Of a stretch of 64,000 nt of DNA, positions 1 through 64,000 are shown piece by piece. The stretch comes from Maritalea porphyrae (GTDB taxonomy: Bacteria > Pseudomonadota > Alphaproteobacteria > Rhizobiales > Devosiaceae): positions 124,001 to 188,000 of the forward strand of contig NZ_JAPWGX010000001.1 in assembly GCF_027213965.1 (NCBI RefSeq), written 5' to 3'. The position numbers and the translations under genes were made by a program. Numbering within the stretch: the stretch's first letter is position 1; every line of letters begins with the position of its first letter. The notes under the pieces were generated by a model. That model was not told the DNA's origin. It was given only the letters and a program-made list of their open reading frames with translations, and did not search any database.

Positions 1-994
1 TAATTGTCGGTCTTTCAATCTGAATTGAAACTTTGAATGGCGTGAGTTTCTTTTCTAATCCTGAGACTTCATCAAACGACTTAAAGCTATCAGCCGCACC
101 TGACATTTTGATCACTTCGTCGGAGATCTCAAACTCACCGTGCGGTAACCCATCCAAAGCCCTAAGCAATTTCGTTACGGCATCGGCAAATCCCTTTGGG
201 CCGCCAGAACTAATGGCCAATGTTGCGACTGAACCGCCCAGCTGTTCAAGGTCAGTCAATTGTTGTTTGGATTCAACGTTGCCAGACAGAGCAATAGATG
301 GTGCATTTTCTTTTTTGGCGGCAAAAACAAATGGTGAAGCGAGTGGCGGAACTATGTTTCCTTCGCCACGCACTAAATTGTCTGGGAACCCTGCACCAAA
401 TACCACATCGAGTGTATGAAACGACTCTTGATCTTTTGCGCGACCATCAATTGAGACCTTTAACCCATCAACGCTCACGATACCTTCATCAAAATGTTGA
501 AGTAGTCTTATCGCAAACTGCGTGGCGTCACGCCAATCTCGCGCGGCTGGACCGCCAGAGGCAAGTTGTAAATCAACCTGCCCTTCCCCGAACCATTGCT
601 TTGCTTGATCGCTCAGCGCCTCACTGGGCATGCCACCTACCATTGACCGTGACTTGTTATCCTTTGAAAGGCGCAGCGAAAATGGGTCAAGTTTGGGCGC
701 AAGTGCAGCGTCAAGCGAAGCACTGCGCGTTTCAGGCGCTTCGGCAAGAATTTGATTTACCTTTGAGATTTGCTCTGCGCTGGTGCTGAGGCCCGCGGCA
801 TGGACATCGCGCCCATCAACTTGGACTCGTGCCCACGACAACCCGAGATTGTCGAGTTTTGTTTGCAATATCGTTTCAATATGGTGTTCGACATTCGGCT
901 GATTTTGCCAAACGGCAAATGGCGCTCCAATCCCGACCGTCAGAACACCCATTCCAAGCAACATGACCCAATTAACGCGTCGAAAAATTCCCAT
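1..994 (-). CDS. Envelope protein, OmpA/BON-like, N-terminal part (cut by window edge)
   Basis: An open frame runs on the minus strand from an ATG at 994 to the left edge, so the C-terminus is missing. The visible 331 residues start with a hydrophobic anchor (about residues 8-28, starting VNWVMLLGMG), then BON-like repeats such as VQVDGRDVHAAG near residue 58. A GGAG lies about 11 bases before the ATG. Alphaproteobacterial OmpA-family proteins of about 600 residues have this N-terminal layout with a peptidoglycan-binding OmpA domain at the end. That domain would lie outside the window, so the family assignment is inference. Rightward ORFs over this stretch are shadows of it. Confidence 0.65.
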   Translation of the reverse strand, partial: MGIFRRVNWVMLLGMGVLTVGIGAPFAVWQNQPNVEHHIETILQTKLDNLGLSWARVQVDGRDVHAAGLSTSAEQISKVNQILAEAPETRSASLDAALAPKLDPFSLRLSKDNKSRSMVGGMPSEALSDQAKQWFGEGQVDLQLASGGPAARDWRDATQFAIRLLQHFDEGIVSVDGLKVSIDGRAKDQESFHTLDVVFGAGFPDNLVRGEGNIVPPLASPFVFAAKKENAPSIALSGNVESKQQLTDLEQLGGSVATLAISSGGPKGFADAVTKLLRALDGLPHGEFEISDEVIKMSGAADSFKSFDEVSGLEKKLTPFKVSIQIERPTI

Positions 995-1240
995 CTGGCA
1001 AGCTACTCCAATTAGGGCACGCAATGATCAAAACACAAATTGAAACAAGATGTTTATTTGTTCGCCAAGGCCGTCATCCGCCGCCCACATTCTCCACCCT
1101 TGGCATAGGGCGAAAGTTTAAGCACAAATCGGCAGAGTTCCAGTGTTATTTTTGAATTTGTTGTAGCTGTTAACACTTAACAGGTGTCTCGATCGAATAT
1201 TTTGAAAATTCAACGTGTTTAGAAAAACGATCGGACAAAA

Positions 1241-1275
1241 GAAAAGGCCCGGCAAGTGCCGGACCTTTCCAAAAT
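1241..1275 (-). terminator. Rho-independent terminator of the porin gene
   Basis: On the minus strand a hairpin (AAGGTCCGGCA, short loop, TGCCGGGCCTT) is followed by a T-rich run. It lies about 25 bases after the porin stop codon. It is the only structure I recognise in the non-coding stretch 995-1298. Confidence 0.8.
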
Positions 1276-1298
1276 TCAATTCACTTAAACCAAATGGC

Positions 1299-2444
1299 TT
1301 AGTTGAATGTTTTCTTGAATTTTGTAGATACTTTAGAAACGTTGTTGCTGTCGATGTTGAAGCCAACATTAACAGTAGCACCGCCACCTGGAGCCCAGTC
1401 CAAGTCACCTTCAAACGCTGTTACGCTTGCTTCGTCGAAGTTAACTTTGGCAGTTGCAGTCAAAGTATCAGAAACTTTGAACGCGCCTTTCAAGCCAAGA
1501 TCCCAGTTGCTTGCATTGTCAAAACGAGCAGCAACAGTGATTGTTGTTGCGTCGTTAACTGCTGCAACGCCAGAAACCGCAGCTTCCCAAACGTTTGCTG
1601 GGCGGAATTCTGCGCCAGCTGCCAATGTGAACATGTCCATAGTTGCTTTAGCAGTGATCAAAGCAGTCCATGCAGATGCGCTGTCTGTTGAGAATGCAGC
1701 ACGGAAGCTCATGTCATCAACATTGAATGTTGCGCCAGTGTGGAAAGACCAAGCGTTTGCAGCAGCGATCAAATCGTCATAAACGAATGAAGCGTGTGCA
1801 GTACCCCAGTCTTGGCTCACACCAAGAGCACCAACCAAAGAAGCTTCGCCAGAAACGCGGCCAAGATCTTCAAGACCAACAGCTGCAGTTACGCCATCAC
1901 CCAAGCTTGAAGAAACTTGCAACACGTAGCCGCCAGTGTTTCCTGTCAAAGCGATACCTTCGTCGTTGCCGTCGAGGTCAAGTGAGTAGATTGCTGTGAA
2001 AGTCTCGTCGTCGCCATCGTTAGCGATTGAGCCTTTTTTACCAGCATAAAACACTGTTGCAGAAGAATCGCCAATAGCAACGTATGCATTGTTGATTACT
2101 GCGTGTGTTGAGTTTGCTGCAGTGATAGTTTTGTCAGCTGCTTCACGAAGCTCGATAACTGCCATTGTAGGACCGAAGTCGCTGTCTGCAGTTGCAGTAA
2201 ACTTAAGCATCCAATCAAGATCAGAAACTGTTGAGTTAACGCCAGCCGCATTGTTTGTCCAAGACCACTCGTAAGAAACGTCGCCTTCGATCTTCAAGCA
2301 GTTGCTTTCAGAAGAAATGGTCAAGCCTGTGATGTTCAATAGATCACAAGTGTCAAGTGCTACAGCGATTGGGTCTGCTGCTTGTGCTGATGTGCCAAGA
2401 GCAAGAACTGCTGCTGAACCGAGAAGTAGGTTCTTAATTGTCAT
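1299..2444 (-). CDS. Outer-membrane porin, Porin_2 type
   Basis: This 381-residue protein should form a general diffusion beta-barrel in the outer membrane. It starts with a signal peptide (MTIKNLLLGSAAVLALG, cleavage after SAQA). A mature part follows with alternating hydrophobic strands and a short motif with two cysteines (CDLLNITG and SNCLKIEGDVSYEW), as in Hyphomicrobiales porins. The start at 2444 is chosen because GGAGG lies eight bases upstream; an in-frame start five codons earlier lacks this. The C-terminus ends FKKTFN, so the usual terminal Phe is one residue from the end. The gene stands alone and has its own terminator. Confidence 0.85.
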   Translation of the reverse strand: MTIKNLLLGSAAVLALGTSAQAADPIAVALDTCDLLNITGLTISSESNCLKIEGDVSYEWSWTNNAAGVNSTVSDLDWMLKFTATADSDFGPTMAVIELREAADKTITAANSTHAVINNAYVAIGDSSATVFYAGKKGSIANDGDDETFTAIYSLDLDGNDEGIALTGNTGGYVLQVSSSLGDGVTAAVGLEDLGRVSGEASLVGALGVSQDWGTAHASFVYDDLIAAANAWSFHTGATFNVDDMSFRAAFSTDSASAWTALITAKATMDMFTLAAGAEFRPANVWEAAVSGVAAVNDATTITVAARFDNASNWDLGLKGAFKVSDTLTATAKVNFDEASVTAFEGDLDWAPGGGATVNVGFNIDSNNVSKVSTKFKKTFN

Positions 2445-2888
2445 AATACTGACCTCCAAAAATCAGTTAGTTGTTTAGGACCGGTTGTTACCGGCTGTTT
2501 GCCGAAACGAGGCCACACTTTTTATTGGTGTGTTTGACGCCGCGTATGCGACCGACAAACGAATCCATGCATGGTTTCGCATTAGCCAAACTACTCATAC
2601 GCACTAAACATTCAAGCACAGATGTGTTGCCCTATGACGCTTGACCGAGCGCTGTTGCATTTTCAACACAGATTATCGTTCGGCCTTGAACTGCAGTGGA
2701 TAAGGCGGCATTTTTTACCTAGCAATTCGCAAGTGCATCGCCAGATCTTTATCCTTTTTAAACCATTAAGGTCACGTCAAATTTTATTTTTGCCGTTGGT
2801 GCATGGTTGACGGCTAGGGCACATTATTGCATCTAGCTCTTCCCAAACTGGCACCCGGCACACGAATACACACCTTAGGACACTAGAC
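2445..2888. other. Intergenic region between porin and Hsp70-like gene
   Basis: This 440-base divergent spacer must hold the leftward porin promoter and the rightward promoter of the Hsp70-like gene. I see the porin Shine-Dalgarno at about 2453-2457 and a TTGACG at about 2808 that could be a -35 box, but no convincing -10. No gene or RNA is recognised here. Confidence 0.4.
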
Positions 2889-4202
2889 ATGAACGAACTC
2901 GGCTATTCTATGGGCGTGGATTTTGGCACGACGAACACAGTAATTGCATTTGCTTCACCGACCGGAGAGATAAAAAGCGTGACGTTTGGCGCAGGGACAA
3001 ATTCGAACGACGTTTATCGTTCGGTACTTTGCTTTCAGCGCGACGATTCCGGCGCAAATTCAAAAACCGAGGTATCCGGCGGTATCGAAGCGATTGATGC
3101 CTATCTCACAAGTGCCAACGACGTACGGTTTATTCAATCCATTAAAAGCCATGCGGCAAGTCATCTGTTTGAAGAAACCCGCATTTTCGGCAACGCGTTT
3201 AAATTTGAAGACTTGATGTCGACATTTCTGCAATGTGCTGTGAGCGATGCCAAAGGTGCGTTGACGGATTTCCCTGCTGAGTTTGTTTCAGGTCGCCCAG
3301 TGTCCTTTGTCGGCAGCAAGCCGGACGACGCTTTGGCCATGAACCGTTATGAAGGGGCATATCAACTCGCCGGCTTTTCAAAACCTCGCCATGTTTATGA
3401 GCCAGTTGGCGCCGCATACAGCTATGCGCAAAGGTTAGAAAAAGACGCAACCGTTCTAGTTGGTGACTTTGGTGGTGGTACCAGCGATTTTTCCATCATC
3501 CGGTTTGAGAAGCGCGATGGGCGCACCATAGCGCATCCGGTTGGATTTTCAGGTCTGGGGATCGCAGGGGATCGATTTGACTACCGCATCATTGACGCGG
3601 TTATTTCTCCCAAGCTTGGCAAATATGGACAATATAAGTCGTTCGACAAACTACTTGAGATGCCCAAACACTATTATACCCAGTTCGCGAAGTGGCATCA
3701 GCTGGCGCTTTTAAAGACCCCGGGAACAATCCGTGAGCTACAAAACTTGGCCAAAAGCTCCACACAGCCTGAACAAGTGGAAGCGCTGATTGAGACCATA
3801 ATCGATGATCGTGGATTTGACGTTTATCGCGCTGTTTCTGCGGCCAAAGCAGCACTTTCCTCCAACCCAACCGCCAGTTTCAAATTGAAACTTGGCGACA
3901 TTGATGTTGGTGCTGAAGTGAAGGTCGACGATTTCAACAATTGGATTGCGCCGGATTTAGCCCAAATTGGCAGCACTGTTGATGGCCTATTGGCTGATAC
4001 TGCACTTTCTCCGGACGACATCGACAATATATTCCTAACTGGCGGCAGTTCCTTTATTCCGGCGGTCCAACGTATATTTTCTGATCGTTTTGGCGATCAA
4101 AAGCTGGCAGGTGGAAATCAATTCCAGTCCGTCGCTTTTGGCCTTGCATTGATTGGCCAAGAACCAGATCTGACGCCATGGCTGGCTGAAGGCACTTCAT
4201 AG
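2889..4202 (+). CDS. Hsp70-family ATPase, YegD-like
   Basis: The 437-residue protein has the actin/Hsp70 nucleotide-binding signatures: phosphate-1 VDFGTTNTV near residue 10, phosphate-2 VGDFGGGTSDFS near residue 195, and adenosine motif LTGGSSFIP near residue 385. It is much shorter than DnaK (about 640) and lacks the substrate-binding and lid domains, as in YegD-type proteins. Its role is therefore that of an atypical cytoplasmic chaperone-like ATPase with unknown client. AGGA lies upstream of the ATG. It stands upstream of the dehydrogenase-like gene with a 93-base gap and may be cotranscribed with it. Confidence 0.85.
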   Translation: MNELGYSMGVDFGTTNTVIAFASPTGEIKSVTFGAGTNSNDVYRSVLCFQRDDSGANSKTEVSGGIEAIDAYLTSANDVRFIQSIKSHAASHLFEETRIFGNAFKFEDLMSTFLQCAVSDAKGALTDFPAEFVSGRPVSFVGSKPDDALAMNRYEGAYQLAGFSKPRHVYEPVGAAYSYAQRLEKDATVLVGDFGGGTSDFSIIRFEKRDGRTIAHPVGFSGLGIAGDRFDYRIIDAVISPKLGKYGQYKSFDKLLEMPKHYYTQFAKWHQLALLKTPGTIRELQNLAKSSTQPEQVEALIETIIDDRGFDVYRAVSAAKAALSSNPTASFKLKLGDIDVGAEVKVDDFNNWIAPDLAQIGSTVDGLLADTALSPDDIDNIFLTGGSSFIPAVQRIFSDRFGDQKLAGGNQFQSVAFGLALIGQEPDLTPWLAEGTS

Positions 4203-4295
4203 CAAAGCAACTGATTGGTCTTGTTTGCACAACAAGAATGGTTACGTTGGTGAATTAACGCCATTTTTGCGTCAGTTTGCAGGAGTTTTTTGCAC

Positions 4296-5705
4296 ATGCC
4301 AGGTCACAACCGTTTCCAATCCATCGCAGTTGTTCGAGAAATTGAATCACCAGAGAACCCTAGCGGCTTGGAAAAACGAGTATCAGTTGTTCCGCAAGAC
4401 ATTGGCACGCTACTGCAAACGGGTGCAGATGTTTATGTGGAAGAAGGCGCTGGCCTTGGTGTTGGTTTTTCTGACGAAGAATATGTGAAAGCCGGAGCAA
4501 TTCTGCAGCCAGCACGTGAGATTTATCGCGATAAAGACCTGATCGTCAAATTTAAAGGTCCATCACTTGAAAGCATTGCTCACATGCGGCCCGGATGTAC
4601 CCTGTTGTGCATGGCACATTTTGGATCATTCCCGGACCGGGCCCGTGTGCTTGAAGAGAATAAGATCAATGTGATTGCGATGGAGGAAATCGTTGAATCG
4701 CCCAAAATCGATCCCGATCAAGCAATTCTATCACGTACTGCAATGGCATCAGCCCTGCAGCCCTACTTGAATGACAATTCCATAGGTGGCTTAGACGTTA
4801 GAGTTTTGCAATGGTCACCACGCACATTGGCCGCCATCCGCCGCGCTGGCAACCGCGACCCACGCTCTTTAAAAGTGATCCATTCTGAGGCAAGCATTGA
4901 ACAACTTGATGCGACTGGGCCTACTGCGCTTTATTTCTATGATAGCGCGTCAACGACAAGCGACCATTTGATAGAGCACCTCATGCAGACAGACACAAAT
5001 CTGTTTGACTTAGTTGATTACGACAAAAATCATGGCCAAACTGCGATCGAGCAATGGCGAGAAACCCACCCGCCCCTGCCTTTCGGTTTACGGCGCATCC
5101 AATGTTTGCACCAAACCGGGCAAGCAGGCGCGCGCTATGGGTTGGAATTATTGGCTCAAAACAAACCAGATTTGGACGTTCAAAACGCCAAAGTTGTTGT
5201 GCTGGGCTATGGCAATGTGGCGCAAGGCGCTATGCGCGAACTATCGGACAAAGGCGTGCGAGAAATCAACGTGCTTGGCTTGACGCACACTAAGTCTGGA
5301 CGAATTGAGTATTGGCTCAAGGATGCGGATCTCATCGTCAATGGCGCGGATCAACCGGTCAACCTGCGCGGCCGGAACTATTTGGTTGAGAATAGACATT
5401 TGGAACAAATCATACCTGATGGGTCGGTGATCATTGATTTGGTTGGCGGCAGCCCCACCAATCGCTCACCGATTGAACCTGTTCTATCCTGCACATTTTT
5501 GACCGAACCGCATTTTGTAACCCACGGTGTAACCGTTTCCGCCCTCTGGGGCTGGCCGATGCTGGGCATGATGCGCGAAACTGCGATTACATATTCGGGG
5601 CAAATCGTTGATGTTATTGCCAAACGGGAAATGCTGATCAACGGGTTAGACAGTTTAGCACCAGGTGTTCAACGTGCTTTGGTTTGCGGGCCACACACTG
5701 TTTAG
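4296..5705 (+). CDS. Alanine dehydrogenase/PNT-family oxidoreductase
   Basis: The 469-residue protein has an alanine dehydrogenase/pyridine-nucleotide-transhydrogenase N-terminal domain: KRVSVVPQDIG, then VYVEEGAGLGVGFSDEEY, within the first 75 residues. A Rossmann segment with VVVLGYGNVAQGA lies near residue 300. This predicts an NAD(P)-dependent oxidoreductase, possibly acting on an amino acid; the substrate cannot be read from sequence. ATG 4296 is preferred over TTG 4290 because AGGAG at 4281-4285 is ten bases before it. The gene converges on the Dabb gene with a four-base overlap. Confidence 0.75.
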   Translation: MPGHNRFQSIAVVREIESPENPSGLEKRVSVVPQDIGTLLQTGADVYVEEGAGLGVGFSDEEYVKAGAILQPAREIYRDKDLIVKFKGPSLESIAHMRPGCTLLCMAHFGSFPDRARVLEENKINVIAMEEIVESPKIDPDQAILSRTAMASALQPYLNDNSIGGLDVRVLQWSPRTLAAIRRAGNRDPRSLKVIHSEASIEQLDATGPTALYFYDSASTTSDHLIEHLMQTDTNLFDLVDYDKNHGQTAIEQWRETHPPLPFGLRRIQCLHQTGQAGARYGLELLAQNKPDLDVQNAKVVVLGYGNVAQGAMRELSDKGVREINVLGLTHTKSGRIEYWLKDADLIVNGADQPVNLRGRNYLVENRHLEQIIPDGSVIIDLVGGSPTNRSPIEPVLSCTFLTEPHFVTHGVTVSALWGWPMLGMMRETAITYSGQIVDVIAKREMLINGLDSLAPGVQRALVCGPHTV

Positions 5706-6019
5706 TTGGCATCAACGACTAGATCAAACACCACAATCCCGTCCGCTCCGCCTGCGCACAGGGCGACGAGTTCTTTGCCCAATTGCTGGTGCGCGGGGTG
5801 ATTGGCGTAGTCTTGCAAGGCGGCTTCATTTGTAAAACTGGCGATAAAGCCGTGGCTAAATTTGTCAGACTTTCGTTCAAAGTCTTTGTTCGGGCCGGCT
5901 TTAATTGAAATCAGCCCTGTGATTTGGCCAACAAGAGCTTCAAAGCTTTGCACCGCTTCAAGTCTTTGAGTTTCAGATACGCCGGTGCGAAATGAACAGA
6001 AGACACAGTGTTTGATCAT
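5702..6019 (-). CDS. Dabb-family (stress-responsive A/B barrel) protein
   Basis: This 105-residue protein (starting MIKHCVFCSFRTG) fits the dimeric ferredoxin-like Dabb family. Features are the opening I-K-H-x-V-F strand, FSHGFIASFTNEAALQDYANHPAHQQ near residues 55-80, and a closing VVFDLVVD strand. The start at 6019 is chosen because AGGG lies nine bases before it and the longer form would run into bioC. It is the last gene of the biotin operon by position and strand. A biotin-related role is not implied by the family. Confidence 0.75.
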   Translation of the reverse strand: MIKHCVFCSFRTGVSETQRLEAVQSFEALVGQITGLISIKAGPNKDFERKSDKFSHGFIASFTNEAALQDYANHPAHQQLGKELVALCAGGADGIVVFDLVVDAN

Positions 6020-6030
6020 TGTTTCAAACC

Positions 6031-6813
6031 CTATTGCTGGCGCTGCGCGATCAACCAAACCGGCTGATAGGTTAGTGGCAGCTTGCCGCCATGGCCAAAC
6101 TGGTTTGCATAGCGTTCTTCAAAGGATTTGAAATTGGCTTTCGTCAGGATACCATCTGCATTGCCGTTTACACCTGTGTTGCGCAGGTGCCGCAAAAGCG
6201 GAGCCAACCCATCAAACTCAAGCTGGATTTGATCCATTTTGAGGTGTTTGACGTCCATAAAGTCCGGCAACATGACTTCAAGCTCGGCGCAATCTGTATA
6301 GCTGGGTGCTGCTGCTCGAGAGCCCAAGGCTTGTAATTCATGAAAATGATCAGAGCCAAAACCTGATAGGGCCATCCAACCGCCCGGTTTCAGTTTATTG
6401 GCTGTTTTTTCGACAAGGCTCGAAAGGTCCGGAATCCACTGTATTGCAGAACTTGATGCAACCAAATCCAATTGCTCGGGCAATTCAATTTCTTGAATTG
6501 GACCAGCAACAAATCTCGAATGGGGTGCAATAGACCCAACCTTGGTTTCGCACTCAGCGACCAAGTCATTGATAATCAGGTCGTTGATTTCAAACTGATC
6601 TGTCAGCTGTTTCGTGAGGTAGCCTGTACCACACCCAAATTCCAGTGCCCGATCAAACTGGTTCGCCTGACGAACGGACATGAGCTCATTGGCCAGATGC
6701 TGGGCGATTTGACGTTGTACGACCGCATTCTTCTCGTAGCTATCAAGGCCACGGCGAAAGCTTGTCGCCACACGTGTATCATCAAAAGTCTGCTTGGCGA
6801 TTTTATGCAACAT
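6031..6813 (-). CDS. bioC: Malonyl-ACP O-methyltransferase BioC
   Basis: BioC methylates the free carboxyl of malonyl-ACP so that fatty-acid synthesis can build the pimeloyl chain. The 260-residue protein has the SAM-binding motif LEFGCGTGYLTKQL near residue 60, IINDLV, and the post-motif LVASSSAIQWIPDL. It starts with the typical substrate-binding helix (RVATSFRRGLDSYEKNAVVQ). The start at 6813 overlaps the end of bioG by 11 bases and follows GAGG, which suggests translational coupling. Confidence 0.9.
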   Translation of the reverse strand: MLHKIAKQTFDDTRVATSFRRGLDSYEKNAVVQRQIAQHLANELMSVRQANQFDRALEFGCGTGYLTKQLTDQFEINDLIINDLVAECETKVGSIAPHSRFVAGPIQEIELPEQLDLVASSSAIQWIPDLSSLVEKTANKLKPGGWMALSGFGSDHFHELQALGSRAAAPSYTDCAELEVMLPDFMDVKHLKMDQIQLEFDGLAPLLRHLRNTGVNGNADGILTKANFKSFEERYANQFGHGGKLPLTYQPVWLIAQRQQ

Positions 6814-7429
6814 GTACGACCTCTTCCCAACGCGACCAAGCGCCAAAAGGAATATGTGGTCCCGACACGGTTGCAAAATCCTTATTTTCATAAGCGCGCT
6901 TGAGATTGGCGCTTAGAAAAATCCGGTCTTTATCGCTAACGATCACCTTGTCAAAATCAACAATCGGCGCTGCGCCGCGCTGCTGAACAATTTCAAGCTC
7001 TTCCTTCAACGCGGCGATGTCTGCATCAAGATAGGGTTGTTTCTCGCCAAAACACCGCATCAAAAACACCTGCAAGCTATCCGGATCAAGCGCATCAATT
7101 GTTTTTTGCATGATAACTGGTGGAATGCCAGATTGACGGTCGACAGGCGTTACGGTGCCGTTGATCGCCACTTTAAACGAAAATGGATCAGCGTGAATGG
7201 CCTGCCAATGGGCGTAAGCCGCCACACCAAATGAGAATGCGACCAGCGATTTATTCTCATATTGCGCGAGATCTGGAAGGTCTGCCGATATATCGCGAAA
7301 ATCGCTGACAAACAGAACATCAACGTCACCTTGAAGGTGCGCAAGAGGCGCAAAGCCAACCGCCCAACCGCCAAAGACCACGATAATGTCTTTGTTGTTG
7401 TCCCGCTTAACCCAATCAAATTGCATCAC
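6803..7429 (-). CDS. bioG: Pimeloyl-ACP methyl ester esterase BioG
   Basis: BioG removes the methyl group placed by BioC once the pimeloyl chain is complete. The 208-residue protein matches the DUF452/BioG family: IIVVFGGWAVG at the N-terminus, DFRDI near residue 47, and a nucleophile serine in LVAFSFGV near residue 67. It lies between bioA and bioC, overlapping both by 4 to 11 bases. Many bacteria use BioH instead; no BioH is seen here. Confidence 0.88.
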   Translation of the reverse strand: MMQFDWVKRDNNKDIIVVFGGWAVGFAPLAHLQGDVDVLFVSDFRDISADLPDLAQYENKSLVAFSFGVAAYAHWQAIHADPFSFKVAINGTVTPVDRQSGIPPVIMQKTIDALDPDSLQVFLMRCFGEKQPYLDADIAALKEELEIVQQRGAAPIVDFDKVIVSDKDRIFLSANLKRAYENKDFATVSGPHIPFGAWSRWEEVVHVA

Positions 7430-8712
7430 AGCACCTTTGCCAGTTTAATCATTGCAGAGGCGATTTTGCTTACTTCGTCGGGTGACGACACAAAGGGGGG
7501 CATTGAATAAATATTCTTACCGAATGGTCGCAGATAAACACCGTTCTCTTTTACCATGCCATGAGCTTGGTCAGCGCTTACGGTGTGCTTCATTTCAATG
7601 ACGCCAATCGCGCCGATTATGCGCACATCTGCAACACCGGGCAATTCGCGCGCGGGTGCCAGTTCTGTTTGCAGCTGCGCTGCAATGTTTGCCGTCTGGC
7701 TTTGCCAATCGCCTTCAGCCAAAAGGTCCAAACTTGCCTTTGCCGCAACACAGGCCAATGGGTTGGCCATAAAGGTGGGGCCATGCATAAAAATACCCGG
7801 CGATCCGTTGCCGATGGTTTGCGCCACTCGATCATTGGTCATGGTGGTGGCAAAGCTAATGTGACCACCCGTTAGCGCTTTGCCCAGACACATAATGTCA
7901 GGCTCAATTGCACAAAAATCGGTCGCAAACATTTTGCCCAAACGGCCAAATCCGGTCGCGATTTCGTCAAAAATCAACAGGATGCCAAACTCATCGCACA
8001 GGGCACGGGCTTGGTTTAAATATTCGGGATGATAGAAATACATCCCCCCCGTCCCCTGCACAACTGGCTCTAGAATAAAGGCAGCGATCTCTTTGCCATG
8101 CGCTTCAAAAATAGCGCGCAATTCTGATAGACCATTTGCCGACGGTTCTTCGTTCCAGGTCTCATCAATCGTAATCGGTGGTCGGTCGATGAAATGCTCA
8201 ACCGCCAGGGCACCTTGGAACAGGTGATGCATGCCCGTGTCGGGATCGCATACGCTCATGGCTTTCCACGTATCGCCGTGATAACCAGAGCGCACGGTGG
8301 CAAATTTGCTGCGGCCCTCAAATCCGAGCGCGTGCTGATATTGCACGGCCATTTTCATGGCCACTTCCACCGCAACCGAGCCGCTGTCACAATAAAAAAT
8401 GCGCTGCATCGTTGAAGGCGTGATCTCAAGCAGTTTCTTGCCCAATTCAATGGCAGGGTCGTGAGTTAGTCCGCCAAACATAACATGGGGCATCACATCA
8501 AGCTGATCATGAATTGCTTTAGTGATTTTGGGGTGTTTATGCCCATGCAACATGCACCACCATGATGACATGGCGTCGATTACCTTGGTTCCATCATCAA
8601 GGGTCAACCACACGCCTTCTGCGCTTTTAACAACGAAGGTTGGACCGGGTTTTTCTACATTTGTGTAGGGGTGCCACAGGTGCTTTTGGTCAAATTCTAG
8701 CGGGGTCATCAT
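7426..8712 (-). CDS. bioA: Adenosylmethionine-8-amino-7-oxononanoate aminotransferase BioA
   Basis: BioA converts KAPA to DAPA with SAM as amino donor. The 428-residue class III PLP aminotransferase has the N-terminal HLWHPYTN, SSWWCMLHGHKHP, the PLP-phosphate region CDSGSVAVEVAMKMA, LIFDEIATGFGR, and the Schiff-base lysine in LGKALTGG (near residue 282). Length and motifs are those of a normal BioA. Both ends overlap neighbours by four bases. Confidence 0.95.
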   Translation of the reverse strand: MMTPLEFDQKHLWHPYTNVEKPGPTFVVKSAEGVWLTLDDGTKVIDAMSSWWCMLHGHKHPKITKAIHDQLDVMPHVMFGGLTHDPAIELGKKLLEITPSTMQRIFYCDSGSVAVEVAMKMAVQYQHALGFEGRSKFATVRSGYHGDTWKAMSVCDPDTGMHHLFQGALAVEHFIDRPPITIDETWNEEPSANGLSELRAIFEAHGKEIAAFILEPVVQGTGGMYFYHPEYLNQARALCDEFGILLIFDEIATGFGRLGKMFATDFCAIEPDIMCLGKALTGGHISFATTMTNDRVAQTIGNGSPGIFMHGPTFMANPLACVAAKASLDLLAEGDWQSQTANIAAQLQTELAPARELPGVADVRIIGAIGVIEMKHTVSADQAHGMVKENGVYLRPFGKNIYSMPPFVSSPDEVSKIASAMIKLAKVL

Positions 8713-9338
8713 GCTAGGGCCTTGCGAATGGTGTCGAGCTTGATGTTTTGACGAAAGGCTTCTGCAAGCGTTTGCGAGCTCAGTGGATCAATTTTTGGCA
8801 GACGGCCAAGGTGTTCAACTTTTCCAAAGTCGCAAATTGTTTGCTCAACTTCTGGCTCTGGCTCACCAATAAACGCGATACCCACGGCTTTGCACCCCGC
8901 CTGTTGCAGCGCCAGGAGCGACATCAGACTATGATTGATGGTTCCCAATTGCGTGCGTGCGCAAAGGATGACGGGCCGTTTCCAGCCGGCAAATACATCG
9001 AGATAAAGCGACTTGCGGTTCAACGGTACCATCAAACCGCCTGCCCCTTCAATCACCAATGGGCCATCCACGCTGGGGATAGACAAGTCATCCAATGAGA
9101 TTTCAACTTGTTCAGCCTCCGCCGCTAAGTGGGGCGATGCGGGCATTTTCAAACGATATGTTTCGGGCAACATAGTGCACCCAGATAGGCGCGCGACCAC
9201 TTGGCTATCTGTTTCTTCTTCCAGCCCTGCTTGCACAGGTTTCCAATAGGTTGCACCAAGCGCCTGCACCAAACCAGCAGAGAAAACAGTTTTGCCAATG
9301 CCCGTGTCGGTGCCCGTCACCACAATTGAATTAGCCAT
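8709..9338 (-). CDS. bioD: Dethiobiotin synthetase BioD
   Basis: BioD closes the ureido ring of dethiobiotin using DAPA, CO2 and ATP. The 209-residue protein has the P-loop GTDTGIGKTVFS at residues 8-19, KPVQAGLE near residue 33, and the second motif EGAGGLMVPL near residue 98. It overlaps bioF by eight bases and bioA by four. Confidence 0.95.
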   Translation of the reverse strand: MANSIVVTGTDTGIGKTVFSAGLVQALGATYWKPVQAGLEEETDSQVVARLSGCTMLPETYRLKMPASPHLAAEAEQVEISLDDLSIPSVDGPLVIEGAGGLMVPLNRKSLYLDVFAGWKRPVILCARTQLGTINHSLMSLLALQQAGCKAVGIAFIGEPEPEVEQTICDFGKVEHLGRLPKIDPLSSQTLAEAFRQNIKLDTIRKALA

Positions 9339-10488
9339 TGGCTTGCTCCGGCAATTGTTGTTTTTTCATCTCGGCACTTAGGTCTTTGAACATTTGCTCA
9401 ATCACATCAAGCGGCGTGTTCAAGGTAATGGATATCCGCAATCGCGCTGTGCCTTTTGGCACTGTCGGTGGCCGAATGCCGCGGATGTCATAGCCTTTGT
9501 TTTGCATGGTTTTGGCAAGGGCCATGGTCGGCCCATCTTCGCCAATGATTACGGGCAAAATTTGGCTTTCGAACCCTTCAAGCCCGCAAATTGACTTGGC
9601 TAACACATGGGTTTGTTTCAACTGCTCGAGTGCTGCCAATTGACGTTCAGGATTTGTTTGCAGCTCGTTCAGCGCCGCGCGCACCAACGCTGCATTTAAC
9701 GGCGAAGGCGCTGTTGAAAACACGAAACCGCGCGCCTTGTTGATGAGCGTTTCAACCAAAACCCCAGCGCCACATATCAAAGCACCAGAAACGCCTAAAG
9801 CTTTGCCGCAGGTGTGCAGAGCTAAAACGTTTGGATCGCGTGCGATTTCGTGCGTTAAGCCGCGACCCAAATCACCAAATACCCCGGTTGCGTGAGCCTC
9901 ATCGACAATCAGTGTGCCGCCAAATTGCTGCGCAAACTCATAAAGTTCAGCAACCGGCGCTAAATCACCATCCATTGAATAGACGGCTTCGCACGCGATC
10001 CAAATATGACCTTCATTACCCTGCGCGCGCCAAGCTTGGATCTTTCGTGCTGCATCAGCTGCGTCATTGTGCGCAAATTCTTGTGTCGTGGCCCGTCCCA
10101 GACGCATGCCTTCGTGGGCGCTGGCGTGAATATATTCATCGTACAACACCAGATCGTCTTTGAGCGGCAAGGTTGAAAAGATCGCCATGTTGGCCACAAA
10201 TCCATTGCCCAAAAACAGAGTTCTCTCCACACCGAAAAAGGCGGCGGCTTCATGTTCTAGCAATTCATGTTCAGCGTCGTTGCCGCGCAAAAGGCGCGAC
10301 CCGCCTGCCCCTACTGGCACACCACGATTAAGCGCATCAATGCCTGCTTGGCGCAGGACATCAGACCCGGCCAAACCGATATAGTCGTTGGAGGCAAAGT
10401 CATGCCCCTGGCGTGGAATGAGCTCGCGATATCGCGCTCGGTTTTTTAAGGCTTCCAACACGCCATGATGGCGGGGGAATACACTCAT
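9331..10488 (-). CDS. bioF: 8-amino-7-oxononanoate synthase BioF
   Basis: BioF condenses pimeloyl-ACP with alanine to give KAPA. The 385-residue PLP enzyme shows [38 protein letters not shown] and the PLP lysine in [12 protein letters not shown]. The start at 10488 is chosen because its ATGA overlaps the bioB stop and the protein then has normal family length. A longer in-frame ORF upstream lies inside bioB and is not real coding sequence. Confidence 0.94.
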
Positions 10489-11516
10489 TTTTTTCCGTCG
10501 CAACCCGCAGCCATTGGGGTGATGCCAAGCTTGTTGAACAAGATCGCGTCCTTGTCTTCGCCCGGATTGTTGGCTGTGAGCAATGTATCGCCAACAAAGA
10601 TTGAGTTTGCGCCTGCAAAGAAACACATGGCCTGCAACTCATCAGTCATGTCCGTACGGCCAGCTGACAGGCGGACGTGGGATTTTGGCATGAGGATTCG
10701 CGCCAGCGCAATCGTGCGAACAAACTCAATAGGATCAAGTTTTTCAACTTCAGCCATTGGCGTGTTCTCAATTGGGATTAGCATATTGATGGGCACAGAA
10801 TCAGGATGTTCTTTGAGTGATGCCAATGTGAGCAGCATATCGATGCGGTCCATTTGCTTTTCGCCCATGCCCACAATGCCGCCTGCACAGACTTTTATCC
10901 CCGCATCACGCACACGATTGAGCGTTTCAATGCGGTCCGCAAATGTGCGCGTGGTGATGATTTCTGAGTAATAGCGCTCAGAGGTATCAATGTTGTGATT
11001 ATAATAATCAAGACCCGCGTCTTTTAGGCGGTGAATTTGATCATCTTCAAGCATGCCAAGCGTCATGCAGGTTTCCATGCCAAGTTCTTTAACGCCCTGC
11101 ACCATGGCTTCAAGCACGGCCATGTCACGATCTTTTGGTGAGCGCCAAGCCGCGCCCATGCAATAGCGGCTGGCACCGCCTTCTTTGGCTTTTTGCGCTT
11201 CAGCCAAAACAGCCTGAACTTCCATAAGTTTAGATGCGGACAAAGTTGACCCGTTGCGCGCAGATTGGCTGCAGTATGCACAATCTTCAGCGCAACCGCC
11301 CGTCTTAATCGACAAAAGCTTTGAGCGCTGGACCTGATTTGGATCGAAGTTTTCGCGGTGAACAGTGTGAGCTTTGAACAACAAGTCCATAAAGGGCTGG
11401 TTGTAGATGGCATCCGCCTCTTCACGGCTAACCACATCGGCGCGCCGACCGCTCACTTTATAGACTGTAATCTGGTCAATTGCTTGTTCTTCGGTCGTTT
11501 CGTTCACCAAATCCAA
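10485..11516 (-). CDS. bioB: Biotin synthase BioB
   Basis: BioB is the radical-SAM enzyme that inserts sulfur into dethiobiotin. The 343-residue protein has the radical-SAM cysteines in [11 protein letters not shown] near residue 57 and the family blocks [26 protein letters not shown] and AGRTD. The start is a TTG at 11516 with GGAG seven bases upstream; no ATG fits. It heads the operon and lies just downstream of two BioR-type boxes. Confidence 0.95.
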
Positions 11517-11530
11517 ATCACCGCTCCATT

Positions 11531-11540
11531 TTATAGATAA
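11531..11540. promoter_or_regulatory. BioR operator box, proximal
   Basis: TTATAGATAA (TTATCTATAA on the other strand) is a perfect match to the palindrome-like site of BioR, the GntR-family biotin repressor of many Alphaproteobacteria. It ends 14 bases before the bioB TTG codon, in the mRNA leader or promoter. No bioR gene is seen in the window. Confidence 0.85.
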
Positions 11541-11571
11541 TTTTTTTCACCATCACTATATGGTGGCTTTT

Positions 11572-11581
11572 TTATAGATAA
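11572..11581. promoter_or_regulatory. BioR operator box, distal
   Basis: This is a second perfect TTATAGATAA, 41 bases from the first box. On the minus strand it overlaps a TATAAA that could be the -10 of the bioB promoter (TTGCAC at 11592-11597 would be its -35, spacing 15). Repressor bound here should block RNA polymerase. The promoter assignment itself is tentative. Confidence 0.82.
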
Positions 11582-11893
11582 ACCAACAATTGTGCAAGTG
11601 ACAACTGGCCGCGCAAACGTTCTATGGCGCACTTTTCACATTTATAGCGGAGTTTGGAAAATGAACAAGTGCAGCGTTCATAGGCAATTGTGCCAATTAT
11701 CCCCGGCCAAACGCGACAATGCATCCCCCCGTCTTGATCTTGGGGCAGTCCAAGCTAGATGCAAAAAATCTATCCCCGACCCAAAAAGCCCAGTCATTAT
11801 TGTTGCATCGAACAAAAATGGAGTTTTACACATGTCGATCAGGCATCACTTTTTGGCAACTTATTCCCCATCATTGAAACTGGAGTCCATTCA
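11582..11893. other. Intergenic region between bioB promoter and phage-like gene
   Basis: Apart from the start of the bioB control region, the stretch shows only overlapping short frames without family resemblance. A GGAG at 11882-11885 serves the next gene. I see no RNA gene or terminator. Confidence 0.4.
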
Positions 11894-12892
11894 ATGATCG
11901 GCGTAGGTGTGTCGCCCCTCCTGAGCAGGCAACAACTATGGTGGCCAACTGGCGCAACGTTTTATGCGGATTTTGCCAATATACGTTACATGAAAAATGG
12001 ACTGGAGGTTTCGAACTCCAACGCTTTTAGCTTCACACGCGCTTCCACCAAGTTAGCGCTTGATGCGGATGGACACTGGCACAATTTCGCCACCGATATA
12101 GCCGCCATCACGAACAAGGGCCTATCACTGGAGAGCGCTGAAACCTATCACCCAACCAACTCTTCTTTTTCAGGCGCCAATATTGGATCAATTGGCGCTG
12201 GCGGGGCCATTCCAACTGGCTGGTATGCGGGCTCCTGGACAAGCATTGAGATTATCTCGCTAACAAACATTGATGGTTTGGACGTAATTGTGCTCGACCT
12301 AACGTTGGACAACACGTCGGGTGGCTCAGCAGTTGGAGGCAGTATTGAGTTTTGCAATGTGGAAGCACTATTTGGCGAACATTGGACGGTTGGCGGGCAA
12401 TTTGAACTTATGCAAACCTTTGGCGACGACACTTGCACTGCACCAGAAAACATTCTGCAAATCCAAGAGCGCAATTCATCAAATGGGTTTTTGAACAACC
12501 TTGGGGGGATCATCAACAATCTGGATCTGTCCAGTTTGGGCGATAAAGTGGCGAAAACAAAACCCATATCCGACATTTCAGCGGGAAGAATTGCCGCGTT
12601 CTATAGCTGGAACAATGTTCTACCGGGAGAGCTTTTCCACCGTCGCTGTGCAATATGCATGCCCTTCGCGACGAAGGGCACTACGGTCTCATCGCCACTA
12701 CCGACCTCAAATGCAGGCACACAAGTTCGAGCTCAAGATGCAATAACATTGCTGTTGCCAACTCAGCCGCAGCAGTTAACCGTTCAGTATGATGACAGTT
12801 CAACGGTTGAGTTCTTGAGTGTAAGCGGAGAAACCGCACTCCCGCTAAACGCAGAAAAGGCAATAAGATCTGTATCCGCAACTCCCATATAG
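11894..12892 (+). CDS. Phage-structural-like protein of unknown role
   Basis: This 332-residue protein starts at an ATG with GGAG eight bases upstream. Near residue 40 it has AFSFTRASTKLALDADG, close to the 'F-x-R-A-S-x-A-x-x-x-D-x-x-G' opening of many phage tail, fibre and head-decoration proteins. Glycine- and serine-rich beta segments follow. No signal peptide is seen. It lies outside the prophage, between the biotin operon and tRNA-Ser, so it could be a remnant of an older element at the same tRNA. The function is not known. Confidence 0.5.
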   Translation: MIGVGVSPLLSRQQLWWPTGATFYADFANIRYMKNGLEVSNSNAFSFTRASTKLALDADGHWHNFATDIAAITNKGLSLESAETYHPTNSSFSGANIGSIGAGGAIPTGWYAGSWTSIEIISLTNIDGLDVIVLDLTLDNTSGGSAVGGSIEFCNVEALFGEHWTVGGQFELMQTFGDDTCTAPENILQIQERNSSNGFLNNLGGIINNLDLSSLGDKVAKTKPISDISAGRIAAFYSWNNVLPGELFHRRCAICMPFATKGTTVSSPLPTSNAGTQVRAQDAITLLLPTQPQQLTVQYDDSSTVEFLSVSGETALPLNAEKAIRSVSATPI

Positions 12893-13064
12893 GCTTTCAA
12901 AATTGGGAACCGATGGCACCTTTGATGCATGCAACAAATGGATGCGAGCGCCTTGGATTCTGGCGCTCGTTATGGGCAAATCAACCCAAGGAACGGCGTT
13001 GCAGGCATAGCGGCGCAGCACATGCTCTCAAGACTTTTGTTGTTATGTCGGATTTTCAAGGAAA

Positions 13065-13154
13065 TGGCGGAGAGGAAGGGATTCGAACCCTCGAGACAGT
13101 TACCCGCCTACGCCCTTAGCAGGGGCGCGCCTTCGACCACTCGGCCACCTCTCC
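13065..13154 (-). tRNA. tRNA-Ser (GCT)
   Basis: The minus strand folds as a class II tRNA of 90 nucleotides. The acceptor arms GGAGAGG and CCTCTCC pair perfectly, the D arm includes GAGTGGTCGAAGG, the anticodon loop CTGCTAA gives GCT, a long variable arm follows, and the T loop is TTCGAAT. A CCA end is encoded at 13065-13067. Nucleotides 1-39 are inside the attachment repeat, so the 5' half of this functional gene and everything upstream of it come from the prophage side. Confidence 0.96.
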
Positions 13155-13155
13155 G
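13116..13155. repeat. Prophage attachment site attL (40-bp core)
   Basis: The 40 bases are identical to 58755-58794. They run from tRNA nucleotide 39, just past the anticodon, through nucleotide 1 and one base beyond. The next bases on both sides differ between the two copies, which defines the core exactly. Confidence 0.95.
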
Positions 13156-13162
13156 GGGACGT

Positions 13163-13191
13163 GAATAACCGCTATAACCATTGGAATGCAA
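13163..13191 (-). promoter_or_regulatory. Prophage-supplied promoter for tRNA-Ser
   Basis: On the minus strand TTGCAT (13186-13191) and TTATTC (13163-13168) are 17 bases apart, with the -10 ending eight bases before tRNA nucleotide 1. It lies in prophage DNA and would replace the native promoter now stranded at 58801-58829. The -10 match is weak, so confidence is moderate. The rest of 13155-13313 shows no gene. Confidence 0.5.
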
Positions 13192-13313
13192 GCACTTTTT
13201 TCGATGTTCTCAAATTTCCTTAGAAATAGGAACTTTCCGGTTGAATCTGTTACAAACCAAGAACATCTATTTGAATTGGTACAAAACTGACACAATTCTG
13301 TTCACGTTGCGTT

Positions 13314-13664
13314 CTACTCAGGATCAATAATGGTCCCGGCGCGGTCATCTTCACCTACGCCGCGCTCTTCATACGCTATAAGGAATGCAATGCAGCATCC
13401 CGCGTGCCAAAGGTGGCTTTTGCCTGTTTCATCATCTAGATCATCAAATAGGAAGCTTTTCGTTGTTGGGCCTTTGCCGCCCCACCATGCCCAAAGGTGA
13501 CGCATAAGAGCGCCAAATACCCTGCCCCATTTCATACCTTTTTCCCAATTCCGGGCGTCGTACTTTTCGGCACCGAATGTCAGAATTGAGCCAACCGCAA
13601 ATAATAGTTCAGGTGGCAACAGTTCAAGGCGTACTTTGCCCTCGTCGTTTTTACGTCCACTCAT
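13314..13664 (-). CDS. dATP/dGTP diphosphohydrolase-like protein (DUF5664 type)
   Basis: The 116-residue protein matches the small phage family related to MazG-like and HD-type nucleotide hydrolases. It has MSGRKNDEGKVRLELLPPELL at the start, FGAEKYDARNWEKGM near residue 30, and LMRHLWAWWGG then SHLWHAGCCIAFLIAYEE. It may adjust the dNTP pool during infection. No purZ-like partner is seen, so a modified-purine genome is not supported. It overlaps the upstream phosphoesterase gene by four bases and is the last late gene before attL. Confidence 0.75.
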   Translation of the reverse strand: MSGRKNDEGKVRLELLPPELLFAVGSILTFGAEKYDARNWEKGMKWGRVFGALMRHLWAWWGGKGPTTKSFLFDDLDDETGKSHLWHAGCCIAFLIAYEERGVGEDDRAGTIIDPE

Positions 13665-14896
13665 ATGTTGATCTGTGTTGTCCCGGCCATAGAGCCGTTA
13701 ATGTTGAATGTTTCAGTGTAGACAGAACGTCCAGACCGATATTTTGAAAAGCTGTGATAGGCGTCTTTCGCCACTGGTGAGCGCATAGAGGTAACGATAA
13801 CGCCGCCCTCCTCTATTTTGCTTTCGTGGTGAATGTGGCCTGTCCAAACCCGTTTGTATGTTGACGCGGCCCAATCGTGCGGGTTGTCGCAAGCCATAAC
13901 CAAGGGCAGGTCTTTCATTTTGGTTTTATCGCCATGCGTAGCGCCCATGAAAACTTTGCCAAACCGTTTCCACCAATATCGCGATACGCCATCGTCAAAA
14001 TGCACTCGTTCCTGATTTTCATAGAACAGGCTTAATGCGGTTGAGATTGCCACGGCGGATTCGTCGTCATGGTTTCCCGGCAAGATACGCACATGCACAA
14101 TTTCATGCTTTTGCAACGCCAAATCAATTGTGGCACGGATCATACGAATGGCGGTTTTGAGAACTTTGGGCCAACGCCCGTCAACGTCCAAAATGTTCTT
14201 TGAGCGGCTGGTTACCGGGTCAAACCCGTCAGAATGCAACATATCGCCAAGGCCAAGAATAACACACTCTTTGGAATTGGGTGTTAAAGCCATAACGCGC
14301 TGCATGGCGTCCATTATGACGTTCTCAGCTATCTTGAGGTCGTAATTTTCGCCCGTTTCTTCTGCCCATGCCATAAGGCCGATATGCCAATCCACAAGAG
14401 GGATAACCGACACATAATCGCTATCAACTAATTTGGGCGGGTCAATAAGTGGTGAGGTTGCCGTAAGTTCTGACATTGCCTCTTTTGCGGCTTCAATAAC
14501 CGATAAGGCGATTTCTGCTTTGCGGTCTGTTTTAAACCATTGTTGTTTGACTATGCCGTTTTCATCAACAAGGGCCGAAACGCCTTTTAGCGCATGGCCA
14601 TCTGGCATGTTGAAAGGCGCTTTGTCAGTTTCAGGCTTTTGCTGAATTGCGCGGCTTTTAACATTCCCGTCAACATCTTCTGTGGTGCTAACTTTGGTTA
14701 TTTCAAAGCCGGGGATTACCGGGTCGGTTCCAAATCGCCCTGCCCGCGCGGCATTTCGCGCCGTGTTGATCTGGTGGCGAAACGTGCTTTCGGGCAGGTT
14801 TTCTTGTCGCGCTGCATGAGCAACAACACCGCCCCACTTTGCCAGCTTTTGCAAGGCGTCAATTAACTGCTCGTCAGAGTAGCCGGGATTGGCCAT
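13661..14896 (-). CDS. Metallophosphoesterase with N-terminal helix-turn-helix-like region
   Basis: The 411-residue protein has a calcineurin-like set of metal ligands: VDWHIG (D-x-H), LGLGDMLHSDG (G-D), ILPGNHDDE (G-N-H-D), ATHGDK and GHIHH. An N-terminal segment (VVAHAARQENLPESTFRHQIN) looks like a helix-turn-helix. The substrate, nucleic acid or nucleotide, is unknown. The start at 14896 follows AGGGGG. It lies downstream of the lysis genes in the late operon. Confidence 0.75.
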   Translation of the reverse strand: MANPGYSDEQLIDALQKLAKWGGVVAHAARQENLPESTFRHQINTARNAARAGRFGTDPVIPGFEITKVSTTEDVDGNVKSRAIQQKPETDKAPFNMPDGHALKGVSALVDENGIVKQQWFKTDRKAEIALSVIEAAKEAMSELTATSPLIDPPKLVDSDYVSVIPLVDWHIGLMAWAEETGENYDLKIAENVIMDAMQRVMALTPNSKECVILGLGDMLHSDGFDPVTSRSKNILDVDGRWPKVLKTAIRMIRATIDLALQKHEIVHVRILPGNHDDESAVAISTALSLFYENQERVHFDDGVSRYWWKRFGKVFMGATHGDKTKMKDLPLVMACDNPHDWAASTYKRVWTGHIHHESKIEEGGVIVTSMRSPVAKDAYHSFSKYRSGRSVYTETFNINGSMAGTTQINI

Positions 14897-14904
14897 AAAG
14901 CCCC

Positions 14905-15117
14905 CTATTTGATTTGAATGTAGGGTAAGATTTTCAAGATTAGCGCCGTGGCACCGCTCGTTGCAGCACTCACGCCAAGAAGCGTTTTCCACCCTCCTTT
15001 TGCGCCAACAATGGCGTCCCGAACCTCACGCAATAGCTTTGCCTGTTCGTCGTTTTGCTTTTCCAGTATTTCAACGCGGGCGATTAAAGCCCCGATTGTT
15101 CGTTCGTTGCTTGTCAT
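14905..15117 (-). CDS. Small coiled-coil membrane protein, holin candidate
   Basis: The 70-residue protein has a coiled-coil N-terminal half (about residues 5-38) and one hydrophobic segment near the end (LLGVSAATSGATALILKILP). It sits immediately after Rz1 in the lysis cassette. Such proteins are often lysis-related and holin-like, but one weak membrane segment makes this uncertain. The second of two adjacent ATGs is chosen from GGAG spacing. Confidence 0.55.
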   Translation of the reverse strand: MTSNERTIGALIARVEILEKQNDEQAKLLREVRDAIVGAKGGWKTLLGVSAATSGATALILKILPYIQIK

Positions 15118-15323
15118 CATTTGCTCCAGCACCCAATGCTTTTGCCGTGTTCATTATGTTGCAGAACTTGGCGGGCGCTATTGTTTGAAATTACTTCAAT
15201 ATCGTTTGAGTTAAGTCTGATTTGCTTCCAGCCGTCGCAGCTTGATCCGCTAGTCGTTGCGCATCCAGTCAGAGCGAAGCTTGTCACGCACATCATCAAT
15301 AGGCATGTCGCGAACTTTTTCAT
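15117..15323 (-). CDS. o-spanin (Rz1-like lipoprotein)
   Basis: The 68-residue lipoprotein starts MKKFATCLLMMCVTSFALTGC, with a lipobox LTGC around Cys-21. It would sit in the outer membrane and bind the inner-membrane spanin to fuse membranes at lysis. Its start lies inside the Rz-like gene in another frame, the classic nested Rz/Rz1 arrangement. A longer upstream frame is only the Rz shadow. Confidence 0.82.
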   Translation of the reverse strand: MKKFATCLLMMCVTSFALTGCATTSGSSCDGWKQIRLNSNDIEVISNNSARQVLQHNEHGKSIGCWSK

Positions 15324-15504
15324 CGGTCTTGATCCTTTCTCTAATGTTTTTGAGACTTTGCTCTGTTTGCTTTGCTCTTTCGCCAGCCGCACCAATTGCC
15401 ATAAGGCGCAGCGCAATAACGAAAACTGACGCGATAACAATCCCGGTTGTCGCGATTAAGCGGCCAATTTTAGAACCAGCCAGCCATGCCAAAATGCCCC
15501 ACAT
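15250..15504 (-). CDS. i-spanin (Rz-like)
   Basis: The 84-residue protein has one N-terminal membrane segment (LIATTGIVIASVFVIALRL) and a periplasmic helical tail ending in DDVRDKLRSDWMRND, a common ending of alphaproteobacterial phage Rz proteins. It overlaps Rz1 by 74 bases and follows the amidase gene directly, as expected for a lysis cassette. Confidence 0.82.
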   Translation of the reverse strand: MWGILAWLAGSKIGRLIATTGIVIASVFVIALRLMAIGAAGERAKQTEQSLKNIRERIKTDEKVRDMPIDDVRDKLRSDWMRND

Positions 15505-16166
15505 TATTTGGGCTTCTTTTCAGTGAATGCACCGCTATCGTCTAGTTTCGCATAGACAACAAACGCCAAGCCAACCAACGTCAAAGCGATAAACGCGAAC
15601 TTCAAATAACCTGAGATTTCCACAAGTGGCTGCAATTGTGCTGCAGCATCTGTTGCGGTTGTACCCAAAACACCAACACCACTCGCCGCGCTACCTTTTA
15701 GGGTGCGTGAGCTTGTGAGTTTGGCAGGGTCTTTGTTCGGCATACCGTTTTTCATGGTGAGCAAATCGGCATATTCGGCTTGTGCATCAAAGCAGGGGCA
15801 AGCTTTGTTTGCGTATTGATTGTGGCCCGTTACCTTAGTGAGGCCGTACTCGCGGATAGCTTCTAGTGTTAATCGGCGCATAGTGGCCTTTTGAGCAGCC
15901 GTACGCGTGTCTTTTGCTTTCCCGGCCTTATCGGTGCCACCAACGTAAACATAGCCAATGGTGCCTGTGTTCTTGCCCTTTACGTGCGCCCCGATTTTGC
16001 TGATTGGGCGCCCATCTGAAACAGTGCCATCTAAATGCACAACTTTGTGATAGCCAATGCCGTTCCATCCGCGTTGTTTGTGCCAGCTATCAATTTCGGC
16101 CACAGTGGTTTTGCGACCTTGCGGGGTGGCTGTACAGTGCCAGATCAGTTCATTTATTTTTCGCAT
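15504..16166 (-). CDS. N-acetylmuramoyl-L-alanine amidase endolysin with C-terminal membrane segment
   Basis: The 220-residue protein has an Amidase_2 (T7 lysozyme-type) domain in the first 140 residues. Probable zinc ligands are His in LIWHCTATP, His in VTGHNQYANK and Cys in CPCFD. It cleaves the amide bond between MurNAc and the peptide. After a Gly/Ala linker there is a membrane helix (FAFIALTLVGLAFVVYAKL) near residues 190-208, which is unusual for a soluble endolysin. The start at 16166 follows GGAG by six bases. Confidence 0.85.
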   Translation of the reverse strand: MRKINELIWHCTATPQGRKTTVAEIDSWHKQRGWNGIGYHKVVHLDGTVSDGRPISKIGAHVKGKNTGTIGYVYVGGTDKAGKAKDTRTAAQKATMRRLTLEAIREYGLTKVTGHNQYANKACPCFDAQAEYADLLTMKNGMPNKDPAKLTSSRTLKGSAASGVGVLGTTATDAAAQLQPLVEISGYLKFAFIALTLVGLAFVVYAKLDDSGAFTEKKPK

Positions 16167-16175
16167 GGGTTTCTC

Positions 16176-16202
16176 CATAAAAAAACCGCCCTAGCGGCGG
16201 TT
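16176..16202 (-). terminator. Intrinsic terminator abutting the amidase RBS
   Basis: On the minus strand the hairpin AACCGCC-GCTA-GGGCGGTT is followed by a run of seven or more T, then directly by the GGAG of the amidase gene. The hairpin overlaps the last codons of the preceding gene. Confidence 0.75.
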
Positions 16203-16412
16203 GAGGTAAGGTTTGATCATTCGGTAAATTGGTCTAAACAGCGCCATGAGAAAGACGCAAAACACGACCAGAATGGATATTTCTGGCGGGGTATTGGCTA
16301 AAAGACAATCGAGCAAAACCCCGTCCGAGCCGCCCGTGTCATGGATTACGCAACACTGGCGAATTTGAAAGATGCCTTCTAGCCATTGAAAGCCCGTGCA
16401 CCCGTCGCTCAT
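16191..16412 (-). CDS. Small membrane protein with CCxxHD motif (phospholipase A2-like)
   Basis: The 73-residue protein starts MSDGCTG and has QCCVIHDTGGSDG near residue 22. The CCxxHD pattern is the catalytic and calcium motif of phospholipase A2-like phage proteins in lysis regions. A membrane helix follows (ISILVVFCVFLMALF). Its ATGA start overlaps the stop of the large lysin gene. A role in envelope disruption is plausible but unproven. Confidence 0.5.
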   Translation of the reverse strand: MSDGCTGFQWLEGIFQIRQCCVIHDTGGSDGVLLDCLLANTPPEISILVVFCVFLMALFRPIYRMIKPYLNRR

Positions 16413-18352
16413 TTGTGCTTCCATTCTTTTTCAATCTGATCGTAATATCGATAGCCCTTAGGCTTTTCGTTGCTTGTGGAATACATCTTGGCGTCATTGC
16501 CCTGCACTTTGCCGACTTGACGGAAATTGCCCGGTGAACCCGCATAAATGTAGCCATTGGAATGAACGACATTGCCGCTTGATGCAGCACGATCAAGGCC
16601 CATCATATGTGAAGGTCTGTTGCCCAAAGCCTGTTGTATTTGCTGTTGCGCCGCCCGTCTTGCCGCTAGTTTCAGCCCGTCAATTTGTCCTGCGATATCG
16701 TGTCGAACGTTGCGGATCGGAGCCAATGCACCGCGCACATTATTGACCGTGCGTTGCAGCCCGTTCATTTGCCCGCCAAGGCCCGCTGGTCTTGCTGGTG
16801 CTCTTGGTGCCACCGGGTCCAAATAGTTCGGTTGGCTAACTTGTTGAATTGGCTGGATCGGATCAATTGGGTTTATCGTGGCCTTGCCAACTTGCCGGGT
16901 GTAAGGAACGTTAAAGCCCGCCTCTGCCCGGTCAAAGTTGCGTGTGGAACGTGGGGTGGCAATTTTAGGCTGCGACGGGATTGGGTTGTTTAGGCTTGCG
17001 ACCTTCATATCCAAGGCCATTTGCAGGGCTGGGGATGATTGATTGCCCATACTTGAGAAATCAAAGCGCGGGTCTTGCTGTGGTCTTGGCCGGGGCAATG
17101 CAACGGGGTTAACAGATGCCGTGCGCGTTGGCCGTGGCCGGGGTAGATTGACAGGCTTTTGCGGGGTTAGCGCTTTTTGAGCACCGCCCCAAAGGTTTTG
17201 CCCTGTGTCTAAAATTGAATTGCCAACTGCACTTGCAACCTTGAGGGTAGACGGGGCGGCTTGACGTTCGAGCTTCTTGAAATTGTTATACCCCCCCACT
17301 TTGTCGAAAAACGACGGGCCTTTTTGTTTGGATCGTGTCGTGCGTCGTGCTGTTGATGGTCTGTCCGGTGGTGAAGGTGAATAACCTAGTGCTGGCACAA
17401 CAGCTTTAGCAGTTGGTGAAAGGCTTTCAATCGCTGCAAGGGCTGTTGTTGGCTGTTCACCCTTGCCAAGCAAAAATGTGTGGTTGCCAATTTTCTTTGT
17501 GCCGTTTTTGTTTTCAGCACTTAGCCAATACGGGTCTTTGCCCGCAAAATATGCCAGACCACCGTTGGTAGGGTCTTTTGTGCGCCCGGAAAGAACGTCC
17601 GCCGCCGTTGCCCGCGCTGCCAAATATGCGGGGTCGGTGCGCTTAAACCGCTTATCAGGATTATTCCCGCCCGCGCCTTTATTCCATGTGCTGAACTGCT
17701 TGTTCTGAAGCATTACAGATTTAGGGTCGTTCGGGTAACGTGATGACGCAACACGGTTGTTGATAACGTGTCCAACCGCCTCTTGCCCTTTACGCCCCTC
17801 GCCCGCCGCTTCACCAAGCAATGTCAAAGCCGCTGTGTGCAAAACATCGTCGTTTAAACCTTGCTCACGGTTTGGCACAAATGGGGGTGGCTTGCGCTCA
17901 ACCAGTGCAGGTAATTGGCCTTCTTTGCCCGCCAAGTACGCTTCACGCTGCTTTGGAGTTAGCCGCCCGCCTTGGTTCTGGTAATCCCAAAACATGCCGC
18001 CGCCCTTTGGTGGGGTCGCGTGTTCGTCAAGATGGATGCCGCCGCCCTTCATTTCAGCACCAACGCCGCCAATTTTCTTGGCAGACCAATACTGAATGAT
18101 AGGTGCTAGATCATCACCTTTGACCTGTTGCCCGTCTGGTCCGAAAATATGGAAGTCACCAGCTTTGCCCTCATCATGCCGATGTGAACCAGTTCTGCGC
18201 TTGCCACTTGTTGGTTGCCCGCCTGAATAGACCTTGGCGACATACCCCGGCCCGTAAACATCAAGCACGGCTAAATCGATTGCGTCTTCAAGCGAATTTG
18301 TGAGGGGCAAATTCCTAATCGCGCCTTGGTTGGTATAATTTAAACGAGACAT
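16409..18352 (-). CDS. Two-domain peptidoglycan hydrolase (M15-like plus SleB-like)
   Basis: The 647-residue protein has an N-terminal D-Ala-D-Ala peptidase-like domain (GSHRHDEGKAGDFHIFG near residue 55, and GGGIHLDEH near residue 103). A cell-wall hydrolase SleB domain follows (ALTLLGEAAGEGRKGQEAVGH near residue 180, FSTWN near residue 222). Residues 310-647 are Pro-, Arg- and Gln-rich and look disordered, so it may be a virion-associated lysin or a tail protein. It follows the immI-like island and precedes the lysis cassette. Confidence 0.75.
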   Translation of the reverse strand: MSRLNYTNQGAIRNLPLTNSLEDAIDLAVLDVYGPGYVAKVYSGGQPTSGKRRTGSHRHDEGKAGDFHIFGPDGQQVKGDDLAPIIQYWSAKKIGGVGAEMKGGGIHLDEHATPPKGGGMFWDYQNQGGRLTPKQREAYLAGKEGQLPALVERKPPPFVPNREQGLNDDVLHTAALTLLGEAAGEGRKGQEAVGHVINNRVASSRYPNDPKSVMLQNKQFSTWNKGAGGNNPDKRFKRTDPAYLAARATAADVLSGRTKDPTNGGLAYFAGKDPYWLSAENKNGTKKIGNHTFLLGKGEQPTTALAAIESLSPTAKAVVPALGYSPSPPDRPSTARRTTRSKQKGPSFFDKVGGYNNFKKLERQAAPSTLKVASAVGNSILDTGQNLWGGAQKALTPQKPVNLPRPRPTRTASVNPVALPRPRPQQDPRFDFSSMGNQSSPALQMALDMKVASLNNPIPSQPKIATPRSTRNFDRAEAGFNVPYTRQVGKATINPIDPIQPIQQVSQPNYLDPVAPRAPARPAGLGGQMNGLQRTVNNVRGALAPIRNVRHDIAGQIDGLKLAARRAAQQQIQQALGNRPSHMMGLDRAASSGNVVHSNGYIYAGSPGNFRQVGKVQGNDAKMYSTSNEKPKGYRYYDQIEKEWKHK

Positions 18353-18367
18353 AGTTCACCCCATAAG

Positions 18368-18391
18368 AAAACCCCGCCGTGAAGCAGGGTT
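18368..18391 (-). terminator. Intrinsic terminator abutting the lysin RBS
   Basis: The minus strand reads AACCCTGC-TTCAC-GGCGGGGTT then TTCTT, just upstream of the GGGG ribosome-binding site of the lysin gene. The T-run is short. Confidence 0.6.
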
Positions 18392-18418
18392 GATTGCATT
18401 GCAGAATTGTTGTGAAAT
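18390..18418 (+). promoter_or_regulatory. Candidate promoter of the isolated rightward gene
   Basis: TTGATT (18390-18395) and TGAAAT (18413-18418) are 17 bases apart and point at the small gene starting at 18443. This is a moderate match to the housekeeping consensus. Confidence 0.4.
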
Positions 18419-18442
18419 GGCCGAATACTGAAAGGCCATATT

Positions 18443-18649
18443 ATGAGACTTCCAAACACGCCAAAGCGTGATGAATTGTCAGAGATAGAAGATTTAATGA
18501 ATGGACCGATTGTTTATAACGACCAGCCGATTTACGAAGAGCCTGTACACGCCAAGCTACACCCGATTGTTTGGGTTGCCTGTGTTGTAATCATTTTGGT
18601 ATTTTGGAGCGTTGGCCTTCAGATGGGCATTTGGTTGTTGGGCAGATAA
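18443..18649 (+). CDS. Small membrane protein, moron candidate
   Basis: The 68-residue protein has one C-terminal membrane helix (IVWVACVVIILVFWSVGLQMG). It has a good RBS (AAAGG seven bases before ATG) and possibly its own promoter. It is transcribed against the late operon around it, the usual sign of a gene expressed from the prophage. The function is not known. Confidence 0.6.
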   Translation: MRLPNTPKRDELSEIEDLMNGPIVYNDQPIYEEPVHAKLHPIVWVACVVIILVFWSVGLQMGIWLLGR

Positions 18650-18666
18650 ACCGCCCAACCTATTGT

Positions 18667-19041
18667 TTAAGCTGCTTTTTGTTGCACATTCGATAAATCG
18701 ACAAGCAGTTTGCCAAGTTCATCTGTGCTATCACCGCATCGCAGCGCATACCCGATAACAACGTCTCGGCGCATACACGCTTCGATAGAGCATTCTGGTT
18801 CTGACCGCGTTAGCATTTCATCTCGGATGCACTGGCACATAAAGGTGAACGCCTGTGCTTGCTCATCCATCCAGCCGCCTGCAACCTCATCAATTTCTAC
18901 GCCCGGCCTAGATAGGACGCCGATTAATGCTAGATCAGCAGCCAAAGCTGCATCGTACGCCTGTGAAAGTTCTCGGATTGAGAATTGTGTGAAATCAATT
19001 GGCAACAAGCCGTTTATTTTGGTATTTGAACAGTTAGCCAC
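18667..19041 (-). CDS. Hypothetical phage protein
   Basis: The 124-residue protein is not recognised. It is mostly helical, with several cysteines (FMCQCIRDEM, CSIEACMRR). The start is a GTG at 19041 with a strong AGGAGG six bases upstream. It lies downstream of the antirepressor gene on the same strand. Confidence 0.6.
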   Translation of the reverse strand: MANCSNTKINGLLPIDFTQFSIRELSQAYDAALAADLALIGVLSRPGVEIDEVAGGWMDEQAQAFTFMCQCIRDEMLTRSEPECSIEACMRRDVVIGYALRCGDSTDELGKLLVDLSNVQQKAA

Positions 19042-19113
19042 TTCGGACCTCCTACGGTCTGGTTTGGTTAGGCCGTGGCGGGTGTTCCAGCACCCGTCAT
19101 GGCTGTTTTTGTG

Positions 19114-19446
19114 TTAGGCTTCGTCATCTTCAAAAGTTTCTGGCTCCCACGCCCCGTGATGAACCATTTGCATATGCAGAGGGTGAGCTTTGAAACGGGT
19201 TTCTTGTCCAATGGTTCCAATTGTATTCGTTTCGACTGAGCCGCTTCGGGTTAGGGCAAAGAGAGATGCGGTGACATCACTGCCAACATTTTCTTCGATC
19301 TCAGAATTTGCGGTCATGACATGCTCTAAGATTTCTCCATGTGTGCATTCGTGTTTTACTGTGGCGCAATAAAAAAGAACATCTGCGAGAACTCTCGCTT
19401 TCTTGGCAGTCGGACTTAAGTGCTGGAAACTATTCACTTTATTCAT
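19114..19446 (-). CDS. Hypothetical phage protein, cotranscribed with antirepressor
   Basis: The 110-residue protein is not recognised. It has a helical N-terminal half with His/Cys residues (CATVKHECTHGEI). Its ATGA start overlaps the stop of the KilA-N gene, so the two should be translated together; it may assist the antirepressor. Confidence 0.6.
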   Translation of the reverse strand: MNKVNSFQHLSPTAKKARVLADVLFYCATVKHECTHGEILEHVMTANSEIEENVGSDVTASLFALTRSGSVETNTIGTIGQETRFKAHPLHMQMVHHGAWEPETFEDDEA

Positions 19447-20261
19447 TTAGCCAACCCTTGTTCTGTTTGCTTGAAGCGGAGCTTCTTTTGGCCTTGGCGT
19501 TCGATTGCATAACGTTCCGCTGTCAGTTTCAACCCATTGCGCATGCACAAGGCTGCTTTATCTGGGTCAAATAACCGAACAGTGCCACTGCCAATATCCG
19601 CCCTTCCCTCATCTGCGATTGAACATCCCATCTCGTTTAGCCGGTTACCAAACCAAGTAGATGAGCCTCGGAGTTTGCCGGGTAGGTCGTAACGGTCCCA
19701 AATCTGCTTTGCGGTGCGGCCATGCCGTAAAAGAATGTTGTTTTCGGCAAGTTTGGCGCGAACCATCGGCTCAATCATGCGCTCTGACATGTCAAAGACC
19801 ATCAAAGGAAATGCTTGCTCCATTGCCGTGATTTTTTTGGCAAGCATTTTCAACATGCCATCATCACGCCGCAAGAGTTCCTTTATGTCATCTGGTAAGT
19901 CATGAACTGCAATCGACTTGCCTTCCATGCGCTCACGGATAACTTCGTTCCCCCACATATGGAAATCATGCGAGAGATATTTCATGTAAGCCAACGCAAT
20001 CTGCCAGTGCGCGAATGTTCCAAGATGAGAACCGCCGCGTTTAGATGTTACTAATTCAATATGGGATTTTCCCACATTGAAACTCACAGCCTCAACAAAA
20101 CCTTTTGCATTTGGAGTACGGAGCCACTGCGAAGGCGATTGATTTGGGGGGCTTCCGGCAGCACGCCACATATTGGTAAGCGACAATTTCTCATCACGAA
20201 CGCTGATCTCTACAGAATTGTAGACTAGCGGTTGTATTTCTGGTTTAATTAATTCGTTCAT
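19443..20261 (-). CDS. KilA-N domain antirepressor
   Basis: The 272-residue protein has an N-terminal KilA-N/AntB-like DNA-binding domain (LSLTNMWRAAGSPPNQSPSQW near residue 26, GGSHLGTFAHWQIALAYMKYLS near residue 75, WGNEVIRERM). A C-terminal domain includes HGRTAKQIWDRYDLPGKLRGSS near residue 179. In P22 the Ant protein inactivates lysis repressors. Here the gene follows an Arc-like gene and matches the P22 arc-ant order. AAGGA precedes the ATG. Confidence 0.82.
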   Translation of the reverse strand: MNELIKPEIQPLVYNSVEISVRDEKLSLTNMWRAAGSPPNQSPSQWLRTPNAKGFVEAVSFNVGKSHIELVTSKRGGSHLGTFAHWQIALAYMKYLSHDFHMWGNEVIRERMEGKSIAVHDLPDDIKELLRRDDGMLKMLAKKITAMEQAFPLMVFDMSERMIEPMVRAKLAENNILLRHGRTAKQIWDRYDLPGKLRGSSTWFGNRLNEMGCSIADEGRADIGSGTVRLFDPDKAALCMRNGLKLTAERYAIERQGQKKLRFKQTEQGLAK

Positions 20262-20316
20262 TCTGGGTTCCTTTAAAACCTGTTTGAATGTTCTGGCACT
20301 GCGCTAACAGTGCTGG

Positions 20317-20526
20317 TTAGTTCGCGGCGGAGGGTGTGTTGCTGTCTAGGCCCTCACCTTCCACCGCCCCAGAACCTGCCAAAGCACGTTCCAGCAATGT
20401 AACAATCTCCGCGTTCATACTCCTGCGATTGCGTTTAGCCTGCATCTTAATGTCGTCGCGCATTCCGATTGGGAACCGAACGATGTATTGGTCAGCCCCT
20501 CGTCCTGCTTCACCATAGTATGTCAT
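20317..20526 (-). CDS. Arc-like ribbon-helix-helix repressor
   Basis: The 69-residue protein has the Arc family core DQYIVRFPIGMRDDIKMQAK near residue 11, then NRRSMNAEIVTLLERAL. The strand DQYIVRF binds DNA as a dimer. ATG 20526 with AAGGA is preferred over TTG 20529. It heads the leftward arc-ant operon and would repress it by binding the operators at 20538-20612. Confidence 0.85.
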   Translation of the reverse strand: MTYYGEAGRGADQYIVRFPIGMRDDIKMQAKRNRRSMNAEIVTLLERALAGSGAVEGEGLDSNTPSAAN

Positions 20527-20559
20527 CAAATTTCCTTTATCTCCTATTGCGATAATTCA

Positions 20560-20588
20560 TGTATCGCCTACTGCGATGATTGTGTCAA
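20560..20588 (-). promoter_or_regulatory. Leftward promoter of the arc-antirepressor operon
   Basis: On the minus strand TTGACA (20583-20588) is a perfect -35, with GATACA (20560-20565) as -10 at 17-base spacing. The central operator starts in its -10. Confidence 0.65.
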
Positions 20589-20608
20589 CACAAGATATCG
20601 CCTAATGA
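20580..20608 (+). promoter_or_regulatory. Rightward promoter of the mnt-like operon
   Basis: TTGTGT (20580-20585) and TAATGA (20603-20608) are 17 bases apart and lead to the Mnt-like gene at 20629. The third operator covers the -10. Confidence 0.55.
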
Positions 20609-20628
20609 GATAAAAAAAGGGGCCAAAT

Positions 20629-20931
20629 ATGCCACAGGACAGCAAAAGTCGTAAACTTGATCAATATATTGTTCGTTTCCCAGACGGTATGCGTCAAAAG
20701 CTCAAAGACATTGCGGCTGAGAATGGCCGCAGCTTAAACGCCGAAATCATTCACCGTCTTGAGCAAAGCTTCAACGTAGCGACCTCCATTGAAGACATAG
20801 ATGCAGCAAACAAGCGGCTACAGGACATGATGGACAAGGCCGATAAGCGCATTGCACAGTTGCGTGAACAAAACACGCTGGCGCTACAGGTAGAAATGAA
20901 CCGCCGTAGCCCCGAAGATTCCGAAAAGTAA
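20629..20931 (+). CDS. Mnt/Arc-like ribbon-helix-helix repressor
   Basis: The 100-residue protein has the RHH core LDQYIVRFPDGMRQKLKDIA, NGRSLNAEIIHRLEQSF at residues 10-47. A coiled-coil tail (about residues 55-95) is suited to tetramer formation, as in Mnt. It is divergent from the Arc-like gene and first in a four-gene rightward operon. In P22, Mnt keeps the antirepressor off in the lysogen. Confidence 0.82.
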   Translation: MPQDSKSRKLDQYIVRFPDGMRQKLKDIAAENGRSLNAEIIHRLEQSFNVATSIEDIDAANKRLQDMMDKADKRIAQLREQNTLALQVEMNRRSPEDSEK

Positions 20932-20979
20932 GAAGCCTTTCAAATTGACAGGGTTCCTTGGCTGTTGCATTCTCAGCGC

Positions 20980-21303
20980 ATGTTTAAAAAAGCTTTATTG
21001 ATCTCACTATTATTCGTAGGCCCCGCCAATGCTTGGACCTACAACCTCAAACGTGACCTTGGCGTCGTTGGGTTTCAGCGCCATTGTCTATACTCAAATG
21101 ACGAAACATATGCGGTTAACTCGACTGATCTTTGCCCTATGTCGGTTGAAGACAGTGCGCCGGGGTTTGGCGGCGGGACCGGATATTACCAAGGCGAGTA
21201 TCAGGACGGGCTAAACAAGGTCTGTGTGTACGACGTTCTTGGCGAGCAACGGGCCATTAGAGTTTCAAGCATATCCCTTTGCCCTCAAACTCAGCGGTTC
21301 TAA
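20980..21303 (+). CDS. Small exported protein of the lysogenic operon
   Basis: The 107-residue protein has a signal peptide (MFKKALLISLLFVGPANA, cleavage before WTYN) and four cysteines in the mature part. ATG 20980 is chosen over an upstream TTG because it gives a normal signal peptide. It follows the Mnt-like gene. The function is unknown; an envelope role in the lysogen is inferred from position. Confidence 0.6.
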   Translation: MFKKALLISLLFVGPANAWTYNLKRDLGVVGFQRHCLYSNDETYAVNSTDLCPMSVEDSAPGFGGGTGYYQGEYQDGLNKVCVYDVLGEQRAIRVSSISLCPQTQRF

Positions 21304-21804
21304 ATGACTATTTTATCTCTACTGGTAAGAAGCCTCTTTAGTTTGGCTGTTGTTTGCACGTCGGCGGTCGCCTCGGACTTGATAAAGCCGGGCGTGTATT
21401 TTTGCAGAGACACAGCAGTTGGGGGAATTTCATTTGACGCCACCAGCGACATGTGGCGCTCAACTAAATTCAAGGCAGACGACGAATTTTTCTTGCGCGC
21501 AATACCAACAAGCGAGAAAATTACGCCAAAAGACACCAAAAGCGCCTACCAGAAATATGAAATATCGCTAAAGCCGACCGGGTTTGAAACCTACACCGAC
21601 TGCTCCAATGATGCTAGTATTTTTAGTGACCTTAATGTGTACGGGCCCGTTGTTTGGTGTAGGGCTTTCCTTTCGAGATACAACTTCAACTTTGAGAACG
21701 GGCGTTTTTCATCCGCCTATCAAATTGGCTATGTTAGTGGTGATGACAATAACAAGAACACCCCCGCCATTTCAATTGGAACCTGCGATTGGATAACCAA
21801 ATGA
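21304..21804 (+). CDS. Exported protein of the lysogenic operon
   Basis: The 166-residue protein has a signal peptide ending AVAS and a mature domain starting DLIKPGVYFCRDTAVGG, with further cysteines at TDCSND, VVWCRAF and IGTCDW. Paired disulfides in the periplasm are likely. It begins right after the stop of the preceding gene. The family is not recognised. Confidence 0.6.
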   Translation: MTILSLLVRSLFSLAVVCTSAVASDLIKPGVYFCRDTAVGGISFDATSDMWRSTKFKADDEFFLRAIPTSEKITPKDTKSAYQKYEISLKPTGFETYTDCSNDASIFSDLNVYGPVVWCRAFLSRYNFNFENGRFSSAYQIGYVSGDDNNKNTPAISIGTCDWITK

Positions 21805-22001
21805 CTGAAGAACCCAAAATCATTGAAGGCACAGCCCGCCGAAAAGACGCACCGCCTAAAAGGGAATGGAACGTTGCCGATCCTATAGAGCGGATTGTCA
21901 TTTTGGTTATTTCGGCTTTTGCGCTAACAATCGCTGCTAGATACGGCTCTGATGTTGGGGCAATCCTTTTCCCGTTTCTACCGGACACCCCAGTATTCTA
22001 G
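21801..22001 (+). CDS. Small membrane protein of the lysogenic operon
   Basis: The 66-residue protein has a charged N-terminal 30 residues and a membrane helix (IVILVISAFALTIAARYG). Its ATGA start overlaps the stop of the previous gene. Its TAG stop shares CTAG at 21998-22001 with the stop of the convergent ejection-protein gene. It is a superinfection-exclusion candidate by analogy of position with P22 sieA only. Confidence 0.6.
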   Translation: MTEEPKIIEGTARRKDAPPKREWNVADPIERIVILVISAFALTIAARYGSDVGAILFPFLPDTPVF

Positions 22002-24193
22002 TTTAGCTGAGGGCGGCTTGCGACAATTGGCAAGGCTTTTTCAAGGCCAACGCCATAAGCCTCAAGCGCTTTCATCCATCCTCGGGTTGCCATTGCGTTG
22101 AATTGAGCTTTGGCAAGCAATTTCGGATCGTTGGAAAGAAGAATGCGCCCAACTTCTTTGAGAACGCGCTCGTCAATCTTGCCGCCTAATGTAGCAGCCC
22201 CTTTCCTGCCAAGCGCTAGCATTGCCCCCATGCCAAGGCTTGTTTGCCAGTCCTGTCCTGTTACTGCGCCTAAACCTGCGCCAGTCGCACCAACGCCACC
22301 AGCCATGCCTAGTTCATGAAGGAATTGAGCTGTTTTAGAATTTCCCATGGCCCCGCGCATTTTGTCCATAATGTCTTCGACACGAACAAACGCCTCAAGT
22401 TCACGGCTGGCATTTTTGCCTAAAACCATTTCGTTTAACTCACGAGCGGCGGGGTTACCAAACATTTGCTGCACAATATTGCGGTTATCGGATGCGGCCC
22501 GCATAGTGTCGATCATCTCACTAGAATAGCCAGCCTGAAACGCTTTCTTTTCAGCGTCTTTCATGCCTTCAAATGCGGCTTTTGCTTCTGGTACAAGTTT
22601 GCGGTTGCGGGCGAATTTTTTACCCGCGTCTAACGCGTCGTCAGCGCCAAAGAATGCGGCAGCTCCGATGCGCGCGTCTTTAAATTCAGTCACCGCATTA
22701 TCAAGAGCGTTGTTTAAGGATTGTCGAACACCGTTAATTTCATTAAATGCTGCGCTGCCCGGATGCCCCGCCGCCTCCGCTTGCTTCCTCAAGTCGCGCT
22801 GCACTTGATCCCAAAACGCTAAATTCGGTTTGGCAACCGAACCATCTGGCAATTTACGCAATGAAATAGAACCATCATTATTGAACACAAACGGGTTTTT
22901 GACTGGTTTAATACCTTCTGCAACGGACCGGTTCGCCCCGCTTGTTTCTGCTGATTTAACCGCACTACGCAAAGCAGGAGAACGCATTAGCTGCGAAAAG
23001 TTATCATCCCACATGGCTTGTGCTTTTGGAGACTGATAAGCCTTTAAATACGCTGGTTTATTGGCCGCTCTAGCCGCCTCTTTCAATTGGCTTTGGAATT
23101 TTAGGTCATCAACATTCCCGCCGACAAGACGGGTAAGAGTTTGGATTGCCCGTCCTGCTTGACCTTTATACCTATCGCTAACGACCTTCTCCATTTGGCC
23201 GCGAAATTCGGGTGAAGTATTGGCCGCTGATCTAGCAAGGGCGCGGGTTGTTTCGCCGCCCCGGTCAACGTTCATAATGTTTTGTCCGTTAAGACGTGCT
23301 GTCGCTTCATCTGCTTGGTTTAGTACGCTACTTGGCATTGATGCCTGATCTATGCTGTTTGCCAATACAACACGTCTTGCGCCCTCATAAGCTGGGTCAA
23401 ACATACTTTTTGCGAAATGTCCGGCGTTTTTGACCTTATCCGCTCCAAACTTTACAGCTTTAGAAGCAATAGGCATTGCAGCCGATAAGCCGCCGCCCAA
23501 TGCGACACTACCCGCCGCATCTTGCAAAGAGCCACCACGCGCCAATGTGTCAGCACCGGAAAGGGTCGCGTTTGTGCCAATACCCGCCGCATAACGTGTT
23601 GCCGCATTCTTGCCCTCAAGGCCCAACGCCTGTTTACCCATTTGGGTTTGCGCCAACTTGCCCATAGATGCGATCGCACCTGTCATATTCCCGGTAAAAG
23701 CCTCAACTGGGGCGCGGCTTTCCCTAATGTCACGGTTTTGTGCTAATACGTCACGGGTCATTGCGGGGTCATAACCTTGCAAGCGCCCCACGGTTTCAGC
23801 CATAACGGCATCTGCGCCGCGCTGCACCAACGGCCCAACAACGGGAACGCCCTCGAGTGTGTTTTCGGCAAATGTGCCAATACGTTGACCTAAATCCATC
23901 TTGCCGTATTGCTCTTCGAGCGCTTTTTCTTCAGCCGATTTCTGTTCACGGCCCAAACGTTCTTGTTCTTGCCAGAATTGTTCGCCTTCATTATGACCTT
24001 GTGCGCCTTTTGGTACTGGCAGGCCAAAGTCCATATCATTTGTGTTGGCCGGGGCTTGTTGAGCTGCCTTGAATTGGCGAACAGCTTCAATGGAAGTCCC
24101 TTCGCCTGAAATATAGGCGTCTATGTCAGTTTCAGGCGCACCTTGGCTAACCATTTTTGCCACGTTACGCTTAACTTTTGCGAGATCAGCCAT
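21998..24193 (-). CDS. Ejection (internal virion) protein, large
   Basis: The 731-residue protein is last of three consecutive genes in the position of P22 genes 7, 20 and 16. It has a helical, Gln/Glu-rich N-terminus and Gly/Ala-rich hydrophobic stretches (TLEGVPVVGPLVQRGADAVM, MAGGVGATGAGLGAVTG) that could insert into membranes. Such proteins leave the virion to help carry DNA through the envelope. The assignment rests on order and composition, not on a catalytic motif. Confidence 0.65.
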   Translation of the reverse strand: MADLAKVKRNVAKMVSQGAPETDIDAYISGEGTSIEAVRQFKAAQQAPANTNDMDFGLPVPKGAQGHNEGEQFWQEQERLGREQKSAEEKALEEQYGKMDLGQRIGTFAENTLEGVPVVGPLVQRGADAVMAETVGRLQGYDPAMTRDVLAQNRDIRESRAPVEAFTGNMTGAIASMGKLAQTQMGKQALGLEGKNAATRYAAGIGTNATLSGADTLARGGSLQDAAGSVALGGGLSAAMPIASKAVKFGADKVKNAGHFAKSMFDPAYEGARRVVLANSIDQASMPSSVLNQADEATARLNGQNIMNVDRGGETTRALARSAANTSPEFRGQMEKVVSDRYKGQAGRAIQTLTRLVGGNVDDLKFQSQLKEAARAANKPAYLKAYQSPKAQAMWDDNFSQLMRSPALRSAVKSAETSGANRSVAEGIKPVKNPFVFNNDGSISLRKLPDGSVAKPNLAFWDQVQRDLRKQAEAAGHPGSAAFNEINGVRQSLNNALDNAVTEFKDARIGAAAFFGADDALDAGKKFARNRKLVPEAKAAFEGMKDAEKKAFQAGYSSEMIDTMRAASDNRNIVQQMFGNPAARELNEMVLGKNASRELEAFVRVEDIMDKMRGAMGNSKTAQFLHELGMAGGVGATGAGLGAVTGQDWQTSLGMGAMLALGRKGAATLGGKIDERVLKEVGRILLSNDPKLLAKAQFNAMATRGWMKALEAYGVGLEKALPIVASRPQLN

Positions 24194-25419
24194 TATTCAA
24201 GCCCATATTTTGATTTGAGGTCGTTCAACCCGCTACCGGCCTGTTGTGTAGGCGCACCGTTTACATCGGGGTAGGCTTCGAACTTGGCCATAATGCCGTC
24301 AATAAATTCCAGCGTTTGGCGCATTTGTTCTTCTGAACTATCTTGAGAAAGAGCGCCAAGGCTAGCTTGCAGCAACGCCAGTTCGCGTTCAGAAACAGCA
24401 CCCAAAGCGCCGCCTGTAGGACTTGCATCTCGCATCGCTTGGAGTCGATCAAACGAAACAATAGACTGCAATGTAGCAAGGTTATTGCGAACATCTGTTG
24501 CTTCTTGGTTCATGCCCGCAAGTTTAGAACCCCAAACACCAACTTCTGGCAGATCAAACAGCCCACCATTGTCAATCTTAGCGCGAATATTGCTAATCGC
24601 TTGACGTGCAACTGTAGCTTTTTGCCGCTCTTGTTCAAACTTCAATGCTTCGTGTTTTGTCGTGTCTTCTGGCCCCCCAGCGATAGGCTGCATGGAAGTT
24701 GCACCTGTTACAGGGTCTTTGAACAACTCATATCCTTGCGGAATGGTGCCATATTCAGAGCCAACGTTGGTTGTAATGCTCGTTGCCCCCGCTTGCTTCA
24801 ACGCGGTATTGTAATCTAACCAGCTAAGAGGTTCTTGTCCTGATGCCCTAGCCTGATCAGCATAGAATTGGTATTCCTGAACATCGGCAGGCTGCTTGTC
24901 GCCCCCACCCGCTAATTTAACGCCTTGCTGTTCGAGAACCTTCTGCATGGTACCCGGTGTTGCGCGCGCGAACGAAGACATGTTTGGCATATTTTCGTCC
25001 ACGTATTCAAACATGGCCTGTGTTTCCGCGTCCGCCGCCATGCCTTGCTGTTCTTGTTGTGCAAACTTCATGGCTAGTTCAGGCTGTGATCGTGCCAATG
25101 ATTGATATTTTGGAGGGACAACACTTAGCGCGTGGTCAACCAAGGTTTGGCGATCCATGCCTTGTTGCTCACGTTCTTGCTGTGCAAGTTGGTCTTGTTC
25201 TTTTTGGCGCTGTATATCATGGCCTAACGCGAATGCCTGTGGTGCGCCTTCCATGAAATTGCCGGGGTCGCCAACTGTGACAGCATTGCCCAACATTGCC
25301 ATACGGCCATAACGGTTTGGGTCATCTGCGCCAAGCCCTAAGCCATCCATGAAACCAAGCTTTTTGCCCGTTTCAGGATTCATAAAGCCGTTCTGAATAT
25401 TTGAAAATAATCCAGCCAT
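24193..25419 (-). CDS. Ejection (internal virion) protein, middle
   Basis: The 408-residue protein has a Gly-rich start (MAGLFSNIQNGFMNPETGKK) followed by a very Gln-rich coiled-coil region near residues 70-130. It lies between two other ejection-type genes and touches the next stop by one base. It corresponds by position to P22 gp20; this is inference. Confidence 0.6.
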   Translation of the reverse strand: MAGLFSNIQNGFMNPETGKKLGFMDGLGLGADDPNRYGRMAMLGNAVTVGDPGNFMEGAPQAFALGHDIQRQKEQDQLAQQEREQQGMDRQTLVDHALSVVPPKYQSLARSQPELAMKFAQQEQQGMAADAETQAMFEYVDENMPNMSSFARATPGTMQKVLEQQGVKLAGGGDKQPADVQEYQFYADQARASGQEPLSWLDYNTALKQAGATSITTNVGSEYGTIPQGYELFKDPVTGATSMQPIAGGPEDTTKHEALKFEQERQKATVARQAISNIRAKIDNGGLFDLPEVGVWGSKLAGMNQEATDVRNNLATLQSIVSFDRLQAMRDASPTGGALGAVSERELALLQASLGALSQDSSEEQMRQTLEFIDGIMAKFEAYPDVNGAPTQQAGSGLNDLKSKYGLE

Positions 25420-25428
25420 AATACGCTC

Positions 25429-26283
25429 CTAAAGCATAGACCCAAGCACTGCGAGTGGGTTGAAATTGAGAGGCTTGGTTGAGGTTTGCGTAACGCCTGG
25501 AGTAGGTAACTTGCCTTGCGTCCAATCCAGCAAATTCAGCAAACGGTTTTGTTCTTCTTGGTTCTGCGCAAGGTCGAATATATTTTGTCGTTCCATTGCA
25601 CCAAAGGCGTTGATTTTGCGCCCATGTTGGTCATTTACGGCTTGTGATGCAGCGATTTTTGAATTGAGGTTGTTGCTTGCCCCAAACCTTGCCGCCTCGT
25701 TCGCCATTTGCGCATTTGCAAGGTCAGCTTGGTTTTTCATTTGGGCATTGTTTAGTGCAAGATTTGTCGAATTATCATATCCCTGCGCCATAATGCCGTT
25801 GATTGCCTTGCCAACGTTTTCGCCATACCCACGGTTAAGCTGTGCGCGTTCCAATGCAGAACCAGAACCGCCAAAGGCAACCGCCGATGCATGTCGCGCC
25901 CCGATTTTTGCATCTGTATTATCGCGTTCCCGGCGCATAGTGTTGATTGTGTCGCGCCCTACGCCCTCAAGATAGGGGTTCATACCCTCTATGATCTGTT
26001 CACCATCAACCGTATGGGCTTGCGCTGTGCTTGGCGTATAGCCGCCGCCAGCCGCTGCAATTTCGCTGGTGTAGTCATGGCCCGTATTGCTACCGATACC
26101 GTCCACAAGCGCTCGTGTGGCGTTCTGGCGGTCCGTTTTAGGTGGCACTGGCATACCGCCCAAATTCCAATAGTGCTGGGCAGTGCTGCCAACTTTTTTC
26201 TGATACTCATCCATCATCGCCTCAACTTGAGGGGAATATTGTTGAGATGTTGAGGTTTTGCTTTCGCCAATTTTAAAGCTCAT
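25429..26283 (-). CDS. Ejection (internal virion) protein, small
   Basis: The 284-residue protein is rich in Ala, Asn, Gln and Gly, with a helical centre (GKAINGIMAQGYDNSTNLALNN) and little else recognisable. Order suggests the counterpart of P22 gp7. Its start overlaps the end of the upstream 132-residue gene by 11 bases. Confidence 0.6.
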   Translation of the reverse strand: MSFKIGESKTSTSQQYSPQVEAMMDEYQKKVGSTAQHYWNLGGMPVPPKTDRQNATRALVDGIGSNTGHDYTSEIAAAGGGYTPSTAQAHTVDGEQIIEGMNPYLEGVGRDTINTMRRERDNTDAKIGARHASAVAFGGSGSALERAQLNRGYGENVGKAINGIMAQGYDNSTNLALNNAQMKNQADLANAQMANEAARFGASNNLNSKIAASQAVNDQHGRKINAFGAMERQNIFDLAQNQEEQNRLLNLLDWTQGKLPTPGVTQTSTKPLNFNPLAVLGSML

Positions 26284-26671
26284 GCGTTAACTCCTTGGCT
26301 AGAATTCTAGCTTGCTCTGAATAGCCGGGAAGCGTTCTTAAGAACCCCGCACGGCCAATAATTTTGATTTGGGTGCAGCCAAGAGACTTGCCCCATTGTT
26401 CTATGGATTTTTCGAGGTCTAAGATTTCGGGTTCGATACCGCCCGCCAGCCAGCAAAGAACAAACGTCTTGCCGCTTGGCGTGGTTTCGATGCGGGTCAC
26501 AACTGCGCTGCTTTCGCGTGAGTGAAGCTGCGCTTGGTTGCTCATTATTTCGTGTCGAACGTGGTCTATGGTGAACTCGCCACCTACCCGATCAACAGCG
26601 CGTTGAATAAACGGTACGCACCGCTCAAATTCTTCTAGGTACGCATCCCAAACTTTTGCAGGGGCGCTCAT
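26273..26671 (-). CDS. Small tail/virion-associated protein, GNAT-like
   Basis: The 132-residue protein has the pattern FVLCWLAGGIEPEILDLEKS, then IEQWGKSLGCTQIKIIGRAGF, common in small proteins next to podovirus tail genes and sometimes annotated as acetyltransferase-like. Catalysis is not implied. It overlaps the gp10-like gene by four bases. Confidence 0.55.
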   Translation of the reverse strand: MSAPAKVWDAYLEEFERCVPFIQRAVDRVGGEFTIDHVRHEIMSNQAQLHSRESSAVVTRIETTPSGKTFVLCWLAGGIEPEILDLEKSIEQWGKSLGCTQIKIIGRAGFLRTLPGYSEQARILAKELTHEL

Positions 26672-28875
26672 CTCCGAGCCTGTGTTGGGGTTACATCAAG
26701 TGTTAGCTTGCCCAACCGCCATGCGGCCCCGCTTGTCAGCCCATCGATGCGTATGCGGGCTTGGCGGGAAAGGGTTCGCGGGAAAACTCTTGTGGTTGAA
26801 GGGGTGATTGCCGCGCTTTCCCAAACCTTATCGGTCCCATGCGGATCAAGACGGGTGGTAAGCGTGTATTTGAGGTTGCCCTCTTGGTTGTGAATGTCTG
26901 GAATGATTGTATTGATGCAGAATAGGTTTTCGCCCTCGCCTAGATCAAAATCACCGCTTTCAATATATTCGTTTAGGGCCGCGCCGTTCGCTGTTTGGCC
27001 GCTCTCATGTTCAGAAATATAGCTTTCACCGCTGCTATTTGGGGCCGTTACAGCGATCGGGTTTTCAAGCACCCCCGCGGCTTTCCAGGCTGTCCGTGCA
27101 AGTTGGTGCGGCACCCATGGAATTTCATTTTCCCCCGCGCTTTGCGTCCAAGAACAAGCTACAGCGCGTGAACACTCGCGCCCATCCCTTGCATCGGGGT
27201 AGAAGAACCAACACTCATCAAATTTGGAATTAATACCCGCGTGAACCTTCAGCGCTTGGTTGCGGTCAAGATTGGCAAATACGTCTTCGCCCAATGGGCA
27301 AATAATGGCTTCAGGCACACCAAGGTTGGTAGACCCCACGCCCCTAAACATATAGAATTGACCCGAATTGCTCATCCACATCACAAATCCAGATGAAGCG
27401 GCCATTGCGTTGCGCGAGATTAGACCACACCCCGGCCCAACTAAGTTGGCATTGAAGGCTTTTCCTACTTCCCCGAGGTACTGAAGGGAAAACACCCCAT
27501 CGTCACCCCAAACAAGGTTTTGTTGGCGCGTTGCAATTCCAGCCATGAGGCGACCACCGCCCCCGCTTAGGGTTTCTTCAGATGAAATATTGTCAGTGTC
27601 AGGAATCCATAAACGGTTATTGCCAAGCGCAGAACAACGATAAGAAGTCGCGCTATACGAACCGTTTAAAAGGGTTGTGCCAAGGGCGACAACAACACCA
27701 CGAGGCTCAACAAACATCGCATCAACGCGCGGGGGAGCTGTGGTAATGCGGTAGGCTTTGTCGTAGAGCGTATAGGTGACATTATCCACATCACCCGCAA
27801 AAGTTGAATCAGCTTCAAACACAATATCAACAGGATCGGCTGGACAAAGGAATAAGCGGCGATATGTCCCTGTTTTAGTAATGGCAGAACTTGCAGCCCC
27901 AACATCAATAACAGCCGGGGTTGTCCCTGCATTTACCCGTAGTTTTAATGAGCCCGCTGTTCTGGTTACATCAAAGGTTGCGACATAATATCTGCCACCC
28001 TCAAGAACCTCTTCAATATTTTGGCTTAGATTTGCACCAGTGCCAGCGGTTTTTGATACCTTGCTGGCTCCATAAGCCCAACCAGTACCTAAAGCCCATC
28101 CACTTGCGTCTGTGGCAAAATCACCATTGAACGCTAAATCAAGATAGTTCGTTTCGGCTTGATACTCAAAAATAGGAAAGCCAGACGGGTTCGCAATGAG
28201 GTTCTCGCCCCAATTATCAAGGCTCCAGGTCCTTAGTTCTTCAATTGGAGCATCAGATCCGCTATATGGGCCACCCCCAAAACTGTCGCTACCAAAGCCA
28301 GCATCAGGGTTGCTGCCAAGTCCAACAGGTAAAGGGGCCACTAAATCAACAAACCCACCTGTGGGGGTCGATGCGGTTGACGTAGCGTTCGAACCATGGG
28401 TGATCGTGATCTGACGTTCTGTGACTACTTCTGTAACGGTGTAGGACCCATCAATCGTAAGACCACCAACAGTGGATTGTTGGTTGGAAAACACAACCGT
28501 ATTGCCTGCGGACAAGCGATGAACATTTTCGAACTTTACCGTTACAATTGGAGAGCCGTTTACCGTTGTAAAAGCATCCTCAAGTACTGTGTCGAATAGA
28601 TTAGGAGTGATGTCGCGCTGAGTGCCATTTATGCGGGAATATAGGTGACTAGACGTGCCGATTGCTTCCGCGCTTTTGCCCTCTATCGTGCGCCAAGTAT
28701 GTATTTTGCGCCCAGCCCCCTCCATTGTGGTTGAGTTAAGCTGCCAACCGCCAATAACTTGTGGCAATCCTTGCCAAAACCGCATAAAGTTGGAGCCAAC
28801 CCACCCGCCTTCATTCATAAGCCCGGTGTCGCGTTTATTAACAGTCGGGCGAAATTGGAGCGGCAATACGGTCAT
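26668..28875 (-). CDS. Packaged-DNA stabilisation protein, P22 gp10-like
   Basis: The 735-residue protein opens with LPLQFRPTVNKRDTGLMNEG and has NFMRFWQGLPQVIGGWQ near residue 30, typical of gp10-type tail-hub proteins that plug the portal after packaging. It is predicted to be rich in beta structure. It lies between the fibre genes and ejection genes. Its ATG overlaps the stop (TAATG) of a 53-residue gene. Confidence 0.68.
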   Translation of the reverse strand: MTVLPLQFRPTVNKRDTGLMNEGGWVGSNFMRFWQGLPQVIGGWQLNSTTMEGAGRKIHTWRTIEGKSAEAIGTSSHLYSRINGTQRDITPNLFDTVLEDAFTTVNGSPIVTVKFENVHRLSAGNTVVFSNQQSTVGGLTIDGSYTVTEVVTERQITITHGSNATSTASTPTGGFVDLVAPLPVGLGSNPDAGFGSDSFGGGPYSGSDAPIEELRTWSLDNWGENLIANPSGFPIFEYQAETNYLDLAFNGDFATDASGWALGTGWAYGASKVSKTAGTGANLSQNIEEVLEGGRYYVATFDVTRTAGSLKLRVNAGTTPAVIDVGAASSAITKTGTYRRLFLCPADPVDIVFEADSTFAGDVDNVTYTLYDKAYRITTAPPRVDAMFVEPRGVVVALGTTLLNGSYSATSYRCSALGNNRLWIPDTDNISSEETLSGGGGRLMAGIATRQQNLVWGDDGVFSLQYLGEVGKAFNANLVGPGCGLISRNAMAASSGFVMWMSNSGQFYMFRGVGSTNLGVPEAIICPLGEDVFANLDRNQALKVHAGINSKFDECWFFYPDARDGRECSRAVACSWTQSAGENEIPWVPHQLARTAWKAAGVLENPIAVTAPNSSGESYISEHESGQTANGAALNEYIESGDFDLGEGENLFCINTIIPDIHNQEGNLKYTLTTRLDPHGTDKVWESAAITPSTTRVFPRTLSRQARIRIDGLTSGAAWRLGKLTLDVTPTQARR

Positions 28876-29036
28876 TACGCGTTCTCGTTATTTTGTGGTG
28901 TGTAAATTCTGGCAGGGGGTGTTTTGTTGTAAGAATCTTGCAGCTTTTGCGCGATTTTCTTACGGGCGCTCACTGCTTTTGCCCCCGACTTGGCCTCAAG
29001 CTCATCGTCGTGCAGTACGGGCTTTGAAACCCGCAT
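28875..29036 (-). CDS. Small 53-residue virion-operon protein
   Basis: This gene encodes MRVSKPVLHDDELEAKSG and continues as a basic, helical protein ending NNENA. Its ATG overlaps the stop of the upstream gene and its TAA overlaps the next ATG, both as TAATG, which strongly supports translation. The family is not recognised. Confidence 0.7.
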   Translation of the reverse strand: MRVSKPVLHDDELEAKSGAKAVSARKKIAQKLQDSYNKTPPARIYTPQNNENA

Positions 29037-29686
29037 TAGAATGAGAACTTAGGTTTGGTTGAACGCGCAGCCGGGGCGTAAACGCCTTGGCTTTGCAGCC
29101 CCTCATATGCCCCCGCTGTAAGGCCGTCTAACCCTTCAGGATTGCCCAAAAGGGGCAATGAGCTTTGGTTGTTTTCTTGGCCTGTAACTTGGCCAAAGTT
29201 TGGGTTGCTGTATTCAGCGCCCAAAATACCGTCCAACATGCCATTGCCAGCCATTTGGTTATAGTTTTGTTGTTGGCGGGTTTGGTTCTCTTGGCGAAGC
29301 GTTACCGCATTATTGAAGCGGTCCATGTACTCAGCGTACTCGGGGTTTTCGGTTTGAGGTGTGCCAGGGTTGATAATCGTTCGTTCAACTGAAGGCGTGC
29401 CCTGTTCAGTGGAAACACCACCCCCCAACATTTGGACAGTGCCATCCGCATTTGTAATCGTAGTCGGGGTGCCTTGTGTCTCTGTGTACGCCCCGCCCAA
29501 CATCTGATAACCATACTCTGGCTCGCTGCCACCAATAAGCCGACTAGGCGCGTTGCTCTGCCAGTCGTTAACGAACTCATCATCTGAATCAACGCGGGTT
29601 GAGTATGGGTGGCTTTGTCGCATTGGGAATGAAGGTCTGTTTGCCCCCATACCACCAAAGCCGTTTGGATTACCAAATCCTGCCAT
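29036..29686 (-). CDS. Asn/Gln/Gly-rich phage protein
   Basis: The 216-residue protein has an internal repeat (QMLGGAYTETQGTP and QMLGGGVSTEQGTP, residues 61-97) and low-complexity Asn/Gln-rich parts, suggesting an unfolded or structural virion component. It follows a terminator and has GGAG before its ATG. No family is recognised. Confidence 0.6.
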   Translation of the reverse strand: MAGFGNPNGFGGMGANRPSFPMRQSHPYSTRVDSDDEFVNDWQSNAPSRLIGGSEPEYGYQMLGGAYTETQGTPTTITNADGTVQMLGGGVSTEQGTPSVERTIINPGTPQTENPEYAEYMDRFNNAVTLRQENQTRQQQNYNQMAGNGMLDGILGAEYSNPNFGQVTGQENNQSSLPLLGNPEGLDGLTAGAYEGLQSQGVYAPAARSTKPKFSF

Positions 29687-29700
29687 GTTAATTTCTCCAT

Positions 29701-29723
29701 AAAAAAAGCCCCCTTGCGGAGGC
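29701..29723 (-). terminator. Intrinsic terminator abutting an RBS
   Basis: The minus strand reads GCCTCC-GCAA-GGGGGC then seven T, and then directly ATGGAGAAATTAAC and the ATG of the next gene. The arrangement is almost the same as at 16176-16202. Confidence 0.75.
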
Positions 29724-29750
29724 GGTGCGGGTTACTGATTTACTTGGTTT

Positions 29751-30116
29751 TTAAAATCCACTCACAAAGTCGAGGAGCGCTTTAGAAGGCTTTGGCCAGT
29801 GCTTGTCGCTATCAATGCTCTTCCGCCTGTCCTTGGCTAATTCTGGCCATGTAGAGCGCATGTCATTGATCCATTGAAGCCCTTCGCGATAGAGCGACAT
29901 TTGAACTTCATCAAACAAAGTTGCCGCAGCCGTTGCAGTCATTGCAGATTGCGCGGTTTCGTTCATAACTGCCAGAATACGCGTACGACATTCAGCTTTT
30001 GCTTCGACCAAACGTTGCTCAATTTCTTCTTCCACTGGGATATCTGGGAACAAGGCGTCATATTTCGCCTTTGAAATCTCAATCCGCTTACCGTCAATTA
30101 GCTGTGTGTATTTCAT
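29751..30116 (-). CDS. Tail-fibre assembly chaperone candidate
   Basis: The 121-residue helical protein lies directly after the fibre gene. Its centre (AECRTRILAVMNETAQSAMTATAAA) and ending (WPELAKD) resemble small proteins next to phage fibre genes. A chaperone role is inferred from position. Confidence 0.55.
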   Translation of the reverse strand: MKYTQLIDGKRIEISKAKYDALFPDIPVEEEIEQRLVEAKAECRTRILAVMNETAQSAMTATAAATLFDEVQMSLYREGLQWINDMRSTWPELAKDRRKSIDSDKHWPKPSKALLDFVSGF

Positions 30117-30117
30117 T

Positions 30118-31659
30118 CTAATAGCTCACATATCCGGGCGTGATTTCGCCGCTTTCGAGGTTCCCGCCTGTCATGTTAAATCGTATATGGGTTAAGGTCG
30201 TCGTGGTTTTCCACTCGCCAAACAAAGTTACATGCGTAATGTTGCCTGCTTCTGACATATAGACCCATTCGGCCCTAAACCTAGGCCATTCTGACGAAGA
30301 AGGAAGAATGCGAAGAGTTCCTGATGCTCCATATTCACTGGCGCCAGACCCCATGTATACTGGAGTTTTAACTAAGGCACCGGAACTCGCGCTCAGCGTA
30401 GGCCCACCAAGAGTTGATGACACAATACTAATTGTGTTAGTGGTGACCGCAAATGTCGAGCCACCGTCATCTGACGCCGAAAAAGAGAAACCCTTATTAT
30501 CTGTTGCAGGAATCACGTTTTTAACAGAAAAGAACCATTCATCAGCGCCAGCCTCTAAGGTGAAATCAGCGGTTGCATCACTTGATAGGCTTGTGGTCGT
30601 GCCGTAGATCGTTTGAGAGGCAGAAATACCTGTTAGTTGCGAACCATCAACAGCAGGCAGTTTGGCAGACCCGTCTAACTGCACAAGATCATTTGCCCCG
30701 GTGCCCACATCGCTTGCGGTTAACGCGCCAATTGCGGTTGCAACTTCTGTGGCTGATTTGCTTTCGTATGCGGTGGCCCCAGCATTAACCTGCAAAAACT
30801 CATTTGCTACCTTTGCTGGTAAATTGATACTAGCTGCACTTGCCGCCGCCGCGTCTGCACTCGCAGCCGCCGCGTCTGCACTCGCAGCCGCCGCGATAAC
30901 ATCAAGACCCGTTAAAACAACATCTGCATTTGTGGTGGCTGCGTCCGCGTTCGTTGATACAACATCAGCATTGGTCAAAATCACATTTGCGTTGGTTGTC
31001 GCCACATCATCCGCTGTTGTTGCCAGAACAGTCACAATTTCAGCATCAACATAGGCCTTAGTAGAAGCATCTTGCGCAGAGGTTGGATCTGTAACATTGA
31101 TTATCTTGTTAGAATTAAGATTAAGACTGCCCCCAGCCGCTGCAAAATCTGTAATTTTATTAGCGCGTGTGGTCGCGTCTGACGTGCTAGTAGCTGCTGC
31201 AACATTAATCAACTTTTGGCTATTAAGGCTTACAGAAGCGGACGGGGCTTTGATTTTATCTAAAGTGGGGTCAACAACATTGCCGACCAGTGATGACCCT
31301 GTTGTATAATACCAAACACCTGTCCCTGCTCGTATAGTTGCAGCGGTGCCACCTAAAGGCTTAAATGTGTTATCGTTAGTGCAATTGTTGACAATAAAAT
31401 ATGCTTTGGCGTTTGCTGGAGCCGTTACAACAAACCCACCAGTACCTGTTAGAACAATCCCAAGACGCCGCGCTTCGTCTGAAACATAATTTGCTACAGA
31501 AAGCGTGACATTGGCTTCGACAGCTACCTCAACAGTTGTAAACGCCTCGTCGAACGGGTCCAATGTGTCGGTGTTTAAAATGGGACCCCACGTATTGTTG
31601 TTGCTGTATTGTTCTTGCTTTTTAGCGCGTATAACAGCGGTCGCGGTTGGTGAAGGCAT
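30118..31659 (-). CDS. Tail fibre protein
   Basis: The 513-residue protein has fibre-type collar motifs (DPTSAQDASTKAYVDAEI near residue 190, and a second ATSTSDATTRANKI near residue 155). A long Ala/Asn/Asp triple-helix-like region (TTNADVVLTG, ASADAAAASADAA) and a beta-rich C-terminal part that may bind the receptor follow. The N-terminus should attach to the virion. Confidence 0.78.
   Translation of the reverse strand: MPSPTATAVIRAKKQEQYSNNNTWGPILNTDTLDPFDEAFTTVEVAVEANVTLSVANYVSDEARRLGIVLTGTGGFVVTAPANAKAYFIVNNCTNDNTFKPLGGTAATIRAGTGVWYYTTGSSLVGNVVDPTLDKIKAPSASVSLNSQKLINVAAATSTSDATTRANKITDFAAAGGSLNLNSNKIINVTDPTSAQDASTKAYVDAEIVTVLATTADDVATTNANVILTNADVVSTNADAATTNADVVLTGLDVIAAAASADAAAASADAAAASAASINLPAKVANEFLQVNAGATAYESKSATEVATAIGALTASDVGTGANDLVQLDGSAKLPAVDGSQLTGISASQTIYGTTTSLSSDATADFTLEAGADEWFFSVKNVIPATDNKGFSFSASDDGGSTFAVTTNTISIVSSTLGGPTLSASSGALVKTPVYMGSGASEYGASGTLRILPSSSEWPRFRAEWVYMSEAGNITHVTLFGEWKTTTTLTHIRFNMTGGNLESGEITPGYVSY
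30845..30896. repeat. 21-bp tandem repeat inside the fibre gene
   Basis: Two full copies and one partial copy of a 21-base unit starting GCCGCCGCGTCTGCACTC encode repeated Ser-Ala-Asp-Ala segments. The unit is a multiple of three, so copy changes keep the frame and alter fibre length. Confidence 0.8.
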
Positions 31660-31719
31660 ACGCCCCTCCTATTGCCGTGCTTGCACAAGGCATTGTGAAT
31701 TTGTGAATGTCGGAATTGG

Positions 31720-32370
31720 TTAGCCGTTGTTGATGTTGAACCCGCCGCGCGAAACAAGCGCAGCATCAACCGTTAGGGGTGCTATCGAGGTATTGCGGCT
31801 TTCAATGTTTCCAAGCTCCTCTAGCCCCTCTTCAAGCAGCGCCTTATGCTTCACCGCTTCTTCTTGGTCGCGCATGAAAACACCGCCCCATACACAAACA
31901 GCGGCAAGGTAAATGTCAGGATGGTTGGTAAGCAGCCAATTGGTTGTTGTGGTCGCATCCAGCACAAGAGATTTGCGATATCGAAAGCGGAATGTGTGTG
32001 CCACATCGCAAGGGTGATCTAGGCTGATATTCGTTCCATCAATGCACCAGGCGTCCGGTGAAGCGTTGCCCGTATGAAGCGGCATTTGCCCCGCAATAGA
32101 TGGTCTAAGTTCGCAAGGCTCACCAAAGGTGGTAAGGTGTAGCGAAATCGGCTCAACATAATCAGATGGAAGCGCAATTTCGCGTGAACCAATGGTTCCG
32201 GTTAGGTCTGTGTTGACCTGCATTACCCGTAACTGGAGCTTGCGATTTAGCCGCGCTCCTGCATTTTGGATCATGCTGTCTACATTGTTTTCAAAAGCTG
32301 TGTCATCTGTGCGCCATTGATAAAGCGCTACAGCGGTTTTAAGGGTGTCGTAATCGGTAATTAAAGCCAT
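31720..32370 (-). CDS. Head-tail adaptor protein, gp4-like
   Basis: The 216-residue protein starts MALITDYDTLKTAVALYQWR and has VDSMIQNAGARLNRKLQLR and REIALPSDYVEPISL. These match the phage adaptor family that extends the portal ring. It lies after the coat gene, the place of P22 gene 4. No lysozyme motif is visible. Confidence 0.7.
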   Translation of the reverse strand: MALITDYDTLKTAVALYQWRTDDTAFENNVDSMIQNAGARLNRKLQLRVMQVNTDLTGTIGSREIALPSDYVEPISLHLTTFGEPCELRPSIAGQMPLHTGNASPDAWCIDGTNISLDHPCDVAHTFRFRYRKSLVLDATTTTNWLLTNHPDIYLAAVCVWGGVFMRDQEEAVKHKALLEEGLEELGNIESRNTSIAPLTVDAALVSRGGFNINNG

Positions 32371-32390
32371 AGATTATTGCCCCGCATAAA

Positions 32391-32416
32391 AGAAAAAGGG
32401 GAGCCAGAAGCCCCCC
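32391..32416 (-). terminator. Intrinsic terminator after the coat gene
   Basis: The minus strand reads GGGGGGC-TTCTG-GCTCCCC then TTTTTC, fifteen bases after the coat stop. It lies in front of the adaptor gene. Confidence 0.8.
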
Positions 32417-32430
32417 AATATTGAGTTTGA

Positions 32431-33609
32431 TTAGTTATTCGCCACGCGGGCAGCGAGTTCTGGTCGGATGGTTTTGTAGCCGTACATAACGTCAACACGA
32501 CAAGGCATTTTATCGTTGTTAATGTCGTATTGGCGCACGATCCGCATTGAAATACCGTCAAGCACTTCACGTTTCGCAAAGTCCACACCTTTAGGCATGA
32601 TCAAATCGGCTGTTGCAAAGGCAAACGCGTCTTTGTGGTAAGCCATTGAAATGCCGTGAGCCGTTGAGGCCGTACCGGAAATAACAACCGCTTTACCAGA
32701 ACCAGCACCTGAAATAGTGATGTTTTGACCCGCACCAGTAGTGGTAGGTGTAGGTGACGCCACAATTGAAGTTGTGCCATCCGCTGTTGCAACGAACTGC
32801 TGCAATACGCCAGTTGAAACTTTCGTTTCAGGATGCACACGAAACACGCCAGCAATAGTGAACACGTCACCAGCAGAAATAGTGCCAGTACCACCAGAAA
32901 GCGTAATGGTTGCAGAACCGTCTGTAATGCCAGTAGATGTATTACAAACGTAGCTAGCACCCGCACCCACTGTGTGGCTTGGCATAAGGGTGTTTTCCCA
33001 GAACTTGAAGCCAGCACCCCGGCCAATCATGCCTTCACGGTACTGTTTTGCCACTTCTGTGCTGTCTTGGAATAGGCCTTTGAGGGCGTCAACCAAATCA
33101 ACGTTGTCTTGAGTGTTCAACGTGCAGTTCAAGTCTGTCGGGGCCAACGCATCAACAAGCTTTTTACGACCTGCTAGGATTTTGGCAAAGGTTGCAGCGG
33201 ATCCTTGGTTGTCAACTTGCTGATAAACGTCTTTGTAAACGCTTGTGAGCATGTCAGACTCAATATTTGCTGCAAGAACTGACATCGCAGGTTCCAACAC
33301 GCGAGACGAAAAGTCGTCCATTGAAAGCGTGAGGTCAGATGATGTGAAGTTCAAATCCACACCTTTTTGAGTGCCAACTTGAAGCGTAGTGCTAGACTCT
33401 GTGGTGTCTTGAGCCGAAAGTGTCGCACCAGTACGAACGGTGTACTGGTTCGGCAATCGGATTTTCAAGCTATCGCCAATTTTGGCACCGTCTTTGGCGA
33501 ATGAATCGTCATAAGTCCGGTTAACGTTGCCGATAAAGTTGAGTTTTTGGTGAAGGATGCGCAAAGCTTCGCGCGTCACCTTGGTTGAGGTGAGAAGTGT
33601 ATTAGCCAT
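32431..33609 (-). CDS. Major capsid protein, P22 coat type
   Basis: The 392-residue protein has the P22 coat family opening MANTLLTSTKVTREALRILH, then GDSLKIRLPNQYTVRTGATL near residue 46 and VDLNFTSSDLTLSMDDF near residue 82. An inserted beta-rich segment around residues 215-310 fits the I-domain of this fold. It assembles the procapsid with portal and scaffold. AGGA precedes the ATG. Confidence 0.88.
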   Translation of the reverse strand: MANTLLTSTKVTREALRILHQKLNFIGNVNRTYDDSFAKDGAKIGDSLKIRLPNQYTVRTGATLSAQDTTESSTTLQVGTQKGVDLNFTSSDLTLSMDDFSSRVLEPAMSVLAANIESDMLTSVYKDVYQQVDNQGSAATFAKILAGRKKLVDALAPTDLNCTLNTQDNVDLVDALKGLFQDSTEVAKQYREGMIGRGAGFKFWENTLMPSHTVGAGASYVCNTSTGITDGSATITLSGGTGTISAGDVFTIAGVFRVHPETKVSTGVLQQFVATADGTTSIVASPTPTTTGAGQNITISGAGSGKAVVISGTASTAHGISMAYHKDAFAFATADLIMPKGVDFAKREVLDGISMRIVRQYDINNDKMPCRVDVMYGYKTIRPELAARVANN

Positions 33610-33652
33610 TTGTGAAGTTCCTATGTGGCTCTATGGCCACGCAATGTGAGGT

Positions 33653-34666
33653 TTAACTGCGACTTCGCAGCTGTGCATTGCGGCGGCGTTGCCATTCATC
33701 CATTGGCAGGTCGTCACTTAGCCCGGTTGTCGCTGGTGCTGTTCGCCCCTTGGCGACTTGAGTAAGTGGTTGACCTTGTGGAGTAATGGCGGCTTTTGCC
33801 TTTTGTGCTGCCGCTTTTTGTTCGGTTTCAAGCTGGTGACCGCGCCACGCTTTGTGGAACATGAGCATTGACCGCTTGTCCGTTGATGCCTGTCGCAGTT
33901 CTTCATTTGAAAAACCGTTTTCGATGGCAAATTTGGACACTTTTGCGGCTAGCTCTTTATCCCAGCTTGGGACCACACGTTTCACTTCGCTAATGGCTTC
34001 CTCTTGGAGCTTGGCAAGCTGTTTTTCTTGTGCTTGCTGCTCAACTCGAGACCGTTGCTCTTTTTCGTGCTGGACCTGTTTTTGTTTCTCTTCGACCGAC
34101 TTGAAAAGTTTCTCGCGTTGGTCTTTCAGAACGGTGTATTCACGAAAGCCCTGTTGGGCTTCCATGTAGTCTTCTTGCTCCCACGACGCCCAATCGGCTG
34201 GTGTGAGTTTGTTGAACTCTTGCAACCGACCGTCAATAGTGTGGAGTTGTGCATACTCTTGCGTGAACTGTTGAGCCGCCTCCACTTGCTGGTCAATTTC
34301 AGCCTGTTTTTGAGACTGATATTCTGCCAGTGCTTTGCGGTGCTCTGCGAGTTCTTGCGTTTTTTGCGTGTAGTCGCGATCCTTCATCAAATGAGGAATG
34401 ACTTCTTTGGGTAACTTGTACTTTTTCCCATCAATGTCGTATTCTTCGACTTCTGCTTCTGAAGGATCAGCTTCGTCTTCGTTGGCAACGTTTTCGTCGC
34501 CTTCTTCACCGTCTGTTTCCAAATCGGTGTCGTCGCCATCTTCTAGGACTTCTTCGCCAACATCGGACTCGTTAGTGGTTTCGTCCGTTTCAACTATTTC
34601 ACTTGTCGGTTCTTCATCCGGTGAGGAATAGTCTGAATCGTTAGGGGTTCCATCTTCGAGGTTCAT
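33653..34666 (-). CDS. Scaffolding protein
   Basis: The 337-residue protein has a very acidic N-terminal 90 residues, a long coiled coil (about residues 100-230, rich in Gln, Glu and Lys) and a basic C-terminus ending QRRRNAQLRSRS. This matches scaffolds that guide procapsid assembly and leave before packaging. It lies between portal and coat, as in P22. Confidence 0.8.
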   Translation of the reverse strand: MNLEDGTPNDSDYSSPDEEPTSEIVETDETTNESDVGEEVLEDGDDTDLETDGEEGDENVANEDEADPSEAEVEEYDIDGKKYKLPKEVIPHLMKDRDYTQKTQELAEHRKALAEYQSQKQAEIDQQVEAAQQFTQEYAQLHTIDGRLQEFNKLTPADWASWEQEDYMEAQQGFREYTVLKDQREKLFKSVEEKQKQVQHEKEQRSRVEQQAQEKQLAKLQEEAISEVKRVVPSWDKELAAKVSKFAIENGFSNEELRQASTDKRSMLMFHKAWRGHQLETEQKAAAQKAKAAITPQGQPLTQVAKGRTAPATTGLSDDLPMDEWQRRRNAQLRSRS

Positions 34667-34721
34667 AGTTCACTCCTGCAATGCAAGTTGGTGATTAAGC
34701 GCCATGACGTTGGCGCATTAC

Positions 34722-34746
34722 GAAAAAGGCCCCCGTTAGGGAGCCT
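34722..34746 (-). terminator. Intrinsic terminator between portal and scaffold
   Basis: The minus strand reads AGGCTCCC-TAAC-GGGGGCCT followed by TTTTC. It lies between the portal stop and the scaffold start, where full-length late transcription must pass. Confidence 0.75.
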
Positions 34747-34764
34747 GAATTGGTATTTCTGTGT

Positions 34765-36978
34765 TTAAAACTGGTCGTCTGCTGGCGGCGCGAACCGTGG
34801 GTCTAAGCCCTGCTCATATGGCTGTGGTTCAGGCTGCATTTCTTTTATCGCCCTAGCCCGAGCAAGAGCCGCCGATGCGTTCAGGCTGTTTGCCCGCGCC
34901 TGGTCAACCGCATTCATTCCTGCATGAACAGGCGGTGTAACCTTTGGCGCTTGTTGCCCCATTTTGCTTAGGGCTTCCATACGGTCTGTGTCCGCTTCAT
35001 AGCGGTCTGTCTCAGCTTTGAATTCGTCAACATCAACCTTGCGGGCGTTGTTGGTTCGGTCAGACTCAAGTTTCAACACATAGGCTTGCAATTGCGCGAT
35101 GGTCTCGTTTTGACCCGCGATTGTTTGCTTGCCTTGCTCAATCAACTGTGTGATTTCTGGTGGTAGCCCGCCCTCTTGGAGTTGAGGTGGCAACATTTTC
35201 TTGAACCGCTTGGCAAACTCATCTGCGCCCGGCCAATCAAGGTTTTTAGCGACCAGATCACCAATCAACGGGGCTGAAGCAGGGTTGCGATCAATGAATT
35301 TCATCATTTGAACAGCTGCTTCTTCACGTTTTGTCGTAAAGCTAGGTCCTGTGGTGACTGTTAGGTCGAATTTGCCGATCCCCAAATCATAGATGCGTTC
35401 AACCTGCTCTTTGAGCGGCGTCCCGTCGTCCCCAATAACAGGGTTGCCGTTCTGGTCCACTTTCGGCTGCATGATAGGCTTGCCGTTTTCGTCTTTGGCC
35501 GGGACCGGGCGTTTTAGTGGTACGTTTTTAGGTGCACCGTCTTCGCCCATAATGCGAATAACGCGCTCGGAATTGTAAACCTTTGGAATAAGATCAATGA
35601 CAATACGACCTGCATGACGGATCGCCCGCGCCATATTATCTTGGAAGTGAAACGTTGACACATCACCACGGCGCTGCAACCTGTGTACTGCAATGCCAGA
35701 CTGATCACCTGTTACCTGCCCCATAGATGGGTCGTGTAGGCCAATGATTGCTTGCATGTCTTCACGGGCGGTCATGGCTTGCTGCAAAGCGCCCGCCGCT
35801 GGTCCAGAGTCTAATGGCTGGCGTTGTGGCTTGTCGCCATTCGCGTTCGGCACCACATCATATTCAAGATACGGGTGATTAGCTGTGTTAGCGGTTGCCC
35901 ATCGTTTCCCGTCTGACTTGAACGAACCTAAAGGCCCGATATAGGGAACTTTGGGAGCCAGTGCCACAAGTTCAGTAGCCGCTGATTGCCAATAGTTGTA
36001 TTGACGCTGCGTGTCCTTTGCATCGCAGATCAGCGAGCGGAAATGACGCTTGCCGTTTGCGTCTACAACCTCATCACCATAAACCGGGACAATCGGGATA
36101 TACTGACCCAACCAATCCTCTGATTTGACAACTTTTGCGCCCGTTAGAATGTGGCGCTTAACTTTGTGGCTGCGCCCAACATATTCGCGAACGGGGTATA
36201 TCCCATCCAACGATAAGAGCGACGCCTCTGCTTCATAAACAGATTTGTCAATTGATTGCCCGTTGGAAAGAACAACCATAGGGCGGTCAACTTCTTCACG
36301 ACGCCACCATTTCGCGACAAGAATTTCTTTATCGCGCTTCCAATCTTCAGCCCCTTCAAAATCAAAATCGAAATCAATTTTCTCTTCATTGGGGAATTGT
36401 TTTTCAAATGCGTCTTCAGTAAGCCATTCAACCTCAAAGGCTGAATTCCAATCAGATGAGTCAGCCGCTGTGGAATATGGATCGCCATAAATCGAAAACG
36501 GATTAGCAACGCGGCGAATGCCAATGTCCAAATCGTCGCTATCGTCATAGGCCCGGTCATATTCAATCTTGAAATAACCCCACCCCATTGACACCGCGTT
36601 TTCTGTGGCTGTGTCGTAAGCAATTTCAGCGTCCGAGGTATATTCAATATTGCGAATTAGACCGTTGTAAATATCAGCGGTTTCAACGTCCGCTTTATCA
36701 TCAGCTGGGTGAACCTTAATTGATGGTTTGTTTTGCCGCGCATCGTTCACCACTTGGCGAATGAACGAGTTCATCATGTTGCGGGTTAGGCATGGGCGGC
36801 GGTCGCGCTCACGCTCTTTACGGATATCTTCTGGCCACTGTTTGCCCAACCGCGCGAATTCAGTGTCATCTTCGGCGGTTAACCGGTTGGGACCTTCATA
36901 TTCAACAGCGATTGCGAGTTCGTCCCTGCCTTCTTGCAGCAGGTCGCGCTCTTCGCCCTTAGAGCGGTCTTTTGTCAT
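34765..36978 (-). CDS. Portal protein, P22 gp1 type
   Basis: The 737-residue protein forms the ring through which DNA enters. Family blocks include RDRRPCLTRNMMNSFIRQVVND, ENAVSMGWGYFKIEYDR and IRRVANPFSIYGDP in the first 190 residues, and GQVTGDQSGIAVHRLQRRGD near residue 450. A C-terminal helical barrel region follows. ATG 36978 lies after the terminase stop; a longer frame starts inside the terminase gene and is not used. Confidence 0.87.
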   Translation of the reverse strand: MTKDRSKGEERDLLQEGRDELAIAVEYEGPNRLTAEDDTEFARLGKQWPEDIRKERERDRRPCLTRNMMNSFIRQVVNDARQNKPSIKVHPADDKADVETADIYNGLIRNIEYTSDAEIAYDTATENAVSMGWGYFKIEYDRAYDDSDDLDIGIRRVANPFSIYGDPYSTAADSSDWNSAFEVEWLTEDAFEKQFPNEEKIDFDFDFEGAEDWKRDKEILVAKWWRREEVDRPMVVLSNGQSIDKSVYEAEASLLSLDGIYPVREYVGRSHKVKRHILTGAKVVKSEDWLGQYIPIVPVYGDEVVDANGKRHFRSLICDAKDTQRQYNYWQSAATELVALAPKVPYIGPLGSFKSDGKRWATANTANHPYLEYDVVPNANGDKPQRQPLDSGPAAGALQQAMTAREDMQAIIGLHDPSMGQVTGDQSGIAVHRLQRRGDVSTFHFQDNMARAIRHAGRIVIDLIPKVYNSERVIRIMGEDGAPKNVPLKRPVPAKDENGKPIMQPKVDQNGNPVIGDDGTPLKEQVERIYDLGIGKFDLTVTTGPSFTTKREEAAVQMMKFIDRNPASAPLIGDLVAKNLDWPGADEFAKRFKKMLPPQLQEGGLPPEITQLIEQGKQTIAGQNETIAQLQAYVLKLESDRTNNARKVDVDEFKAETDRYEADTDRMEALSKMGQQAPKVTPPVHAGMNAVDQARANSLNASAALARARAIKEMQPEPQPYEQGLDPRFAPPADDQF

Positions 36979-36997
36979 AGAATGCTTTCTGTGGGGC

Positions 36998-38281
36998 CTA
37001 GCCCATCCAGCCACCGGGGCCGCTATTGCGGTAATCCGGTTCAGGTCGTTCGGTTGGGCCTGGGTCAATTGGATGTGCGCCCATTACCCAATATCTAAAT
37101 GCGTCTGATCCATGCGACGCCCAATCATGCAAGGGGCGAGGCTTTAACGTTTGGAGCTTTTCGTTGTATTCAGAGCGATACATGCGCAAACAATCTATGC
37201 CGCGCTCGCATCCTTTTTTATCGAACCAGATTTGGTTGAATTTCATCCGCACCGCGTTAATGCCATCGTCAACAGCGTGTTGAGGCAGTGGCTCATTGCA
37301 ACTTAGACCTCTATCGCGCAAAAACTGGATGCGGCTTTTACCTGTTTGTAATTCCCTAGCAGCCGCGTCGTGTGGTAGAATGTGTTGGTGTATTGGGTAG
37401 GGTAGCGACTTGATGTGATCGACATAGTGATCAAGTCCTACACCGGAATTTTCGTAATAGTGGATCATGTGGTGTTCGCGCCCAACAATCTGGCCAATCC
37501 AAATTGATGTGCTGTCGCCTATCCCCAAATCCCACGCTGCTATTGTGTCAGCCGCCTTATCGTGGGGGACACTGGTGATCCGGTCCTCTTTTTCAGCCTG
37601 CTCAACTTCAGCCGCGTAATATGCGCCCTTAACCGCTGCTTCAAAGCTCGTTTCGTATTCCTGCGCGTATGCCTCTGGTGTCATATTGCGCTTGGCGTCT
37701 TCAAGTTCAGCCGCGTCAATAATACCTGTCTCTGAAGCCCTAAGTCGTAAAGTCATCCATGCAGGATCGTCATTGGCGGCGATAAATCGTTTGTAGAAAG
37801 AGTTCCTGCCCTTTGGGGTGCCAATGAACGTTGCCCATCCCTTGCGGTCACTTAGCGCAGCCCTGATAACCTCTGACCATGCCCTAGGGTCTTGATCCCC
37901 CGCCTCATCAATAATTGCGCCATCCAAATATAGCCCGCGCAACCGATCATAGTTTTCTGCGCCGTAAAGCCTAATTCGTGCGCCGTTGTGAGGTAGCGTT
38001 ACGCTCAACTCACTTTCGGACTTTTCAACCCCCGGAATGGAAGCCGTAAATTCTTTGAGATATGACCAAGCCACATCTTTTGCTTGTGTGTAGGTTGGAG
38101 CGATATAGGCGAACCGTGGTTCACGCCCCGTATGCTCGATTGCCCGCTTCACTATGTCTTGAATGCAAGCTACGGTTTTACCAGCCCTTCGATGTGCAAC
38201 CACACAAGACCAACGTTCCGATCTGTTCAGGTAGGGTAAAAACTGATCCCTAGCCTTGATATGCAGGTTGACCTTAGTCAT
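36998..38281 (-). CDS. Terminase large subunit
   Basis: The 427-residue ATPase-nuclease packages DNA. Walker A is VAHRRAGKTVA near residue 29, Walker B AIIDEAGDQD near residue 124, and the motor motif FIGTPKGRN near residue 150. The nuclease domain begins AAWDLGIGDST near residue 245, and a late acidic motif is HGSDAFRY. It overlaps the small-subunit gene by eight bases. Confidence 0.9.
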   Translation of the reverse strand: MTKVNLHIKARDQFLPYLNRSERWSCVVAHRRAGKTVACIQDIVKRAIEHTGREPRFAYIAPTYTQAKDVAWSYLKEFTASIPGVEKSESELSVTLPHNGARIRLYGAENYDRLRGLYLDGAIIDEAGDQDPRAWSEVIRAALSDRKGWATFIGTPKGRNSFYKRFIAANDDPAWMTLRLRASETGIIDAAELEDAKRNMTPEAYAQEYETSFEAAVKGAYYAAEVEQAEKEDRITSVPHDKAADTIAAWDLGIGDSTSIWIGQIVGREHHMIHYYENSGVGLDHYVDHIKSLPYPIHQHILPHDAAARELQTGKSRIQFLRDRGLSCNEPLPQHAVDDGINAVRMKFNQIWFDKKGCERGIDCLRMYRSEYNEKLQTLKPRPLHDWASHGSDAFRYWVMGAHPIDPGPTERPEPDYRNSGPGGWMG

Positions 38282-38573
38282 GCCCGCCGATTGTCACATT
38301 GATTTCTAGCGAGTTGCCATCTTCACCCGTCACCTGCATTGGCAGTACTTTGCCTAACAAGCTCATAAATGGGCCGGGGTTCTCAGTCGCCTGGTGTTCA
38401 AGGTATGAAACCAGACCCTCATCACCGACGGAATTGCCAGCCTTCTCAGCCGCTTTTAGAATAGCGTCTTTGAGCAAAGCTGTGGTTTTGTTTGGTGACC
38501 CTTTAGGGCGTCCTTTGCCCGCGTTGGGGGGCTTTGGTCTAGCTCTATTCTCCACTAGTTTAGTGTTGGTCAT
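38274..38573 (-). CDS. Terminase small subunit-like protein
   Basis: The 99-residue protein has the start NAGKGRPKGSPNKTTALLKDAIL, common in proteins placed just before phage large terminases. It would recognise the packaging site. ATG 38573 is chosen because AGGGAG lies eight bases upstream. Length is short for the family, so it is a likely rather than certain small subunit. Confidence 0.65.
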   Translation of the reverse strand: MTNTKLVENRARPKPPNAGKGRPKGSPNKTTALLKDAILKAAEKAGNSVGDEGLVSYLEHQATENPGPFMSLLGKVLPMQVTGEDGNSLEINVTIGGHD

Positions 38574-38660
38574 GTGGCGCACTCCCTAGGGTTGGTGCTT
38601 GGATATTAAACTTATTTGAATTTTGATAATTGGCAGGTCAGGCAATAAAACTATGCCCTG

Positions 38661-38882
38661 TTAGTCCTTAGGGCGGGCGCACAACACTTTGTACACTTTG
38701 CCGCCATCTTTCTGAATTTTATGCACGGTCACTCGGTATTCGACGTTTGAGTGATGCTCCTTCATTCCCGCTGCAAGAATTGTTCCGGCTTGCTTCATCG
38801 TCAACTCATCGTCGCTATCGTGCATAGCTACGTGGTAAATTGCCCCAGCGAGTATTTCGCTTTCATATTGAACTTCATTCAT
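38661..38882 (-). CDS. Hypothetical phage protein
   Basis: The 73-residue protein begins MNEVQYESEILAGAIYHVAM. It is alpha/beta and has no recognised family. It lies one base after the stop of the next upstream small gene, in the block preceding terminase. Confidence 0.55.
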   Translation of the reverse strand: MNEVQYESEILAGAIYHVAMHDSDDELTMKQAGTILAAGMKEHHSNVEYRVTVHKIQKDGGKVYKVLCARPKD

Positions 38883-38883
38883 G

Positions 38884-39063
38884 CTAGTTTGCCCCTAAAC
38901 GGATTTCGTCAATTATGCGCTCAACATTGGCTTCCATGTCGTCAACTGTTGAGTGTTCAGCCATGTCTTTGAGTATAAAAAATGCTGCTGTATAATGATC
39001 GGCTTGAACTAAGTTCCCGTCGTCATCAATAATGTCCATTGCAAGTGTTTGGGTGTTGCTCAT
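38884..39063 (-). CDS. Small acidic protein, paralog A
   Basis: The 59-residue protein has ILKDMAEHSTVDDMEANVER and ends LGAN. It shares the pattern (I-L-x-D-M-x-E-H, then a D-x-E-A helix, ending G-x-N) with the protein at 39397-39573, so the two look like a local duplication. The function is not known. Confidence 0.6.
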   Translation of the reverse strand: MSNTQTLAMDIIDDDGNLVQADHYTAAFFILKDMAEHSTVDDMEANVERIIDEIRLGAN

Positions 39064-39111
39064 GGTGCTGCGCTTCTTTGTTTAACTGAATATGCAATTA
39101 TCTTGGCCCCG

Positions 39112-39396
39112 CTATTTGGGAGCCTTTTGGGTGTCTTGAAGCGCTTCTGCGACGCGCAACCTGATAAGACGATCAATTTCTGCAACGACTATCTGGCGGT
39201 CAATTACGCTTTCAAGCTTTGCCGCGTATAGAGCATCGTCTAGTGGCTTCAGAACCGGGTCGCTTTCGAAGTAGTCGCGTAATTCAAACCGCTTTGCTAA
39301 TCTTGCTTCTTCGGTCGCCTTGTTGGTTGCCGCGACACGGGCCTGCGCTTCTTCGTAAGTCTCGCCTTCGTTTAACTGCCCCATGCAACCAAGCAT
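39112..39396 (-). CDS. Hypothetical helical protein
   Basis: The 94-residue protein is charged and helical (GETYEEAQARVAATNKATEE, then LRDYFESDPVL). Its first ATG directly follows the stop of paralog B. No family is recognised. Confidence 0.55.
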   Translation of the reverse strand: MLGCMGQLNEGETYEEAQARVAATNKATEEARLAKRFELRDYFESDPVLKPLDDALYAAKLESVIDRQIVVAEIDRLIRLRVAEALQDTQKAPK

Positions 39397-39573
39397 CTAG
39401 TTCACGCCTGCTTTAATGCGCTCAAACATTGCGTCGATTTCAGCCTCAGTGTCAGCAATGCCCTCATGTTCGCACATGTCTTGGAGGATTAGCTCCATTG
39501 CGCTTAGATTATATGCGCGAATTGCGTCCGCGTTTTCATCAGCGTTTAGGTCTATGACTGAGTGAGTGTTCAT
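39397..39573 (-). CDS. Small acidic protein, paralog B
   Basis: The 58-residue protein has MELILQDMCEHEGIADTEAE and ends KAGVN. It resembles the 59-residue protein at 38884-39063 over the C-terminal half. The stop abuts the next ATG. The function is not known. Confidence 0.6.
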   Translation of the reverse strand: MNTHSVIDLNADENADAIRAYNLSAMELILQDMCEHEGIADTEAEIDAMFERIKAGVN

Positions 39574-39576
39574 GTT

Positions 39577-39804
39577 CTATTCGTCCTCTAGGTCGTCGCA
39601 GCACTGCATTAGCTTGTGCTTACCGCGTTCAAGGAGAAAAATAGTTTCGCCCGCGTCCGCTTTCGATGACGCGAATACGAAATCGCCCTCTTTGTCGAAA
39701 CCGACCAATACCACCTCTGAAAGTTCTCCAATTGAGTTCTCTAGGATAGAGTCCGGCTCCATGTCGTTGCGAGTAAGGCCTGTGAATTGGATAACGTTGC
39801 TCAT
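39577..39804 (-). CDS. Hypothetical phage protein
   Basis: The 75-residue protein starts MSNVIQFTGLTRNDMEP and has VVLVGFDKEGDFVFASSKAD then FLLERGKHKLM. This compact beta-rich layout recurs in phages of Alphaproteobacteria; its role is unknown. Confidence 0.6.
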   Translation of the reverse strand: MSNVIQFTGLTRNDMEPDSILENSIGELSEVVLVGFDKEGDFVFASSKADAGETIFLLERGKHKLMQCCDDLEDE

Positions 39805-39828
39805 GTGTCTTACCTTTCGGTATAGAAA

Positions 39829-40125
39829 CTAGGATGCTAACTTGGTGCGAAGCGCATAGCCCTCGAAAGCCCAAATCTTGTTCCGGGCATTTTCTCGGGC
39901 GATTTTTCGGCCAATCTCTTGATCAAAGTTTTCCGGTGATGCGGCTGCGCTTTCACCAATGACAATAAAGCCGTTCTTTAGCGTCAACGCGCAAACAGTC
40001 ATCGTAGTGCCTTGGAATACGTGGTATTGTTCTGAAACAATCGCATCGTCGATTAGTTGAGGGGTAAGCCGTGGTGCTGTTAGGCCTTTGGCTTGGATTT
40101 CATTTTCAATGTCAGTCTCGTTCAT
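39829..40125 (-). CDS. N4 Gp49/Sf6 Gp66-family protein
   Basis: The 98-residue protein shows the family signature: TVCALTLKNGFIVIGESAAAS, then FDQEIGRKIARENARNKIWAFEGY. It is widespread in phages without an established role. It is the first gene after the terminator and structured region. Confidence 0.78.
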   Translation of the reverse strand: MNETDIENEIQAKGLTAPRLTPQLIDDAIVSEQYHVFQGTTMTVCALTLKNGFIVIGESAAASPENFDQEIGRKIARENARNKIWAFEGYALRTKLAS

Positions 40126-40152
40126 CTGTCTAACTTTCTGTCTGAGGGTATA

Positions 40153-40185
40153 GAAAAACCCCCGCTCAAGTGAATGAACGAGGGC
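40153..40185 (-). terminator. Strong terminator upstream of the late genes
   Basis: On the minus strand a ten-base-pair stem (CCCTCGTTCA with TTGAGCGGGGG) has a six-base loop and is followed by TTTTTC. It lies between the last early gene with its structured leader and the first late-side gene. This is where lambda has tR', the terminator overcome by Q. Confidence 0.8.
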
Positions 40186-40717
40186 TTATTACGACTGATC
40201 TAGCCAGCCAGCTTTCTAGAAACACCACAAAGTAACATGGGCTCCAGATTAGTTTTCAGCCCGGGTGCTGCACTTTAACCCCACCGTGTAAACCACAATA
40301 GGACGGGCTAAACTGGACGCAGGCGCGGAATTATTGGGCATCTCAACTCACCGCGAAAGAAGGCCATGAACCTTCAAACTATTTGACCATCGCGCTACAT
40401 GCCAGTTAGCACTCTCGTTTTGGTTGGTCAGTTACCTGCAAACTTCTAAACTGTTATTACTGGCGGCTAGGCGTTACTCTAGCTATCTTGACGGGGCTCG
40501 AACCCGCAACCTCGCTTTGCACACGCGCTCTGTCCACTTGAGCTACAAGTAGCCCTTAACTTCAATTGCAAATCCATTAAGGGTTACGCTTCTACTTTCA
40601 GCGCCGCGCCAGTAATTCATCTTTCGCCATCTCTAGGCGCAACTGTAAATGATAACACAAGTGTCGCTGATTTTGTCCGATCTGTCAAGTGCAAAACGTG
40701 AACAAGTCGTGACTCAA
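40186..40717 (-). other. Structured non-coding region before the late genes
   Basis: No gene is seen in these 530 bases. The minus strand holds a tRNA-like element (40482-40555). A hairpin GAAGG-TTCATGG-CCTTC around 40360-40376 lies inside a longer pairing of GCTAACTGG with CCAGTTTAGC. A perfect seven-base inverted repeat (CCCTTAA/TTAAGGG) lies at about 40553-40583. A TTGACA (40683-40688) next to the preceding stop could start a late transcript, although its -10 is not clear. The region ends in the terminator at 40153. Confidence 0.5.
40482..40555 (-). tRNA. tRNA-like element, probably degenerate
   Basis: The minus strand has a D arm (GCTC, loop with GG, GAGC) and a good T arm (GCGGG-TTCGAGC-CCCGT). 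The acceptor-like stem GCTACTTG pairs with CAAGATAGC with one bulged base. The anticodon arm is imperfect: if the loop is GTGCAAA the anticodon would be GCA (Cys), with a mismatch and a short stem. No CCA is encoded. It may be a decayed phage tRNA or a tRNA mimic. Confidence 0.4.
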
Positions 40718-41266
40718 TCAGGAACGCTTGGTTCCAACCTCTATCGTTACCATGCCCCATTTCTCAGCTAACATATCCAAGCCTTTATGAATGGCCTCAC
40801 CAGCTTTAATACGCGCGGTTTTTTCAGAACCTGTGAACATGCGCGGGTATCGGCGGGCCAGTTGCGTTGTGGTTTCGCCCCGAACTATTACCCACTCTAA
40901 GAAGTCGTAATAATAGCCCAAAATCATCTGCGCTTCAATGATTAGAGCCCGCGCATCCGCACCTTTGATCAGGTTTAATTCAGGATTTGCCCCACTGCTA
41001 TCAACCGCCTCTTTGAGGGTGTAATCAGTACCCCCGCCAATCATGCCGCGTTCATATGTGTACAAAAACCGGGTTGCAATTTCTTCGCGCACCGCTGTCC
41101 TGTTCTTGAACTTGGAATAGCCGCCTAGCCTTGTGGCAAGGTTTACGTTTACCCGCTCCTTGCCTACCCTTGGATCGTTAGGGCGCTTTTCGTGCTGGTG
41201 CAAACGTTCAGCTTTTGACATTGTTGGGTCGTCAAGGAAGCGTGTTTGAATGTCAGCCTTGTTCAT
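40718..41266 (-). CDS. Candidate late-gene regulator (Q position)
   Basis: The 182-residue protein has a C-terminal region that may contain a helix-turn-helix (RGETTTQLARRYPRMFTG near residue 127, then ARIKAGEAIHKGLDMLAEK). It is the last gene of the leftward early operon, directly before a structured leader and terminator and then the late genes. Lambda Q has this position. Family membership is not proven. Confidence 0.5.
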   Translation of the reverse strand: MNKADIQTRFLDDPTMSKAERLHQHEKRPNDPRVGKERVNVNLATRLGGYSKFKNRTAVREEIATRFLYTYERGMIGGGTDYTLKEAVDSSGANPELNLIKGADARALIIEAQMILGYYYDFLEWVIVRGETTTQLARRYPRMFTGSEKTARIKAGEAIHKGLDMLAEKWGMVTIEVGTKRS

Positions 41267-41481
41267 TTATTTGCTCTTTCTCTAGCCCGTAAGAACCAAA
41301 AATACACCGCTGCCCCTATCCCATATGTCGCAATCGATCCAAAAATAAACCAACCAGAAGCCAGTCCAGTGTAGCGCTCGAAGAGATAGAAAATACCCAT
41401 TATTGCGGCAATCATTAAAACGTGCTTTGCCACCCACCACACGTCTAGGGCCATAATTTTGATTATTCTAAGCTTGTTCAT
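41263..41481 (-). CDS. Small membrane protein
   Basis: The 72-residue protein has two hydrophobic segments (VLMIAAIMGIFYLF and GWFIFGSIATYGIGAAVYFWF) and basic ends. It overlaps the next gene by four bases. The function is unknown. Confidence 0.6.
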   Translation of the reverse strand: MNKLRIIKIMALDVWWVAKHVLMIAAIMGIFYLFERYTGLASGWFIFGSIATYGIGAAVYFWFLRARERANK

Positions 41482-41490
41482 ATTGCCGCC

Positions 41491-41772
41491 TTATGTTGGG
41501 TTAGGAGTGACGGGCTGCCACATTTCAAATTCGTTCAACTCACACAAAACCAATTCGTCTTGCTTGTGGTTGTGAGGCTTGGCCATAAAGGGCGCGTCAG
41601 CGGCGGCGATACCAAAAAGAGATGCCAGCCGCTCTGACCATTCCTTTTCTGTCAGGTCGCCGGCAACGGTGTTGTCAATTCGGATAACGGCTCGCCCATC
41701 GTCTGTTCTCTTGACCACCTCGCCCCAAGGGGATTCGCCCGGCAACTGGATTTTCACAAAATCTTTCGTCAT
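41491..41772 (-). CDS. Hypothetical phage protein
   Basis: The 93-residue protein begins MTKDFVKIQLPGESPWGEVV and continues with DDGRAVIRIDN, a beta-rich pattern. No family is recognised. It overlaps its upstream neighbour by four bases. Confidence 0.6.
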   Translation of the reverse strand: MTKDFVKIQLPGESPWGEVVKRTDDGRAVIRIDNTVAGDLTEKEWSERLASLFGIAAADAPFMAKPHNHKQDELVLCELNEFEMWQPVTPNPT

Positions 41773-42002
41773 GCGCTTTCCTTTTGTGTGGTGGGGTTGC
41801 GCCTTACAGCCGCGATGTCATCTTCGTAGTTTATAAATTCATGCCTCAGTGACAGCCCGCTAACCAACCCCCTCATTTTGATTGTCGAGAACCGAGGCAG
41901 TCCAGCAGACCACCCAACCCCCGTGATCTTCATGCGAACTAGAACTTCATCGCCCACATCGAGATCATCCCCACTGCTAAAAGGTTCAAACCCATCACCC
42001 AT
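41769..42002 (-). CDS. Hypothetical phage protein
   Basis: The 77-residue beta-rich protein (VGDEVLVRMKITGVGWSAG) is not recognised. It overlaps both neighbours, which fits a compact early operon. Confidence 0.55.
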   Translation of the reverse strand: MGDGFEPFSSGDDLDVGDEVLVRMKITGVGWSAGLPRFSTIKMRGLVSGLSLRHEFINYEDDIAAVRRNPTTQKESA

Positions 42003-42300
42003 CTATCAGCTCCTTTTCGTCTTTTGTGTTGAGCAAGGGCGCGAACATTTCAATATCTTGCTCTTGTGTCTTGGTTTGGACAGGGCGGAATGCTGCAATC
42101 GGCAACCAATCGCCTTCATGTCGTTCCAAAATTCCAGTAACTCTCATGCCGTATCCAGAAAATTCCGGGTGCGATACACACACTGTCCATTTCGACAGCA
42201 GCTCTCGAATAGTAAAAACATCCCCCTTTTTAACCTGTCCTTTTGATCCATCACGAATCGCCACCACCTTCGCGCCTACTTTTGCCCATGCTGGTATCAT
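41995..42300 (-). CDS. Hypothetical phage protein
   Basis: The 101-residue protein starts MIPAWAKVGAKVVAIRDGSKG and has a KGDVFTIRELLSKW segment, suggesting a small beta-barrel. ATG 42300 is chosen because GGAG lies eight bases upstream. The role is unknown. Confidence 0.6.
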   Translation of the reverse strand: MIPAWAKVGAKVVAIRDGSKGQVKKGDVFTIRELLSKWTVCVSHPEFSGYGMRVTGILERHEGDWLPIAAFRPVQTKTQEQDIEMFAPLLNTKDEKELIDG

Positions 42301-42500
42301 TGGGGTTTCTCCAAAGGTGCCTCTTTCCACTCAAAGCCACAGTTGCAACAGCGGCGAAGCAGATGCTCGCTAGTTTCTGCCACAACCGCTCCTCCAAAGT
42401 TCTTGACCTGCTGAGAAGGCACAAAAAGAGTCGAAGCGCCCGACGCTTCACATTTGATGCACTTCCCGCCTTTCCCGCTGTATCGTGTTAATTCCATCAT
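42297..42500 (-). CDS. Small zinc-ribbon protein
   Basis: The 67-residue protein has KCIKCEASG near residue 13 and RRCCNCGFEW near residue 50, two CxxC pairs that can bind one zinc. It overlaps both neighbours by four bases. It may bind nucleic acid; this is inference. Confidence 0.62.
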   Translation of the reverse strand: MMELTRYSGKGGKCIKCEASGASTLFVPSQQVKNFGGAVVAETSEHLLRRCCNCGFEWKEAPLEKPQ

Positions 42501-42685
42501 TCCATTTCCTTTCTACATTCACCACAAAACCATTTGCCTAAACTTTGCTTTGCAGCTTCAATTCGTTTCTCAGCTATTTGGTTCATTGCCTGTCTTAGAT
42601 TTACGCCATATCCAAAAGCCGCGTTCTCTGCACCGCATGTTTCACAACGAGTGTGTAAGCGGCCTTTGATAATGGCAGCGGGCAT
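42497..42685 (-). CDS. Small zinc-ribbon protein
   Basis: The 62-residue protein has TRCETCGAENAAFGYG near residue 12 and WFCGECRKEME at the end, giving two CxxC pairs. It starts directly after the stop of the upstream gene. Confidence 0.62.
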   Translation of the reverse strand: MPAAIIKGRLHTRCETCGAENAAFGYGVNLRQAMNQIAEKRIEAAKQSLGKWFCGECRKEME

Positions 42686-43066
42686 CTAATACTGCGCTAC
42701 TTGTACGTTGTATTCAGCGGAGGATATGCGCCCCGAAACCCGGTACACTTCTACCTTTTCCCAATCTTCATGGACTGCAAACGTAGGCGACATAGGTGTG
42801 TTATGTCGTTCCATGCTTTTTAATAGCTCACGGGCTGGCTTTTCTAATTCAGGGGCAAGAAAACGGAAAAGTTCATCAACGATTTCACGCTTTGCCAGAG
42901 CGAACCTGTCATCGTTTAGCACTCGCTCCATTCCCTCGCGCACGAACGAGTCCCTTGCCCCCTCGGCCCGGCTTTTGAGAAATCTTTCAGCTTTTAGCAA
43001 CGCGCCCAAATCAGCAATTTGTTCGCGCATTTTCCGCTTTTGGTTTCGCCCAAATCTTTTCCCCAT
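42686..43066 (-). CDS. Hypothetical phage protein
   Basis: The 126-residue protein has a basic start (MGKRFGRNQKRKMREQ), a long helix, and a C-terminal strand region. ATG 43066 overlaps the upstream stop as TGATG and follows GGAGG. No family is recognised. Confidence 0.6.
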   Translation of the reverse strand: MGKRFGRNQKRKMREQIADLGALLKAERFLKSRAEGARDSFVREGMERVLNDDRFALAKREIVDELFRFLAPELEKPARELLKSMERHNTPMSPTFAVHEDWEKVEVYRVSGRISSAEYNVQVAQY

Positions 43067-43389
43067 CACACCCTCCATTCCATAATGAATGGGATATCCG
43101 AGTCACCATCGCCAAAACCCGCGTCTGGTGCGCTTTGTGGCCTACCGCCCTGTGACTGCCCCGAATTATCGCTGTTGCCGCCCTGTGACCGCTCTTTGGG
43201 CGGGGAAAGCAGTATGCTCATTTCAATCTTGTTGTTGTAAATCGTGGGGACCGGGATTGCGTCCAATTGCAGCCGATAACCTTCACCGTTTGCTGTTGGC
43301 CAAGCCACACCAATTTTTGTGAACTGCGCTTTTTTCTCGCCGTTCTGTTCGTAGTTGCGCACCATTAGTGCGTCTAAACGTTCGTTCAT
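43066..43389 (-). CDS. Candidate small single-stranded DNA-binding protein
   Basis: The 107-residue protein has a beta-rich N-terminal part (AQFTKIGVAWPTANGEGYRL, then MSILLSPPKE), a disordered Gly/Gln/Ser linker, and GDGDSDIPF near the end. The linker and D-x-D-I-P-F element resemble the tail of bacterial SSB, but here six residues follow it. It lies close to the initiator gene. The assignment is inference. Confidence 0.45.
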   Translation of the reverse strand: MNERLDALMVRNYEQNGEKKAQFTKIGVAWPTANGEGYRLQLDAIPVPTIYNNKIEMSILLSPPKERSQGGNSDNSGQSQGGRPQSAPDAGFGDGDSDIPFIMEWRV

Positions 43390-43407
43390 TCTGTCGTTTC
43401 CTTTCAG

Positions 43408-43578
43408 TTATGCGTTAAGAGCCATCAGCGATAAGGTGCTGGATAAGGTGATAAGCGCGTTGGTTATGTAGTACGGCGTAAATTTCACATACATTTCATC
43501 AGATAATTGCCAAGTCGCAACGGACATCGTGATAAGCAGCGACCACGAAAATGCGCAAACAAGTGTGAGCCAATTCAT
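43408..43578 (-). CDS. Small 56-residue membrane protein
   Basis: The gene starts MNWLTLVCAFSWSLLITM and has two hydrophobic stretches. Its ATGA overlaps the upstream stop at 43575-43578 and AAGGA precedes it by six bases. The function is unknown. Confidence 0.6.
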   Translation of the reverse strand: MNWLTLVCAFSWSLLITMSVATWQLSDEMYVKFTPYYITNALITLSSTLSLMALNA

Positions 43579-43856
43579 GTCGTTTCCTTTTTGCTTTTGA
43601 GGGTGTCGAGTGCTTTAAGCGTGTCTCTGCAAGCCGCGATATACCCCGGCTCTGCATGGTTCTTTGACGCCCATCTCGCTCGATGTTCCATTGTGCGGTA
43701 AACGCCTTCCAACGCCTCATTACGTACGTCTGCAATGAGGGTGGCTATGAGAGTTTCCCCATCTGGTTCGTTGGCATAGCCCGGGATGAAATATGACCTC
43801 TTGTCGATCGCAGACATAATCTCCTCCGCCCGCGCCTTGTCCTTGTCTGTGGTCAT
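43575..43856 (-). CDS. Hypothetical phage protein
   Basis: The 93-residue helical protein (ETLIATLIADVRNEALEGVY, then EPGYIAACRDTLKALD) resembles general phage early proteins with no known role. It overlaps both neighbours by four bases. Confidence 0.6.
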   Translation of the reverse strand: MTTDKDKARAEEIMSAIDKRSYFIPGYANEPDGETLIATLIADVRNEALEGVYRTMEHRARWASKNHAEPGYIAACRDTLKALDTLKSKKETT

Positions 43857-44062
43857 TGCTTGGCCTTCTCATTCCAAGCGATATGCTTGCCGTTTGGCCC
43901 TTTGAGAATAACTTTGTCACCTTCATTGATGTATTGATGGAAGTAGTGAACCGCTAAGCTAAGGATTGATCCCCCCGCAACTTCCATGCCATCAACCTCG
44001 ACCCAATAGCGGCCTCGTTCCGCAATTTCTGGATAACCTGCGAACCCTGTTTCGTTCTTCAT
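43853..44062 (-). CDS. Hypothetical phage protein
   Basis: The 69-residue protein (YWVEVDGMEVAGGSILSLAV, then GDKVILKGPNGKHIAW) looks like a small beta-rich domain. It overlaps the initiator gene by four bases. Confidence 0.58.
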   Translation of the reverse strand: MKNETGFAGYPEIAERGRYWVEVDGMEVAGGSILSLAVHYFHQYINEGDKVILKGPNGKHIAWNEKAKQ

Positions 44063-44901
44063 GCTGCGTCCTCTTGTGATGGGGGTGTGAGAAATTCAGG
44101 CGGGACTTTGCAGCCGGGGCTGCCGGGTTTTGGCCCCCACGCCACGGCCCAATCGCCTGATCTGTCGAAATAGTTCATGCGCTTCACCCATTCGCCGCCC
44201 GCTTCTTGTTGGGTATGCTGTGGTTTGAAACTTTCCCAGCCGTTTGCGTTTAGCCATGCTGCCATAGACTTGCGGAATGTGTTGTCGCGCTGTCGCATGG
44301 CCCGTTGCGCTTGCGCCGCTACCTGTGCGCAGGACTTGCGCTGTTGCGGCGTGAGCTTGCAGTATGCGAGATATGCTGGCTTTCGATCATCACCATCTTT
44401 CCAACGGTATGCCCAAAGTTCTGTTAGGAACTGGTTGAAGGTTGGCTGGTCGTCTTGGCCGTACTGATCACGCTCTTTCAGGATCTTTCCAGATGAATTA
44501 GGTTTAATATCTGGTTTACTATCTGGTATAGGTTGGCGATTTTTAGCCAATCCATTGGCGATTTCTGACCGACCCATTGGCGATTTTTGACCAATCGATT
44601 GGCGATTTATCGCTAGTCCGTACCAATTGGTCTTATCAAGCCCGATTTTGTTGTAATTGCCTTTAACGATAAACCCGTGTTCTACAAGCTTATTTAGCGC
44701 TGTTTTGATCTGGCTTACTGTCAAATATGGGAACTGTTCAGCAAACGCTTTTGTGCTGTTGTAAGTCCAGTATTGACCGTCATACAGGTGCTTATCGTTG
44801 CTCTGGTTTTTTTCAATCCAGTACGAGATATTTTGATAGATTGTCGCGCCTGTGACACCAACTTTTTGCGCGATTTCGGGATCAAATGAGTGCAAGGCCA
44901 T
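44059..44901 (-). CDS. Replication initiator (O-like) with internal iterons
   Basis: The 280-residue protein has an N-terminal winged-helix region (FDPEIAQKVGVTGATIYQNI, then YLTVSQIKTALNKLVEHGFI) as in phage replisome organisers. A middle linker is encoded by the iterons, and a C-terminal helical domain follows that may contact the helicase. The DnaB-type helicase gene is two genes away. It would bind the iterons at 44533-44608 to open the origin. Confidence 0.7.
   Translation of the reverse strand: MALHSFDPEIAQKVGVTGATIYQNISYWIEKNQSNDKHLYDGQYWTYNSTKAFAEQFPYLTVSQIKTALNKLVEHGFIVKGNYNKIGLDKTNWYGLAINRQSIGQKSPMGRSEIANGLAKNRQPIPDSKPDIKPNSSGKILKERDQYGQDDQPTFNQFLTELWAYRWKDGDDRKPAYLAYCKLTPQQRKSCAQVAAQAQRAMRQRDNTFRKSMAAWLNANGWESFKPQHTQQEAGGEWVKRMNYFDRSGDWAVAWGPKPGSPGCKVPPEFLTPPSQEDAA
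44533..44608. repeat. Four 22-bp iterons, candidate replication origin
   Basis: TTGGCGATTT occurs at 44533, 44555, 44577 and 44599, exactly 22 bases apart. The rest of each unit is partly conserved. It lies inside the initiator gene. Because 22 is not a multiple of three, the same DNA is read in different frames, so the repeat is kept for DNA function. An AT-rich stretch with repeated ATCTGGT lies beside it at about 44495-44530. Confidence 0.82.
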
Positions 44902-45438
44902 TTATTGATCTCCCCGCTCTATCTTGTCGCTCTTGACGCTGTTGTGGTATCGGCATAGGAATTGAAGGTTCCCCAAATCATCCGTTCCCCCACGCGATAG
45001 AGGGGTGATATGATCCACGGCGATGTCGGATGTGGTTTCACACCCCTGCTTGGCACAGACAAAATCGTCCCCTCTGTTTAACAAAGCTAAGACCAATTCT
45101 GGTCTCGATTTTGCGAACTCCGAGCGTCGAGCCTTGCAGGCTTCATACTTCGCCTTTTGGTTTAAATCATCTTGAAATTCGTGTCTGTTGTACTCCGTAA
45201 TAACACCGAGGAATTCGTCAAAACTCATCTCTTCAAATGAAGAGAGAATGCCACTACCTTGCCCGCAATCTGCTTCCCGCATCAGGTGATGACTTTTGTA
45301 TTTCTCAGCCATTTCGATGGCGTCTATCAGATCGATCATTCGACCATTGACCAGCCAGTGCAACACTTCCTTAGCGTCGAGCACGATCCCATTGTTTCCT
45401 GAGAACCATAGGACACTTTCAATTGTAACCTTTGGCAT
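44902..45438 (-). CDS. HNH endonuclease
   Basis: The 178-residue protein has a C-terminal HNH domain: zinc cysteines in VCAKQGCE, the catalytic VDHITPLSRGGTDDLGNLQF and LCRYHNSVKSDK (residues 128-172). The N-terminal 100 residues are helical and unrecognised. A 13-codon frame ending TAATG runs into its start and may couple translation. It may be a homing or host-DNA nuclease. Confidence 0.78.
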   Translation of the reverse strand: MPKVTIESVLWFSGNNGIVLDAKEVLHWLVNGRMIDLIDAIEMAEKYKSHHLMREADCGQGSGILSSFEEMSFDEFLGVITEYNRHEFQDDLNQKAKYEACKARRSEFAKSRPELVLALLNRGDDFVCAKQGCETTSDIAVDHITPLSRGGTDDLGNLQFLCRYHNSVKSDKIERGDQ

Positions 45439-45478
45439 TAAGCCGCCTCCCCGTCATTGTACTGTGATTGAAACGCCA

Positions 45479-46843
45479 TTATGCAATCTCCCGCACAGCA
45501 TTGTGTGCAACTGAACAATGTAAAAGGATGTCATTGAGATCACCGTCACGGTTCTTGCGAACCAGAAATTCTAGCTTGTCTCTAGAAGCGTCCAACTCGT
45601 TCAAATCGGTGTCTTTATTCATTTTTAGGTAGTAGTGGTCACGGTACAAAAAGCCGATAACGTTGGCGTCCTGCTCGATTTCACCAGACCACCGCAAATC
45701 ACTCATCATTGGGCGCTTGTCGTCGCGGGACTCGACTTGTCGCGATAACTGGCACAGCAACACGACACAGCAATCCAGTTCTTTTGCCATCGCTCGAGCA
45801 GCGTTTGAAACCTCACTGGCCTCCGCTACCTTGTTTCCAGCATAGCGCGAAGATGGCTCAACGATTTGCATGTGGTCGATGCAAACCACATCAAGTGAAA
45901 AACCGTTCTTTTCAAACTTGGTTTTTTCTTCTCGAGCCTTGGCTTTAATGTCAGCCATCGTCAATTTAGCCGATGCATCCCACATGAATGGAATGTTTGA
46001 CATGCTTTCCAACGCACCGTTGAGTGAGTTTCGTTGCCCCGACCTTAGTTCACCCCGCAAAATAGATCGGTAAGTCGGAGCTGCTGGCACCCCAAATCTG
46101 TCATAGAGCGTGTCTGAGAGCATCCGCGCGGCCAACTGCTGCTGCGACATCTCTAACGAGAAGAAAACAACCCCATGCCCATTTAAAGCGGTTTGACGCA
46201 AAGATGATAAAGCGAAAGCGGACTTCCCCATGCCGGGGCGTCCAGCGATCACATAAAGCTGCTGTTTCTTGTAGCCGTTTAATGCTTCATCAATCGTCTT
46301 GATACCAGTTGTGGCTCCTGCCAATAGATCGGGATTATCAATATCGCGCAGGAGGTCATGTGCACCGTCTTTAAACGTTCCAGCGTTCTGATCCGCGTCA
46401 CCTGCTGCAACGTAGTCCAAGACTGAAATTAGATCGCTTGCCAAAGCAAAAGGGTCACAATCAACACTATAAACTTCGCGCTTGATCCCATCCGCGTTGT
46501 CTCTGATCACCCGACGCGCCCACAATCTCTTTAGGCTTCTAATTAGCCCATCAATTTGAGTAATTGGGAGCGCTAAGGCCATAATGTGCGCCATGAAATC
46601 ACCGCGTTTCACGTCCGGAGCCAATTGCTCTGGCAGTGAGTTTAGGAGCGCCAGGTATGTAGTGTATTCACCCTCATTGGAGTTGGTTTGCAGCCGCTCC
46701 CAAAGTCGGGCGCAAACTTCTTCACTGAACCACTCCGCGCTAATCTTATTTGCGAATAGTGGAATACTCTTTGGCGCATTAATGAAGCTTCCAATGAGTG
46801 TTCTTTCAATTTCAGGATCATCAAACGGGGCTGTGCTGGTCAT
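45479..46843 (-). CDS. Replicative DNA helicase, DnaB type
   Basis: The 454-residue protein has a DnaB N-terminal domain (DPEIERTLIGSFINAPKSIP) and a RecA-like motor: Walker A VIAGRPGMGKSAFAL near residue 200, Walker B VVCIDHMQI, and QLSRQVESRDDKRPMMSDLRWSGEIEQDA. It should be loaded at the iteron origin. Confidence 0.9.
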   Translation of the reverse strand: MTSTAPFDDPEIERTLIGSFINAPKSIPLFANKISAEWFSEEVCARLWERLQTNSNEGEYTTYLALLNSLPEQLAPDVKRGDFMAHIMALALPITQIDGLIRSLKRLWARRVIRDNADGIKREVYSVDCDPFALASDLISVLDYVAAGDADQNAGTFKDGAHDLLRDIDNPDLLAGATTGIKTIDEALNGYKKQQLYVIAGRPGMGKSAFALSSLRQTALNGHGVVFFSLEMSQQQLAARMLSDTLYDRFGVPAAPTYRSILRGELRSGQRNSLNGALESMSNIPFMWDASAKLTMADIKAKAREEKTKFEKNGFSLDVVCIDHMQIVEPSSRYAGNKVAEASEVSNAARAMAKELDCCVVLLCQLSRQVESRDDKRPMMSDLRWSGEIEQDANVIGFLYRDHYYLKMNKDTDLNELDASRDKLEFLVRKNRDGDLNDILLHCSVAHNAVREIA

Positions 46844-47529
46844 TAATTGCGCCCCCCTCGGAATTGCTCAACTTGGTGCACAGCGTTCAACGCGCACTCA
46901 AAAGGGTTGGTGTTGATTTGGCTGCCCGTAAAACGCAATGTCGCGAACCCGCTTTGTGCTAGCTCTACATCTCTTTCGATATCGTCCATCGCGTTGTGAT
47001 AAGCGCGCCCATCGCATTCAATTGCGAAACCCTTTGGAGCAAGCTCTATTGGCAAAAACAAAGCAAAATCCAAGCGTCGGCCCGCAACTTTTAGCTGTGG
47101 TACGATAAGAGCGCGAGATGGCTCCATTAGCCCTGCAACCTCATCTAGTGAGGCACTTGAAACCTTGGCTGGAAAGCACTCACAACCTACCCACTGCGCA
47201 ATTAACAAAGTCGGGAGTAAGGTCCGCTCAATTGGGCTTTCACATAACGCCATACCAGCGTCAAAACCTGCTTGCAGTTGATCAAGCGCTATCCTCTGGT
47301 CGCTTTCAGATGCACCGTTGTAAGCCTCTCGGGTGGTCATTTCATGCGCAGCGCACTTGAATGCTTGGCTTGATTGCCCCTTGTGAGACTTAAGGATTCT
47401 TGCCTCATCACCATTGCACTCCAACCGAAGTAGCAAAGCATCGCGAGCGTCCCCCAGCGTCCAAATGGTTGGGATGTAGCTCATAAACCCACTGTCATCT
47501 GCTATGTTGCGCTGAGGAACGTACTCCAT
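46843..47529 (-). CDS. DUF559/Vsr-like nuclease-fold protein
   Basis: The 228-residue protein has a C-terminal restriction-endonuclease-like domain: CESPIERTLLP near residue 95, GRRLDFALFLP near residue 149, and FAIECDGRAYHNAMDDIERD, then GFATLRFTGSQI. The pattern E, D and E-x-D fits a metal-dependent nuclease. It precedes the helicase, and its target is unknown. Confidence 0.65.
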   Translation of the reverse strand: MEYVPQRNIADDSGFMSYIPTIWTLGDARDALLLRLECNGDEARILKSHKGQSSQAFKCAAHEMTTREAYNGASESDQRIALDQLQAGFDAGMALCESPIERTLLPTLLIAQWVGCECFPAKVSSASLDEVAGLMEPSRALIVPQLKVAGRRLDFALFLPIELAPKGFAIECDGRAYHNAMDDIERDVELAQSGFATLRFTGSQINTNPFECALNAVHQVEQFRGGRN

Positions 47530-47831
47530 TACACAGCGCCCATAGCTTCAAGCGCAGCCCGCGCACCACTTGCCGCCCGCTTTGCAAAGCGTTGGCGCAT
47601 CACGTTGGGGTCTTGCGCATCCCACATGGGGTGCACTTTGCATGGGTTTGTGGGGTTCTTATAAGCGCGGGGCAGCAATGGTATGCCAGCGTCATCTAGA
47701 ACGCGCTTAATGGTGACGTGGCTTGCGCCTAGCTTTGCCGCTATGTCTTTTCGACACATACCCGATTTGGCCAGCCGAATAGCTTCTTGTTTGCGAGTTT
47801 TTTTCTTTTCTTCAGACAAGCGATAAACCAT
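47529..47831 (-). CDS. Small helix-turn-helix protein
   Basis: The 100-residue protein has a clear helix-turn-helix (GMCRKDIAAKLGASHVTIKR at residues 24-43) preceded by a basic helix. Its ATG overlaps the upstream stop as TAATGG. It may control early genes or bind the origin; unproven. Confidence 0.65.
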   Translation of the reverse strand: MVYRLSEEKKKTRKQEAIRLAKSGMCRKDIAAKLGASHVTIKRVLDDAGIPLLPRAYKNPTNPCKVHPMWDAQDPNVMRQRFAKRAASGARAALEAMGAV

Positions 47832-48001
47832 TACTTCACTCCTTGAACTTCACCCATGCGGGCGCGGAACTCGACGTCTAGGCCAAGCTCACGTGCCAAC
47901 TGCATGTGCGTTTCGATGTATTTGCGTTCGGCTTTTTTCTGCTCTTTGGAAGCAGCGCGAACGGTGATGATTGGTTTTAGAAAAAACTTGAAAATGTTCA
48001 T
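47831..48001 (-). CDS. Small 56-residue basic protein
   Basis: The gene starts MNIFKFFLKPIITVRAAS and continues as a charged helix. The start ATGA overlaps the upstream stop and its TAA overlaps the next ATG, which supports it as a real gene. The function is unknown. Confidence 0.6.
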   Translation of the reverse strand: MNIFKFFLKPIITVRAASKEQKKAERKYIETHMQLARELGLDVEFRARMGEVQGVK

Positions 48002-48417
48002 GCCCTTACCCCTACTGCGCGGATTGCTTTAGCCATTTCACGAGCCTGTAGATCCACATCCGAACGGTCAGTCTGCACGTCACGCAAAACAGGGTGCATT
48101 TCGTCTTCACCCTCACCAGAAAGAAGGGCTGCAGTTCGAACGGCCAAAATTTGGGCCTCATGTTTCTTGCGCTCAATTTCTTCTCGCTCCGCTTTGTCTT
48201 GTGCTTGTTGAATGCGTATCCATTCGTGGGCGTCTATGCGGCGGCTTTCGCTGTAATGCAGGGATTTAACCCGGCCCCACGTAATGCCCGTCGCCCGCTC
48301 TACAGCGCTAATGCGCAGCTTGTAATTTGCACCAGCACCCGCCTTTAAATCAGCGATGCGGTGAATGGCTTTTGCCGTGGCTTTCGTTACCCACGTGCGT
48401 AACTCAGACAGTTTCAT
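47998..48417 (-). CDS. Hypothetical helical phage protein
   Basis: The 139-residue protein has MKLSELRTWVTKATAKAIHR, then RISAVERATGITWGRVKSLHY and a charged coiled coil (residues 70-100). ATG 48417 has GGAG nine bases upstream, unlike the longer form. It may bind DNA. Confidence 0.55.
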   Translation of the reverse strand: MKLSELRTWVTKATAKAIHRIADLKAGAGANYKLRISAVERATGITWGRVKSLHYSESRRIDAHEWIRIQQAQDKAEREEIERKKHEAQILAVRTAALLSGEGEDEMHPVLRDVQTDRSDVDLQAREMAKAIRAVGVRA

Positions 48418-48799
48418 TTCTGAGAACTCCGAATTTGTTTCTAAATTTGTTGGTTTGATTTCCTGCATTTGAGAATTGTCCCGTCCTATTGATGAAAACG
48501 GGACGAGAAGCAGTTAGGAAAATCGAATGATAAAACTTGAAGAAGCTGTGATGAGCCTCATGCAAGATTTGGAAAAGAAAAGAGCGGGACGCGGCTTGGA
48601 GTTGGGAGGAGACCGCGCCCCTGTGCTGGGTAGGGAAAGTCCCAGCGTTGTCTACTTCCGCACCAAAAGACGGGGCAACGATTAAGCCGCCCCGCAAGTT
48701 TGGAGGGGTCACATAGTCATGTTTAGGACTAAGCTCCTGCACTTCATGCGCAGGCAGATGTGCAGCAACGGGCTGCACATTTGTTTGCTCATCGCGCAT
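48404..48799 (-). CDS. Uncertain phage protein
   Basis: The frame (131 residues, starting MRDEQTNVQPVAAHLPAHEV) begins with an ATG overlapping the stop of the HNH-AP2 gene and ends 14 bases into the next gene. The C-terminal part has an odd composition, so it may be a shadow, or only its first part may be a gene. Nothing else fills 48418-48798 on this strand. Confidence 0.35.
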   Translation of the reverse strand: MRDEQTNVQPVAAHLPAHEVQELSPKHDYVTPPNLRGGLIVAPSFGAEVDNAGTFPTQHRGAVSSQLQAASRSFLFQILHEAHHSFFKFYHSIFLTASRPVFINRTGQFSNAGNQTNKFRNKFGVLRNETV

Positions 48800-49317
48800 C
48801 ATGTGTTGACCCTCTTAAAATCGCCATGAAGTTTTTTAGCAGCGGAGTTGTATGCTGCCGCTGCCTCTGCAGCCGTAGAATAGTAGCCGAGATGGTGACA
48901 ACGATTGTTTTTCTTGACAACAGCGCGCCATTTGCGTTTGCTCTTTGCCCAATCGACCCCTTTGAAGCCGGACGTGTTGTTTTTCTGGATCCGTCGATTG
49001 CAGTTATTTTGGGACCGGTCTGCAAGTCTGAGGTTTTCCAAGCGATTGTCCGAAGGGTCACAGTTTGCGTGATCAATCTCGCGATCAGGGAGTTCACCAT
49101 GAACATAGAGCCAAGCCAGTCGATGTGCGGCGAGGATAACGCTGTCCACACTAATGTAGATGTAGCCCCCGCGTCTCGTGTGTCCGGCAACATCTTCTTT
49201 GAAAACGCCGTGGCCGGATTTATTATGAACGAACACACCGGTGTTCTGATCATAGCGAAGAAGCTCTTTCAATCGCTCTTGCGTCAGTGCTTTTGTCTGT
49301 TCCCCCTTATTGGTCAT
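48799..49317 (-). CDS. HNH-AP2 homing endonuclease-like protein, copy 1
   Basis: The 172-residue protein has an HNH nuclease core (AHRLAWLYVHGELPDREIDH, then DNRLENLRLADRSQNN) and an AP2 DNA-binding domain (NTSGFKGVDWAKSKRKWRAV, then HHLGYYSTAAEAAAAYN). It resembles the protein at 55746-56258. Such genes move as free-standing homing elements. Confidence 0.85.
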   Translation of the reverse strand: MTNKGEQTKALTQERLKELLRYDQNTGVFVHNKSGHGVFKEDVAGHTRRGGYIYISVDSVILAAHRLAWLYVHGELPDREIDHANCDPSDNRLENLRLADRSQNNCNRRIQKNNTSGFKGVDWAKSKRKWRAVVKKNNRCHHLGYYSTAAEAAAAYNSAAKKLHGDFKRVNT

Positions 49318-49490
49318 TTCTTGCGACCTTGGCGAGATTGCTTGCGCCGCGCTTTTACTTTCGAACGCTTAGATGTTGGCAAGCATTGTTCATTCCGCTT
49401 TGGCGGTTTTGGGCGTGTTGGTTCGTCCATGAAGTGCCCGCTATTCATCAAAGCTGCTGCTGCGGCCATAATTACAAATGGGTTTCGCAT
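49314..49490 (-). CDS. Small 58-residue basic protein
   Basis: The gene starts MRNPFVIMAAAAALMNSG and has a Lys/Arg-rich end (VKARRKQSRQGRKK). It follows cro closely and overlaps the HNH-AP2 start by four bases. The Ala-rich start could be a weak membrane or export segment. The role is unknown. Confidence 0.55.
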   Translation of the reverse strand: MRNPFVIMAAAAALMNSGHFMDEPTRPKPPKRNEQCLPTSKRSKVKARRKQSRQGRKK

Positions 49491-49491
49491 C

Positions 49492-49710
49492 TTACGCTCT
49501 TTCTTTGGGGGTTTCGAAAAACAGCTTGTCAGCGAACCGAACCCGTTTGGCTTTGGCGGCGTCGCGGATCGCCTTCATGTCTGTAAGTGAAAGGGCAACG
49601 CCCTGCTCCCAACGCGAAACCGTTGGCTGTGTCCGCCCGATCAGCGCAGCAAATTCTGCTTGGCTAACCTTAAAAACGCGGGTTCTAATATGTTTGATTG
49701 CTGTTTCCAT
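49492..49710 (-). CDS. Cro-like repressor
   Basis: The 72-residue protein is mainly a helix-turn-helix domain (KVSQAEFAALIGRTQPTVSRW near residue 14). It is divergent from the CI-like gene and first in the leftward early operon. ATG 49710 lies only six bases from the end of the -10 at 49717, so the mRNA is probably leaderless. The longer frame runs through the operators and is not used. Confidence 0.85.
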   Translation of the reverse strand: METAIKHIRTRVFKVSQAEFAALIGRTQPTVSRWEQGVALSLTDMKAIRDAAKAKRVRFADKLFFETPKERA

Positions 49711-49716
49711 ATCCCC

Positions 49717-49744
49717 AATATATACGCATACGCATTTAATGCAA
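49717..49744 (-). promoter_or_regulatory. Leftward early promoter (PR-like) with operators
   Basis: On the minus strand TTGCAT (49739-49744) and TATATT (49717-49722) are 16 bases apart. Between them are two overlapping TATGCG-type elements (ATGCGTATGCGTATAT). The whole segment resembles the rightward promoter at 50652-50680, with 16 of 17 bases matching around CGTATGCG. CI and Cro probably bind here. Confidence 0.8.
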
Positions 49745-49760
49745 GCATAAATATGCGGCT

Positions 49761-49789
49761 TTGCATTTTTTTTATGCATCGGATACGGA
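49761..49789 (+). promoter_or_regulatory. Candidate CI maintenance promoter (PRM-like)
   Basis: TTGCAT (49761-49766) and TACGGA (49784-49789) have 17-base spacing and lead to the CI start after a very short leader. The -10 is weak, as expected for a promoter needing activation. ATGCAT and TATGCG half-sites surround it. Confidence 0.45.
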
Positions 49790-49802
49790 TATTGTGCGCC
49801 CC

Positions 49803-50444
49803 ATGAAAACAAGTGACGTAATTCGAGCGATTCTCAAGGTAAGCGGTTGGAACCAGTCAAGGCTGGCAGATCACCTTGGTGTGACACAGCCAACCGTATC
49901 AAGATGGATGAAAGGCTCCGAACCAAACGGCGCTCAATTCCAAGCCATTCAAGAGCTTTATCGTGAAGTTGCGTCAACACCCTCTTCGAGCCAGCAAGTA
50001 TCAACAGACAATGGCATCCCAAACCTTGATATTCATGCTGGGTTAGGCAATGGCGGCATGGGCCATATTGAAGTTGATCCAGACACAATGCGCCCCCTGC
50101 CCCAATACACCGATGGGGATTGGAACATGCCCCCGGCGTTCATGTCGCGGTTTGGCAATATAAAAGGCGTTTTCGCTTTTGTAGTAACTGGCGATTCAAT
50201 GACCCCGACCATTAAAGGCGGGTCAGCCGTGTTTGTGGACACCAAGCAAAACTACCCCTCGCCCCCAGGCTTATTTGTAATCGATACGGGCGACGGTAGG
50301 CTGGTAAAGCGCGTTGAGCTTATTCCGCGCTCCGAAGATATCCGCATAATTTCAGACAACAAAGAATACAGCACATACGAATTCAATCGTGAGGACGTGC
50401 ATATATTTGGGCGCGTGATCGCTGTATTTAGTTGGAATGAATAA
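49803..50444 (+). CDS. CI-like repressor with S24 peptidase domain
   Basis: The 213-residue protein has an N-terminal helix-turn-helix (QSRLADHLGVTQPTVSRWMK near residue 17) and a LexA/CI-type C-terminal domain. The nucleophile serine is in VVTGDSMTPT and the lysine in RLVKRVELIP. Self-cleavage after RecA activation should induce the prophage. ATG 49803 has no Shine-Dalgarno, as for lambda cI. Confidence 0.9.
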   Translation: MKTSDVIRAILKVSGWNQSRLADHLGVTQPTVSRWMKGSEPNGAQFQAIQELYREVASTPSSSQQVSTDNGIPNLDIHAGLGNGGMGHIEVDPDTMRPLPQYTDGDWNMPPAFMSRFGNIKGVFAFVVTGDSMTPTIKGGSAVFVDTKQNYPSPPGLFVIDTGDGRLVKRVELIPRSEDIRIISDNKEYSTYEFNREDVHIFGRVIAVFSWNE

Positions 50445-50452
50445 CCCTCAAT

Positions 50453-50477
50453 AAAAAGACCCGCCATTTCTGACGGG
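50453..50477 (-). terminator. Intrinsic terminator of the candidate small RNA
   Basis: The minus strand reads CCCGTCA-GAAA-TGGCGGG, a seven-pair stem with a GAAA loop, followed by TCTTTTTATT. There is no T-run on the other strand, so it is not the cI terminator. Confidence 0.75.
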
Positions 50478-50587
50478 CCTCGCGAAATGAATATCGTGAA
50501 AGACGGGGCCTGCTTTATCAACCCCGCATAACGCTCCAAAACAATTTTTGTGCTACGGCCAGCAGAATATCACCGTGTCACTTCCAC
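50453..50587 (-). ncRNA. Candidate small RNA convergent with cI
   Basis: A strong minus-strand promoter (50594-50622) would start a transcript near 50587, and an intrinsic terminator stops it near 50453, giving about 135 nucleotides with no substantial reading frame. It contains an internal hairpin (GCGGGG and CCCCGTC). It ends nine bases after the cI stop, so it meets cI transcription head-on. This is inferred from the signals only. Confidence 0.5.
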
Positions 50588-50593
50588 GCGCCC

Positions 50594-50622
50594 TTTATAC
50601 ACAGGGATAGCGCATCTGTAAA
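50594..50622 (-). promoter_or_regulatory. Promoter of the candidate small RNA
   Basis: On the minus strand TTTACA (50617-50622) and TATAAA (50594-50599) have 17-base spacing, close to the sigma-70 consensus. It starts back-to-back with the rightward early promoter. Confidence 0.65.
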
Positions 50623-50651
50623 TATTTTTATGCGTTCATGCATTTTTGTGC

Positions 50652-50680
50652 TTGCATAATTATTCGTATGCGCATATATT
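50652..50680 (+). promoter_or_regulatory. Rightward early promoter (PL-like) with operator
   Basis: TTGCAT (50652-50657) and TATATT (50675-50680) have 17-base spacing and lead to 50705 with AAAGGAG. The spacer holds CGTATGCGCATA, matching the leftward promoter at 49717-49744. Upstream TATGCG and ATGCAT half-sites at about 50628-50642 may add repressor binding. Confidence 0.8.
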
Positions 50681-50704
50681 GTTCCTAACAAAGGAGCAAT
50701 TCAG

Positions 50705-50977
50705 ATGACAACAGCACTCGAAACAGCCTTCGCCAAAATGGAAGCCGCATGGGCGTTCAAAGCAACGCTAGACCAGTGCTGCGAAGCTGACGTTATTTAC
50801 ACAAATGCAAAAATCCTTGCAGAAACAAACAAGCCAAGCGCAGGCAGCTTTGACCAGCTAGCCTTCAACATTCAAAGCGGCAAAACAGCCCGCTACGCAA
50901 AGGCTTGCAAAGCGATGGTTAAACGCCGCGCTGAGATTTTCAACCAACTCAAATCATCAAAAGCGGAGGCTGCATAA
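50705..50977 (+). CDS. First gene of the rightward early operon, hypothetical
   Basis: The 90-residue Ala/Lys-rich helical protein (FAKMEAAWAFKATLDQCCEA) has a very good RBS (AAAGGAG). It has the position of lambda N but no arginine-rich RNA-binding motif, so an antiterminator role is not supported. It overlaps the next gene by one base. Confidence 0.65.
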   Translation: MTTALETAFAKMEAAWAFKATLDQCCEADVIYTNAKILAETNKPSAGSFDQLAFNIQSGKTARYAKACKAMVKRRAEIFNQLKSSKAEAA

Positions 50978-51168
50978 TGTCGCCAACTGCAATCAAGGCG
51001 GCTTGCGATCCGGTTATCGGGTGTGCGGTTCAGTCGCTAATCGAAACATCAAAAATCGGGTCGGCGGTTGCTGATCAGATCGTTCAAGAACGCCAGAGCG
51101 GCAATTATTTTGCAGCAATGGAAATTGCAAGCGCGTTCGATATGGCGCGGAAAGAAGGTGCGAAATGA
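50977..51168 (+). CDS. Hypothetical early protein
   Basis: The 63-residue protein (IKAACDPVIGCAVQSLIETS) is helical and unrecognised. It starts on the last base of the previous stop and overlaps the next gene by four bases. Confidence 0.6.
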   Translation: MSPTAIKAACDPVIGCAVQSLIETSKIGSAVADQIVQERQSGNYFAAMEIASAFDMARKEGAK

Positions 51169-51443
51169 ACATTGTCACATACCAAAGTCAAAACGCGCCT
51201 GACGGATTTCAGTGGGTCGCGAAATGGCAGGTCACGAAAATTGTAAAGAACAAAAACCCCGAATTTGACGAAACGCATACACGCGATGGGTTCTTGCCTA
51301 TTTGGTTCCACGATCAATCCGAACAAGGCGCGATTGATAAGGCGCAAGCATGGTGGGCAACAGGTGAAGAAAACCGCGTTGCAAAGCTTGAAGCAAGAAA
51401 AGAAGCCGCCGAAAAACGGGCGCGGAAAGAAGGTGGCAAGTGA
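51165..51443 (+). CDS. Hypothetical early protein
   Basis: The 92-residue protein has a beta-rich N-terminal part (GFQWVAKWQVTKIVKNKNPE) and a charged C-terminal helix. No family is recognised. Its start overlaps the previous stop. Confidence 0.6.
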   Translation: MNIVTYQSQNAPDGFQWVAKWQVTKIVKNKNPEFDETHTRDGFLPIWFHDQSEQGAIDKAQAWWATGEENRVAKLEARKEAAEKRARKEGGK

Positions 51444-51538
51444 CCATTCTCAACACCCTATTAGCATCAGCATTTGTATTCACGGTTTCATTTATAGCGC
51501 CTGTAATTTGGGCAAGCCAGTATTTGGAGGTGGTGTAA
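51440..51538 (+). CDS. Tiny 32-residue membrane peptide
   Basis: A GTG start at 51440 overlaps the previous stop (GTGA), and the TAA overlaps the next ATG (TAATG). The peptide (MTILNTLLASAFVFTVSFIA and onward) is one hydrophobic helix. Coupling at both ends supports expression. Confidence 0.5.
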   Translation: MTILNTLLASAFVFTVSFIAPVIWASQYLEVV

Positions 51539-51846
51539 TGGCTGAGAAATTCACAAAAGGGCCGTGGAAGGCTTTGACCAACGGGAACGCATACAATTCA
51601 GAGACGGTGGCGACGTTCAAGGACGCCGCAGACGGTTGGATTTGTTCAGTTTATGACGATTGCGACACCTGTGCTTTGCCTGACGATGCCAACGCCAATC
51701 TAATTGCAGCCGCGCCAGAACTGTATGAGGCGTTGAATAAGCTGCTTGCAGTAGCGGAAATGACCACTTTTTCGGACAGCTATCCGGCTGAATGTGAGTT
51801 CGCCAATGAGGCTCTAAAACGCGCAAGAGGTGAACAACATGGCTAA
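51538..51846 (+). CDS. Hypothetical phage protein
   Basis: The 102-residue protein starts MAEKFTKGPWKAL and has ANANLIAAAPELYEALNKLL, a pattern widespread in phages without known function. ATG 51538 is chosen because GGAGG precedes it; the longer frame runs through two upstream genes. Confidence 0.7.
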   Translation: MAEKFTKGPWKALTNGNAYNSETVATFKDAADGWICSVYDDCDTCALPDDANANLIAAAPELYEALNKLLAVAEMTTFSDSYPAECEFANEALKRARGEQHG

Positions 51847-52066
51847 ACCAAACACACACGTTGATTTTCGCAACCTGTATTTCGCCCGCGTTGGCAACCT
51901 CTACATTCACCAATCTCTTGAGTGTTTAACGCCTACCAAAGCATGGGCATGGACGCCAGATAGCCAGCAATGGGCAAGAGCAAAGCACAAGTCTGATCTG
52001 GTGGCACAAGCCAAGCCAGTGCGGATATTGAACGTAAAACTAAAGCATGGACAGGTGGGAATATGA
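51839..52066 (+). CDS. Hypothetical early protein
   Basis: The 75-residue protein (THVDFRNLYFARVGNLYIHQ) is beta-rich and basic. ATG 51839 has AGAGG eight bases upstream. It is not recognised. Confidence 0.6.
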   Translation: MAKPNTHVDFRNLYFARVGNLYIHQSLECLTPTKAWAWTPDSQQWARAKHKSDLVAQAKPVRILNVKLKHGQVGI

Positions 52067-52371
52067 AGGATTTCGAATGGTGGCGCAGGTCAGTAAATGG
52101 CGAAAAACTCCCTTTGCACGAAAGCCCCGCCGAATGTGGATATTACAAAATGCGCGACAGGCGCGGATTGAACGCAGACTTAGCGCCAGCCAAGCGACCG
52201 TTTATCGCTGTTGCAATTTGGCGCGGTGAAGATGGGGAACTGCAAGCCGAGCGCGCAGGAACGCCAATTAACGTCGAATACATTTGGCCCCACTGCGCAC
52301 GATACCCGATTTCATACGAAGATTATGCCTATTGGCACAAACACGAAAAATGGCCGGAGAAAGCAGCATGA
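52063..52371 (+). CDS. Hypothetical early protein
   Basis: The 102-residue protein is rich in aromatic residues (MKDFEWWRRSVNGEKLPLHE, then YPISYEDYAYWHKH). It overlaps both neighbours by four bases. No family is recognised. Confidence 0.6.
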   Translation: MKDFEWWRRSVNGEKLPLHESPAECGYYKMRDRRGLNADLAPAKRPFIAVAIWRGEDGELQAERAGTPINVEYIWPHCARYPISYEDYAYWHKHEKWPEKAA

Positions 52372-53189
52372 CACAAAACAACGTCGTTAAGATACAACCA
52401 AAGCGCAGCTTAATTGAAACAATGTCAGCGCAGTATCAAATGGATGCCACCATGTTTCAAAGCACGGTTCGGGCAACTTGCTTACCACCAAAATCCAGCA
52501 ATGAGGAATTTGCGGCGTTTTTAATGGTGGCCAATGAATACGGCTTGAACCCAATCACCCGCGAAATATACGCGTTCCCAAAAAAAGGCGGCGGCATCCA
52601 ACCTATCGTTGGGATTGATGGATGGATGAATCTGATCAATTCACACCCGCAAATGGACGGCATGGAGTTTGTTGACGAGCTAAACGAGAAGGGCAAAATG
52701 GTTTCTGTGACGTGTCGGATTTTCCGCAAGGACCGCAAGACGCACACAGAAGTTACCGAATACATGGATGAATGCCATCGCCCAACGGAACCTTGGCAAA
52801 AATGGCCAAAACGTATGTTGCGCCATAAAGCCGCTATTCAGTGCGCACGTTACGCGTTTGGCTTCGCTGGCATAATCGATCCAGAAGAAGCCGAACGCTC
52901 ACCAGAAGTCGTTACAGGCGAATTAGTGGCGCCACCGCCACCAGTTGACGCGACTATTGTGGAAGACGCACCAGAACCACAAAGTGAAAGCAGCGAATTC
53001 GAAATATTCTTGAGCAACGCCAATGACGAATTTGCAGTGGCGGATGACCAAGAAACACTGACCGAAATCTGGAACGACAATTACGAACCACGCTTTGAAG
53101 ATTTGTCGAAAGACGAACAAGAACAGTTGACCGGATTGTATTCCGATCATTGCGCAAGGGTTGGGGTTGAAGATGGCCAGCAAGAATAA
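52368..53189 (+). CDS. recT: RecT-family single-strand annealing protein
   Basis: The 273-residue protein has the RecT core: CLPPKSSNEEFAAFLMVANEYGLNP near residue 36, with YAFPKKGGGIQPIVGIDGWM near residue 68, and KRMLRHKAAIQCARYAFGFAG near residue 147. It anneals complementary single strands in phage recombination. ATG 52368 overlaps the previous stop and has GGAG. No paired exonuclease is recognised. Confidence 0.88.
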   Translation: MTQNNVVKIQPKRSLIETMSAQYQMDATMFQSTVRATCLPPKSSNEEFAAFLMVANEYGLNPITREIYAFPKKGGGIQPIVGIDGWMNLINSHPQMDGMEFVDELNEKGKMVSVTCRIFRKDRKTHTEVTEYMDECHRPTEPWQKWPKRMLRHKAAIQCARYAFGFAGIIDPEEAERSPEVVTGELVAPPPPVDATIVEDAPEPQSESSEFEIFLSNANDEFAVADDQETLTEIWNDNYEPRFEDLSKDEQEQLTGLYSDHCARVGVEDGQQE

Positions 53190-53607
53190 AATTCAGTTTC
53201 GGCGACATGGGGATGCACTAATTCCCGCCTCTATTGATGATGCGGTTTTGTTGCGTGATGACTATGCAGAAGGGGCGCTATTAGACGCGGCTCTAACGCA
53301 CCCACGATCCACAAAGCGCAATGCTCATTATTGGGCGGGACTGACAACGGCGGTCAAAAACTTTGATGACGATTTAGCGCGGAAATACCCAAAGAAGGAA
53401 AACCTTCACCGCGCATTGCTCACCTATCTTGGCCACACAACAACCACTTGGCAATTCGATGGGACGCCGCGAATTGAAGCCGATAGCACCGCATTTGACA
53501 ACATGAAAACCGCCGATTTTGAGCGTTACTTGGAAAGCGCAAAAGCGCAACTCACGATATGGCTTGGCTATGACCCTTGGGCGTATGTCAGCGAAATAGC
53601 AGCATAG
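53173..53607 (+). CDS. Phage protein next to recT, DUF1367-like
   Basis: The 144-residue protein starts MASKNKIQFRRHGDALIPAS and has a RNAHYWAGLTTAVKNF segment. The layout resembles DUF1367-type phage early proteins. It overlaps recT by 17 bases and may act with it; there is no catalytic motif. Confidence 0.5.
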   Translation: MASKNKIQFRRHGDALIPASIDDAVLLRDDYAEGALLDAALTHPRSTKRNAHYWAGLTTAVKNFDDDLARKYPKKENLHRALLTYLGHTTTTWQFDGTPRIEADSTAFDNMKTADFERYLESAKAQLTIWLGYDPWAYVSEIAA

Positions 53608-53619
53608 GGGAATAGAGGT

Positions 53620-53862
53620 ATGACAGGAAACAAGCCGAAAGCTAATAACCGTCCGTCCGGGTGGTGGGCTATTGCAATCGCCCATCTTGTTTTCATGCTG
53701 TTCGGGGTCTTCCTTTTTGTTGCACCTATCGTGGCATTTGCGTGGTGGGCGTTTACTCATGAACCTGTTTTTCCTGACTGGTGGGTAGGTGTTGTTATGG
53801 CAGCACTTGGCCTAGTCATGCAGGGCATCGCACCGCCACTCCCAACCAATAAAAGCCAATAG
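53620..53862 (+). CDS. Small membrane protein
   Basis: The 80-residue protein has two membrane helices (IAIAHLVFMLFGVFLFVAPI and VGVVMAALGLVMQGIA). The upstream AGGGGAATAGA is nearly repeated before the next gene. The function is unknown. Confidence 0.6.
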   Translation: MTGNKPKANNRPSGWWAIAIAHLVFMLFGVFLFVAPIVAFAWWAFTHEPVFPDWWVGVVMAALGLVMQGIAPPLPTNKSQ

Positions 53863-53879
53863 CACCAAGGGGAATAGAC

Positions 53880-54041
53880 ATGGGCGAACGCGATTTTAAA
53901 AGAAATGACGAAGTTCGATGGGTTCGAAATGATGAAGATATGCGCGGACGGGTTACCAAGGTTGAAGGAGGCCACGTCTGGGTCTTATGGCGCAGGGGTG
54001 GCTTGATGAAAGAAGACCCGCGCAACTTGGAAAGGGTTTAG
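53880..54041 (+). CDS. Small 53-residue protein
   Basis: The gene starts MGERDFKRNDEVRWVRND and has GRVTKVEGGHVWVLWRRGG, resembling a small SH3-like beta-barrel. AAGGGG lies seven bases before the ATG. A 20-codon frame at 54044-54106 just after it is doubtful. Confidence 0.6.
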   Translation: MGERDFKRNDEVRWVRNDEDMRGRVTKVEGGHVWVLWRRGGLMKEDPRNLERV

Positions 54042-54099
54042 CAATGAACGCCCCCATCATCTCCACTAGCTACACCAATGCGGCGAAAGGCGGGACAGC

Positions 54100-54276
54100 A
54101 TGTTAGCACGAATTTGGCAATGGCTTTTCCATGCTTGTAGGCATGAATGGGCAGACTTCAAAAGAATGCAAGTGATGGAACCTAACTCTAGTCCTAGTGA
54201 TCTGCCAACTGCTCAAATATTTGTTTTGCGCTGCCAAAAGTGCGGTGAAATCAAGCATAAGAGGATTTCATATTGA
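54100..54276 (+). CDS. Small zinc-finger-like protein
   Basis: The 58-residue protein has HACRHEWADF near residue 11 and LRCQKCGEIKHKR near residue 43, giving Cys/His ligands for one zinc. A similar small protein lies at 56683-56862. Its stop overlaps the TTG start of the HNH gene. Confidence 0.6.
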   Translation: MLARIWQWLFHACRHEWADFKRMQVMEPNSSPSDLPTAQIFVLRCQKCGEIKHKRISY

Positions 54277-54668
54277 CCAAACTCGCAAACCCCATAGGCC
54301 GCTCAACAGATGAATGGTTCGGTGCGACAGCCGATACCAAAGCGCCGCCGCGTGTTGAATTGCGGGTGTTCGAGCGCTACGGCGGCATTTGCTACCTATC
54401 TGGCATTAAGATTTTGCCGGGCATGAAATGGGAGCTTGAACATATCAAAGCCCTTTGCAACGGCGGAGAAAATCGTGAAAGCAACTTAGCCCCTGCCCTT
54501 GTCAAAGCACACAAAGCGAAAACCGCTCAAGACCGCAAAGAAAAAGCCAAGTCTGATCGCATTCGCAAAAAGCATTTAGGCATTACCAAGCCAAAGCAGA
54601 AAATTCGCAGCCGTGGGTTTAGCCCCTCACCTGACAACACAAGATATTTAGACGAGGACAGAACATGA
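54273..54668 (+). CDS. HNH endonuclease-like protein
   Basis: The 131-residue protein has an HNH-type core (GGICYLSGIKILPGMKWELE, then HIKALCNGGENRESNLAPAL at residues 38-76) and a basic tail. The start is TTG 54273 with GAGG eight bases before it. The usual first Cys pair is incomplete (one Cys), so zinc binding is uncertain. Confidence 0.7.
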   Translation: MTKLANPIGRSTDEWFGATADTKAPPRVELRVFERYGGICYLSGIKILPGMKWELEHIKALCNGGENRESNLAPALVKAHKAKTAQDRKEKAKSDRIRKKHLGITKPKQKIRSRGFSPSPDNTRYLDEDRT

Positions 54669-54850
54669 GAACTGTGGAACTCGAAATCGAGATGAAAGAC
54701 GAAGAGGAAGCGCGGCAGCTATCGGGAAGCCTCATGAATGGCGAAAACTGGGTTGGCCGCAAGAACGGCAAGTCGGTTCTGTTCATTTCATGCCCCGCAG
54801 ATGAAATCATGAAATTGGGTTATGAACTGCACTACGGGCTTGATTACTAG
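54665..54850 (+). CDS. Hypothetical early protein
   Basis: The 61-residue alpha/beta protein (TVELEIEMKDEEEARQLSGS, then LFISCPADEIMKLG) is not recognised. It overlaps the HNH gene by four bases. Confidence 0.55.
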   Translation: MRTVELEIEMKDEEEARQLSGSLMNGENWVGRKNGKSVLFISCPADEIMKLGYELHYGLDY

Positions 54851-54890
54851 TCGCCCCCCTCACAGCCAAGCAGATAGATAGGACAGGATA

Positions 54891-55166
54891 ATGAAGCGAG
54901 ATAAGTACGAAGAATTTAAGAATTTCTTGCACAACGAACTCGGAATTTCTAAAGGCGATATTCGCCAGTGGGTCCGCGAGGCTGTCCGAGAAGAAGTTCA
55001 AAACCTTATAAAACAACATGATGGACAGTTTTCCATTGATGCTATCGCTCGACGCGAAGTTTCATCGATGCTGAATGACAAGTTTGGCGGGAAGCATAAA
55101 CTTCGCGATGCAACAGCAAAAGAATTGGCAACTCAACTTGTTGTTTCAGTTAAGGAAGCAACATGA
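54891..55166 (+). CDS. Hypothetical early protein
   Basis: The 91-residue helical protein (KYEEFKNFLHNELGISKGDI, then IRQWVREAVREEVQNLI) has no recognised family. It overlaps the next gene by four bases. Confidence 0.58.
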   Translation: MKRDKYEEFKNFLHNELGISKGDIRQWVREAVREEVQNLIKQHDGQFSIDAIARREVSSMLNDKFGGKHKLRDATAKELATQLVVSVKEAT

Positions 55167-55693
55167 CCATTAAACCAGAAACCCCTTACGGATTTTGCCC
55201 TGTGTGCGGTGCCGCTGGCCGTATGCGTGAGCGCCGCCCTTTCGGGAATGATGAATGTGAGAACGGGCATACTTACCCTAGCGCAAAAAGTCTATCCCAT
55301 AAACCACACACCCCACCCCAACCTGACATTGAAGATGCAATGGACGCACTTACCACGCATGAACGATACGGTTGTTCCGAGGCGGGTTGCCAGCTTCTAA
55401 AAGACTTGTGCGACGTGAGCTATGATAGCGTCGACGCATCACTGGATTTGATCCGCAAATTTGAACAAGCCACCCACGATAAAGCCCATGAAGCTGGTGT
55501 AGCGCAGGGAAGGAAGGGCACTGTGCTTGGTCTGACCGAGCGCGAATGGCTCTTGTCTGAAAAGACAACGCTAACAGCACTAATTGAAGACACTCCAGAT
55601 AGCGATGTTTTTGGTGGAATGAGCCTCAAATCACGCCTTGAACAAGTCGAAGAAGAATTGGCAGCACTACCACCACAAGGGGGTAAGAAATGA
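55163..55693 (+). CDS. Zinc-ribbon phage protein
   Basis: The 176-residue protein begins with a zinc ribbon (YGFCPVCGAAGRMRERR, then ECENGHTYPS in the first 40 residues) as in several phage early proteins. A helical part and a coiled coil near the end follow. The role is unknown. Confidence 0.65.
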   Translation: MTIKPETPYGFCPVCGAAGRMRERRPFGNDECENGHTYPSAKSLSHKPHTPPQPDIEDAMDALTTHERYGCSEAGCQLLKDLCDVSYDSVDASLDLIRKFEQATHDKAHEAGVAQGRKGTVLGLTEREWLLSEKTTLTALIEDTPDSDVFGGMSLKSRLEQVEEELAALPPQGGKK

Positions 55694-55749
55694 AGGCTTG
55701 CATTGAAGTCCCTATCACATGGTTTAAAGGCGAGGGATTGGACAAATGA
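55690..55749 (+). CDS. Tiny 19-residue peptide
   Basis: MKACIEVPITWFKGEGLDK starts in an ATGA overlap with the previous stop and ends in an ATGA overlap with the next start. GGGGG lies six bases upstream. It may be a coupling peptide rather than a functional protein. Confidence 0.4.
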   Translation: MKACIEVPITWFKGEGLDK

Positions 55750-56258
55750 GTGATAAACTAACACAAACCCGCCTTAAAGAACTCCTTCATTACTGCACCG
55801 ATACTGGAATTTTTAATAGGCGCGTAAGTTTAAGGGGTCATGCGAATGAAGGAGATGTTGCGGGTCACAAGGATAGGCGCGGGTATATTCGAATAACCAT
55901 CGATGATCGTAGGTATTTAGCGCATCGTCTGGCTTGGCTTTATGCCTATGGAGAAATGCCAAGCGCTTATCTCGACCACATAAACGGCATTCAAGACGAT
56001 AATAGGATTGAAAACCTGCGAGAGGCGACGGTATTTGAGAACGCAAGGAACACGAGGCTCAGAAAGAATAACACTTCAGGCTTCAAAGGTGTGTATTTAG
56101 CGCGGGATAAGAGGATGTGGTGTGCGGGCATCAAAATTTGCGGCAAGAAAGTGCATCTTGGTACCTTCAACACGCCAGAAGATGCGCACAAGGCATATTG
56201 CGATGCAGCCAGAAAGCATTTTGGAGAGTTTACAAACACAGGAGAGATTAGTGGCTAA
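55746..56258 (+). CDS. HNH-AP2 homing endonuclease-like protein, copy 2
   Basis: The 170-residue protein has an HNH core (AHRLAWLYAYGEMPSAYLDH, then DDNRIENLREATVFEN) and an AP2 domain (NNTSGFKGVYLARDKRMW, then VHLGTFNTPEDAHKAYC). It is similar throughout to the copy at 48799-49317 on the opposite arm. Confidence 0.85.
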   Translation: MSDKLTQTRLKELLHYCTDTGIFNRRVSLRGHANEGDVAGHKDRRGYIRITIDDRRYLAHRLAWLYAYGEMPSAYLDHINGIQDDNRIENLREATVFENARNTRLRKNNTSGFKGVYLARDKRMWCAGIKICGKKVHLGTFNTPEDAHKAYCDAARKHFGEFTNTGEISG

Positions 56259-56682
56259 AGCAACGAAAGAGCAACTAGAATGGGCTGAGAAAGTCCTAGC
56301 TGATCATATTTGTGTGAAAATCAGCAAGCCCAAATCCAGCGGTAGCGTTGCATTGAGAGCAGCGGCACACGCATCGAAAGACAAGAAAGCACAACTCCCA
56401 AAACGCGATGGACCATCACCAGCGATCAAAGCCCTTGCCACCGCCCTTGCAGAGCGTGAAGCGGATGGGTGGCGTACCGATATGGAAAATGCGCCAAGGG
56501 ATGGGGAGAGAATACTTCTTCTCGGTAAGACCATACACCCATGCATCGATATTGGTCATGTCTTTTGGACAGAGGCGTATTGGGAAAAAATGAATGGTGG
56601 TGGGTGGGTTTATTACGGCGCTGTGGCAGAGTGGGTCGCCTTCAAGCTTATCACCCTACCCCCTGCAAAGGAGACAGAATAG
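56251..56682 (+). CDS. Phage protein with DUF551-like end
   Basis: The 143-residue protein starts at GTG 56251 with AGGAG six bases upstream. The C-terminal half (TDMENAPRDGERILLLGKTI, then WVAFKLITLPP) resembles the small DUF551-type phage domain. An earlier in-frame start lies inside the nuclease gene and is rejected. Confidence 0.6.
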   Translation: MAKATKEQLEWAEKVLADHICVKISKPKSSGSVALRAAAHASKDKKAQLPKRDGPSPAIKALATALAEREADGWRTDMENAPRDGERILLLGKTIHPCIDIGHVFWTEAYWEKMNGGGWVYYGAVAEWVAFKLITLPPAKETE

Positions 56683-56862
56683 ATGTTCAACTTCATAAAG
56701 AGGCTGTTTGCGCCAAGATGTGAACATAGTTTCCCATCTTGGCTAAACGGGGTGCATCTCGAAGGCCGATTTCCCTACAACACTGCCATTATCCCGTACA
56801 AAGAATGCTTGTATTGCCGCAAACGCATCCCCCTCCCCCCTATGCATGAGAGGAAAGAATGA
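56683..56862 (+). CDS. Small zinc-finger-like protein
   Basis: The 59-residue protein has PRCEHSFPSW near residue 11 and KECLYCRKRIP near residue 40. It shares size and Cys/His layout with the protein at 54100-54276. Its stop overlaps the next start. Confidence 0.6.
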   Translation: MFNFIKRLFAPRCEHSFPSWLNGVHLEGRFPYNTAIIPYKECLYCRKRIPLPPMHERKE

Positions 56863-57110
56863 TGGGGCTGGTTTGGAACGATCAACATACGGATGTTGCA
56901 AAATCACTATCAGGCAAACGGCTTTATGCTTGTGATGCACCGGATTGCAATGTTCGGCGCGTCCCTTGGTCATCAAGATGGGTGTGGTACGGCTCATATA
57001 AGGACTTAGACGAAGACCCCGCCAGCATTCTTACATTTTGCAGTGAAGAATGCAGGGCCGCAGCTAAATTTGTTATGCAGACACAAGAGCTAAAAGCAAG
57101 AAATGGATAA
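56859..57110 (+). CDS. Small cysteine-rich protein
   Basis: The 83-residue protein has ACDAPDCNVRRV near residue 24 and TFCSEECRAAAKF near residue 62, likely one zinc site. The function is unknown. Confidence 0.6.
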   Translation: MMGLVWNDQHTDVAKSLSGKRLYACDAPDCNVRRVPWSSRWVWYGSYKDLDEDPASILTFCSEECRAAAKFVMQTQELKARNG

Positions 57111-57115
57111 ATCCA

Positions 57116-57397
57116 ATGACTGAACCAACACCCACGAAAGAACAGATAGAAGCGGCGAATGGGGTTTACTGCGACATGGTAACTGAGTGTTTTCCAGAAA
57201 CGGACCTAACTGAAGTGATAGCTGCCCTACTCGCCCAACGAGAACAAGCCGCGCGTAAAGAGGCTTTGAAAGAAGCTGAGAAAGTCGCCACGTCTCATTT
57301 GCTTATGCTTGCTCACAACGAACGAGAAAAAGGCTGGAACCGTGCAGCTCAATCAATAGGTCTAAAAATCAAAGCGCTTATAGACAAGGGGGAATGA
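57116..57397 (+). CDS. Hypothetical early protein
   Basis: The 93-residue protein has the pattern PTKEQIEAANGVYCDMVTEC, then AALLAQREQAARKEALKEAE, common in phage early regions. The role is unknown. Confidence 0.58.
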   Translation: MTEPTPTKEQIEAANGVYCDMVTECFPETDLTEVIAALLAQREQAARKEALKEAEKVATSHLLMLAHNEREKGWNRAAQSIGLKIKALIDKGE

Positions 57398-57594
57398 TGA
57401 ACCGAATGCGAGCGCCATATGCGGCCCTTAACAAAGGCAACATCAACCAAACCGTCAATGCTTTAGCCAAAACCAACAACAAACAAAAGAAAATCGCCGT
57501 CATGGATGCCTTATGGCTTTGCCTTCATGCAGACGATGGCGAGTTAGATCAAATTGAGGACTTTCTAAAATCGAAAGGCTACAGAAATGATTGA
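57394..57594 (+). CDS. Hypothetical early protein
   Basis: The 66-residue helical protein (KIAVMDALWLCLHADDGELD) is not recognised. It overlaps the excisionase-like gene by eight bases and the previous gene by four. Confidence 0.55.
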   Translation: MMNRMRAPYAALNKGNINQTVNALAKTNNKQKKIAVMDALWLCLHADDGELDQIEDFLKSKGYRND

Positions 57595-57922
57595 AACCTA
57601 CACCAAAGAGCAAGCGGCGGCGATGTTCAACATGCGGCCCAAAACATTCGCTGAACATGCGCGCAAACATGGGCTTTACGCAAAGGCCGGGCGCAAAGTA
57701 ATCTACTATCGATCACACTTGGAAAGGTTGCAGGAAAAATGGGACGCCTCAAAGTCTACAGACGCGGCCAAACTTGGTGGGTTGGCGGTACAATCAATGG
57801 ACAAAGAATTAGGGAAAGCACTGGCACGTCTATCCAAGCCATTGCAGAACAATACGCCACAAAGCGCGAACTTGACGCTCATAAGGTCAAAATCTATGGC
57901 GAAGAAAGCGTCATCACAATAG
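57587..57922 (+). CDS. Excisionase-like DNA-binding protein
   Basis: The first 50 of 111 residues form a winged-helix of excisionase/AlpA type (TKEQAAAMFNMRPKTFAEHA, then GRKVIYYRSHLERLQEKW). The gene runs 184 bases into the integrase gene in another frame, so its second half may not be a folded domain. It should direct excision together with integrase. Confidence 0.68.
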   Translation: MIETYTKEQAAAMFNMRPKTFAEHARKHGLYAKAGRKVIYYRSHLERLQEKWDASKSTDAAKLGGLAVQSMDKELGKALARLSKPLQNNTPQSANLTLIRSKSMAKKASSQ

Positions 57923-58737
57923 CGGCTGCAATTAACCTTTATCTTGACGCCAAAAAATCAGACCGTTTTTTGTTACCCATTCTCACACACTGGGGCCACA
58001 AGAAAATAAAAGACATAAAGCCGGGGCATGTTCACGACCTTTGCCGGGCAATTCACCCCAACGCGGGACCAGCGACACATAACCGCCAAGTTATAACGCC
58101 CGTTCAAGCGGTCATCAATCACGCGGCCAAGCGCGGCCTATGCAATCCAATCAAAATTGAACGGTTTAAGGTTGAGCGCAAAATACCAAGCGTAGGGACG
58201 CAAGATTGGCTTGAAGCCTTCATTGCCCATTCAAGCCCTCATTTGGGCGCACTGGCCCTATTTATGGCCTATACAGGCGCAAGAATAAGCGAAGCTGTGC
58301 GTTTGGAGTGGAAAGATGTAGATTTTGACAACCAAATAGCTGTTCTGAAGCAAACCAAAACAGACCCGCGCATTTGCACATTACCCCAACCCTTGATTAT
58401 CAAGCTGGCAAATTTGGAGCGGGTGAGCGATAGGGTTTTCCGCTATGCATCACGCAATTCTGTACAAACAGCATGGAATAGTGCGGAAATAAGGGCTGGG
58501 ATTGACCACATTGCGCCACATGATGCGGGGCGCAGGTTCTTTGCGACAGCAATGATGCAAGCCGGGGTTGACCCTGTTACAGTTGCCAAAGCTGGTGGTT
58601 GGAATAGCAAGCGAATGGTGCTTGAAGTATACGCGCAACCAAGCGACACAAAAGAGGCCGTTCAAAAGACGTTTGGCACAAAACTTACACAGCCAATCAT
58701 AGCAGTGCAAAATAGCAAAGCAAAATCAGACACTTAA
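57739..58737 (+). CDS. int: Tyrosine recombinase (phage integrase)
   Basis: The 332-residue protein starts MGRLKVYRRGQTWWVGG (arm-binding type). The catalytic domain has TGARISEAVRLEW with the first Arg, HDAGRRFFATAM with His and second Arg, and the tyrosine in VLEVYAQPSD. It lies 17 bases from attR and would recombine at the tRNA-Ser anticodon loop. AGGA precedes the ATG closely. Confidence 0.92.
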   Translation: MGRLKVYRRGQTWWVGGTINGQRIRESTGTSIQAIAEQYATKRELDAHKVKIYGEESVITIAAAINLYLDAKKSDRFLLPILTHWGHKKIKDIKPGHVHDLCRAIHPNAGPATHNRQVITPVQAVINHAAKRGLCNPIKIERFKVERKIPSVGTQDWLEAFIAHSSPHLGALALFMAYTGARISEAVRLEWKDVDFDNQIAVLKQTKTDPRICTLPQPLIIKLANLERVSDRVFRYASRNSVQTAWNSAEIRAGIDHIAPHDAGRRFFATAMMQAGVDPVTVAKAGGWNSKRMVLEVYAQPSDTKEAVQKTFGTKLTQPIIAVQNSKAKSDT

Positions 58738-58754
58738 AAAGAGAAAATGCTTCT

Positions 58755-58793
58755 TTAGCAGGGGCGCGCCTTCGACCACTCGGCCACCTCTCC
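58755..58793 (-). pseudogene. Orphan 5' half of tRNA-Ser
   Basis: It corresponds to tRNA-Ser nucleotides 1-39 on the minus strand, ending just past the anticodon, and has no 3' half. The native tRNA promoter lies directly upstream and now reads through it into the integrase gene on the antisense strand. Confidence 0.9.
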
Positions 58794-58794
58794 G
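58755..58794. repeat. Prophage attachment site attR (40-bp core)
   Basis: It is identical to 13116-13155. It marks the right end of the prophage, next to the integrase gene. Confidence 0.95.
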
Positions 58795-58800
58795 AGGCCG

Positions 58801-58829
58801 CTTAAATCCCAAAGCGACGCGCAAATCAA
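58801..58829 (-). promoter_or_regulatory. Displaced native tRNA-Ser promoter
   Basis: On the minus strand TTGATT (58824-58829) and TTTAAG (58801-58806) are 17 bases apart. The -10 ends seven bases before tRNA nucleotide 1. This chromosomal promoter is separated from the complete tRNA by the prophage. Confidence 0.6.
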
Positions 58830-59004
58830 GTCTAACCTGACGATTTTATGCAGATTCTATTCAATTATTTTTGCTGATTGCAATTTAGTACGTGCGTAAT
58901 CATATCAATTGGCAATGGGAGTGCAGATTGGGGCGATTGTCTTTAAGCGCTTCGTGATGTTACAATTGGCCATATCGGTCGTTGATACGAATGAGGGTAA
59001 AACC

Positions 59005-59433
59005 GTGTTTTGGAGAACGCCACAAAGGTATATTCTTGGTACGATATTGATAATGCTGACATATTTGTCGGCGTCTGCTGCCTTTGCGACCGACCCAACG
59101 GGGGTGTGGCTAACCAAGGACAAAGCCGAAATCACGATCAAGGAATGCGGACAGAATTATTGTGGCATCGTGTCCAAACCCGCCAAACCAGGTTTGCGTG
59201 ATATTCGCAACCCAGACCCGCAGTTAAACGGTCGCCCCATACTCGGTTTACCTTTGCTTGAAGTGCAAAAGGATGCGCAGCACGGCAAGCTGCCCGGGCA
59301 ACTCTACAATCCGCTTGATGGCAAAATGTATGATGGGACTTTAGAATTGAAGAATGCCGACAAACTTCGTGTTCGCGGATGCGTGCTACGCGTTTTGTGT
59401 TTGCACGAGGACTGGGTCAGAATTGGGTCCTGA
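59005..59433 (+). CDS. Exported DUF2147-family protein
   Basis: The 142-residue protein starts at a GTG with GAGGG seven bases upstream. The signal peptide ends SASAAFA. The mature part has the DUF2147 layout: DPTGVWLTKDKAEITIKECG, then CGIVSKP and GKMYDGTLELKNADKLRVRGC, ending with EDWVRIG. It is probably a periplasmic lipocalin-like protein of unknown ligand. Confidence 0.82.
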   Translation: MFWRTPQRYILGTILIMLTYLSASAAFATDPTGVWLTKDKAEITIKECGQNYCGIVSKPAKPGLRDIRNPDPQLNGRPILGLPLLEVQKDAQHGKLPGQLYNPLDGKMYDGTLELKNADKLRVRGCVLRVLCLHEDWVRIGS

Positions 59434-59451
59434 CCCAGAGTTATAATTGTC

Positions 59452-60156
59452 TTACCTTTGCCCAAACAGAACTTTTTGAGCGTCTTTATCGGTAGCCAAG
59501 TTCATTTTGTCACGCTCCGCCTTGCCAACGGCTATACCCGCAACAACTGCTGGGCGTTCAAGCAGGCGCTTTTGCCATGCCTTCACATTTGGGAGCTCAT
59601 CAATATTGACGCCCTGCCCTTCATGGCCCAACGACCAACCAATAATTGACATATCCGCAATAGAATAGTCACCGGCGACAAAATCGCGCCCTTCTAGACG
59701 CCTGTCTAAAACGCCGTAGAGCCTGTTGGACTCATCGATATAGCGTTTAATCGCGTAAGGCAGTTTTTCTGGCGCATATTTGTTGAAATGGTGGTTTTGC
59801 CCCAGCATTGGCCCAAAACCACCCATTTGCCAAAACAACCATTCATCAACTGCAACGCGCTCGCGCCAATCCTTAGGATAGAACTTTTCAAATTTCTCGC
59901 CCAAATACTTCAAAATCGCGCCCGATTCAAAAACTGAAATCGGCTGTCCGTCAGGCCCTTCAGGATCAACAATTGCTGGCATGCGGTTGTTGGGTGCAAT
60001 CTTTAAAAAGTCTGGTTCAAACTGCTCACCTTTGCCGATATTGACCAGCTTGAGCGCGTAAGGCACGCCGAGCTCTTCAAGCATGATTGATACTTTAAAA
60101 CCATTTGGAGTGGGCCAATAGTGCAGTTCAATTGGCTGCGTTTGAGTGTGGGACAT
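59452..60156 (-). CDS. Glutathione S-transferase-family protein (YghU/YfcG-like)
   Basis: The 234-residue protein has a thioredoxin-like N-terminal domain (ELHYWPTPNGFKVSIMLEEL, then NRMPAIVDPEG and SVFESGAILKYLGEKF) and an all-helical C-terminal domain with VAGDYSIADMSI. The TPNG start without Cys or Ser is as in YghU/YfcG-type disulfide reductases. ATG 60156 has AAGG six bases before. Confidence 0.85.
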   Translation of the reverse strand: MSHTQTQPIELHYWPTPNGFKVSIMLEELGVPYALKLVNIGKGEQFEPDFLKIAPNNRMPAIVDPEGPDGQPISVFESGAILKYLGEKFEKFYPKDWRERVAVDEWLFWQMGGFGPMLGQNHHFNKYAPEKLPYAIKRYIDESNRLYGVLDRRLEGRDFVAGDYSIADMSIIGWSLGHEGQGVNIDELPNVKAWQKRLLERPAVVAGIAVGKAERDKMNLATDKDAQKVLFGQR

Positions 60157-60324
60157 GATCAACCTTACTTTCTAAGAGTATTAGGTCATTTATCGTATAA
60201 TTGCGATAAAGCTGCAAGGGCAGCCTAAACACTATTTTGTGTTTGGACGATTTGTCACAAGTTCGCCTATCCAAATCGCTTCGCTTTGCGATAGCATTCC
60301 TTGGTCGATCGCAGGGGTAATCTC

Positions 60325-61092
60325 ATGGAAATGTTGGTTTTGTTTTTCGCCGGGCTGGTTGCTGGCGCTCTGAACACGCTTGCGGGTGGTGGCTCATTTG
60401 TTATTTTCCCAGCGCTTTTGTTTGTGGGGGTCCCCCCCATAATGGCCAACGCCACCAACACATTCGCCTGCCTGCCCGGATATGGCAGCGGTGCAATTGG
60501 GTTTCGGGCCGACATATTGCGACATAAAGATAAGCTTGTGCTTTATGCGATCATTGCACTGGCGGCAGGTTTTTTGGGTGCTGAAGCGCTATTGCGCGTA
60601 TCTGACGTTCAGTTTGAAGGGTTAATCCCTTGGCTGATGGCGTTTGCTGTGATCGCCTTTACCTTTGGCGGTCGATTGAACAGTTGGCTTGCGTCAAGAT
60701 CTGGCAGCTCAAAGCGTGCCGCAAAGGCCGGTTCTATTGCCCTTGTTGGGCTGTTGGCGTTGATTTGCTTTTATGGGGGGTTCTTTAATGCAGGGCTTGG
60801 GATCATCCTACTCGCCTATTTGGTGCTTGCGGGGTTCAAAGACCTAAACGCAATGAACGGGCTTAAGCTGCTGATCTCGTTTCTGGTGTCTATTACCGCT
60901 GTGATCCGATTCACCATGAGCGGTTCAATTGAATGGCAAGCGGGCACCATAGCGTTGGTTGGCGCCACCATTGGCGGCTTTGCAGCGGCAAAACTATCCT
61001 ATCTTTTGCCGGCGGCATTGCTGCGCAACTTTGTGATCATTTATGGGTTTGGGCTGACGGTGTATTTCTTTTACGTAACCTACTTCGTATAA
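60325..61092 (+). CDS. TSUP transporter (TauE/SafE family)
   Basis: The 255-residue membrane protein has about eight hydrophobic segments and the family motif AGALNTLAGGGSFVIFPALL near residue 10, repeated weakly in GGFFNAGLGIILLAYLVLAG near residue 153. It likely moves small organic acids or sulfur compounds; the substrate cannot be read. ATG 60325 follows AGGGG. Confidence 0.85.
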   Translation: MEMLVLFFAGLVAGALNTLAGGGSFVIFPALLFVGVPPIMANATNTFACLPGYGSGAIGFRADILRHKDKLVLYAIIALAAGFLGAEALLRVSDVQFEGLIPWLMAFAVIAFTFGGRLNSWLASRSGSSKRAAKAGSIALVGLLALICFYGGFFNAGLGIILLAYLVLAGFKDLNAMNGLKLLISFLVSITAVIRFTMSGSIEWQAGTIALVGATIGGFAAAKLSYLLPAALLRNFVIIYGFGLTVYFFYVTYFV

Positions 61093-61111
61093 GGCTTGCA
61101 GCCATTCTGGG

Positions 61112-63202
61112 CTAAAGTGGCTTAACCCAAACCGCACAATCATGAAACGCAGCGCCGCCAAATGGTGGCACCGGGTCTGATCCAACAAGCGTGTTAATGC
61201 CATTGTTATCAGCATGACTTTTATTCTTGTGCAGCCCTTCAACAATCACCACGCCGGATTGTATGCCGTCAAAAATTGCAGCACTTAGAATAACTTGCCC
61301 TCGTTTGTTGCCGAGTTGAATCTGATCGCCATCAGCAATGTTCTGCTTCGCAGCATCTATTGGGTGGATAAGCGCCTTTGGCGCCCCTTCCCGTTTTTGC
61401 GAACCAGGTGTTTCGTTGAATGAACTATTCAGAAATGCGCGTGCCGGACTGGTGGCCAGTCTAAAAGGATGCTCGGCATCCGTTGGCTCATTTACGTCCC
61501 AATGGTCAGCGAATTTTGGCATAATCGACGGATCACAGACCCATTCAACGCCTTTGGTTTTGCGGGTTTCTTCCCAATTTGGCGCAAAGCGAAACTTGCC
61601 ATCGGGCCATGCAAAGCCTTGGCGGTAATGGGCAATGTCGGACTTGTTTTCGCGATCAACAAAACGCGTTTGTTCAAATTCTTCCAACTGTCCAAATCCA
61701 GATTCTTTGAACGTATGGTCGATCAGTTCATCGTCCGACATTTCAAAAATAGAAGATGACACAGCAAGTCGCTTTGCCAATTGGGCAAATAGCCAGTGGT
61801 TCGACTTGGCCTCGCCCGGTGCTTTTATTAGTTTTGGACCCAATAGAATGCGCGTGTGCCCACCACGCGTGTAATAATCGCTGTGCTCCAGAAACATTGT
61901 GGCTGGCAGCACGTAGTCGGCCATTTGCGCGGTTTCTGTCATGAATTGCTCATGCACCACGGTGAACAAGTCTTCACGCGCGAATCCTTGTTTTACTTTG
62001 GCTTGCTCTGGAGCGACCACCACGGGATTGGTATTTTGGATCAACAAGGCTTTGACGGGAACGTCAGATTTAAGCGCCTTTGGTTCTCCTGTTAGAATCG
62101 GGCCGATTTCGCACATGTCCAATAGGCGTGTTGGCTGATCTACCAGGTTGGTGCCTTCGAGGTCAGTTTTATTCAATCCCCAAGTGCCAGAATTTGAATG
62201 GAACGCTCCACCGCCCTCTTCCATCCACGCACCAGTCATGGCGGGGATGCAAAGCGCTGAATGCATGGCGACAGCGCCATTGCGTTGGCGGGTAAATCCG
62301 TAGCCGAGGCGGAAATAGCTCTTTTTGTTCTGTCCTACCAACGCAGCAAATTCTTCAATTTGAGCGGCGTTCAATCCAGTGATACCAGCCGCCCATTCGG
62401 GTGTTTTATCCTTTAGGTGAGATTCAAATTCAGGGCCGAAGTCTGTGAATTTGCTCATATATTCACGATCTGCCAGCCCGTCGCGCAACAAGACATGCAT
62501 TATGGCACAGGCGAGTGCACCATCGGTCCCTGGGCGCAATATCAGGCCCAAGTCAGCCTGCTGCATGGTCGCGGTGTTGTAGATATCGACCACTACAATT
62601 TTTGCGCCGCGTTCTTTGCGCGCGCGCATGGCGTGGGTCATCACATTGACCTGAGTATGCACGGGGTTGGTGCCCCAAATCACCACCACATCAGATTTGG
62701 CCATTTCCTCTGGGTTGACGCCCATTAGTTTGCCTGTGCCGGTAACAAAACCGGCCCACGAGATCATTGAACAGATGGTGCCATACTGGCGGGAATAGGA
62801 TTTGGCGTTGCGCAAGCGCTCTATCCCGTCGCGCATGACGTGGCCCATGGTGCCTGCATAAAAATAGGGCCAAATAGCCTCAGCACCATGTTCTGCTTCA
62901 ATGGTTTGAAAACGCTCAACAATATAGTCCAGCGCCTCATCCCAACTGACTTGCTGCCATTTACCTTCACCCTTTTCCCCAACCCGCTTGAGCGGATGGG
63001 TCAAACGCTCTGGATGATGCACGCGTTCAGCGTATCGCGCGACTTTCTCGCAGATCACCCCTGCCGTATAGGGATCATCCTTGGCGCCACGAACGCGGCC
63101 AATTGTGTTTTCATCAATAATTTCAACATCAAGCGCGCAGGTGGACGGGCAATCGTGCGGACACACGCTGCGCTCGATAGAGCGAACGGGGATTTTGTTC
63201 AT
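61112..63202 (-). CDS. Molybdopterin oxidoreductase
   Basis: The 696-residue protein binds a [4Fe-4S] cluster (CPHDCPSTC near residue 13, final Cys in GVICEKVARYAER) and a bis-MGD cofactor, with VVIWGTNPVHTQVNVM near residue 170 and KNKSHADNNGINTLV near the end. It is of the soluble, NapA/FdhF-like group; no Tat signal is present, so it is probably cytoplasmic. The substrate is unknown. Confidence 0.88.
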   Translation of the reverse strand: MNKIPVRSIERSVCPHDCPSTCALDVEIIDENTIGRVRGAKDDPYTAGVICEKVARYAERVHHPERLTHPLKRVGEKGEGKWQQVSWDEALDYIVERFQTIEAEHGAEAIWPYFYAGTMGHVMRDGIERLRNAKSYSRQYGTICSMISWAGFVTGTGKLMGVNPEEMAKSDVVVIWGTNPVHTQVNVMTHAMRARKERGAKIVVVDIYNTATMQQADLGLILRPGTDGALACAIMHVLLRDGLADREYMSKFTDFGPEFESHLKDKTPEWAAGITGLNAAQIEEFAALVGQNKKSYFRLGYGFTRQRNGAVAMHSALCIPAMTGAWMEEGGGAFHSNSGTWGLNKTDLEGTNLVDQPTRLLDMCEIGPILTGEPKALKSDVPVKALLIQNTNPVVVAPEQAKVKQGFAREDLFTVVHEQFMTETAQMADYVLPATMFLEHSDYYTRGGHTRILLGPKLIKAPGEAKSNHWLFAQLAKRLAVSSSIFEMSDDELIDHTFKESGFGQLEEFEQTRFVDRENKSDIAHYRQGFAWPDGKFRFAPNWEETRKTKGVEWVCDPSIMPKFADHWDVNEPTDAEHPFRLATSPARAFLNSSFNETPGSQKREGAPKALIHPIDAAKQNIADGDQIQLGNKRGQVILSAAIFDGIQSGVVIVEGLHKNKSHADNNGINTLVGSDPVPPFGGAAFHDCAVWVKPL

Positions 63203-63281
63203 TTGGGTAGCCTATGTGCAATAGGATATTCGACAAAGCCATAGAGCCAATTGGCTAGGTGATTTGTCAAGCACTAGACGC

Positions 63282-63317
63282 AAAAAGGCCGCGCTCAAGC
63301 TTTGAGCACGGCCTTTA
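63282..63317 (-). terminator. Terminator downstream of ndk
   Basis: A perfect or nearly perfect hairpin (GGCCGTGCTCAAAGC paired with GCTTGAGCGCGGCC on the minus strand) ends in TTTTTG. A-rich flanks on the other side mean it might also work in the other direction. Confidence 0.8.
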
Positions 63318-63340
63318 AATCATTGATGAGGTGTAGCTAA

Positions 63341-63763
63341 TTAGCCAACGATTTCATCGTCAGAGAAGAAGAATTTGATTTCTTCTGCAGCAGTTTCAGG
63401 AGCGTCTGAACCGTGAACTGAGTTTTCGCCGATTGAAAGCGCGAACTCTTTACGGATTGTGCCTGCGTCTGCTTCTGCTGGGTTTGTTGCGCCCATAACT
63501 TCGCGGTTTTTCAAAACTGCGTTTTCGCCTTCAAGAACCTGAACAACAACTGGCTCAGAAATCATGAACTCAACAAGTTCTCCAAAGAAAGGACGCTCTT
63601 TATGAACAGCGTAGAAGCCTTCAGCTTGTGCTTGTGTCATGTGAATGCGCTTAGAAGCGACAACGCGAAGACCTGCGTCTTCGAATTTTGCGATGATTTT
63701 GCCTGTTAGATTGCGTTTTGTTGCGTCGGGCTTGATGATTGAAAAAGTACGTTCCAGAGCCAT
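63341..63763 (-). CDS. ndk: Nucleoside diphosphate kinase
   Basis: The 140-residue enzyme moves the terminal phosphate between nucleoside triphosphates and diphosphates. It shows [37 protein letters not shown], and the active-site histidine in [12 protein letters not shown] near residue 117. Length and sequence are normal. Confidence 0.97.
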
Positions 63764-63867
63764 TTTATTTCCTTAGTGGTTCTATGGGGAATTTGGCCGG
63801 GGTTTTACGCCGAGTTGGATCAATAAACAACCCTTGGAATGCAGCATTCAATCATTGGGCGAAAAAA

Positions 63868-63999
63868 CTATTCTTTTTCTGGCTCGATCCACAACTCACT
63901 ACGCTCGATCAAACCACCTGCTGGATGTTCGACAATAACGACCAGCACTTCAATTTTTCGCGTTATTTCAATTACTTGATCATATGTTAGCGCTGTCAT
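63868..63999 (-). CDS. Unidentified protein, possibly cut by the window edge
   Basis: A minus-strand frame ends at 63868. The visible 43 residues (from MTALTYDQVIEITRKIEVLV) end RSELWIEPEKE. The ATG at 63999 touches the edge, so it may be a complete small protein or the end of a larger one. The family is not recognised. Confidence 0.4.
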   Translation of the reverse strand: MTALTYDQVIEITRKIEVLVVIVEHPAGGLIERSELWIEPEKE

Positions 64000-64000
64000 T

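Follow-up and report, generated by a model that had tools for sequence, protein, structure and literature searches.

Within the window, the 64-kb stretch of DNA that was analyzed, an alphaproteobacterial prophage of 45.7 kb houses a putative immunity island. The prophage is bordered by a 40-bp att repeat, of which the left copy (13116..13155) overlaps tRNA-Ser (13065-13154) and the right copy is located at 58755..58794. It carries P22-type portal and coat genes, matching phrog_156 and phrog_283, respectively, and annotated P22-like portals are matched by tblastn of the prophage portal. The island itself consists of a KilA-N gene and an Arc-type ribbon-helix-helix (RHH) gene that face a divergent, longer RHH gene of the Mnt type, with three operator copies between them.

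The KilA-N gene (19443..20261, minus strand) encodes a putative antirepressor of 272 aa. The KilA-N-type domain of the original prediction is confirmed by the match to Pfam PF04383 (E 2.1e-10; 40.8 bits, above the cut-off of 23.8), and the protein also matches phrog_129, transcriptional regulator (E 9e-27). Besides KilA-N, no Pfam domain is found up to E 1. According to an AF2 model, which is poor (mean pLDDT 66), the protein is composed of the KilA-N domain (residues 20-112), a helical linker and a C-terminal helix-helix-hairpin-helix region. In a fold search with this model, no solved structure in the PDB matched at E 0.001; at the same threshold there were four viral matches, and both of the named ones are KilA proteins. 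The KilA-N stop is overlapped by 4 nt by a 110-aa ORF (19114..19446, minus strand) that has no Pfam match at E 1 and no PHROG match at 0.1.

Both RHH proteins exceed the cut-off of PF03869 (20.4 bits). The Arc-like repressor (20317..20526, minus strand; 70 aa as listed) scores 49.2 bits (E 4.7e-13); its ATG is at 20526, and the ORF is listed from a TTG at 20529. The Mnt-like repressor (20629..20931, plus strand; 100 aa) scores 57.4 bits (E 1.3e-15). The two proteins share 48% identity over 50 residues, and the strand DQYIVRFP is identical in both. For the Mnt-like protein, a long C-terminal helix is additionally predicted at residues 54-92 (AF2 model, mean pLDDT 75), and the nearest solved chain is that of AmrZ (3qoq, E 3.4e-9).

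The intergenic region contains three copies of ATCKCN5GMGAT. The repeat ATCKCNNNNNGMGAT occurs three times in the 64 kb, starting at 20538, 20562 and 20596, all in the island, compared to an expected number of 0.13 and with none of 100 shuffles reaching three. The predicted arrangement of a KilA-N gene, an Arc-like gene and a divergent Mnt-like gene around three repeats is thereby upheld; the proposed operator size of 17 bp is not, and a 15-bp core is used here. Three palindromes of equal quality in this region were reached in 0 of 300 shuffles. Genome-wide, the motif is present at 23 places, the island accounting for three, and a control pattern at three. Regulation of CI through these operators was considered and rejected, as within the window the motif is confined to the island. 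The putative promoter of the arc-ant genes, Pant, has a -35 element TTGACA (20583..20588, minus strand) and, at a spacing of 17 bp, a putative -10 element GATACA (20560..20565, minus strand), which is a weak match. A consensus promoter scan did not report it; TTGAC is nevertheless found in 19 of 24 intergenic regions, the window included, versus a shuffled mean fraction of 0.13. The arc-side putative operator (20539..20553) adjoins the arc-like gene downstream of the -10 element, the middle one (20563..20577) lies within the spacer and overlaps the -10 element, and the mnt-side one (20597..20611) adjoins the mnt-like gene upstream of the -35 element.

Downstream of the mnt-like gene, on the plus strand, are genes for two small proteins with a signal-like N-terminus and a 70-aa protein with one hydrophobic segment. 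The first of these (20965..21303, likely ATG 20980) matches phrog_4641 (E 3.4e-7), which has no annotated function; the second (21304..21804) probably shares its transcription unit, and the third occupies 21789..22001 (likely ATG 21801). PADLOC at 0.01 gave no match for any of the three products. The island had been drawn from 19443 to 22001; the part with the RHH and KilA-N genes stands, and the ORFs at 20965-22001 lie downstream of the Mnt-like gene. Beyond them, a gene at 21998..24193 (minus strand) encodes a match to phrog_5880 (E 1e-59), whose function is not annotated; the product is possibly ejection-protein-like. The placement among late genes holds; the label of ejection gene is less certain, with an indirect link drawn through the neighbor protein of locus L005, which matches phrog_26400, 'DNA ejection protein' (E 4.1e-50), as well as phrog_5880 (E 2.5e-11). 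A CI-like repressor gene (49761..50444, plus strand; HTH_3 and Peptidase_S24) is located about 29 kb from the island, as had been predicted, and its product is a possible target of the KilA-N antirepressor. Because this CI-type S24 gene is also present, two immunity systems in the prophage are plausible, their independence being putative.

The gene order is conserved elsewhere, as anticipated. Of 98 distinct KilA-N proteins, 24, counting that of the window, are encoded downstream of an RHH pair; L060 and L075, with only a same-strand RHH gene upstream, are not counted. The nearest KilA-N relative by identity, L003 (53%), is without the pair. Among the phage matches, for which five records were fetched and four plasmid matches left out, the arrangement occurs in Acetobacter phage phiAX1 and in Paracoccus phage vB_PkoS_Pkon1, described as temperate in PMC6536676. 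A second scan yielded 58 pairs, of which 53 remain after removal of five duplicates (L187, L197, L191, L205 and L232). Three locus-specific palindromes are present between the genes in 14 of the 24 loci (0/300 shuffles) and in 34 of the 53 other pairs (0/150 shuffles); 11 of the 53 miss the 5% level in this test. The test has little power where the Mnt strand is HFRLR and half-sites are partly direct repeats: L015 reaches 20/300, L046 6/300, L064 61/300 and L077 85/300, and a half-site count picks up all four. L037, also an HFRLR locus, does not attain significance in either of the two, and L005 and L093 likewise fail to reach the 5/300 level with either statistic. The choice of region matters as well, as L074 gave 5/100 in a first region and 0/300 in a longer one, and the regions of L046, L074 and L076 end at a codon other than ATG, GTG or TTG or were chosen by eye. 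In an earlier test L005 and L046 gave 0/100 shuffles, yet 5/54 and 8/54 control windows of the same locus equal them.

In 49 of the 53 other pairs, an ORF could be assigned to the position after the Arc-like gene. Since Pfam assigns KilAC to 12, Rha to 12, KilA-N to five, BRO-N to five and AntA to two of these (one protein may count twice), this slot often holds an antirepressor-type protein. The C-terminal part of the KilA-N protein diverges strongly between loci, and scans of 20 chosen flanking proteins indicate that tail or ejection genes adjoin several of them. On the mnt side, a conserved function was considered and rejected, as the contents vary (Rap1a-like in L005, TIR in L076, HicA in L035, RelE-like in L033). 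Judged by their sequences, these genes are variable cargo, and in several loci the small proteins are hydrophobic or signal-bearing; they were not counted, as a greedy ORF chain also takes spurious ORFs further downstream.

The two RHH proteins of one locus resemble each other most where DNA would be read. With L077 left out as a near copy of L064, strand residue 2 is the same in 14 of 23 loci (5.7 expected) and residue 4 in 12 (2.5 expected). Agreement in helix B is at the expected level (0.356 vs. 0.350); helix A (0.277 vs. 0.216) and all non-contact columns (0.338 vs. 0.299) are above chance, and shared descent therefore contributes. The excess is strongest at residues 2 and 4, recurs in the 53 other pairs and, at the reading residues, persists after thinning.

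The strand residues of the Mnt-like protein also track the operator bases. This was determined for 48 of the 77 loci, those without a 0-shuffle result being left out. The Mantel correlation is 0.53, and 0.47 once similarity of the Mnt helices is removed. The association has a z of 10.8 for residue 2 and base 5 and of 6.5 for residue 4 and base 4; in a thinned set of 29 loci, base 6 is the best partner of residue 4 (z 4.2), and base 4 reaches only z 2.6. Read as bases 5-4-3 from the dyad center, the residue pair KI would, for example, correspond to GGC, KM to GTC, RI to GCC, QI to CGC or CTC, QN to AGC and QH to ACC. This register agrees with the AmrZ-DNA crystal structure, in which Lys18, Val20 and Arg22 are described on GGC half-sites (PMC3325190). 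Residue 2 of the Arc-like protein alone tracks base 5 as well (z 5.9, 38 loci), with K accompanied by G in 10 of 10. Given the Mnt-like residues, those of the Arc-like protein add no operator prediction (partial r 0.01), and in 11 of 23 loci the two proteins do not share strand residue 4; the Arc-like protein may therefore read the sites poorly in part of the class.

Altogether, the locus is probably a secondary immunity (antirepressor-control) island, in which two RHH repressors would compete for the same operators, through which an antirepressor would be controlled. We infer operator occupancy, the direction of regulation, the competition, the antirepressor target and the role of the mnt-side proteins. 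In a lysogen, the Mnt-like protein would occupy the three operators and switch off the arc-ant promoter, keeping the KilA-N gene silent. The Mnt-like gene would head a small operon, and its products, which look exported or membrane-bound, may act against incoming phages. When the Mnt-like protein is absent or diluted, upon infection or prophage derepression, Pant would fire and the Arc-like and KilA-N proteins would be made. The Arc-like protein, with its equal DNA-reading strand, would bind the same operators, limiting the antirepressor and lowering expression of the Mnt-like gene, in an interplay like that of Cro against CI at lambda OR. The KilA-N protein would then block the CI-type repressor.

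Other readings can be given to the same elements. The Mnt-like protein might read the three operators alone, with the Arc-like protein weak or acting elsewhere, which would amount to plain control by one repressor, a second regulator being cotranscribed. The operators indeed follow the Mnt-like residues, with the Arc-like partial correlation of 0.01, and L017 and L033 agree in Mnt strand and operator but not in the Arc strand. Nevertheless, this is unlikely in view of the excess identity of the paired proteins, which in both sets peaks at the two reading residues, of the tracking of base 5 by Arc-like residue 2 itself and of the identical strands of both proteins in the window. Unlikely too is a cassette of different purpose, in which the KilA-N protein is another DNA-binding regulator, of late genes or replication, instead of a CI antirepressor. 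KilA-N is a DNA-binding-type domain, its antirepressor target is putative, several loci adjoin tail or ejection genes and the C-terminal part is highly variable among the loci. On the other side, families with an antirepressor annotation are often encountered in the equivalent slot after other RHH pairs, and in P22 this slot is taken by Ant.

A toxin-antitoxin unit, with KilA-N as toxin and an RHH protein as antitoxin, is very improbable. RHH antitoxins adjoining toxins are common, and KilA/BRO antirepressors are listed alongside such pairs in PMC2701414, but a divergent pair of RHH genes flanking three operators is unlike the usual two-gene operon, and the slot accepts several unrelated antirepressor families.

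Beyond the antirepressor-control island of the window, we lean cautiously toward the wider view that a second bistable switch is widespread among temperate phages, an RHH version of lambda OR in which two RHH paralogs with matched reading heads are in competition for three common operators, and that two Mnt-like residues largely reveal its immunity type. Should other phages usually have matched repressors and three operators, secondary immunity would be common and would follow lambda-like logic, realized with another protein fold. With two residues tied to the operator letters, heteroimmune groups could be predicted from sequence data, and natural protein-operator pairs offer a direct test of specificity in this RHH family.

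For secondary immunity, the studied case is P22 immI. The proposed likeness to immI holds for the layout: in both, divergent mnt-type and arc-type RHH genes are followed by an antirepressor gene after the arc-type one, and Mnt is longer than Arc. In the P22 record (L091), TTGAC likewise lies upstream of arc-ant and sieA is on the mnt side. The prophage carries P22-like virion genes. P22 immI is set after the ejection (injection) genes; the neighbor of the island matches phrog_5880, which has an indirect link to ejection via L005. The likeness does not extend to detail. P22 Ant has P22_AR_N and P22_AR_C (PF10547 and PF10548), in contrast to KilA-N only in the window protein, and P22 Mnt has Repressor_Mnt (PF11423, E 1.6e-20), a domain that is not in the Mnt-like protein. 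Oarc and Omnt are two unlike sites, compared to three like palindromes in the island, and the P22 region gives no significant result for three palindromes (146/300). The antisense RNA sar is annotated in P22, where the antisense fold has a z of -4.9, versus -0.4 at the arc-ant junction of the window; a sar-like RNA is therefore not claimed for the island, the fold score in itself being unable to exclude an RNA. At other junctions, L050 has a hairpin with a 10-bp stem (0/200 shuffles), and antisense z-values are -3.3 in L016, -2.9 in L017 and -2.3 in L033.

In P22-like phages, the 'ant moron' is a variable late-operon slot that often holds an ant homolog and in P22 also contains mnt, arc and sieA, as described for sixteen P22-like phages and prophages in PMC2629481; the island differs by its KilA-N type, another host class and the three-operator array. 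The order of the island recurs in Pkon1 p51-p53, with an Arc-like gene (minus), an Arc-like gene (plus) and then KilA-N (plus); the main text of its description, as available, contains neither 'KilA-N' nor 'antirepressor' (PMC6536676). In phiAX1 (540-570) the order is as in Pkon1, with one ORF between. Both differ from the island by their operators, that of phiAX1 being TACCAN3TGGTA. AmrZ of Pseudomonas aeruginosa has a Lys/Val/Arg strand that reads GGC, with offsets as in the K-V and K-I phage loci, but it is a bacterial protein that regulates genes for motility and alginate; to our knowledge, it has no paired RHH gene or antirepressor. At lambda OR, CI and Cro are two divergent repressors with three like operators and promoters pointing apart. 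The island shares the divergent repressors and the three like operators, and its putative promoters point apart as well; in lambda, however, these elements serve helix-turn-helix proteins and primary immunity, whereas in the island they would serve RHH proteins controlling an antirepressor.

The window prophage is bounded by a 40-bp exact repeat, with copies at 13116 and 58755, the left one overlapping a tRNA-Ser, and carries an integrase gene (57739-58737) and virion genes whose portal and coat fall in phrog_156 and phrog_283; in tblastn the portal matches annotated P22-like portals. Among its late genes, on the minus strand, lie the gene for an Arc-like ribbon-helix-helix (RHH) protein (20317-20526) and the KilA-N gene (19443-20261), and the plus strand carries the longer, Mnt-like RHH gene (20629-20931) followed by three small ORFs. 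The RHH genes are separated by three copies of ATCKCN5GMGAT (20539, 20563 and 20597), a motif absent from the rest of the 64 kb (0.13 expected), and their products share the strand DQYIVRFP. Elsewhere in the genome the motif has 20 single matches, one of them an isolated full palindrome of the window operator type (G000:C87:26205-26219).

KilA-N relatives from viral contigs, genomes and five phage records amounted to 169 loci, or 98 distinct proteins when grouped by their last 60 residues. An RHH pair, one gene divergent and one co-directional, stands directly upstream in 24 of the 98, including the window, the temperate Paracoccus phage Pkon1 and the Acetobacter phage phiAX1, so that the gene order that the original prediction expected in related prophages does recur. 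The pair is missing in the other 74, among them the closest relative by identity (L003, 53%), and some of these contigs end near the gene. Few genomes encode the KilA-N protein (genus 1/6, family 2/136, order 2/397, class 2/385, within the limits used and with the window's genome counted each time). In two relatives the KilA-N gene is probably a decaying copy, being interrupted by an in-frame TGA (L015, 1501-2136) or split over two overlapping ORFs (L017, 5890-6769). A second scan, with an alignment of Mnt-like proteins as query, found 58 divergent RHH pairs in the best 80 of at least 450 loci, 53 without duplicates; the Mnt-like member is the longer one in 52 of the 53. One contig (L201) has two divergent pairs inside a 2-kb stretch (1339-2200 and 2487-3237).

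Operators were chosen blind to the protein sequences, by taking for each intergenic region the best half-site and spacing for three palindromes and comparing it with dinucleotide shuffles. The original prediction proposed looking for the operators in related prophages; in 14 of the 24 KilA-N loci the palindrome score was reached by 0/300 shuffles (window, L004, L017, L031-L035, L042, L050, L054, L074, L092 and L157), and in L005, L037 and L093 neither the palindrome nor the half-site statistic reaches 5/300. L016 scored 1/300, and by half-site count in any orientation L015, L046, L064, L076, L077 and L094 stand at 5/300 or fewer. The P22 region is not significant (146/300 for palindromes, 110/300 for half-sites). 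An earlier comparison covered 19 KilA-N loci out of the 24, L075 and P22, and added control windows of equal length taken from other parts of the same locus; there, eleven loci (window, L004, L017, L031-L035, L042, L050 and L054) exceeded all 46-56 control windows and all 100 shuffles. Among the second-scan pairs, 34 of 53 stand at 0/150 shuffles and 42 at 7/150 or fewer.

TTGAC, in the window part of a putative -35 box, is present in 19 of the 24 intergenic regions (shuffled mean fraction 0.13) and in 12 of the 14 with 0/300 operators. In eight of these 12 an operator centre lies 17-20 bases past the TTGAC start, i.e., in the -35/-10 spacer, and in three (L042, L050 and L074) at 10 bases; L032 has it at neither distance.

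The identity of the operator follows strand residues 2 and 4, the putative reading residues, of the Mnt-like protein. In the 48 loci whose operator score no shuffle reached (14 KilA-N and 34 second-scan), similarity at these residues correlates with operator similarity (Mantel r 0.53; 0.47 with Mnt helix similarity removed). For the Arc-like protein the correlation is weak (r 0.14), and 0.01 in the same loci once Mnt is accounted for. Counting bases from the dyad centre, residue 2 is most strongly tied to base 5 (z 10.8; K goes with G in 21/22) and residue 4 to base 4 (z 6.5), with weaker ties at other bases. When the set is reduced to 29 loci with Mnt identities under 70%, the tie of residue 2 to base 5 persists (z 4.3), and residue 4 is tied to bases 6, 5 and 4 (z 4.2, 3.0 and 2.6). 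Written as residues 2 and 4, KI goes with GGC (11/11 loci), KM with GTC (8/8), KV with GGC (2/2), RI with GCC (3/3), QI with CGC or CTC (6/7), QN with AGC, QH with ACC and RS with GTC (2/2 each). The remaining 11 loci have single or inconsistent pair types, e.g., QM (AGC twice, ATC, ATG) and QV (GGC, ATG).

Within a locus, the two putative repressors tend to carry the same reading residues; those of the window pair match fully. Across 23 loci, residue 2 is identical in both proteins in 14 (5.7 expected by re-pairing) and residue 4 in 12 (2.5 expected), counts each reached in 0/20000 permutations. Shared descent of the pair would lift all columns, and it does contribute a little: there is a small excess in helix A (0.277 vs 0.216 expected) and in all non-contact columns pooled (0.338 vs 0.299), with none in helix B (0.356 vs 0.350). 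Since the excess at the two reading residues is far larger than this slight rise, the sequences argue for selection on a shared site. In the 53 second-scan pairs these residues are the top two of 40 columns by z (20 vs 11.6 expected, p 0.001; 12 vs 6.1, p 0.007), and in the pooled 77, also when thinned to 48, they exceed all columns except a nearly invariant Arg column. Several groups of Arc-like proteins, otherwise diverged, share C-terminal tails, such as PAAGSEAAAR in L016 (7906-7936) and L017 (5906-5936) and GSNPDAS in L092 (3115-3145) and L093 (3450-3480); the window tail is different.

The ORF 3' of the Arc-like gene, obtainable for 49 of the 53 second-scan pairs, varies in Pfam family (KilAC 12, Rha 12, KilA-N 5, BRO-N 5, AntA 2, double counting possible), and therefore several unrelated antirepressor families appear, by position, to be under RHH pair control. 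In L004 (6190-6615), L005 (5769-6200) and L016 (9130-9555), a gene for a protein with a twin-arginine-like signal lies 3' of the KilA-N gene. On the other side, the three ORFs behind the window mnt-like gene are predicted to be exported or membrane-bound. Relatives have there a Rap1a-like protein (L005, 4026-4373), a RelE-like toxin (L033, 3826-4185), a HicA toxin (L035, 3585-3791) or a TIR protein (L076, 3121-3978), so defence or addiction genes may be carried as cargo on the mnt side.

In the most likely scheme, the Mnt-like protein of the lysogen would keep the putative arc-ant promoter shut, and upon its loss the Arc-like and KilA-N proteins would be made. The Arc-like protein, acting on the same sites, would limit KilA-N and lower mnt-side expression, and KilA-N would disable the S24/HTH repressor encoded 29 kb away. 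The P22 biology behind this scheme is taken from two papers (PMC8022706; PMC11016777). This kind of system is itself known from P22-like phages, whose variable 'ant moron' is already described (PMC2629481). Among the matches listed (titles and abstract beginnings, open-licence literature), none dealt with an RHH pair with three operators or with this residue-operator table, which is weak evidence of absence; the general pattern is worth a bench test.

P22 has sieA in the place held here by the three ORFs 3' of the mnt-like gene. Hairpins over the arc stop codon, with antisense-strand structure (z down to -4.1), occur in L050 (4890-4930) and at the arc-ant junctions of L016, L017 and L033, where P22 has sar. 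The nearest solved chain to the window Mnt-like protein is AmrZ of P. aeruginosa (3qoq). Its sequence, strand and half-site resemble those of the Mnt-like proteins of phages, and it may derive from a prophage repressor. As an independent check on the residue-operator ties, its DNA-bound crystal structure has Lys18, Val20 and Arg22 reading GGC half-sites (PMC3325190). The AmrZ site, GGC-AAAAC-GCC, carries GGC at bases 5-4-3, matching the KV and KI phage loci in letters and register.
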